From the IMG/VR virus record IMGVR_UViG_3300034374_005070, positions 1-26,558 of that record: DNA of 26,558 bases; one strand, 5' to 3'. The translations under genes and the position numbers were made by a program. This DNA is from a virus. Below the pieces are notes generated by a model, which was not told the origin of the DNA, did no database searches, and saw nothing but the letters and a program-made list of their open reading frames with translations. Shown here piece after piece: positions 1 through 26,558 of this stretch. Each line of letters opens with the position of its first letter. Position 1 is the stretch's first letter.

Positions 1-993
1 CGCCTCGCAAGCACGCCATTCACGCCGTATACTGGCACACGCGTCGCCGATCTAACCGGCCTACAGCGTCAGGCGCTGTCTGGCTACGGGTCTCTAAGCA
101 TGGGGACGCCTGCATTCGATCAGGCGGCCGACGTGTATAGCATGATCGCCGAGCAGGGCCTGTCGCCGGAAAATGTCCAGCGCTACATGTCACCATACAC
201 GCAGAACGTCATTGACGCCACCATGCGCGACATCGGCCGCGAGCGCGATGTGGCGCTTAACGAGCTGGGTGCCTCTGCGACGGCCGCAGGCGCATTCGGC
301 GGCAGCCGTCAGGGCGTCGCCGAAGCCGAGACGCGCCGCGCCTTTGCAGAGACCGCCGCAGACACCGCAGCTCGCCTGCGTGAGGCTGGCTACACGCAGG
401 CCGCCGGAATGGCGCAGGCAGATCTTGCAGCGCGCGCAGCTGCTGCGCAGGGCGGCCTAGGCACTGCCGGCGCGCGCTTGCAGCAGGAGATCACTGGCCT
501 AGGCGCCGCGATGGCAGCAGGCGAGGCAGAGCGCACGCTTAGCCAGCAAGAGCAGGACGCGCTTTACGAGCAATACATGCTGGCGATGCAGTATCCGCTG
601 ACGCAGTTTGGCGTATTGACTGGCGCTGCGGGTGCGGTGCCATCTGGCTATGGGACGACGACGAAAACCGAGCGCGACCCGATGGGGACGCTGGGCGGTG
701 TTTTGGGCGGCATCGGAAGCGCTGGTCAGGGGTTTGGCGCAATGGGGTGGATGCCATTCTCCGACGCACGCCTGAAAGAAAACATCCAGCACTTGGGCCA
801 AGTCGGCGATTTCAATCTCTACACTTGGGACTGGAACGAAGAGGGCATCGCCGCCGGCGCCGAGGTTATGCCTACGTATGGCGTGATCGCGCAAGAGGTT
901 GAGCAGATCCGCCCAGAATACGTCATCATGGGCGAGGACGGATACCGCCGCGTTGATTACGGCGCGATCGCAAACGAACTGGGGGCCAAGTGA
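1..993 (+). CDS. Virion/tail protein with C-terminal S74 chaperone domain (5' end outside window)
   Basis: The frame is open from base 1 with no stop before the first internal ATG at 100, and the translation before that ATG continues in the same Ala/Gly style, so the gene starts upstream of the window. The body is an Ala/Gly/Gln-rich, helical phage structural protein with an AGAFGGSRQ segment. The end resembles a Peptidase_S74 intramolecular chaperone: SDARLKENI begins at base 760, giving the Ser and Lys expected of the self-cleaving dyad, followed by a YTWDWN strand and YGVIAQEVEQ. In this family the domain helps fold a trimeric tail protein and then cuts itself off before the Ser. The chaperone part, about 77 residues, is short. 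The stop overlaps the next start (TGATG). The S74 call is good; the exact virion role is inferred. Confidence 0.8.
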   Translation, partial: RLASTPFTPYTGTRVADLTGLQRQALSGYGSLSMGTPAFDQAADVYSMIAEQGLSPENVQRYMSPYTQNVIDATMRDIGRERDVALNELGASATAAGAFGGSRQGVAEAETRRAFAETAADTAARLREAGYTQAAGMAQADLAARAAAAQGGLGTAGARLQQEITGLGAAMAAGEAERTLSQQEQDALYEQYMLAMQYPLTQFGVLTGAAGAVPSGYGTTTKTERDPMGTLGGVLGGIGSAGQGFGAMGWMPFSDARLKENIQHLGQVGDFNLYTWDWNEEGIAAGAEVMPTYGVIAQEVEQIRPEYVIMGEDGYRRVDYGAIANELGAK

Positions 994-2324
994 TGGCATA
1001 CAAACTCACCCAAGCCGACATCGACAAGTATGGCTTCTTTGACGCAGTGCCGGGCGACACGCCGACACCGGAGGAGGCCGCAATGATGGCCGCCGCCAGC
1101 AATGAGCGCATCCTGACGCCGGCCGACATTGAGACGTTTCAGCTGACTGGCGCCATGGCTGGTGAGCCTGCATCCGCCGCAGACATCGCCAAGATGGGCG
1201 GCGCCCCTGCGTTTCAGCTGCCGCCAGAGGCCGCAGCTGGCGTGAGTATCCCGCAGGCTACACTGTCGCCGCTGCGCACCATCACCGTTGGCGACAATCC
1301 AGCGATGCCTCGCGCAGACGCTCAGCCTATCGCGCAGGACGCCATGAAGGCGCTGGGCGTGTCGGACGGCCGCCAGCCGACGTATAGCGAGGCCCGCGCC
1401 GCTGGCATGGACCCCGGCGACGCCGCCGTGGCATCTGGCCAAGCAACTCAGGCAGGCACCACTGCGCCAATCGTTGCCGCGCCGCAGGTGGCGGGGATGC
1501 CAGCTGGGCCAGTGCCGGCGAGCCTGCTTCAGCAGCCATACAGCACAGACCCCTTTGAGGGCTTGTCCAAGCGCCAGCGCACCATCTTGGCGTTTGCGGC
1601 GATTGCCGACGCCGGCGCCGCGCTGCAGGGGCGCCAAGGCACGGCATTCTCTGACACGATGAAAGGCTTCAGCGACATCCGCGACATGGAGCGCAAGCGC
1701 CAGATCCAGACGGCCGAGCTGGCCGCGCGGCAGCAGATGCTCGGCGCACTCGGCGCATCGCCGCTGCCTCCGAACGCGACGCCAGAAATGATCGACGCGC
1801 ACATCGCAAAGCTGACCGGCATCTTGGCAACGACGCCGTCGATGGCGCCGTATGTCAGCGCCGAGCTGACGCGATTGAACGCAATGCGCGATCGGGCGGC
1901 GGAGGCCGGTAAAGCGGTTGTGCCGCAGACGCTCGGCGTTGCAGCTATTGATGCGCTGCTGGCGTCGCCAGATCTCGGCGCGATCACTGGCTTCAAAGGC
2001 ACCGTCAACCAGTTCTTGGAGCAATTCGGCGCCGCACCAGAATACAGCAACCTGATGTCATACGTTGACCAGCTGCGCGGCCTGAACTTCTTGGAGGCAT
2101 ACCAGCAGTTGAAGGGCGGCGGGCAGATCACTGAGATCGAGGGCAAGCAGGCATCAGCTGCACGCTCGCGCCTTGACCGCGCTTTGCGTGGCCGCCCTGA
2201 AGACTTGGTGGTCGCCCTGCGGGATGCTCGCAAGCTGTTCTCAGACGCGATGGAAAAGAACCCAGCATATCAGGGCCAGCGCGGCGGCCTGACAGACGAA
2301 GACCGCAAATATCTGGAGCAGTAA
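993..2324 (+). CDS. Putative internal virion / DNA-ejection protein
   Basis: 443 residues from an ATG that shares its A with the preceding TGA; a GTG three bases earlier is possible. The N-terminal third is low-complexity, Pro/Ala-rich and probably extended. A central helical segment (about residues 190-250) is rich in Ala, Arg and Gln. The C-terminal part contains LRGLNFLEAYQQLKGGG and a QITEIEGKQA motif, a pattern I associate with uncharacterised structural proteins of podovirus-like phages. No enzyme motif is visible. Its place between an S74-bearing protein and another large Ala/Gly-rich protein suggests an ejection or tail-core protein. The function is inferred from context only. Confidence 0.7.
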   Translation: MAYKLTQADIDKYGFFDAVPGDTPTPEEAAMMAAASNERILTPADIETFQLTGAMAGEPASAADIAKMGGAPAFQLPPEAAAGVSIPQATLSPLRTITVGDNPAMPRADAQPIAQDAMKALGVSDGRQPTYSEARAAGMDPGDAAVASGQATQAGTTAPIVAAPQVAGMPAGPVPASLLQQPYSTDPFEGLSKRQRTILAFAAIADAGAALQGRQGTAFSDTMKGFSDIRDMERKRQIQTAELAARQQMLGALGASPLPPNATPEMIDAHIAKLTGILATTPSMAPYVSAELTRLNAMRDRAAEAGKAVVPQTLGVAAIDALLASPDLGAITGFKGTVNQFLEQFGAAPEYSNLMSYVDQLRGLNFLEAYQQLKGGGQITEIEGKQASAARSRLDRALRGRPEDLVVALRDARKLFSDAMEKNPAYQGQRGGLTDEDRKYLEQ

Positions 2325-2327
2325 GCC

Positions 2328-4022
2328 ATGGATGAATACACCGTCGAGCAGCTAAAAGAGGCCGCCCGCCGCGCGCTGGCAGATAAAAACGACGCCGCGG
2401 CAAAGCGCTTTATCGACGCCGCTCGGCAGCGTGAGGCTGAGCAGGCTGCAGAAGCTGCGCGCATGGCTGACGCCCCGATTGGCGAGCAGGCAATGGAGGC
2501 TGGCAAGTCGCTGGCAGCCGGCGGCATCCGCGGCGCGGCTGAGACCACAGAGTTCTTCGGCAAGGCGCCGGAGCTGCTGGCAAACCTGCCGACAAACTTT
2601 GTGCTGCGCATGATGGGTCAAGAGCCAATGGCGCCGCTGCCGCAGGGCGAGACGATGCCTGAAGCCGCGTCGCGCCTGACCGGCGGTTTCAGCGAATACC
2701 GCAGCCCCACTACGCTTGGCCAATATGCAGGCACTGTCGGAGAGTTCGCTGGCGGCGCGGCAGTGATGCCGATGGGTGCAGGCATCCCGCGGGCGATTGG
2801 AATGTCCGTAGTGCCGGCATTGGCCAGTGAAACCGCTGGGCAGATTGCGCAGCGCGTTTCCCCAGAAAACGAAAACATGGCTCGGCTGCTTGGCGCGATC
2901 GCGGCGCCTGCTGGCCTTGAGGGGCTGAAGGCGGGCGCACGTCGCATGCTGACTGGTCCAGAGGCGCGCATGATGCGTGAAGGCTCTGAGCGCGCCGCCA
3001 GCGCCGGCCTGCTGGAGCGTGCCGGTGTTCCGATGACCGCCGGCCAGAAGATTGGCTCGGAGCGGCTCATGCGCCTTGAAGGCGTCGAGGCGACTGATCT
3101 CAGCACCGTTGAGGGCGTGACCAAGACGGCCATGCGCATGCTTGGCAGCGACGCCCCGCGGGCGACGCCGAAGGCGCTGGCCGAGCGCAAGCAGTCGCTC
3201 GGTGCCGTGTTTGACCGCGCCGAGGAGGTCGTGAACGAGGTGCCGACAGCTGCTGACGTTCAGGCGGCTCTGAGCATCAAGCAGAACTTTGAGGACATCA
3301 GCTCCGATCCCAACATGCCGCGCGTCGTGCAGGAGGCGCTGGATCGCATCACCGAGAGCGCGCAGACAGGCACACCGATCAGCGGGGCAACGATTGCAGA
3401 GTTCCGCACACGGCTTGGCAAAGCTGTCCAGTCGTCCAAGGGCGACGAGCGGGCGGTTGCGGCGATGGCGATGTCTGAGGCGTTGGACAACATCCTCGAG
3501 CGCGGCGTGTCGCGCGTCGACCCTGACCTGTATAACGTGCTGCGCGACACCCGCGGCAAATACCGCGACTACCTGACGGTGCTGCGCGCCCAGAACCGCA
3601 GCGGCTCCGAGGCGCGCTCCGGCTTGATTACGCCAAATGCGCTCGGCACTGCCGCACGCTTGCGCGAGGGGACTAAATACATCACCGGAGAGGGCCGCTC
3701 GCCGCTCGGTGACTTGGCATTCGCAGCCGAGGAGGTCGTTGCGTCGCTGCCGGCCGTGGGCGCAGGCGGCGCGCGCTTTGACCCACGCCTTGTCGCTGGC
3801 ATGCTTGGGCTTGGCGGCGCTGGTGCCGGCATGATGGGCGGCGATCTGCTCACAGCTGGCCTGCTTGGCGCTGCCGGCGCCGCTGCGCCAGCCGCTGGAC
3901 GTGCGGTGCTGCGCTCTGGGCCAGTGCAGCGTGGCCTGATGCCACCGACTGCGCCGATGGAGGCGCGCCTGCTGCAGAGGCTGGCTCAGCAATCAGGCGG
4001 CCTGCTAAATATCGGCGACTAG
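2328..4022 (+). CDS. Putative internal virion protein with Gly/Ala-rich hydrophobic segments
   Basis: 564 residues, starting three bases after the previous stop. Residues 1-50 form an acidic/basic helical region rich in Ala, Glu and Arg. Two Gly/Ala/Met-rich hydrophobic stretches lie at about 140-168 and 488-525, and the second could cross or disturb a membrane. Between them is a long helical region with many Arg and Glu. No catalytic motif is recognised. Large proteins with such glycine-rich apolar stretches at the end of a podovirus late operon are often ejected internal virion proteins; that role is inferred. The TAG stop overlaps the stop of the convergent minus-strand gene. Confidence 0.7.
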   Translation: MDEYTVEQLKEAARRALADKNDAAAKRFIDAARQREAEQAAEAARMADAPIGEQAMEAGKSLAAGGIRGAAETTEFFGKAPELLANLPTNFVLRMMGQEPMAPLPQGETMPEAASRLTGGFSEYRSPTTLGQYAGTVGEFAGGAAVMPMGAGIPRAIGMSVVPALASETAGQIAQRVSPENENMARLLGAIAAPAGLEGLKAGARRMLTGPEARMMREGSERAASAGLLERAGVPMTAGQKIGSERLMRLEGVEATDLSTVEGVTKTAMRMLGSDAPRATPKALAERKQSLGAVFDRAEEVVNEVPTAADVQAALSIKQNFEDISSDPNMPRVVQEALDRITESAQTGTPISGATIAEFRTRLGKAVQSSKGDERAVAAMAMSEALDNILERGVSRVDPDLYNVLRDTRGKYRDYLTVLRAQNRSGSEARSGLITPNALGTAARLREGTKYITGEGRSPLGDLAFAAEEVVASLPAVGAGGARFDPRLVAGMLGLGGAGAGMMGGDLLTAGLLGAAGAAAPAAGRAVLRSGPVQRGLMPPTAPMEARLLQRLAQQSGGLLNIGD

Positions 4023-4204
4023 CCCTCGCTCTTCACGCTGCGCTTGGCGGCTGGCTTCTTGGCCGCCTGCAGCGCCTCGATCTCGGCGGCTTGCGCTTGG
4101 ATGAGCGTGGCCGCCTTTTCGCATGCGCGCATCAGCGCCAGCATGTTTGGGACGCGGTGCGGTTGATTGAGCATGCGCACCAGCTCTTTGGTTTCGTCGT
4201 TCAT
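4019..4204 (-). CDS. Small hypothetical protein, convergent with the late operon
   Basis: 61 residues. An excellent ribosome site (GGAGGATCAC then ATG, on the minus strand) supports the gene and its start. The protein is one long predicted helix with Ala/Glu heptads (residues 25-48) and a Lys/Ala-rich basic tail ending in KRSVKSEG, suggesting a coiled coil with nucleic-acid or protein binding. It is the only minus-strand gene in this part of the window. Its stop codon interlocks with the stop of the preceding plus-strand gene. The late transcript would run antisense through it until the terminator at 4342-4370, so late expression may silence it. Family not recognised. Confidence 0.7.
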   Translation of the reverse strand: MNDETKELVRMLNQPHRVPNMLALMRACEKAATLIQAQAAEIEALQAAKKPAAKRSVKSEG

Positions 4205-4215
4205 GTGATCCTCCG

Positions 4216-4234
4216 GTGTTAAGTCACAGTTAAC
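4216..4234. promoter_or_regulatory. GTTAAC-type site upstream of the minus-strand gene
   Basis: GTGTTAAG (4216-4223) and AGTTAAC with core GTTAAC at 4229-4234 lie just upstream of the 4204 start. They resemble the GTGTTAAC octamer found before other operons here. On the minus strand TTCAAG (4256-4251), a 17-base spacer and TTAACT could form a weak promoter. Confidence 0.4.
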
Positions 4235-4250
4235 TCTACACCAGATATTG

Positions 4251-4278
4251 CTTGAAGATCAACGATGCGAGCTATATC
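4251..4278 (+). promoter_or_regulatory. Candidate sigma-70 promoter for the small RNA locus
   Basis: CTTGAA at 4251-4256, a 16-base spacer and TATATC at 4273-4278 resemble the alphaproteobacterial CTTGAC/CTATAT-type promoter. Transcription would start near 4285, just before the first hairpin of the candidate small RNA. This was found by eye only. Confidence 0.4.
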
Positions 4279-4284
4279 GTGGAT

Positions 4285-4370
4285 CTGCGGGCGCCTTTCG
4301 CACCTCCCTGACCGCGCCCGCTATGCTTCGACCTCCCAACTCCCCGCGCTTCGGCGTGGGGATTTTTTTT
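4285..4370 (+). ncRNA. Candidate small RNA with anti-Shine-Dalgarno loops
   Basis: No open frame fits this segment, but it folds cleanly. Hairpin 1 pairs GCGGGCGC (4287-4294) with GCGCCCGC (4314-4321) around a 19-base loop containing ACCTCCCT. A single-stranded linker follows with GACCTCCCAA (4330-4339). It ends in a strong intrinsic terminator (4342-4370). A promoter-like sequence sits just upstream. A short RNA with exposed CCUCCC motifs between a 5' hairpin and a terminator resembles alphaproteobacterial small RNAs carrying CCUCC-type motifs (for example the CcsR-like and alpha-r14 groups). The alternative is that it is only the end of the late transcript. Confidence 0.45.
4342..4370 (+). 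terminator. Strong rho-independent terminator
   Basis: CCCCGCGC-TTCG-GCGTGGGG (4342-4361) forms an 8-bp stem with one G-T pair and a UUCG tetraloop, followed by A and eight T residues (4363-4370). It would end the late (structural) transcript coming from 4022, or the candidate small RNA, and insulates the early operon starting at 4450. Confidence 0.9.
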
Positions 4371-4392
4371 GCGCACCCGTTCACTTTTGCTG

Positions 4393-4421
4393 TTGCAGGT
4401 GTGTTAACTGCGTGTTAACAA
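4393..4421 (+). promoter_or_regulatory. Early promoter with tandem GTGTTAAC operator
   Basis: Two GTGTTAAC octamers (4401-4408 and 4412-4419) form a direct repeat with an 11-bp period, one helical turn. TTGCAG at 4393-4398, a 17-base spacer and TAACAA at 4416-4421 could be the -35 and -10, so the repeats would lie on the promoter. The first early gene begins at 4450. Confidence 0.55.
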
Positions 4422-4449
4422 TGGGGTGTAAGCAAGAGGAGATACACAC

Positions 4450-4923
4450 ATGACCACCGCACAGCAACTTCGCACCACCGCCGCCGCCCACGAAGCAGAA
4501 GCCGTTGCATCGTTTGAGCGCTGCGACACTGATGGCTTTTTGAGCCAGTGGGCACACCGCATGAGCGCCGAATTGGACCTCGCCAAGGCCGAGATCATCG
4601 AGAACGGCGGCAAGTCGGTGTTCGTCGGCCTGTATCAGGGTGACCGCCGCGTAATGGCCAAGCAGATCACCACCAAGTTTGGCACAAGCTGGCTGTTGCA
4701 CGAAAGCGAAGAGGCCCTGATCGCTGTGCGCGGCAAGCCTTTTTTGCCCACAGGCCCAAACAGCCGCGTGCTGGCATCTCTGGGGCTGTCTGAGCGTAAT
4801 GAGGAAGCCACTGCTTACGCACACATTTCTGGCAGCGGCACAGGGCTTTCTGGTTGCGCAACCGCGTTTGTTGCAACGCGCCGCGCAGGCGACAAGTGGG
4901 GCCAAGACGCAGTCCTGATTTAA
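4450..4923 (+). CDS. Conserved hypothetical early protein
   Basis: 157 residues; start set by AGAGGAGATACACAC then ATG. The first 40 residues are helical and Ala/Glu/His-rich. The rest looks like a mixed alpha/beta domain: a strand FVGLYQGDRRVM at about 57-68, and a C-terminal ISGSGTGLSGCATAFVAT segment with alternating hydrophobic residues. No enzyme motif is recognised. It is first in the early operon, directly behind the tandem GTGTTAAC promoter, a position often used for host-takeover proteins; that role is inference. Confidence 0.7.
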   Translation: MTTAQQLRTTAAAHEAEAVASFERCDTDGFLSQWAHRMSAELDLAKAEIIENGGKSVFVGLYQGDRRVMAKQITTKFGTSWLLHESEEALIAVRGKPFLPTGPNSRVLASLGLSERNEEATAYAHISGSGTGLSGCATAFVATRRAGDKWGQDAVLI

Positions 4924-4926
4924 CAC

Positions 4927-4974
4927 CAACAGGGGGCTTCGGCCCCCACCCTACACAGAGGAGATACACATATG
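4927..4974 (+). repeat. Duplicated leader: UUCG hairpin plus ribosome site (copy 1)
   Basis: This 48-base segment is repeated at 5231-5278 with five mismatches. It contains GGGGGC-TTCG-GCCCCC (4932-4947), then a TACACA spacer, GGAGATACACA and the ATG of the next gene. No T-run follows, so it is more likely an mRNA-stabilising or processing hairpin than a terminator. Confidence 0.8.
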
Positions 4975-5229
4975 ACCATCACGCCAGTTCAAGCCGCAAA
5001 CCTTGCCCATCGTTTTTCTGACGTTATGCGCATGGTTCGAGAAAAATCCGCTTTCCACCTGCCCGTTGATACATCGCCCCGCGCTGCGCTTGAGGGCTAT
5101 TTGCAAGCATGCAAGGTCTGCGGTGTGCATATGCACAACGAACACTGGGAAGAGGAGGCCGAGGCTGTGGTCGAAGAACTGACCGCCAAACGCCGCGCCG
5201 CGTGGGCAAGGTTGCTACGTGGCGCATAA
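4972..5229 (+). CDS. Small hypothetical early protein
   Basis: 85 residues; the start follows GAGGAGATACACAT. A helical N-terminal half is followed by a CKVCGVHMHNEH segment (about residues 46-57), whose two Cys and three His could bind a metal, though spacing does not match a standard zinc finger. The C-terminal third is a charged Glu/Arg-rich helix. It lies between the two copies of the 48-base leader, so it behaves like a mobile cassette unit of gene plus leader. Family not recognised. Confidence 0.65.
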   Translation: MTITPVQAANLAHRFSDVMRMVREKSAFHLPVDTSPRAALEGYLQACKVCGVHMHNEHWEEEAEAVVEELTAKRRAAWARLLRGA

Positions 5230-5230
5230 C

Positions 5231-5278
5231 CAACTGGGGGCTTCGGCCCCCACCATACACACTGGAGATACACACATG
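5231..5278 (+). repeat. Duplicated leader: UUCG hairpin plus ribosome site (copy 2)
   Basis: Second copy of the 4927-4974 leader. The hairpin GGGGGC-TTCG-GCCCCC is at 5236-5251 and is followed by CTGGAGATACACAC and the ATG at 5276. Confidence 0.8.
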
Positions 5279-5470
5279 ACCAAAGAAGAAATGATTATCC
5301 TGTATCAAAACATGATACGCCAATACGAGCGCAACAACGATGACCTAATCGCACGCTACGGCACAGGTGTCCGCCCGAGCTGGGTATCAGAAGATCTGGC
5401 GATCACCGGCCACCACATCATGCGCTACAAGAAAAAGATTGCAGAGCTGGAGGCCCAGACCGATGCGTGA
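5276..5470 (+). CDS. Small helical hypothetical protein
   Basis: 64 residues. The ATG at 5276 was chosen over an upstream in-frame ATG at 5219 because it has the TGGAGATACACAC ribosome site, and the longer frame would run through the leader hairpin. The protein is mostly helical (MILYQNMIRQYERNNDDLI at about 6-24) with a C-terminal coiled-coil-like KKKIAELEAQ. Its coding sequence contains a dyad GTATCA-N5-TGATAC at 5302-5318. Family not recognised. Confidence 0.7.
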   Translation: MTKEEMIILYQNMIRQYERNNDDLIARYGTGVRPSWVSEDLAITGHHIMRYKKKIAELEAQTDA

Positions 5471-5552
5471 TTTCATCTGCGATCTTATCGGAGTTATCAG
5501 CCTGTTCGCCACAATGTATATACTGCTGTTTATACCGCTGGTGTATACATGA
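5463..5552 (+). CDS. 29-residue single-pass membrane peptide
   Basis: The ATG at 5463 overlaps the end of the preceding gene by 8 bases and is preceded by GGAGG nine bases upstream. The stop overlaps the next start as ATGA. The peptide has a short charged start, then about 22 hydrophobic residues (IGVISLFATMYILLFIPLVY), a clear transmembrane helix, with nothing after it. Tight coupling on both sides and the ribosome site argue that it is real. It could be a membrane modulator, a superinfection-exclusion peptide or a toxin-like takeover peptide. Function unknown. Confidence 0.6.
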   Translation: MRDFICDLIGVISLFATMYILLFIPLVYT

Positions 5553-5782
5553 CATACCTCACTATGCTCGTATTCATCGCCAACATAAACGGCAACGAAG
5601 ACATGCCGTTTCCAATCCCATTCATCACAGAGGAAAGCTGCGAACAGGCACTGCGCGCAGCCACTGACCTGTATGATGTATTCAGCCAAGACTGGGATGA
5701 AACACTCGTTGGCTGCGTTAAAACAGATGTAGTAACCGGATACACAATTAGACCGAAAGCAAGACCATGGAACAATCAATGA
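5549..5782 (+). CDS. Small hypothetical protein with hydrophobic N-terminus
   Basis: 77 residues; start coupled to the preceding micro-gene by ATGA. The first residues (MTYLTMLVFIANI) are hydrophobic but short. They are followed by a small domain with two Cys (about 31 and 56) and a C-terminal GYTIRPKARPW. It resembles small phage proteins with a uncleaved or weak signal-like start. No clear ribosome site is present, so translation probably depends on re-initiation. Function not recognised. Confidence 0.6.
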   Translation: MTYLTMLVFIANINGNEDMPFPIPFITEESCEQALRAATDLYDVFSQDWDETLVGCVKTDVVTGYTIRPKARPWNNQ

Positions 5783-6270
5783 ACTATGAACCCCAAATAG
5801 AGCAGCTGACCATCGTAAACATCATCCCCACCGGCACAGGCTTTGGCGTGACGCGTGAAGGCACCAGCGTATTCGTTCCGCCACGCGTCGTGCAGGCGGC
5901 AAGTGCGGAGATTGGCGACGTATTCTCCGCAAGCCTCGTCCCCAACGATTACAACCCGTCGGGTCGCACGCCGTTCATGGCTGTGCGATTGGAACGCGAC
6001 GCGCAGCAGCCGGTGCAGCTGGGCCAGCCTGACCATAAGCCGCAGAAGCAGATCATCTTGGACTTTCTACAGGGCGGCCCAGCGTCCAGCGCCGAGATTG
6101 GCGAAGAACTTGGCACCGATGCGATCGGCGCCAGTGGCATCCTGAAATCCATGTGGGAAAAGGGCGAGGTCGCCAAGGCCAGCGTATACGCTCGGGCAGA
6201 TCAGAAGCGTGCGACGTATGTGCTGTGGGCTTTGACCGCTGACGACTTTATCGAGGTGGACAATGGCTAA
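5779..6270 (+). CDS. Putative DNA-binding protein: OB-like N-terminus plus winged helix
   Basis: 163 residues from the ATG at 5779, which forms ATGA with the previous stop; an ATG at 5767 would add four residues. Residues 10-80 read as a small beta-barrel of cold-shock/OB type (IVNIIPTGTGFGVTREG, then FVPPRVV and FSASLVPND). Residues 90-155 look like a winged helix: KQIILDFLQGGPASSAEIGEELG followed by a recognition helix and a wing. Combined nucleic-acid-binding folds suggest an early transcriptional regulator. The fold calls are by eye. Confidence 0.6.
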   Translation: MNYEPQIEQLTIVNIIPTGTGFGVTREGTSVFVPPRVVQAASAEIGDVFSASLVPNDYNPSGRTPFMAVRLERDAQQPVQLGQPDHKPQKQIILDFLQGGPASSAEIGEELGTDAIGASGILKSMWEKGEVAKASVYARADQKRATYVLWALTADDFIEVDNG

Positions 6271-6817
6271 GATATGGACGGACAAAGAAGAGCAGCGGCT
6301 GCAGCAGATGGTCGATCAGGGCTTTCTGCAGACTGAAATAGCAGAATACCTTGGCCGGTCACTTGGCAGCATATCCAGCAAGGTGAAGAAGATGCGCATG
6401 CTCGAAAAGTATGGGCCAAAGAAACCACGCAAGCGGCGCAATTCGTGGACAGATGAAGAGGTGGCCAAGCTGATTGAAATGTTCGAGGATGGCATTTCAA
6501 CCAAGAAGATCTCCGAGGTGCTAGGGCGCGGCTGGCCTGCCACGCGCACCAAGCTGACCCTGCTGCGCGAGGAAGGCTACAAGATCAAGCGGCGACGTTT
6601 GAACCACCGCCAGAAAGCACAGAACGCCCGCAAGCACCACGGTGTGAATATTGGGCATATTTCACTGTCCCTATTTGACGACGCAGCAAACGTGACCGAG
6701 GATGCGGCTGACTGGATTGTGCAAAAGACGGCGGCCATGGGCTACAAGTCTGTCGCCGAGTATTTGATCGATATAGCCTTGGAGCAATATTACGAGGAGA
6801 CAGCCGATGGCCGATAA
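6263..6817 (+). CDS. Double SANT/GcrA-like HTH regulator
   Basis: 184 residues; ATG follows GAGGTGGACA and overlaps the previous gene by 8 bases. Two similar tri-helical units are present: residues 5-45 (WTDKEEQRLQQMVDQG, then EIAEYLGRS) and 62-105 (WTDEEVAKLIEMFEDG, then KISEVLGRG). This W-T-[DE]-[EK]-E pattern fits Myb/SANT domains and the N-terminus of GcrA, the alphaproteobacterial cell-cycle regulator that works with CcrM methylation. A basic linker (107-125) and a C-terminal helical pair that could be ribbon-helix-helix-like (150-180) follow. It probably controls phage or host transcription; a GcrA-like target is inference. Confidence 0.7.
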   Translation: MAKIWTDKEEQRLQQMVDQGFLQTEIAEYLGRSLGSISSKVKKMRMLEKYGPKKPRKRRNSWTDEEVAKLIEMFEDGISTKKISEVLGRGWPATRTKLTLLREEGYKIKRRRLNHRQKAQNARKHHGVNIGHISLSLFDDAANVTEDAADWIVQKTAAMGYKSVAEYLIDIALEQYYEETADGR

Positions 6818-7007
6818 TCTGCGCGAAACTCTGCTGGCATACTTTGCCATCGTGCCATCAGCCTGCGCCGACATGGCCGCCAGCGATCTTGGCCTCGGCC
6901 AGCGCGAGGTGCAGGACATGCTGCATAAGCTGGACGATGAAGGCGACCTGCTGATGAAAAACGGCTGGTATCGCTTGAGCGAGAGGGCGAAGAAAGATGT
7001 CAAATGA
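6807..7007 (+). CDS. Small winged-helix-like protein
   Basis: 66 residues; ATG at 6807 follows GAGGAGACAGCCG and overlaps the previous gene by 11 bases. The helical LRETLLAYFAIVP, then ADMAASDLGLGQREVQDMLHKL, then GDLLMKNGWYRLSE read as helix-turn-helix plus wing, the pattern of minimal winged-helix DNA-binding proteins. Three neighbouring genes also look DNA-binding, so this stretch is a regulator cluster. Confidence 0.6.
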   Translation: MADNLRETLLAYFAIVPSACADMAASDLGLGQREVQDMLHKLDDEGDLLMKNGWYRLSERAKKDVK

Positions 7008-7167
7008 AAGCGCGTTCATTCTAAAGCAGTGGCCCGGCAACAAGCGCCGCGAGGTTAAGCCAAGCGACCTGCAGAATTTCAGCCTGCACTACCGCAAAGA
7101 TATTCCGGTGACGCTGGCAAAGGCGCCACCATGGGAGAAAGAAGATGAAACGCAACACGATGAATGA
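6997..7167 (+). CDS. 56-residue hypothetical protein
   Basis: ATG at 6997 overlaps the previous gene by 11 bases and is preceded by a purine-rich GGGCGAAGAAAG. The frame ends at 7167, inside the next gene. The translated start is MSNESAFILKQWPGNK and the middle has SLHYRKDIPVTLAKAPPW. Composition is basic with an acidic end. Reading only in this frame keeps the chain of overlapping starts and stops intact. Family not recognised, and it could be a non-gene between two real ones. Confidence 0.5.
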   Translation: MSNESAFILKQWPGNKRREVKPSDLQNFSLHYRKDIPVTLAKAPPWEKEDETQHDE

Positions 7168-7354
7168 TTTTCAGCGCAAGCAACGCAAGCCGGTCACGAT
7201 ACGCGGCGTGACGTTTATGAGCCAGTCAGATGCAGCCAGACATTTTGGCGTGAAAAAGCACACTGTATGCGCAGCGGTTGCGCGCGGCACGCAAGACAAC
7301 ATCGGGATGGGGACTGGATACAAGGAGAAAGCAGATGCCACACGGGCAGGGTGA
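7145..7354 (+). CDS. Minimal NUMOD/HTH-like DNA-binding protein (paralogue 1)
   Basis: 69 residues; ATG at 7145 follows GGGAGAAAGAAG, with ATG 7160 as alternative. The core KPVTIRGVTFMSQSDAARHF followed by GVKKHTVCAAVARGT matches the style of NUMOD-type modules: a short beta strand, then a helix-turn-helix. Such modules usually sit behind HNH or GIY-YIG homing nucleases, but there is no nuclease here. The following gene carries a close relative of this unit, so the pair arose by duplication. A small DNA-binding regulator is the likely role. Confidence 0.6.
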   Translation: MKRNTMNDFQRKQRKPVTIRGVTFMSQSDAARHFGVKKHTVCAAVARGTQDNIGMGTGYKEKADATRAG

Positions 7355-7649
7355 ATATCAGCGCATGGTCAGCAAGCCGGTGACGATACGCGGCGTGACC
7401 TACGGCAGCATTGGCGAGGCGTCCAGAACGCTTGATGTCTCGCACACCAACATCACGAAGGCCATGCAACGCGGCACGCTGGATTTTGTCGGCCTGCGCG
7501 CGCCGCACAACCGCCGTCCAGTGACGTTGGATGGCGTCTGGTATCCTAGCCTGCAGCGGGCTTCGATTGGCAGCGGCATTGGGCTAAAGCGCCTGCGCCG
7601 GATGCTTAACAGTGATGACACAAGAGCGGAGTGGGCTGATGGCAATTAA
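7335..7649 (+). CDS. Two-module NUMOD/HTH-like protein (paralogue 2)
   Basis: 104 residues; the ATG at 7335 has AAGGAGAAAGCAG just upstream, better than an earlier in-frame ATG at 7278. Module one, KPVTIRGVTYGSIGEASRTL followed by DVSHTNITKAMQRGT, is closely related to the whole of the preceding protein. Module two, RPVTLDGVWYPSLQRASIGS followed by GLKRLRRML, is a divergent third copy. No nuclease motif is seen. The tandem modules suggest sequence-specific DNA binding. It overlaps both neighbours slightly, as in the rest of the cassette. Confidence 0.6.
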   Translation: MPHGQGEYQRMVSKPVTIRGVTYGSIGEASRTLDVSHTNITKAMQRGTLDFVGLRAPHNRRPVTLDGVWYPSLQRASIGSGIGLKRLRRMLNSDDTRAEWADGN

Positions 7650-7827
7650 GTTAACCGCAGACGAGGCGTGGACTGTGTATTGCGCGATGGATGACGCGCT
7701 GCGCAACCGCCGCAACGGAATGGGGTCGAAGCACGACATTCGGCTGACGGAAGATGAACACTTGAAGCTGCAGGGTCGCTACCTGCGCGCTGCTTTGGTG
7801 CTGGAGCGGATTGAAGGAGAGAAGTGA
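7639..7827 (+). CDS. Small hypothetical helical protein
   Basis: 62 residues from the ATG at 7639, which follows GCGGAGTGGGCTG and overlaps the previous gene by 11 bases; an earlier in-frame ATG (7612) lies inside that gene. The protein starts MAIKLTADEAWTVYCAMDDA and is probably two or three helices (TADEAWTVYCAMDDALRNRR; HLKLQGRYLRAALVLERIEG). No motif recognised. Its stop shares a base with the next start. Confidence 0.6.
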   Translation: MAIKLTADEAWTVYCAMDDALRNRRNGMGSKHDIRLTEDEHLKLQGRYLRAALVLERIEGEK

Positions 7828-7976
7828 TGAGTGATGACGAGATCGACATCACGCAGCGACTGCGGAACCTCGCCAGAAAAATACAGAACCACAAATGGCG
7901 AATGCTGATCCTGAGCGCGGCGCATGAGGTTGCGCGGCTTAGGTCAGAGGTCAATAAATTGAAAGGAAAGAAGTGA
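7827..7976 (+). CDS. 49-residue hypothetical protein
   Basis: TGATG overlap with the preceding gene and AAGGAGAGAAG upstream of the ATG give strong translation signals. The sequence starts MSDDEIDITQRLRNLARKIQ and ends in a basic KLKGKK tail. It is a single amphipathic, basic helix pair, suggesting nucleic-acid or protein binding. It stops in TGATG with the next gene. Family not recognised. Confidence 0.6.
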   Translation: MSDDEIDITQRLRNLARKIQNHKWRMLILSAAHEVARLRSEVNKLKGKK

Positions 7977-8185
7977 TGGCTGAAGAACCCTTCTACATCG
8001 TGATGAAGCACATCGAGGAGCATGAGAACGGCGATGCTACCTACACCTTCGACATGTCGGACAAGGTAGCACAGTCGGTGATCGAAGAGGGCCTGAAGCT
8101 TTTGATGTATTGCGGCATAAACAAAGTAGACATTCAGGATGTGTATGACTGGATACTCAGTCAGACTGATGTGGCTACATCGTAA
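7976..8185 (+). CDS. Small conserved phage hypothetical protein
   Basis: 69 residues from ATG 7976 (TGATG overlap; AAAGGAAAGAAG upstream). The start EEPFYIVMKHIEEHENGDAT followed by YTFDMS and SVIEEGLKLLMYCGINKVDI is a pattern I associate with short conserved proteins in many tailed phages. It is acidic, with a beta-hairpin then helices. It is the last gene of the early cassette, and its end overlaps the convergent nuclease gene by 11 bases. Function unknown. Confidence 0.7.
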   Translation: MAEEPFYIVMKHIEEHENGDATYTFDMSDKVAQSVIEEGLKLLMYCGINKVDIQDVYDWILSQTDVATS

Positions 8186-8570
8186 TATCGCCGCCTAGTT
8201 CCTTCTTTAACAACCGCAGGTCGTTCGCTTGGGCGGCCTGCGTAAACTCGCGGGAAGGCATGGATACCTCTTTGCGATCACGCCAGATGCTGCCGGGGAA
8301 TATGCGCATCAGGCCAATGTCCAACGCAACAAAGCAGTAGTATTCCGCAAGCAGCGTCACACGGGGCCGCTGGAACCTGTAGCCGCCACATTTTCGCTTG
8401 CGCTCTGTGCCTGTCTTCACTTCGACGCACGTCAGCTTGCCGTCGCCCGCATGGACAACCAGATCAAACGCCCCGTCAACTCTGCTGGCCTCCAGACCGG
8501 CGGCCTCTAACAGGTAGCAGGCCAGAAACTCACCAGCCCGCCCGTGGCGTATATTGATCGTGCGGGCCAT
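8175..8570 (-). CDS. PD-(D/E)XK fold nuclease (resolvase/restriction-like)
   Basis: 131 residues; its ATG overlaps the stop of the upstream gene as TAATG. The motif order is E14 (GRAGEFLACYLL), D36 (GAFDLVV) and E50-V-K52 (CVEVKTGT), the classical PD-(D/E)XK active site seen in archaeal Holliday-junction resolvases and restriction-like nucleases. A CGGYRF segment follows, with FVALDIGLMRIFP later. It has no target-recognition domain. It is the last gene of the minus-strand lysis operon, an odd place for a replication or host-DNA-degrading enzyme. Substrate unknown. Confidence 0.75.
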   Translation of the reverse strand: MARTINIRHGRAGEFLACYLLEAAGLEASRVDGAFDLVVHAGDGKLTCVEVKTGTERKRKCGGYRFQRPRVTLLAEYYCFVALDIGLMRIFPGSIWRDRKEVSMPSREFTQAAQANDLRLLKKELGGDITM

Positions 8571-8740
8571 TACTCGTGATAGTGCCTGTAACTTGTCTGG
8601 CAGTGGTCACGGCCAAACACTCGCACCCACGCCCTCCAGAAGCGGTTGTCACCATGCAACCGCCATGCACGAGAGCAAAGGCTCTCAGATGTATCACGGA
8701 ATGATACATCATGCACGATGCGGCTGGTTGACTGGATCAT
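8570..8740 (-). CDS. 56-residue hypothetical protein between spanin and nuclease
   Basis: The ATG at 8740 forms ATGA with the end of the Rz1-like gene, and the stop forms TAATG with the nuclease start. This double coupling makes the frame credible; a longer start (8758) exists. The protein is basic and aromatic: LCSRAWRLHGDNRFWRAW, then VRVFGRDHC. Its DNA contains two neighbouring perfect hairpins (8671-8710). Probably nucleic-acid or partner binding; family not recognised. Confidence 0.5.
   Translation of the reverse strand: MIQSTSRIVHDVSFRDTSESLCSRAWRLHGDNRFWRAWVRVFGRDHCQTSYRHYHE
8671..8710 (-). repeat. Two adjacent perfect hairpins inside a coding region
   Basis: GAGAGC-N4-GCTCTC (8671-8686) is followed after one base by GATGTATCA-N5-TGATACATC (8688-8710), with perfect 9-bp arms. 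The second shares the GTATCA-N5-TGATAC core seen at 5302-5318. They may be an operator or RNA structures within the lysis mRNA. Confidence 0.6.
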
Positions 8741-8940
8741 TGACACAAGGCTTGCCATTTTTCGTTTGCCGCCACTGTGTCTGTCAAAAACTGCCTGTCG
8801 TTCTTGGCCAACCATGCCAGCGTTTCCTCACTGAAATATAACGGCGAGGCGATGTCGCAGTAATTACTGACCACTATCTTTCCGCACCCACTGACTGGCG
8901 CGATCAACAAAAGCAGTGTCATCAAGTGAGCGTATTTCAT
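8737..8940 (-). CDS. Rz1-like outer-membrane spanin lipoprotein
   Basis: 67 residues from ATG 8940 (AAGGATGTGGAAG upstream; ATG 8949 possible). The protein has a short signal peptide with a leucine stretch and the lipobox-like APVSGC, so Cys about 19 would be lipidated and sent to the outer membrane. The mature part with CDIASPLYFS and a NEKWQALC end is typical of Rz1-like o-spanins. Its start lies inside the 3' part of the Rz-like gene in another frame, the embedded Rz/Rz1 arrangement. It should fuse inner and outer membranes in the last step of lysis. Confidence 0.8.
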   Translation of the reverse strand: MKYAHLMTLLLLIAPVSGCGKIVVSNYCDIASPLYFSEETLAWLAKNDRQFLTDTVAANEKWQALCQ

Positions 8941-9100
8941 CTTCCACATCCTTCGCAGTCTTCACTGCATCCAGCCTAGCCTCGTTGGCGTCGGCTTTGA
9001 CGGCATCGGCCCCGTCGCGTCTTCCGCTCCAGTAAATGCCGAGCAACGCCAGAACGAAAGCAACTACGCCAATGGCGTATAGTTTCAGCTTTGCGAACAC
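8864..9100 (-). CDS. Rz-like inner-membrane spanin
   Basis: 78 residues from a GTG start at 9100, three bases after the amidase stop. An N-terminal membrane helix (LYAIGVVAFVLALLGIYW, about 7-24) is followed by a charged, Ala/Asp-rich periplasmic coiled coil ending in DRASQWVRKDSGQ. This is the standard i-spanin layout. The Rz1-like lipoprotein gene starts within its 3' end, in a different frame. No strong ribosome site is visible before the GTG, so translation is probably coupled to the amidase. Confidence 0.8.
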   Translation of the reverse strand: MFAKLKLYAIGVVAFVLALLGIYWSGRRDGADAVKADANEARLDAVKTAKDVEDEIRSLDDTAFVDRASQWVRKDSGQ

Positions 9101-9103
9101 GGC

Positions 9104-9778
9104 TCAACGCCACCCAGCGGCAAACGCTTTCAGCCGCTCACGCATGATAAACAGCGCCAGCAGCGCGATCAGGATGCAGCCGACCAGCGCCACCACTTGG
9201 GCAGTCCCTGAGAGCGCATTTAACGCCCCTACAGCGCCACCTACAGCCGATGCACCCTGAACGACAGACGCCTGAACAGTGCGGCTTTGTGCGGGCGTAG
9301 AACGGCTCTGAGCGCCAACTACGCCGCTGATCTCAGCGGCAGGCTTGCGCGCATACCAAGCAGGGGCGTTAAAGCACGGGCAGGCCTTGGCGGCCCACTG
9401 ATTATGACCGCTGATCTTGGTGATGGTCGGATACTCACGCTTCAAGCCAGCAATCAGCGTGCGCAGCGCATTGGCCTGTGCCTGCGTAAAGTTGTCTTCA
9501 AATTTATCGTTTGCCGTGCCGCCCTTGCCACCGATCAAGCATACCCCGACACTGTTGGCATTGTGGCCCTTGGTGTGCGCACCGACTTTCTCAATCGGCC
9601 TGCCCAGCGCAATCGTGCCATCACGGTCGATGATGTGAGAGTAGCCGATGTCAGACCAGCCGCGTTCTTTGACATGCCAGCGGCGGATTTCGTTGACCTT
9701 GTCTTGAGTTGTCGCGCCCGGCAGCCAGTTCGGCGGCGTTGCAGCGCAGTGGATGATGATTTCGTCTAGGTGTCTCAT
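9104..9778 (-). CDS. Endolysin: N-acetylmuramoyl-L-alanine amidase with C-terminal membrane helix
   Basis: 224 residues from ATG 9778, which overlaps the upstream stop (TAATG) and has AAGGGAAGTGGTA before it. Residues 1-140 are an Amidase_2/T7-lysozyme-like domain: zinc ligands H10 (IIIHCAATP), H125 (SGHNQ) and C133 (KACPCF), with Y46 and K131 at catalytic-like positions. It would cut the bond between muramic acid and L-Ala. After an Ala/Ser/Gln-rich linker (about 145-190) comes an apolar helix (VVALVGCILIALLALFIM, 195-212) and a basic tail. A C-terminal anchor is unusual for this family and suggests membrane-tethered or self-exporting lysis. Confidence 0.9.
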   Translation of the reverse strand: MRHLDEIIIHCAATPPNWLPGATTQDKVNEIRRWHVKERGWSDIGYSHIIDRDGTIALGRPIEKVGAHTKGHNANSVGVCLIGGKGGTANDKFEDNFTQAQANALRTLIAGLKREYPTITKISGHNQWAAKACPCFNAPAWYARKPAAEISGVVGAQSRSTPAQSRTVQASVVQGASAVGGAVGALNALSGTAQVVALVGCILIALLALFIMRERLKAFAAGWR

Positions 9779-10245
9779 TACCACTTCCCTTGAGATTTCC
9801 CGATAAAGTATATCACAAAGGCCAACCCAGCAAAACCGCACAGCACAATCACCGCCGTGACAAACCAAAAGATCAAAGCGTCTTTGATTTCTTCTTTGCG
9901 GTATTGGTTTTTCTGACGCTCGGCTTTTACTTTGCGAAGCGTGTCTTTGTATTCGTCCAGACCTTTTTGGCCGTAAGTGTAGCTAATCAACGTCTCAACA
10001 TCGCGGCGCATCTGCTGCAATTTCTTCTGCGCAGCAAATATCTGGATGGCCTCTTCTTCAGCCGACCCAGTTAGCGTTTTCCAGATTGTCGGTGATTTAG
10101 CCTTTTCGGCAGCACGATTAACGTCAGACACAGCGCCAGCAAACTTTGCCAGCGCGCCGCCAATCTCTTGTCCATCGTTAAGTAGTTTCTTGATCTGCCC
10201 GACAGCCGCTGTCGCTACAGACAAGGCTGTAATCGGGTCAATCAT
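9778..10245 (-). CDS. Lysis-region protein with C-terminal transmembrane helix (holin candidate)
   Basis: 155 residues; ATG at 10245 follows GAGAGGCTGAC. Residues 1-120 are largely helical and charged (start MIDPITALSVATAAVGQIKK; then a coiled-coil-like region with LQQMRRDVETLISYTYGQKG). The end has a strong membrane helix (about 128-150, ALIFWFVTAVIVLCGFAGLA). I recognise this as a family often found next to endolysins in marine phages, but its role is not established. Directly upstream of the endolysin it could be a holin or a pinholin-like regulator. Confidence in the gene is high, in the role low. Confidence 0.7.
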   Translation of the reverse strand: MIDPITALSVATAAVGQIKKLLNDGQEIGGALAKFAGAVSDVNRAAEKAKSPTIWKTLTGSAEEEAIQIFAAQKKLQQMRRDVETLISYTYGQKGLDEYKDTLRKVKAERQKNQYRKEEIKDALIFWFVTAVIVLCGFAGLAFVIYFIGKSQGKW

Positions 10246-10246
10246 G

Positions 10247-10519
10247 TCAGCCTCTCATCTTCAGCGCAAAATACGCCACCACAGAAGATGCAATGATCCA
10301 AAACAGGCGCTCAGCAAACCGCAGCATCTGGCCGTTGGTGCTGGTAGACTTTTCAAGGTGGCCGACGCGCTTGCCGATTTCACGCTGTGTTTCGTCATAG
10401 CTATCCATACGCTTGAACAGCGTAATCATGCGCTCTTCCATGCGAGCCAACGAAACTACAGCATCAGACAGCGTGTCCAACTTCTTCTCAATGCGCTCAA
10501 GTCGCTGATCTTCGGCCAT
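10247..10519 (-). CDS. Coiled-coil protein with C-terminal membrane helix (holin candidate)
   Basis: 90 residues; first gene of the lysis operon. The sequence is a coiled coil (MAEDQRLERIEKKLDTLSDA, then LARMEERM) and ends in one apolar helix (FWIIASSVVAYFALKM). This architecture, cytoplasmic or periplasmic coiled coil plus one TM at the C-terminus, fits small phage holin or holin-partner proteins (similar to class III-like or haemolysin-XhlA-like proteins). The ribosome site is weak (AGGG). The next gene starts one base after its stop. A divergent promoter lies just upstream. Confidence 0.65.
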   Translation of the reverse strand: MAEDQRLERIEKKLDTLSDAVVSLARMEERMITLFKRMDSYDETQREIGKRVGHLEKSTSTNGQMLRFAERLFWIIASSVVAYFALKMRG

Positions 10520-10549
10520 CTATTACGCGCCCTGCATGTAGATTTTCAA

Positions 10550-10586
10550 GTTGCGCAATAATACCACGCAACAGCGCAACAAACAA
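10550..10586 (-). promoter_or_regulatory. Lysis operon promoter with GTTGCGC dyad
   Basis: On the minus strand TTGTTT (10586-10581), a 17-base spacer and TATTAT (10563-10558) form a good sigma-70-type promoter, with a start near 10551. An inverted repeat GTTGCGC (10550-10556) / GCGCAAC (10574-10580) encloses the -10, as an operator would. The ribbon-helix-helix gene just to the right is a possible binder. Confidence 0.5.
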
Positions 10587-10591
10587 ACCGC

Positions 10592-10621
10592 TTGCGCACC
10601 CATCGGAATGCGTGTTAACAA
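10592..10621 (+). promoter_or_regulatory. GTGTTAAC promoter/operator of the replication operon
   Basis: GTGTTAAC at 10612-10619 sits in CGTGTTAACAAT, identical over 12 bases to 4411-4422. TTGCGC (10592-10597) with an 18-base spacer to TAACAA (10616-10621) could be the core promoter. The next gene starts at 10644. Confidence 0.5.
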
Positions 10622-10643
10622 TCCGTTACCAATGGAGGAACAC

Positions 10644-10814
10644 ATGGCAGACGAACTCAAGCAAATCGGGCCGCGCATCCGCGACGATGTCTACCAAGCC
10701 CTTGTGCTATACAGCACAAAGACGCGGCAAAGCCAGTCGGTGATTGTCGAGCAGGCGCTGGTAAACGTGTTGCGGGAGGCTGGCTATGACATCCAAGATT
10801 ACTATCGGCATTGA
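10644..10814 (+). CDS. Small ribbon-helix-helix-like DNA-binding protein
   Basis: 56 residues from ATG 10644, preceded by TGGAGGAACAC; the longer frame to 10551 runs through the promoter region and is rejected. The pattern PRIRDDVYQALVLYSTKTRQ then SQSVIVEQALVNVLRE gives a short strand and two helices, typical of CopG/MetJ-like RHH dimers that bind short palindromes. It heads the replication operon and faces the divergent lysis promoter, so it may regulate both. The targets are inferred. It overlaps the next gene by 29 bases. Confidence 0.65.
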   Translation: MADELKQIGPRIRDDVYQALVLYSTKTRQSQSVIVEQALVNVLREAGYDIQDYYRH

Positions 10815-11244
10815 TTGCGGATACCGCACAGGAGGCGTGGCTCTGATCGGCGACGACTGGGCCGAGGTTCACGACCTGCCAGTATACGACGAGGGCGGCG
10901 TTGACGTGATCTCGCTGATGGACATCATCACCAGCGTCGATGACGTCGACCACATCTACATCGAGCGCCAGCAGGCGATGCCAAAGCAGGGCGTGGTCTC
11001 CATGTTCAAGCTGGGACTCGCATACGGCCAGATCATGGCGACAGCGTATCTGAGCCGCACGCCGTTCACGACGGTGACGCCGGTGACGTGGAAGCGCAGC
11101 ATGAACCTGCCGAAGGACAAGGACGCCGCGCGGCGCATGGCGCAGCAGTGGTTCCCAGATCTGGCGCTGCAACTGAAACGCAAGAAAGACGAACACCGCG
11201 CGGAGGCACTGCTGATCGCGCTATATGGAAGAGGGAAAGCATGA
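10786..11244 (+). CDS. RuvC-like Holliday-junction resolvase
   Basis: 152 residues; ATG follows GGGAGGCTGGCT. An RNase H-like fold with acidic residues at the expected spacing: D10 in IGIDCGYRTGG, E60 in IYIERQQAMPKQG, and D135/E140 in KDEHRAEALLIAL. The KLGLAYGQIM and VTPVTWK segments are typical of phage RuvC-like enzymes. It would cut four-way junctions formed during replication or recombination, or trim DNA before packaging. It lies in one overlapping block with the exonuclease and ssDNA-binding protein (ATGA coupling), a recombination set. Confidence 0.85.
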   Translation: MTSKITIGIDCGYRTGGVALIGDDWAEVHDLPVYDEGGVDVISLMDIITSVDDVDHIYIERQQAMPKQGVVSMFKLGLAYGQIMATAYLSRTPFTTVTPVTWKRSMNLPKDKDAARRMAQQWFPDLALQLKRKKDEHRAEALLIALYGRGKA

Positions 11245-12035
11245 CCATCAACTACGCAATGAGCAACGAGGAATACCACCTTGACCCGTCGCTGTCGGCG
11301 TCCGGCGCCAAGACGATCGCGCTGCAGTCGCTGGCGCATTACAAATACGCCGAGCGCAAGGCGTCGACCGCATTCGATGTAGGCACGGCCACGCACACGC
11401 TGATCCTTGAGCCGCACTTGGCCAACACCGTGTGGTGCGGCCCAGAGACGCGCCGCGGCAAGGAGTGGTCTGAACGCAAGACCGAGGCAGAGGCCAACGG
11501 CGCACTGCTGCTGACCGAGGGCGACTATCACACCTCCGTCCGCATGGCCGAGGCGGTGCGATCAAACGCCGCGGCGGCTGAGCTGTTGGGCGGCGACCTC
11601 GTGGTCGAGGCCAGCGTGTTCGGACACGACAGCATCTACGGCGTCGACGTGCGCTGCCGCCCGGACGGATGGCGCAAGGACATCGCAGCCATTGTGGATG
11701 TAAAGACGACGATCGACCCGTCGCCGCAGGGCTTCGCAAAAGCCGTGGCCAACTTTGGCTACCACATCCAAGATCAATTCTACCGCCGCACGATGATGCT
11801 CAACGGTTTCGAGATTGACCGTTTCATCTTCATCGCTGTTGGTAAGGAGGCGCCGCACCCTGTCGGCGTCTACGAACTCGACTGGCGCTCTCTCGAGGAG
11901 GGTAATGCGGCGGTCAAGTATGCGCTTGAGCAATTTGCTCACGCGCAAAAGACGGGCGAGTGGGGCTACGGGTATGGAGACCTTCAGACACTCCAGATCC
12001 CGCCCTACTCGTTCAAATTCACTAAGGCGACATAG
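11241..12035 (+). CDS. RecB-like PD-(D/E)XK exonuclease
   Basis: 264 residues from ATG 11241, coupled (ATGA) to the resolvase and preceded by GGAAGAGGGAAAGC; an earlier in-frame ATG lies deep in the upstream gene. The GTATHTLILEP segment and the active-site series RCRPDGW (D142), IVDVKTT (D153, K155) and YHIQDQFYRR (Q177, Y181) fit the phage exonuclease/DUF3799-type branch of the RecB-like fold. It would resect double-strand ends to give 3' tails. With the ssDNA-binding protein next door it could act in a strand-annealing recombination system, although no annealase was recognised. Confidence 0.85.
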   Translation: MTINYAMSNEEYHLDPSLSASGAKTIALQSLAHYKYAERKASTAFDVGTATHTLILEPHLANTVWCGPETRRGKEWSERKTEAEANGALLLTEGDYHTSVRMAEAVRSNAAAAELLGGDLVVEASVFGHDSIYGVDVRCRPDGWRKDIAAIVDVKTTIDPSPQGFAKAVANFGYHIQDQFYRRTMMLNGFEIDRFIFIAVGKEAPHPVGVYELDWRSLEEGNAAVKYALEQFAHAQKTGEWGYGYGDLQTLQIPPYSFKFTKAT

Positions 12036-12048
12036 TCAGGAGACACAC

Positions 12049-12633
12049 ATGCCTATCACTTTCGGAAGCAACAACGACGCAGGCGCTGGCCTGTTCATCC
12101 GCGCAAACCTGCCACAGAACCGCTGGTGGACCAAGACCGAGAACGGCGAGGAGCCGATCGACATGGATCGCGGTTTCGCCATCGACATCAAAAACGTCGT
12201 ATTCGGCTGGCTGAACATCGACATCGGTGTGCGCGACTGGCAGCCGTGGCCGTCGCCGTCTCAGCAGATCCCAAAGCCGAGCGACAACCACAAAAACGGC
12301 TTTGAGGTGGATTGCTGGCTGGCGGACGGCCGCAAGGCGCAGTTCAGCGGCAACTCGTATGGCTTGGGGCAGTTCATCGCCAAGCTGTATAACCAAGCCG
12401 AAACTATGCCAGAGTTTGCTATGGGCAAGGTGCCGGTGATCCAGATCACCAGCAGCAAGCCTATTGTCGTGGGCAAGGGCACGTCATACGATGTGGGCTT
12501 CGTAATCCGCACATGGATTAACCGCCCCGCCGATGGCGCCGCCCCGGCGCAGCCAGCACCCGTAGCGGCACCGCAGCCTGCGCCCGCACCCGCACAAGCA
12601 CCAGCTGCAGGAGGCACAGACTTCGGCTTCTAA
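12049..12633 (+). CDS. Putative phage single-stranded DNA-binding protein
   Basis: 194 residues from ATG 12049 (CAGGAGACACAC upstream). Residues 1-155 form a beta-rich domain (RWWTKTENGEEP, then VVFGWLNIDIGVRDWQPWPS and VIQITSSKPIVVGKGTSYDV) of the type found in phage ssDNA-binding proteins. A Pro/Ala-rich linker (about 158-187) follows, then the tip GGTDFGF. The order barrel, flexible linker, terminal aromatic tip parallels SSB and T7 gp2.5, but the tip has only one acidic residue. It sits between exonuclease and primase-helicase, supporting the role. Confidence 0.7.
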   Translation: MPITFGSNNDAGAGLFIRANLPQNRWWTKTENGEEPIDMDRGFAIDIKNVVFGWLNIDIGVRDWQPWPSPSQQIPKPSDNHKNGFEVDCWLADGRKAQFSGNSYGLGQFIAKLYNQAETMPEFAMGKVPVIQITSSKPIVVGKGTSYDVGFVIRTWINRPADGAAPAQPAPVAAPQPAPAPAQAPAAGGTDFGF

Positions 12634-12639
12634 GCCACA

Positions 12640-12666
12640 CGGGCGCTCCGCGATGTGGGGCGCCCG
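12640..12666 (+). other. Intercistronic GC-rich hairpin
   Basis: CGGGCGC (12640-12646) pairs perfectly with GCGCCCG (12660-12666) around a 13-base loop; there is no T-run. It lies between the ssDNA-binding and primase genes and would enclose a GTG at 12655, which argues for the ATG at 12691 as the primase start. Confidence 0.55.
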
Positions 12667-12690
12667 CCACATTTAACTTGGGATGAACAA

Positions 12691-14883
12691 ATGTCTGAAG
12701 CATATTTCCACAGGGTGCGAGAGAACGTCGCCGCAGACGTCATGCACGCTGGCAAGGGTGGGCGCAACGAAACGCTAAACAAGGCAGCATTCACGCTCGG
12801 GCGGCATGCCCACTTGGCTCCGGCGCAGCTTGATGCCGCCATCATCGAATTACACGCGGCCGCGCGGCAGGCGGGCCTCAACGACATCGAGATCAAGTCA
12901 ACAATCGGCAGCGGATTAAAGCGCGGCGGCGAGAACCCAAAGGTGCTGGAGAACTCGGACGCGGTGCCATACACGCCGAGCGAGTTCGACCGCCTCATCA
13001 CGCGGCTCGCTGCCAAGGATCTGCTGGCCAAGGACGACGAGACGCGCGACGAGAAGATACGCAAGGCGCGCGAGACGTGGGATCGCAGCGTGCCGATCAC
13101 ACGCGAAAACATAGACGCGGTGCGCCCGGCGCTGCTGTATCTCAACAGCCGCAGCCTGCGCGCCAGCACCGCGACGGAGATCGCGCGGTTCAGCCCCAAC
13201 GTATACGACGGGCCGGCGATCATCTTTCCCGCCGTTAACGAGCTGGGCGAGGTGCAAGGCATCCAGAGCGTGCTGCTGACAAACGACGGCAAGAAACGCG
13301 AACACAACGGCATCAGCAAATACTCGCGCGGCGCGCTGGTGGGCAACGTCATGCGCATCGGCAACGCCGGACCGATCATCATGGTCGAGGGGCCAGAGGA
13401 CGCGCTGAGCCTTCGCCAAGCGGTGCATGGCCACGCAGAGGCGACCATCGTCTGCACATTCGGCAAGTCCGGCATGCAGACATACAACGTGCCGCGCGCA
13501 TCCGACGTGACGATCTGCGCAGATCCAGATCTGGACGTGGACGCGGTGGCCGATGTCCTGCGCGGCGACGGGTCGACGTCGGTCAGCGTGGTGCGCTTCG
13601 ACAGGCTCGGCGTGGAGAACGTCAAGGATGCCAACGACTATCTGAAAGAGGCCGGCGAGGACAAGCTGCGCGAGGCGCTCAGCCAAGCCAGACCCGTGGA
13701 CGAGGTGCGCCAGCAGGAGATCAGCGAGGCGCGGCAGTGGCCGACGCCGTTTGAGTGGATCGACCCGGCGTCGATACCGAAGCGGCGCTGGATCTACGGC
13801 ACGCACTACGTGCGATCGTATGTCAGCGTGCTGGCGTCAGCGGGCGGCGCGGGCAAGACGTCGCTGCAAACCGTGGAGGCGCTCAGCATTGTTACAGGGC
13901 GCGAGCTGCTCAGGGAGCCAGTGAAAGAGCAGTGCAACGTGTGGATGGTGAACCTCGAAGACCCGATGGAGGAGATGCAGCGTCGCCTCATGGCGGCGTG
14001 CATGTATTACAACGTCAAGCCGGACGAGATCCGCGGGCGGCTGTTCCTCGACGCGGGCCGCGACATGCAGATCAAGTTCGCGGCGCAGGGGCGTGACGGC
14101 ATCAGCATCGACGACGAGCTGGTCGACTACATGATTGACAAGGTCAAGCAAAACAACATCGGCCTCGTGTTCATTGACCCGTGGGTTGGCGCCAACGAGA
14201 TCAGCGAGAACGACAACGTCGCCATGAACGCAGCCGTCGCGGCGGTGCGCCGCGTTGCAGACGAGACCGACGCGGCCATCGTGCTGGTGCATCACATCCG
14301 CAAGGCCAACGGCGAGGAAGCCACGGTGGACCACATCCGCGGCGCGGGGTCGCTGATCGGGGCGGCGCGCGCGGCGCGGGTCATCAACAAGGTGTCGCCG
14401 GATGACGTGATGAAGCTGGGCGTGAGCGAGACGGAGGCGCAGGGCGTGTTTCGCGTGGACGATGCCAAGGCGAACTTGGCGCCGCCGGCAGCGCAGGCGA
14501 CTTACAGGCGCATGGTCGGGTATCAGTTGCCAAACGGCGAATACGTGGGCGTGGCGACGGAGTTCAAGATGCCGGACCTGTTCGACGGCATCACGGCCAA
14601 AGATGCGCGCAAGGTGCAGAAACTTGTCGGCGAGGCGGCGCAGGGCGACGACCCGTTCCGCCAGAACGTGCAGGCGAGGCAGTGGGTGGGCCATTGCGTC
14701 GCGGAGGTGCTGGGGCTGGATCTCAGCGAAAAGCAGGGCAAAGCCAAGACGAAGGCGATCATCAAGACGTGGATCGAGAAGGACGTGCTGCGCAATGACG
14801 TGTGGCCGAGCAAGCGTGACGGCCGCGACGTGCCAGTCGTGGTCGTGGGCAAGTGGATAACTGCAGAGGAGGCGGGGCTGTGA
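12691..14883 (+). CDS. Primase-helicase: TOPRIM plus RepA/DnaB-like ATPase
   Basis: 730 residues from ATG 12691; a GTG at 12655 would add 12. The N-terminus (1-85) resembles a PriCT-type helical domain (EIKSTIGSGLKRGGENP). Residues 220-320 are a TOPRIM domain: E233 in MVEGPEDALS and the acidic pair in CADPDLD. Residues 370-560 are a RecA-like motor: Walker A SAGGAGKTS (383-391), Walker B LVFIDP (492-497), and HHIRK (534-538), then RGAGSLIGAARAARV, typical of RepA-type hexameric helicases. No CHC2 zinc finger is seen. It should unwind DNA and prime replication. No DNA polymerase gene accompanies it in the window. Confidence 0.85.
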   Translation: MSEAYFHRVRENVAADVMHAGKGGRNETLNKAAFTLGRHAHLAPAQLDAAIIELHAAARQAGLNDIEIKSTIGSGLKRGGENPKVLENSDAVPYTPSEFDRLITRLAAKDLLAKDDETRDEKIRKARETWDRSVPITRENIDAVRPALLYLNSRSLRASTATEIARFSPNVYDGPAIIFPAVNELGEVQGIQSVLLTNDGKKREHNGISKYSRGALVGNVMRIGNAGPIIMVEGPEDALSLRQAVHGHAEATIVCTFGKSGMQTYNVPRASDVTICADPDLDVDAVADVLRGDGSTSVSVVRFDRLGVENVKDANDYLKEAGEDKLREALSQARPVDEVRQQEISEARQWPTPFEWIDPASIPKRRWIYGTHYVRSYVSVLASAGGAGKTSLQTVEALSIVTGRELLREPVKEQCNVWMVNLEDPMEEMQRRLMAACMYYNVKPDEIRGRLFLDAGRDMQIKFAAQGRDGISIDDELVDYMIDKVKQNNIGLVFIDPWVGANEISENDNVAMNAAVAAVRRVADETDAAIVLVHHIRKANGEEATVDHIRGAGSLIGAARAARVINKVSPDDVMKLGVSETEAQGVFRVDDAKANLAPPAAQATYRRMVGYQLPNGEYVGVATEFKMPDLFDGITAKDARKVQKLVGEAAQGDDPFRQNVQARQWVGHCVAEVLGLDLSEKQGKAKTKAIIKTWIEKDVLRNDVWPSKRDGRDVPVVVVGKWITAEEAGL

Positions 14884-15317
14884 GCAGGCCATACTACGAG
14901 ACGCAAGCGGATCGTGACAACGAGCAGGCATTGGCGCGCATCGTCGAGCAGCATTACCGCTGCCAGCTGACCAAAATGCCGATAAAGCTGCAGCTCGACT
15001 ACATGGCAACCAGAGACGGGAAGGCCGTGGCATTCGTGGAGATGCGGCACAGGCGCAACTCAATGCACGCCTTCCCGACATACATGGTCGGCCTGCACAA
15101 GTGCCTCATGGCCAAGCAGCTGACGCTGGTGACGGGGCTGCCTTCGATGCTCGCCGTCCGGTGGACGGATGCCGTCGGGATAACTAAGCTGCCGCCAGAC
15201 GAAATGGACGTGCAGCTGGGTGGCACGGTGAGGCGTGGCGACGCGCAAGACATCGAGCCGATGGTGTATTTTGACGTGGCCAAGTTTCGTGTGCTGGAGG
15301 TGCCGAGTGCAACATGA
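14880..15317 (+). CDS. Hypothetical replication-operon protein, possible degenerate PD-(D/E)XK
   Basis: 145 residues from a GTG at 14880 that overlaps the primase stop (GTGA), with GAGGAGGCGGGGCT upstream. The segment LQLDYMATRDGKAVAFVEMR has an acidic residue on one strand and E-x-R on the next, like a PD-(D/E)XK core in which Lys is replaced by Arg; LAVRWTDAVGI later could be another strand. This may be a VRR-NUC-like or inactive relative, but the assignment is weak. Its coupling to the primase suggests a replication or recombination accessory role. Confidence 0.55.
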   Translation: MSRPYYETQADRDNEQALARIVEQHYRCQLTKMPIKLQLDYMATRDGKAVAFVEMRHRRNSMHAFPTYMVGLHKCLMAKQLTLVTGLPSMLAVRWTDAVGITKLPPDEMDVQLGGTVRRGDAQDIEPMVYFDVAKFRVLEVPSAT

Positions 15318-15336
15318 CGACGGGGAGGGCGTGCCG

Positions 15337-15564
15337 ATGGATGACTTGCGGCTGGTGGGCCAGATCATGTGGAGCGATGAGGGCGACGAGGCGTTCATCA
15401 GCTGGTCTCCGGAATTCTCGCTGGCGAAGGCCGAGGTGACGCTGGAGCGTTACGCCGCGCTGTCGAAGATGCTTGTCGACGTGCTGTGGGAAATCGACAT
15501 GGCCATGGAGCTGCTGGACGGGGTGCTTAATCCGACGCTGCAGGGTAGCGACGAGGTGCATTGA
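15337..15564 (+). CDS. Small hypothetical protein
   Basis: 75 residues from ATG 15337, preceded by GGGGAGGG at suitable spacing. A GTG at 15307 with GGAGG six bases upstream would overlap the previous gene and is nearly as good. The protein is acidic and mostly helical (MDDLRLVGQIMWSDEGDEAF; then ERYAALSKMLVDVLWEIDMA). Last gene of the replication operon, followed by the iteron-bearing gap. Family not recognised. Confidence 0.6.
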   Translation: MDDLRLVGQIMWSDEGDEAFISWSPEFSLAKAEVTLERYAALSKMLVDVLWEIDMAMELLDGVLNPTLQGSDEVH

Positions 15565-15565
15565 T

Positions 15566-15584
15566 GTGTGAACAATGTGTTAAC
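15566..15584 (+). promoter_or_regulatory. Tandem GTGTGAAC/GTGTTAAC operator
   Basis: GTGTGAAC (15566-15573) and GTGTTAAC (15577-15584) repeat with the same 11-bp period as the pair before the early operon (4401-4419), suggesting the same DNA-binding dimer. Confidence 0.5.
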
Positions 15585-15729
15585 CGCACCACGAAAAACA
15601 AGGTGCGGAGGACTGCCGAAGGTGCGGAAATATTCCGTAAAACCGCTCTCCGCACCGCACCCTCTATAGGGGTGCGGGGTGCGGTGCGGAATTAGCGCGG
15701 ACTGCTGGATGTGCGGTCTCAAGGTGCGG
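15584..15729. repeat. Cluster of nine GGTGCGG iterons with central dyad
   Basis: Copies on the plus strand are at 15602, 15621, 15671, 15678, 15683 and 15723 (7 bases each); on the minus strand at 15584-15590, 15650-15656 and 15655-15661. The inner block 15650-15689 can fold: CCGCACCGCACCC pairs with GGGTGC and GGTGCGG across TCTATA. Iteron clusters of this type mark origins or autoregulatory operators. Confidence 0.75.
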
Positions 15730-15737
15730 TTAGCAGA

Positions 15738-15745
15738 GTGTTAAC
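15738..15745 (+). promoter_or_regulatory. GTGTTAAC site before the packaging operon
   Basis: A single octamer in GTGTTAACAT, 26 bases upstream of the ATG at 15771. No good -35 was seen at the proper distance, so it may be an operator or a phage-specific promoter element. Confidence 0.4.
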
Positions 15746-15770
15746 ATAGCTGGCGAAGTGGAGTTATATC

Positions 15771-16364
15771 ATGGCCAAGGGAATGGCGAAGAAGAGGATG
15801 ACGAAGAGCGAGGCGATGCGCAAGGGCGGGCCGCTTGGCGAGGAGGGCGAGAAGATCTCGGCGAACGTGTGGGGTCAGCTGGCTCCGCTCGATCGTGTGG
15901 CGCGGGAGAAGATGGCGAGGTGGGGTGACACGTTGCCGTCTCTGGTGCCGCCTGATCTCGCTGGCCGCTTTGAGGCGGCATACGACGCGCTGCGGGTGTT
16001 CGTGGAGGCGAACGACGCGCCGAAGGTTCACGAGATAGCGGGGCAGCTGATGCGCGCGTGGGACGTGCTGGAGAAGGCGGCGCTGGACGCTGGACATAAG
16101 CCGCTGCCGCCGCATGCGTATTGCGTGGACACTGGTGACGGGATCGTGTGCTTCGCGCTGACGGGTGCGGTGGATATCAGGCAGGCGCATCCAGAGTGGG
16201 CGGTGTATAGCTTCGAGGACGCCGCGTGCGTGCTGAAGCGTGATTTCAGTGAGAACTTTCTCAAGGAAGCCTTCGCGGCGTTTCCGAGTGCGAAAGTGAC
16301 CAAGGTGATCGGGGGCGAGGATTATGTTAATCTGGACCTCGGTGGAGACGACATTCCGTTTTGA
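15771..16364 (+). CDS. Hypothetical protein with SSB-like DDIPF C-terminus
   Basis: 197 residues; ATG follows GTGGAGTTATATC. A basic N-terminal tail (MAKGMAKKRMTKSEAMRKGG) precedes a helical region (about 30-105) and a small alpha/beta domain (YCVDTGDGIVCFALTG and HPEWAVYSFEDAACVL). The last residues are LDLGGDDIPF; the DDIPF tip is identical to the C-terminal end of E. coli SSB, which recruits PriA, RecO, Exo I and other partners. The fold does not look like SSB, and the phage's probable ssDNA-binding protein lacks this tip. It may recruit host replication proteins or compete with host SSB. Family not recognised. Confidence 0.7.
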   Translation: MAKGMAKKRMTKSEAMRKGGPLGEEGEKISANVWGQLAPLDRVAREKMARWGDTLPSLVPPDLAGRFEAAYDALRVFVEANDAPKVHEIAGQLMRAWDVLEKAALDAGHKPLPPHAYCVDTGDGIVCFALTGAVDIRQAHPEWAVYSFEDAACVLKRDFSENFLKEAFAAFPSAKVTKVIGGEDYVNLDLGGDDIPF

Positions 16365-16375
16365 GAGGATAGACG

Positions 16376-16651
16376 ATGAAGCGTGGAGACTTTTTAGAGG
16401 AGGCGTTCAGGTGCATCACGGTTGACCGTGCGGCGACACATGGAGGCGCGGAGGACAGCTTCGGCGCCATAGCGAGCATGTGGTCAACGTATCTCGGTGC
16501 GACCGTGACGGCGCAGGACGTGTGCATGATGATGACGCTGCTCAAGGTGGTGCGTTACAAGAACACGCCGGGTCACGCAGATCACGCGGTGGACATCTGC
16601 GGCTACGCGGCGATCGCTGGTGAACTTGGCCAAGGAGGCAACGATGGGTGA
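16376..16651 (+). CDS. DUF6378-like phage protein
   Basis: 91 residues; ATG follows GAGAGGATAGACG. The pattern TVDRAATHGGAEDSFGAIAS then VTAQDVCMMMTLLKVVRYKN, HADHAVDICGYAAIAGE matches what I recall of DUF6378, a small helical protein family common in phages of Proteobacteria. The conserved His and Asp residues (THG, HADHAVD) could bind a metal or nucleotide, and the fold resembles MazG-like helical hydrolases; that is speculation. It overlaps the TerS start by 8 bases. Confidence 0.75.
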   Translation: MKRGDFLEEAFRCITVDRAATHGGAEDSFGAIASMWSTYLGATVTAQDVCMMMTLLKVVRYKNTPGHADHAVDICGYAAIAGELGQGGNDG

Positions 16652-17099
16652 GATAGGCAACGCAAAGCTGGCTGCTCTGGATCAGGCAGGCGAGGAGGAG
16701 CTGTTCGAGAAGCTGACGACAGGCACGAGCGTGACGGACTTGATCCGCGAACACAACGTGGGATGGAAGCTGTGGTATCGCTGGCTCGATAGCGCTCAGG
16801 GGCGCAGGCAGCGCTATCAGGAGGCGCTGGACATGGCGGGGCATTTCTACGCTGCACGGGCTGTGCAGACCGCTCAGCAGGCTGACGTTGGCTCTGTGAA
16901 CGTGGCGAGGCTGCAAGTGGATACGGACAAGTGGTATGCGGCTAAGCTGAACCAGCAATACGATACGCGTCAGCGAGACGTGGCCGTGAACATCAGCGTG
17001 ACCGATCTGCACGCGCAGGCGGCGGCACTGCTGGCGAGTGTGCAAGTGAACGACGACGTGATCGAGGGCGAGTGGAGCGAGAGCGAGGATGACGTGTGA
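16644..17099 (+). CDS. terS: Terminase small subunit
   Basis: 151 residues from ATG 16644, set by AAGGAGGCAACG. The helix-turn-helix-like N-terminal part (LFEKLTTGTSVTDLIREHN, then WKLWYRWLDS) followed by AALDMAGHFYAARAVQ-like helices and VARLQVDTDKWYAAKLNQQ fits the Sf6-type small terminase family. It recognises the packaging site and loads TerL. It lies upstream of TerL but is separated by a 442-base gap, which is unusual and may contain the packaging site. The end is acidic (EGEWSESEDDV). Confidence 0.8.
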   Translation: MGEIGNAKLAALDQAGEEELFEKLTTGTSVTDLIREHNVGWKLWYRWLDSAQGRRQRYQEALDMAGHFYAARAVQTAQQADVGSVNVARLQVDTDKWYAAKLNQQYDTRQRDVAVNISVTDLHAQAAALLASVQVNDDVIEGEWSESEDDV

Positions 17100-17201
17100 G
17101 AGGCGAAATCGCGCACCGATGCAGCGATGCGCAGACGCGTGCGCGCGTGCCATATCTTTACCACTTGGTCAAGATTTGACCGTTTGGTCAAGTTTTCGTG
17201 G

Positions 17202-17215
17202 GGTATCATGATACC
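17202..17215. repeat. Perfect 14-bp palindrome
   Basis: GGTATCATGATACC is fully self-complementary. It shares GTATCA/TGATAC half-sites with dyads at 5302-5318 and 8691-8707, but with no spacer. Confidence 0.7.
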
Positions 17216-17498
17216 ACTCTGCAGCGCAGCACGAACACAAGATGTAGTGTTGGACCGTTTCAAAGCGGTCCAAAAAGCGGTCCCGCAAAACGGTCCCGAC
17301 GCTAAGACGTTGAAAAGCAAGCATGTTTTCGCGTGGTTTGGTTCCTCTTGGGGGCACCAAACCGGTCCCGACGCCGCAGATGCTGAACATGTTAAGCATT
17401 TTCGCCAAAAAGCGCCCGATCGCGGTTTCGGAGGTCGCGTTTGGACCCCCCCTTCGACAGATCGACGCCGGTGCAAATGCAATGACCTCCCCACGCAT

Positions 17499-17523
17499 CC
17501 CCACCCCCACACCCCCCGCCCCC
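17499..17523 (-). other. G-quadruplex motif on the minus strand
   Basis: C runs of 4, 5, 6 and 5 bases (17499-17502, 17504-17508, 17512-17517, 17519-17523) give on the minus strand four G runs with loops of one, three and one base. It ends 18 bases before the TerL start. Confidence 0.7.
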
Positions 17524-17541
17524 TGTTAACGGAGATTTAAC

Positions 17542-18972
17542 ATGCCCCCGCAAAAAAATTTAGCGCAGCAAGAGAACCCCTTTGTCACGTTGATGCGCCG
17601 CTACCGCAACGACCCCGTGGCCTTCGCCGAGGAGGTCATCGGCATCACGCCTGACGAGTGGCAAGTTGAGCTGCTGGACGCCGTCGCCGCCCCCGCGATC
17701 AGGCGCATCAGCGTTCGCTCTGGCCACGGCGTCGGCAAGTCCACTGCGGTTGCCATGGCTGCGATCTGGCACGTCCTGATGCGCGTGCCGAGCAAGACGG
17801 TGGTCACGGCCCCCACGTCCGCGCAGCTGTTTGACGCGTGTTTCGCCGAGATGAAGAACGTGGCCAAGCGGCTCAAGCCCCCGTTCAACGACCTCCTCGA
17901 GGTCAAGTCTGACCGCATTGAGTTGAAAAGCAGCCCAGAAAGCACGTTTATTTCGGTGCGGACGTCGCGCGCCGAGCAGCCGGAGGCGCTGGCGGGCGTT
18001 CACAGCGAGAACGTGCTGCTGATTGCGGATGAGGCGTCGGGCGTGCCGAACGCGGTGTTCGAGGCCGCGTCCGGCTCGATGTCTGGCCACAATGCCACGA
18101 CGGTGCTGACCGGCAACCCCACGCGTAACACGGGCTTCTTTTACGACACGCACAACAGGCTCAAGTCTGACTGGTATACGATGCACGTTTCCTGCGTCAC
18201 CAGCCCCCGCGTCGCCGACGATTTCGTCGAGGACATGAAGAAGCGCTACGGCGAGGACAGCCCCGCGTATCATGTGCGCGTCCTTGGCAACTTTCCCCCG
18301 TCTGAAGAGGACACGGTTATTCCGGTGGCCTTGATTCAGCATGCCATGGCCAACACGATCAAGATCCACGAGGATACGGCCGCCGTGTGGGGTTTGGACG
18401 TGGCCCGGCAGGGCGGCGACAGCAGCGTGCTGGCGAAGAGGCAGGGGCCAGTGATCCACCCCGTCACGGTGTGGCGTAACCTCGACCTCATGCAGCTGAC
18501 GGGCGCCGTGAAGGCGGAATACGACGCCATGCCGCCGTCTAAGCGCCCCAGCGAGATCATCGTGGACAGTAACGGCTTTGGCGCTGGCGTCTTGGACCGC
18601 CTGCGCGAGCTGGGCTTGCCGGCGCGCGGCTTGAACGTGTCGGAGCGCGCCATGGCGAAGGACACGTATCTCAACTTGCGCGCGGAGCTGTGGTTCAAGT
18701 GCAAGGCGTGGCTCGAGGGCATGGACGTGTCTTTGCCGCGTGACGACGCCCTGTGGGCCGAGCTGGCGGCGCCACGGTATTTCTTCACCAGCGCGGGGAA
18801 GCTGCAGGTGGAGAGTAAGGAGGCGATGAAGAAGCGCGGCGTCGCCTCGCCAGACCGCGCCGATGCGGTGTGCCTGACCTTGGCCAACGACCACACGACG
18901 ATGGCATACGGCGTGTCGGCCAGCGGCGGATGGCAGAAGCCGCTGCGTCGTGGAATACGTGGGATTGTGTGA
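17542..18972 (+). CDS. terL: Terminase large subunit
   Basis: 476 residues; ATG follows CGGAGATTTAAC. The ATPase domain has Walker A SGHGVGKST (60-68) and Walker B VLLIADE (158-164, D163/E164). The RNase H-like nuclease has D286 (GLDVARQGGD), D342 (IIVDSNGFG) and D438/D441 (SPDRADAV). All key residues are present and length is normal for P22/Sf6-type terminases. It powers DNA into the procapsid through the portal and cuts the concatemer. A GTTAAC site and a C-rich block lie just upstream. Confidence 0.95.
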   Translation: MPPQKNLAQQENPFVTLMRRYRNDPVAFAEEVIGITPDEWQVELLDAVAAPAIRRISVRSGHGVGKSTAVAMAAIWHVLMRVPSKTVVTAPTSAQLFDACFAEMKNVAKRLKPPFNDLLEVKSDRIELKSSPESTFISVRTSRAEQPEALAGVHSENVLLIADEASGVPNAVFEAASGSMSGHNATTVLTGNPTRNTGFFYDTHNRLKSDWYTMHVSCVTSPRVADDFVEDMKKRYGEDSPAYHVRVLGNFPPSEEDTVIPVALIQHAMANTIKIHEDTAAVWGLDVARQGGDSSVLAKRQGPVIHPVTVWRNLDLMQLTGAVKAEYDAMPPSKRPSEIIVDSNGFGAGVLDRLRELGLPARGLNVSERAMAKDTYLNLRAELWFKCKAWLEGMDVSLPRDDALWAELAAPRYFFTSAGKLQVESKEAMKKRGVASPDRADAVCLTLANDHTTMAYGVSASGGWQKPLRRGIRGIV

Positions 18973-19000
18973 AAGTTTTGCGGCGCGAAAGTGGCCTTTG

Positions 19001-19092
19001 CCGCACCTGTTACGCCTTCACAGGCGTAAAACAGGGGTGCGGTAAAGTCAACCCCCTCTGTAGCGTGGTGCGGCGACTTTGTTTTACCGCAC
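19001..19092. repeat. Second GGTGCGG iteron patch with hairpins
   Basis: CCGCACC at 19001-19007 and GGTGCGG at 19036-19042 and 19067-19073. TTACGCC/GGCGTAA (19010-19016/19023-19029) is a perfect 7-bp hairpin, and GTGCGGTAAA (19037-19046) is inverted at 19083-19092. The same motif forms the cluster at 15584-15729. Confidence 0.65.
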
Positions 19093-19112
19093 ATGGCGTA
19101 GTGCGATATTTC

Positions 19113-19128
19113 GTGCTAAATTTGGCAC
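19113..19128. repeat. Near-perfect 16-bp palindrome
   Basis: GTGCTAAATTTGGCAC is self-complementary at 14 of 16 positions. TTTACC (19083-19088), 16 bases and GATATT (19105-19110) just upstream could be a weak promoter, so it may be an operator or a 5' RNA hairpin. Confidence 0.4.
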
Positions 19129-19170
19129 AAGGTCGGCGCTTCCCACATCCGCTGGCCCAGAGCAGCGCTC

Positions 19171-19211
19171 CCCCGTGGCGTGTTTTCCTCCTCCCCGCGC
19201 CACGGGGTTTT
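19171..19211 (+). terminator. Intrinsic terminator with anti-Shine-Dalgarno loop
   Basis: CCCCGTGGCG (19171-19180) pairs perfectly with CGCCACGGGG (19198-19207), followed by four T. The 17-base loop contains CCTCCTCCCC. It should end the TerL transcript (or a short RNA) just before the head-operon promoter. The T-run is short, so read-through is possible. Confidence 0.65.
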
Positions 19212-19237
19212 GCATTACGGTGTTTTTACTGTATTAT
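19210..19237 (+). promoter_or_regulatory. Head-operon promoter
   Basis: TTGCAT (19210-19215), a 16-base spacer and TATTAT (19232-19237) form a plausible sigma-70 promoter in an A/T-rich stretch directly behind the terminator. Transcription would start near 19244, 20 bases before the first head-operon gene. Confidence 0.5.
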
Positions 19238-19263
19238 GTGCGTGAGTTATTTGGAGGCGACGC

Positions 19264-19407
19264 ATGCCGTTGAAAAGTGGTTACGGTAAGAAGACCGTAT
19301 CGGCGAACATCCGTTCCGAGATGAAGGCTGGCAAGCCGCAGAAGCAGGCCGTCGCCATCGCGCTGTCCAAGGCGGCCAAGTCAAAACGAAAGAAAGCGAA
19401 GAAGTGA
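19264..19407 (+). CDS. Small basic phage protein, DUF6496-like
   Basis: 47 residues; ATG follows TTTGGAGGCGACGC. The pattern GYGKKTVSANIRSEMKAGKP then QKQAVAIALSKA matches a family of very short phage/bacterial proteins (DUF6496 as I remember it). The C-terminus is a lysine-rich tail (KSKRKKAKK). It leads the head operon and ends in TGATG with the next gene. It may bind DNA or be an internal head component; role unknown. Confidence 0.7.
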   Translation: MPLKSGYGKKTVSANIRSEMKAGKPQKQAVAIALSKAAKSKRKKAKK

Positions 19408-19703
19408 TGGCGAGATCAACCGCAGACAAGGCGAAGGCCGCGGTGAAGCGTGCGGGCGTTGCGGGCGTTAATAAGCCCAAGCGCACCCCGTCGCACCCGA
19501 CCAAGAGCCACGTCGTGGTCGCGAAGAGCGGTGATCAGGTTAGGACGATACGCTTTGGCCAGCAGGGCGTGAAGGGCGCGGGATCTGCGCCCAAGACCGA
19601 AGCCGAGAAGAAGCGCCGCGCATCGTTTAAGGCGCGCCACGCGCAGAACATCGCCAAGGGCAAGATGTCGGCGGCATATTGGGCGAATAAGGAGAAGTGG
19701 TGA
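19407..19703 (+). CDS. Small basic conserved head-operon protein
   Basis: 98 residues from ATG 19407 (TGATG overlap). The N-terminal third is Lys/Ala/Pro-rich and probably disordered. The C-terminal half, VRTIRFGQQGVKGAGSAPKT then RRASFKARHAQNI and SAAYWANKEKW, is a conserved pattern I know from proteins next to terminase and portal genes. It is strongly basic, so DNA contact in the head is plausible. The exact function is unknown. Stop overlaps the next start (TGATG). Confidence 0.75.
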   Translation: MARSTADKAKAAVKRAGVAGVNKPKRTPSHPTKSHVVVAKSGDQVRTIRFGQQGVKGAGSAPKTEAEKKRRASFKARHAQNIAKGKMSAAYWANKEKW

Positions 19704-20890
19704 TGGCGACGGCCGAGCAACTACGCCGGGCGCGTGAGCGCCAGAGCATCTTCAGCGGCATCTACGACGCCGCCCGCCAGAATGCGGCTGAGCTGCAGGC
19801 GCAGGGGCGCCGCCCAGTGTGGGGCGGTTTGCTGTCAAAGGAGCCTGTCCGCGGCACCGATACCGTGCGCTGGGAGGGCAACGTCGCCGGCTTGCTCGAG
19901 CCTATGGTCCGTGCGATTGACGCGCCTGTATCGGCCATGCGTGGGCTGCTGCCGCAGGAAGACATCCCCATGGAGGCCATGGGAACGGCTGGCTTGGCTG
20001 CTACAGGTGCGCTTGGCACTACGGCGAAAAGCGCGGCGACATACGATCCTAGCACTGTAAGAATTTTTGCCGGCGCAAACGCAAAAACTGCTGATTTAGA
20101 CGCCCTTAAAAAGGCGCGTGCACTTTCAGCCAGACTAAGGTCGCCTCAAGAAATTTGGGATGAAACTGGATGGTTTAAGGGGGCTGACGGAAAATGGCGC
20201 TTTGAGATTGATGACAGTAAAGCGATTTTGCGCCAGAAAGCTGCTGACGCGCTTAACTACGGCGGTCCAGAGTATCAAACAAATTACTCTGGCGGCCTTT
20301 TGCACCAGCAGCTGCTTGGCGGCCATTACAGGGGGCAAGAATTGCCTGCGGCATATCCAAACATGTTTGGTGACATGGATTTTTCGCAGCGGCCAAGGCA
20401 AAGCGGTTCGTTTGATCTTGATACTGGGCAGATACGTGTTTCGTCACCTGACGCGAGTGAGGGATTGCCTGTTGCGCTTCACGAGCTGCAGCATGCCGTT
20501 CAGGCGCAAGAGGGCTTTGCGCCCGGCTCCAACCCTAGCTTTGAGTTAAATGAACTCTTAACTTCTCGCATGAATGAAACGCGCAGAATTTCAAATGAAA
20601 TTGACAAGAAGCAAGCTGAACTTGGTTTGTCTGGATACAGGCCAAAGCACCCAGAACTTGAGCCGCTTTATGCAGAATATGATAGGGCTGTAAATCGAGC
20701 CATATCTGACGAAGAAGCCTACCAGCAATACATTAGAACTGCTGGCGAGGTGGAGGCAAACAATGTGATGAAGCGTCGAACAATGACCGCTGAGCAGCGC
20801 CGCGCCACGCCTCCTTGGGAGACGCAAGATTTCCCATATGATGAGCAAATTGTAAGGACGCGAGAAGCACGTCGCGGCCTATTGGACTGA
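19703..20890 (+). CDS. Chimeric virion-associated protein with HExxH metalloprotease-like motif
   Basis: 395 residues; TGATG coupling with GGAGAAGTGG upstream. The first 115 residues resemble phage structural N-termini. From about residue 115 the style changes. HELQH at about 260-264, in PVALHELQHAVQAQEG, is an HExxH zinc-metalloprotease signature, and GEVEANNVMKRR then PPWETQDFP complete the domain. The pattern resembles domains of large polyvalent phage proteins. Base composition switches with it: 43 of 60 bases are G/C at 19801-19860 but only 25 at 20041-20100 and 24 at 20581-20640. A recently acquired C-terminal domain fused to a resident N-terminus is likely. The proteolytic activity is inferred. 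Confidence 0.7.
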   Translation: MATAEQLRRARERQSIFSGIYDAARQNAAELQAQGRRPVWGGLLSKEPVRGTDTVRWEGNVAGLLEPMVRAIDAPVSAMRGLLPQEDIPMEAMGTAGLAATGALGTTAKSAATYDPSTVRIFAGANAKTADLDALKKARALSARLRSPQEIWDETGWFKGADGKWRFEIDDSKAILRQKAADALNYGGPEYQTNYSGGLLHQQLLGGHYRGQELPAAYPNMFGDMDFSQRPRQSGSFDLDTGQIRVSSPDASEGLPVALHELQHAVQAQEGFAPGSNPSFELNELLTSRMNETRRISNEIDKKQAELGLSGYRPKHPELEPLYAEYDRAVNRAISDEEAYQQYIRTAGEVEANNVMKRRTMTAEQRRATPPWETQDFPYDEQIVRTREARRGLLD

Positions 20891-20904
20891 CAGGAGCCAC
20901 AATA

Positions 20905-21429
20905 ATGGCAGGCATACTCGACAAAATGGCGTTTTTCGATGCCATCCAGCGCGCAGAGAGCAGCGTCGACCCGTATACCACGAGCGAGACCAAGCCGCTG
21001 TCGCAGCTGCGCGGGAACAAGAAGGGCGCGATCGGGCCGATGCAGGTGAAGGCGCCCACGGCGGCCGACCCCGGCTACGGCGTGCCTAACATCTTCGAGA
21101 TCGCCCGCGGCTTTGGCTTTGACGTCGCCAACGAGGACATCGACACCGCGCGCATGCTGCTGCAAGACCCCGAGGTCAACCGCGCCTTTGGCGAAGCGTA
21201 TCTCGAGGGCATGCTCGGCAAGTTTGGCAACATGGACGAGGCCGCCGCTGCCTACAACTGGGGGCCGGGCGAGAAGGGCATGGGCGGCGGCGCCGCAGGC
21301 ATGCCGCAGGAGACCCGCGAATACGTGTCGAAAGTGCGCCAGTTTTACAATCAGGCGACTGGGCAGACGATGCCTGTAAACATCAGCCCGCGCCCCAAAA
21401 TGCGCCCCAAAGGACTGCTTGACCAATGA
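20905..21429 (+). CDS. Virion-associated lytic transglycosylase
   Basis: 174 residues; ATG follows CAGGAGCCACAATA. SLT/lysozyme-like fold: catalytic E18 (AIQRAESS), GAIGPMQV (42-48) and AYNWGPG (116-122), with the typical spacing to the C-terminal helix (TREYVSKVRQFYNQ). It would cut peptidoglycan glycan strands to let the tail pass during DNA entry, rather than act in lysis, because it lies among head genes. It is coupled to the portal gene by ATGA. Confidence 0.85.
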   Translation: MAGILDKMAFFDAIQRAESSVDPYTTSETKPLSQLRGNKKGAIGPMQVKAPTAADPGYGVPNIFEIARGFGFDVANEDIDTARMLLQDPEVNRAFGEAYLEGMLGKFGNMDEAAAAYNWGPGEKGMGGGAAGMPQETREYVSKVRQFYNQATGQTMPVNISPRPKMRPKGLLDQ

Positions 21430-23546
21430 AAAACGAGATCAGCGATATGATTGAGGACATCGAGGAGCAGTTCCTCGACGTCATGGATGAGGACGAGCTG
21501 CAGGGCATCGTCGGCAAAGAGATCGACGACGCCATCGATTTCATCGACAACTGGATCTCGCCAGTGCGCGCCACGGCGACGCAATACTACCGCGGCGAGC
21601 CGTTTGGCGACGAAGAAGAGGGCCGCAGCCAAGTTGTCAGCATGGACGTGCGCGACACCGTGCAGGCGATCATGCCGTCGCTGATGCGCATCTTCCACGG
21701 CTCGGAGCGCACCGTCGAGTTTGCGCCTAACGGCCCCGAAGATGTGGCGGCCGCGGAGCAGGCCACGGCATACGTGAATTTCATTATGAACCGCGACAAC
21801 GACGGCTTCTTGGTCACGCATTCGGCGTTCAAGGATGCGCTCGTTCGCAAGGTCGGCGTCATCAAGGCTTACTGGGACGACCAGACCAAGTTCGAGACGC
21901 ATGACCTGTCCGGCATCGACGACGCCGGCTTGGCCGCGATTGCCGCTGACCCCGCCGCCGAGATCGAGGTGGTGGCGTCCGAGGCGATGGGCGAGCCGCA
22001 GATTGACCCGATGACTGGCCAACTGATCCCGCCGCCGATGGTCCACAGCATCCGCGTGACTTACGTGCATCCAGATGGCCGCGTGAAGATCGAGGCCGTG
22101 CCGCCAGAGGAGTTCCTGATCTCGCGCGAAGCCAAGTCGGTTGACGAGGCCGACTTTGTCGCGCACCGCCGTATTGTTACGGTATCCGAGCTGGTGGCGA
22201 TGGGCTACGAATACGACGACGTGGCCGACTTGTCCTCGGCCCACGACGACATGAACACCAACGTGGAACGCTACACGCGGAACAGCGCGCTAACCAACGA
22301 GATGAACGAGCGCAACGACCCCGCGATGAAGAAGGTGCTTTACGTCGAGAGCTACATCCGCGTGGACTACGACAACGACGGCATCGCGGAGCTGCGCAAG
22401 ATCTGCACCGCCGGCGACGGCAAAAAGATCCTCGCCAACGAGCCGTGCGCCGTGGCACCGTTTGCCACGTTCTGCCCCGATCCCGAGCCGCACGATTTCT
22501 TCGGCATGAGTGTCGCCGACACCGTGGCCGACATTCAGCGCATCAAATCTTCGATCATGCGCAACACACTGGACAGCTTGGCCATGTCGATCCACCCCCG
22601 CGTCGCTATCGTCGAGGGCATGGTTAATGTCGACGACGTGATGAACACCGAGACAGGCGCCATCATCCGCCAGCGCGCGGCGGGCCAAGTGCAGCCGATG
22701 ACCATGCCTTTCGTTGGCCAGCAGGCATTTCCGGTGCTGCAATACATGGACGAGGTCAAAGAGGCCCGCACAGGCATCTCCAAGGCGTCTGCGGGCTTGG
22801 ATGCTGGCGCACTACAGTCAAGCACCGCATCGGCCGTGCAGGCCACTGTGAGCGCCGCTCAGCAGCACATCGAGCTGATCGCGCGCATCTTTGCCGAGAC
22901 CGGCATGAAGCGCCTGTATAAGCTGATCCTTGACATCGTGACGACGCATCAGGACCGCGAGCGCATGGTGCGCCTGTCGAACGCCTTTGTGCCGATCGAC
23001 CCGCGCGTCTGGAACACGAACATGGACGTCGTGATCAACGTGGCGCTGGGCCGCGGCACCGATCAGGAGCGCATGATGATGCTGCGCCAGATCGGCGAGA
23101 TGCAGAAAGAGGCCATGTCGACCATGGGTCAGCAGAACCCGCTGACCGACATGTCGAAGCTGGCGAACACGCTGAAGGCAATGACCGAGCTGGCTGGCTT
23201 CAAGGATGCGTCGCAATTCTGGAACGACCCAGCGCAGTTCCAGCCGCCGCCTGACGCTAACAAGCCGGACATCAACGAGCAGCTGATCCAAGTGCAGATC
23301 CAGCAGATCCAAGCCGACATCCAGAAGAAGGCGGCCGAGCTGCAACTTGAACTGCAGAAGGCGCAGATGATTGACGACCGCGAGCGCGACAAGCTGGAGG
23401 CCGACCTCTACGTCAAGGCGGAGGAGATGAAGGCCAAGTATGGCACGCAGCTCAACGTCGAGCAGATCCGCGCCAAGCTGGCCATCGACCGCGAGGTAAT
23501 GAAGGCACAGGCTGACGTGATTAAGGAGGCTGCGCGTGAAAACTAA
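21426..23546 (+). CDS. Portal protein, P22-like
   Basis: 706 residues, near the P22 portal length (about 725). ATGA coupling to the transglycosylase. The N-terminal part (FIDNWISPVRATATQYYRGE, then VVSMDVRDTVQAIMPSLMRI) and FFGMSVADTVADIQRIKSSI fit P22-type portals. The last 90 residues are a Gln/Glu/Lys-rich coiled coil (LIQVQIQQIQADIQ onward), comparable to the barrel of the P22 portal. Twelve copies form the vertex through which DNA passes. A strong ribosome site for the next gene lies within its 3' end. Confidence 0.9.
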   Translation: MKNEISDMIEDIEEQFLDVMDEDELQGIVGKEIDDAIDFIDNWISPVRATATQYYRGEPFGDEEEGRSQVVSMDVRDTVQAIMPSLMRIFHGSERTVEFAPNGPEDVAAAEQATAYVNFIMNRDNDGFLVTHSAFKDALVRKVGVIKAYWDDQTKFETHDLSGIDDAGLAAIAADPAAEIEVVASEAMGEPQIDPMTGQLIPPPMVHSIRVTYVHPDGRVKIEAVPPEEFLISREAKSVDEADFVAHRRIVTVSELVAMGYEYDDVADLSSAHDDMNTNVERYTRNSALTNEMNERNDPAMKKVLYVESYIRVDYDNDGIAELRKICTAGDGKKILANEPCAVAPFATFCPDPEPHDFFGMSVADTVADIQRIKSSIMRNTLDSLAMSIHPRVAIVEGMVNVDDVMNTETGAIIRQRAAGQVQPMTMPFVGQQAFPVLQYMDEVKEARTGISKASAGLDAGALQSSTASAVQATVSAAQQHIELIARIFAETGMKRLYKLILDIVTTHQDRERMVRLSNAFVPIDPRVWNTNMDVVINVALGRGTDQERMMMLRQIGEMQKEAMSTMGQQNPLTDMSKLANTLKAMTELAGFKDASQFWNDPAQFQPPPDANKPDINEQLIQVQIQQIQADIQKKAAELQLELQKAQMIDDRERDKLEADLYVKAEEMKAKYGTQLNVEQIRAKLAIDREVMKAQADVIKEAAREN

Positions 23547-23778
23547 GCAGCAGGTAATTGACGACGGGGAGGCGGCAAAACGCCTCCTCGAGGACACAGA
23601 TCTCAAGCGTTTCTTGGCTGAGATCGAGCAGGATTGCTGGGAGGAGTTCAAGGCTACGAACACCAGCGATAGTGGCGCCCGAGAGGCTGTCTACATGAAA
23701 CTGCGCGGCGTTGAGCTGGTTCAGCAGGCGCTGCGTGCAATGGCAGATAATGCGGCCATTGAAAAACGAGGAAAATGA
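23536..23778 (+). CDS. Small conserved protein following the portal
   Basis: 80 residues from a GTG at 23536 that follows AAGGAGGCTGCGC and overlaps the portal by 11 bases. It is helical: VIDDGEAAKRLLEDTDLKRF, then EIEQDCWEEFKATNTSDSGA and REAVYMKLRGVELVQQALRA. I recognise the pattern, an LxDxxL start and an ExW segment, from proteins directly after portals in many phages. It could be a portal partner. Function not known. Confidence 0.75.
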   Translation: MKTKQQVIDDGEAAKRLLEDTDLKRFLAEIEQDCWEEFKATNTSDSGAREAVYMKLRGVELVQQALRAMADNAAIEKRGK

Positions 23779-23787
23779 CCGCATAAT
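23759..23787 (+). promoter_or_regulatory. Candidate scaffold/coat promoter
   Basis: TTGAAA (23759-23764), 17 bases and CATAAT (23782-23787) fit sigma-70 well. However, the start near 23794 would fall in the GAGG ribosome site of the scaffold gene, so it may be fortuitous. Confidence 0.35.
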
Positions 23788-23801
23788 ATAGAGGATTTGA
23801 G

Positions 23802-24797
23802 ATGGCAGACGTCAACAACCCACAGGGGACTGACCTGTATAGCGCTCAATATGCAATCAGAGCAATGCTCGCACCCCAAGAGGACACTGCGGAAGCTACT
23901 GATGCGCTAGAGGCCGAAGGCGAAGAGATCGAAGACGATCAGGAGCCAGAGGTCGAAATGTCCGAAGCCGAAGAGGCCGAGGACGAACTCGATGACGAGT
24001 TGGACGAAGACGACGGCGACGAAGACCAATCCTTCGATCTGCTGTCGGCCACAGTTGAGGTCGATGGCGAAGAGATTACGGTTGAGGAGCTGAAGCGCGG
24101 CCACCTACGCCAGCGAGATTACACACGCAAAACTCAGGAACTCGCCGAGCTGCGCAAAGGCTTCGAGGCCGAGCAATCCGAGATTGAGCGTGAGCGTGCC
24201 CAATATGCTCAACTGTTGCCGGCCCTGCGCCAGCGCATTGAGATGGCGGCAGAGCAAGAACCCGACTGGGACACCCTGTATGACACAGACCCCCAGATGG
24301 CGGCGAGAGCAGAGCGCCAATGGCGAAAGCAGCAGGAGCAACGACAAGCCCAGCTGGAAGCCGTTGATGCTGAGCAACAGCGCCTCGCACAACTGCAACA
24401 GCAGCGAGCTGAGCAGATGCGGGTGCAATACGTTGAGCAGCAGCGCCAAGTGTTGCCTGAGTTGATCCCCGAGTGGCGTGATACGAAGGTGGCGCAGACA
24501 GAGGCCGGAAAGATCCGAGAATACCTGCTCAACGAGGGGTTCTCGGAGGATGACATTGCCGGCTTGACCAATGCAACTCTCGTCAAGGTAGCGAGGAAGG
24601 CCATGCTTTACGAAACCGGCAGCCAGAAGGCGTCAGACGCAAAAGCAAAGCCCAAGCCACCCAAGGCCAAGACCTTGAAGGCTGGATCTCGCGGCTCGCA
24701 AGCCAAGCCGAAATCGGCACGCACCCAAGCGCAACAGCAGTTGCAGAGAACTGGCCGTCTCAAGGATGCGGCGGCCGCAATCAAAACTCTCTTGTGA
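23802..24797 (+). CDS. Capsid scaffold protein
   Basis: 331 residues; ATG follows GAGGATTTGAG. The N-terminal 85 residues are very acidic, the middle is a long coiled coil rich in Gln, Glu and Arg (about 110-220), and the C-terminal 55 residues are basic (KAKPKPPKAKTLKAG). This acidic, coiled-coil, basic layout directly before the coat gene is the classic scaffold pattern. The basic end would bind coat subunits, and the scaffold would leave before packaging. No protease is encoded next to it. Confidence 0.85.
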   Translation: MADVNNPQGTDLYSAQYAIRAMLAPQEDTAEATDALEAEGEEIEDDQEPEVEMSEAEEAEDELDDELDEDDGDEDQSFDLLSATVEVDGEEITVEELKRGHLRQRDYTRKTQELAELRKGFEAEQSEIERERAQYAQLLPALRQRIEMAAEQEPDWDTLYDTDPQMAARAERQWRKQQEQRQAQLEAVDAEQQRLAQLQQQRAEQMRVQYVEQQRQVLPELIPEWRDTKVAQTEAGKIREYLLNEGFSEDDIAGLTNATLVKVARKAMLYETGSQKASDAKAKPKPPKAKTLKAGSRGSQAKPKSARTQAQQQLQRTGRLKDAAAAIKTLL

Positions 24798-24807
24798 GGA
24801 CACTTAA

Positions 24808-25761
24808 ATGGCTATCGTAACCAACACCTTCACGTCGTTCTCGGCGAAAGGCATTCGCGAAGAACTGGCGAATGTCATCAACAACATCTCCCCCGAAGAG
24901 GTGCCGCTGCAGTCGAACATCGGCTCGAAAAACGTCAGCAACACCTACTTTGAATGGCAGACCGACGATCTGGCAGCCGTCAGCACCACCGCCGTCATCG
25001 ACGGTGACGACGTTGCGTCGTTCGACGCCACCGCGGCAACCACCCGCGTAGGCAACTATGTGCAGATCCTTCGTCGCACGATGATCATCGCCGACAACTT
25101 GGCAGCACAAGATCTGGCCGGCCGCAACGACGAGGTCGCCTACCAGATCGCAAAGCGCGGCCGTGAGCTGAAGCGCGACTTGGAAGCAACTCTGTGCCTG
25201 AACAACGCCAAAGAGGCTGGCAACAGCTCCACCGCTCGTGAGACCGCAGGTCTGGGCGCGTGGATCGCGACCAACGACAACTTCGGCACTGGCGGCGCAT
25301 CGCCCACCGGCGACGGCTCGGACGCTCGCACCGACGGCACCCAGCGTGATTTCACCGAAACCATGCTGAAGGCCGCCATGCAGGCTGCCTACACCTCGGG
25401 CGGCAACCCGTCGATCCTGATGGTTGGCCCGTTCAACAAGACCCAAGTGTCGGGTTTTGCTGGCATCGCCGCACAGCGCTACATGGCGCCGTCGGATGGC
25501 CCCACCACCATCATTGGCGCGGCCGACGTTTACCTGTCGGATTTCGGCACCCTGACCGTTGTGCCTAACCGCTTCCAGCGTGAGCGCGACGCGTTCCTGC
25601 TTGACCCCGAATACGCGGCGGTTGCCTACCTGCGTCCGATCCAGAAAGTGGATCTGGCGAAAACCGGCGACGCAACCAAGGCGATGATGCTGGTGGAAGC
25701 CGGCCTCGAGGTTGGCACCGAGAAGGCCCACGGCGGCATCTTCGACCTGACCACGTCGTAA
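24808..25761 (+). CDS. Major capsid protein, SU10/DUF5309-like
   Basis: 317 residues; ATG follows GAGGACACTTAA. The pattern MAIVTNTFTSFSAKGIREEL, then NTYFEWQTDDLAA, RTMIIADNLAAQDLAGR and LSDFGTLTVVPNRFQRERDA matches the SU10 major-capsid (DUF5309) branch of HK97-fold coats. Codon bias looks stronger than elsewhere, as expected for the most abundant protein. It is followed by a strong hairpin without T-run. The SU10-type coat paired with a P22-like portal indicates a mosaic head module. Confidence 0.9.
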   Translation: MAIVTNTFTSFSAKGIREELANVINNISPEEVPLQSNIGSKNVSNTYFEWQTDDLAAVSTTAVIDGDDVASFDATAATTRVGNYVQILRRTMIIADNLAAQDLAGRNDEVAYQIAKRGRELKRDLEATLCLNNAKEAGNSSTARETAGLGAWIATNDNFGTGGASPTGDGSDARTDGTQRDFTETMLKAAMQAAYTSGGNPSILMVGPFNKTQVSGFAGIAAQRYMAPSDGPTTIIGAADVYLSDFGTLTVVPNRFQRERDAFLLDPEYAAVAYLRPIQKVDLAKTGDATKAMMLVEAGLEVGTEKAHGGIFDLTTS

Positions 25762-25769
25762 TGACGAGC

Positions 25770-25789
25770 GGGGCGGCTTCGGCCGCCCC
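25770..25789 (+). other. Strong UUCG hairpin after the coat gene
   Basis: GGGGCGGC-TTCG-GCCGCCCC is a perfect 8-bp stem but is followed by AATCAC, not by T residues. It probably protects the 3' end of the coat mRNA or attenuates read-through, so that more coat than later proteins is made. Confidence 0.75.
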
Positions 25790-25809
25790 AATCACTTTCG
25801 GAGGGGATT

Positions 25810-26112
25810 ATGAAAAAACGCCTATTCAGCCACGACGCCCAGCAGGGCATCACGAAATACTGGCACGTCAAGGACAACGGGGAATACGTCATCGAGACGG
25901 TGCAAGAGGTCGAGAAGATCGCCGACGCAAACAAGCGCGCGGCCAACGACACGCCCGACAAGTGGGGCGATGTCAACAAGGTGGCATCTATCCCGCTTTC
26001 GGTGTATTATGAGCTGAAACGTCAGGGGATTGCCGACGATCCGGCCGCCATGAAGAAATGGCTGAACGACCCCGACAACAGAGTGTTTAGGACAAGGGCA
26101 GGTCGGCTGTGA
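25810..26112 (+). CDS. Small conserved head protein following coat gene
   Basis: 100 residues; ATG follows TTCGGAGGGGATT. The sequence (RLFSHDAQQGITKYWHVKDN, then YVIETVQEVEKIADANKRAA and PLSVYYELKRQGIADDPAAM) matches a family that I have seen between coat and adaptor genes in this type of phage. It ends in RVFRTRAGRL. Possibly a head-decoration or completion protein; not established. Its stop overlaps the next GTG start. Confidence 0.8.
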   Translation: MKKRLFSHDAQQGITKYWHVKDNGEYVIETVQEVEKIADANKRAANDTPDKWGDVNKVASIPLSVYYELKRQGIADDPAAMKKWLNDPDNRVFRTRAGRL

Positions 26113-26558
26113 GCATCACCACCTACACAGAGCTAAAGTCGGCCGTCGCTGACTTTCTCAACAGACAAGACCTTGCGTCGGCAATCCCGACGTTTATTTC
26201 GTTGGCGGAGAGCAGCTTCAACCGAGACATCCGCCACTGGCGTATGGATGTGCGCATCAGCATCACGCTTGACGCGCAGTTCGTCGACCTGCCATCCGGC
26301 TGGCTTGAGACCGTGAAGATCGTAAACGCGACTGGCGAGGGGCCGCAGGAGCTGGAGCTGATCCCGCTGGCTGAGATGGACGAGCGCCGCTTTGCGTCGA
26401 ATAACACTGCCGGCGCACCGCGCTTCTACGCTATCAACGGCGGTAAGATTGAGCTGTATCCGACGCCGTCCGAGGCGTTCACGGCCAGCATCACATACGT
26501 GCAGAAGCCGACGGCGCTGTCTACATCTAACGCCTCAAACTGGCTGCTTGAGAACTTT
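26109..26558 (+). CDS. Head-tail adaptor protein (3' end outside window)
   Basis: Starts with a GTG that overlaps the preceding TGA (GTGA) and remains open to the window end, about 150 residues. The start TTYTELKSAVADFLNRQDLA, then FISLAESSFNRDIRHWRMD and ITYVQKPTALST with SNWLLENF, fits the SU10-type phage adaptor family. It should sit under the portal and continue the tail channel. It is in the expected place, after coat and small head protein. Probably about 50-80 residues are missing. Confidence 0.8.
   Translation, partial: MSITTYTELKSAVADFLNRQDLASAIPTFISLAESSFNRDIRHWRMDVRISITLDAQFVDLPSGWLETVKIVNATGEGPQELELIPLAEMDERRFASNNTAGAPRFYAINGGKIELYPTPSEAFTASITYVQKPTALSTSNASNWLLENF

Follow-up and report, generated by a model that had tools for sequence, protein, structure and literature searches.

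Iteron–initiator pairs are known to diverge in specificity. The P4 alpha protein, described together with its origin, is a single polypeptide that combines primase, helicase and a winged helix, the last of which recognises the iterons of the origin (PMC4234260). SaPI Rep and SCCmec Cch2, from staphylococcal islands, are initiator helicases of the DUF927 or D5/Primase_Cterm type whose C-terminal domain reads short iterons just 3′ of their own gene; the passages of PMC7581432 on these systems describe no residue-to-base code. The IncQ plasmid RSF1010 relies on three proteins, RepA, RepB′ and RepC, which provide a RepA-type hexameric helicase, a dedicated primase and a separate iteron binder (RepC), and its oriV holds iterons and hairpin-forming inverted repeats whose hairpins serve the primase as single-strand initiation sites (PMC4234260). 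ORF904 of pRN1, a primase-helicase, has a winged helix at its C-terminus, and its gene is followed immediately by a palindromic element that is essential (PMC4234260). Closely related geminiviruses have come to differ in their iteron letters, which the cognate initiator Rep reads, and iteron identity has been reported to be non-essential for replication (PMC12548392).

Here we analyse a virus record of 26,558 bp (the window), part of a P22-like podovirus, in which GGTGCGG iterons lie downstream of a primase-helicase gene. As in P4 alpha, primase, helicase and winged helix are joined in one polypeptide (assigned by Pfam, and here by AlphaFold2), but the helicase is RepA/DnaB-like (AAA_25, with the RSF1010 RepA fold) rather than P4-type (SF3), the iterons differ, and recognition by the winged helix is here suggested by residue–base covariation. 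AAA_25 also sets the protein apart from SaPI Rep and Cch2. In the SaPI type the iterons follow the initiator gene directly. A matching arrangement is seen in 18 of 46 clusters (primase-helicases reduced to <90% identity), where the array starts ≤60 bp past the helicase stop codon, whereas the window has two small genes in between. The RepA-type helicase (recognised here by fold and sequence), the primase, the iterons and the inverted repeats, present here as a dyad, are shared with RSF1010; primase, helicase and putative binder are fused here. Unlike the present system, pRN1 lacks iterons and uses an SF3 helicase and an archaeo-eukaryotic primase, and geminivirus Rep is an unrelated rolling-circle protein of different fold. 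By analogy, the system would work like P4 alpha–ori and SaPI Rep–ori. We nevertheless place it in neither family because the helicase-family features fail, and we do not assign it to the RSF1010 type because the three-protein make-up is absent, although the helicase is common to both.

An iteron array upstream of the packaging operon

The portal, scaffold and major head proteins encoded in the window are P22-like; its other products include an ejection protein, an exonuclease, the primase-helicase, and a small and a large terminase. The features in and around the array are:

12655–14883, plus strand: primase-helicase, 742 aa, putative initiator (DUF7146, Toprim, RepA-like AAA_25 helicase, C-terminal winged helix)
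14853–15317, plus strand: PDDEXK endonuclease-like gene (Pfam PDDEXK_14)
15235–15564, plus strand: 109-aa ORF preceding the array, no family assigned
15577–15584, plus strand: GTGTTAAC at the left edge of the array
15584–15729, no strand: iteron array, putative replication origin (nine GGTGCGG and TGTGCGG at 15710; array of the same layout in relatives)
15602, 15621, 15671, 15678, 15683 and 15723, plus strand: GGTGCGG copies
15584, 15650 and 15655, minus strand: GGTGCGG copies
15649–15690, no strand: central dyad, inverted iterons around TCTATAGGGG
15738–15745, plus strand: GTGTTAAC, 33 bp upstream of the next gene, presumed promoter-like element of the packaging operon
15771–16364, plus strand: first gene past the array (gp15771), kept in relatives, opens the packaging operon
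16620–17099, plus strand: small terminase, Sf6-like, tested as alternative binder and lacking a matching column
17542–18972, plus strand: large terminase

The array begins 20 bp past the stop codon (15564) of the 109-aa ORF, the primase-helicase gene having ended at 14883. Its 146 bp hold nine exact GGTGCGG copies (six plus, three minus), and a tenth copy, TGTGCGG, has one mismatch and keeps the GTGCGG core. Across the window the heptamer occurs 21 times against 7.3 ± 2.6 in shuffled sequence, and none of 100 shuffles reached 21. The arms of the dyad (15649–15662 and 15677–15690) are 14 bp each, 100% complementary and spaced by 14 nt, and the fold of the array strand stands well above shuffles (z −5.3). 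The dyad was also considered as an intrinsic terminator and rejected because it has no T run. A scan for sigma-70 promoters found none, and the one terminator-like site lies outside the array.

The original prediction had described nine copies on these strands, a density beyond chance (9 in 146 bp, 21 against 7.3 in the window), a foldable dyad at the centre (perfect 14-bp arms, z as above) and flanking GTGTTAAC sites (found at 15577 and 15738), all of which the exact positions bear out. Its statement that the cluster directly follows the replication operon was looser: the array does lie downstream of the primase-helicase gene, but the PDDEXK nuclease gene and the 109-aa ORF intervene.

We note that GTGTTAAC occurs five times in the window (4401, 4412, 10612, 15577 and 15738), every time between genes. 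Four of the five sites lie ~30–50 bp upstream of a start codon and the fifth marks the left edge of the array; the motif probably serves the phage as a promoter element or a regulator site. Further downstream, positions 16376–16651 receive the PHROGs family label "phosphofructokinase", which is probably wrong because Pfam finds DUF6378 only.

Relatives keep the layout of the array and change its letters

The comparison covered 80 terminase relatives and further primase-helicase relatives. Close copies of the window retain GGTGCGG, and relatives whose primase-helicase is ~62–74% identical carry in the same gap an array built to the same plan, in which left iterons and a spacer precede a central palindrome flanked by inverted iterons, with right iterons beyond it. 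The core of the relatives' dyads is an AT-rich palindrome, for example TACGTATATATACGTA or TAGCGTATATAATACGCTA, and the window's core (CTCTATAGGGG) falls below these in AT content. Iteron letters are swapped in all or nearly all copies of an array together, yielding GTGAGG, ACTGAGG, GTGTGG, ACTGTGG, ACTGCGG or GTGGGG. Distant phages found through the dyad alone have their array directly 3′ of a primase-helicase gene whose product is 36–45% identical, and in all 46 clusters the array starts ≤1.7 kb downstream of the helicase gene. Each of the five near-complete genomes contains exactly one array.

The original prediction proposed comparing this gap in related phages and held that loss of the repeats from close relatives in which the gene order is unchanged would speak against it. 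GGTGCGG is indeed gone from most relatives, yet a one-letter variant substitutes for it copy for copy. Loss of the repeat is therefore a misleading guide, because the variant iterons that replace GGTGCGG change along with residue 722 in the primase-helicase. One array per genome, a constant layout, and letters that covary with one residue are strongly supported observations.

Residue 722 tracks the variable iteron base

The protein positions that bear on this covariation are encoded as follows:

14566–14880, plus strand: C-terminal winged-helix domain, residues 638–742, putative iteron binder (AlphaFold2 model)
14662–14673, plus strand: codons of residues 670–673, whose columns covary most closely with the first base of the iteron (Q673 with G, R673 with C)
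14818–14820, plus strand: Asp722 codon; this wing-tip residue (KR-D-GR) is the predictor of the variable iteron base, D going with C

The variable base of GTGNGG follows residue 722: Asp or Glu goes with C, Gln with A, Ala, Thr, His or Ser with T, and Lys or Arg with G. Among 33 distinct training primase-helicases, column 722 accounted for the full class entropy (MI/H(class) 1.00; Asp–C, Gln–A, Ala/Thr/His–T), and across the 46 clusters it again reached 1.00, with 0.47 for the next best column. The rule was right in 53 of 55 held-out, newly fetched loci, the two failures forming one clade with Gln722 and GTGGGG. A wing could be parsed in 227 loci; 205 of them have a clear array, and every one of these 205 obeys the rule. 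On the tree, the base class switched at least 19 times. Independent pairs agree throughout (T 8/8, p = 0.008; A 6/6, p = 0.03; C 5/5; G 4/4).

The fourth letter, G with Lys or Arg, was added from a scan of distant relatives. This part of the rule was framed after some of the data had been seen, and its clean test consists of predictions recorded in advance. All seven held for the variable base: T in L353, which carries Thr at residue 722, and G in L337, L323, L326, L316, L329 and L377, which carry Lys. The arrays of the last five were scored with a widened pattern, GTGGG followed by A or G, since the strict [GC]TGNGG misses them.

Most pairings match known preferences between side chains and bases, namely Gln for A, Lys or Arg for G, Asp or Glu for C, and small or methyl-bearing residues for T; we know of no textbook pairing of His with T. 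Two groups depart from the rule, the L134 clade (Gln722 with GTGGGG, plus Ala at 719) and L336/L370 (an Arg722 wing with GGTGTGCA repeats), and both lie under the array threshold and outside the counts of 205 and 46. In a second wing form without G/A-R (R-X-x-R/K), which was surveyed only, the pairings Lys–G, Arg–G and Glu–C recur, while His, Met and Gln fit poorly. In L025, L026 and L027, GTTAGG/GTAAGG and GTGAGG copies occur within the same array, and L026 has the wing KRQGK in place of KRQGR; these are perhaps origins caught in mid-transition.

For the first iteron base (G or C), the best-covarying residues are 673 (Gln with G, Arg with C), 671 and 670. The two bases are thus tracked by separate patches of a single putative DNA-binding domain. 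In other proteins the best columns reach smaller fractions of the class entropy: 0.57 in gp15771, 0.51 in the small terminase and 0.49 in the large terminase. The protein encoded at 11815–12633 reaches 0.80 on only 18 sequences with highly variable residues, too few rows for the value to carry weight.

Because the array is physically tied to the end of the helicase gene, joint exchange of the two is expected, and letter changes might merely reflect linked recombination of such a cassette around a partition or DNA-organising site. Recombination of this kind would lift many C-terminal columns, yet the second-ranked column stays far below residue 722, and within the close sets L074/L078 and L010/L017/L019 the letter and residue 722 both differ. 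We give this explanation hardly any credence. The covariation instead argues strongly that the primase-helicase is the protein that binds the iterons. We consider it probable that a family-wide code exists among RepA-type (primase-)helicase initiators of phages and plasmids, in which a single wing-tip residue reads one iteron base, in all four letters, and origins switch specificity by one residue and a concerted one-letter change. No earlier description of such a system or code was found in the open-licence literature searched.

The natural switches point repeatedly to the same one residue and one base. If the code is true, close relatives would have mutually exclusive origin types, and the origin would be predictable from protein sequence. 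Questions about the evolution of origin specificity would become directly testable, such as how ten copies come to change in concert or whether closely related phages turn orthogonal. The code would also offer a route to locating origins in phage genomes known only from metagenomes.

A predicted winged helix carries residue 722

Pfam recognises DUF7146, Toprim_3 and AAA_25 in the primase-helicase. Its helicase domain is RepA-like, matching 1g8y by sequence (E 4e-4) and by structure comparison (TMt 0.82). For residues 638–742, AlphaFold2 predicts a winged helix (pTM 0.80, pLDDT 88) with helices at 648–663, 678–686 and 693–708 and a beta hairpin at 712–731, whose tip (719–724) bears residue 722. 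A Foldseek search with this domain alone gave no match at E<0.001. VIA-align 2 placed RecQ-type RQC domains (BLM, RECQ1) on top at a middling score (Z 7.8), and no solved iteron-initiator domain was among the matches listed. The covariation suggests an iteron-binding role for the C-terminal domain, a proposed function in a little-studied family that so far carries just the labels "DNA primase" or "AAA family ATPase".

Arrays on plasmids and in other phages

The family spans uncultivated podoviruses, other phages and alphaproteobacterial plasmids. A nucleotide search of the phage collection with 14500–17600 gave no match. The primase-helicase has two distant matches among phages, and the closer, in Rhizobium phage RHph_X2_26, has neither the KR-x-GR wing nor a matching array. 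Sinorhizobium phage phiM5, two Manatee Spring phages and Phage C72C1 have the terminase in common with the window and different replication modules; no such array was found in the first 700 bp 3′ of repA in the two Manatee Spring phages. Outside the viral collection, the nearest primase-helicase (92% identity) lies on an Opitutae metagenome-assembled genome contig, a weak hint at a verrucomicrobial host.

Three plasmids, Microvirga terrae pR24_3, M. lotononidis unnamed3 and Methylobacterium indicum pVL1_6, encode primase and helicase separately, and the array lies 3′ of the RepA-type helicase gene. On a Rhodoplanes plasmid that carries phage genes, this position after the RepA-type helicase gene is occupied by GGTGACGC iterons. 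We note that M. lotononidis unnamed3 also carries repB/repC besides helicase-primase and array, and may therefore have two replicons.

These loci bear on whether the array might serve in packaging, as a pac/cos-like site for the small terminase, whose gene lies ~0.9 kb downstream. Repeat arrays near terS serve this purpose in some phages, and in the window the array stands at the head of the packaging operon. Yet no TerS or TerL column tracks the letters (0.51 and 0.49 at best, against 1.00 for residue 722). In phage locus L102 the array follows the helicase gene although the terminase is of a different family and several genes away, and the Microvirga and Methylobacterium plasmids have no terminase annotated beside the array, contrary to the constant company of a terminase operon that marks pac and cos sites. 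A packaging site is thus highly improbable.

The array as a probable replication origin

The first choice of the original prediction, an origin to which a phage initiator binds, agrees best with the data, and covariation of residue 722 with the iterons names the 742-aa primase-helicase as the likely initiator. Given the identity of the binder, the anatomy of the array and the analogy to P4 alpha, SaPI Rep, SCCmec Cch2, RSF1010 and pRN1, the array is very probably a phage replication origin bound by a self-targeting initiator that unites primase and RepA-type helicase.

We infer physical binding, helicase loading, priming and a bidirectional start. The C-terminal winged helix of the primase-helicase encoded upstream would grip each 7–8 bp iteron, its wing tip (residue 722) reading the fourth base of GTGNGG and residues ~670–673 the first; on a GGTGCGGAA duplex, residue 722 is expected in the major groove at the fourth base, with 670–673 near the first. 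Inverted iterons at the central dyad would pair copies head to head, and the RepA-type hexameric helicase would be loaded at the AT-rich or palindromic core, which is expected to melt. The fused Toprim primase would thereby be placed to prime both strands.

Counting against an origin are the GC skew, which is monotonic in the five near-complete genomes and the window, shows no turn at the array and is uninformative, the two exception clades, the less AT-rich core of the window, and the two genes between initiator gene and array.

The original prediction also allowed for an operator of the packaging operon. In that case the primase-helicase, or a fragment of it, would repress or activate the packaging/late promoter to the right of the array, and replication would start elsewhere. 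A promoter-like TTAAC(A) lies next to the last iteron, 30–40 bp upstream of the next start codon, in the window and in many relatives, and iterons often double as operators, so that a second role of this kind is possible. As the sole function it is improbable: a primase-helicase as binder, the dyad symmetry and one array per genome suit an origin better, and the same array occurs on plasmids with quite different downstream genes.

Alongside this proposed origin, we note a small extra gene in L316, L323, L326, L329, L337 and L377, located ~20–500 bp past the primase-helicase stop codon and before the GTGGG array. Its product resembles a stand-alone winged helix with wings such as SKKGRDIPIY and TRRGRGLPIY, and is a possible RepC-like second iteron binder.
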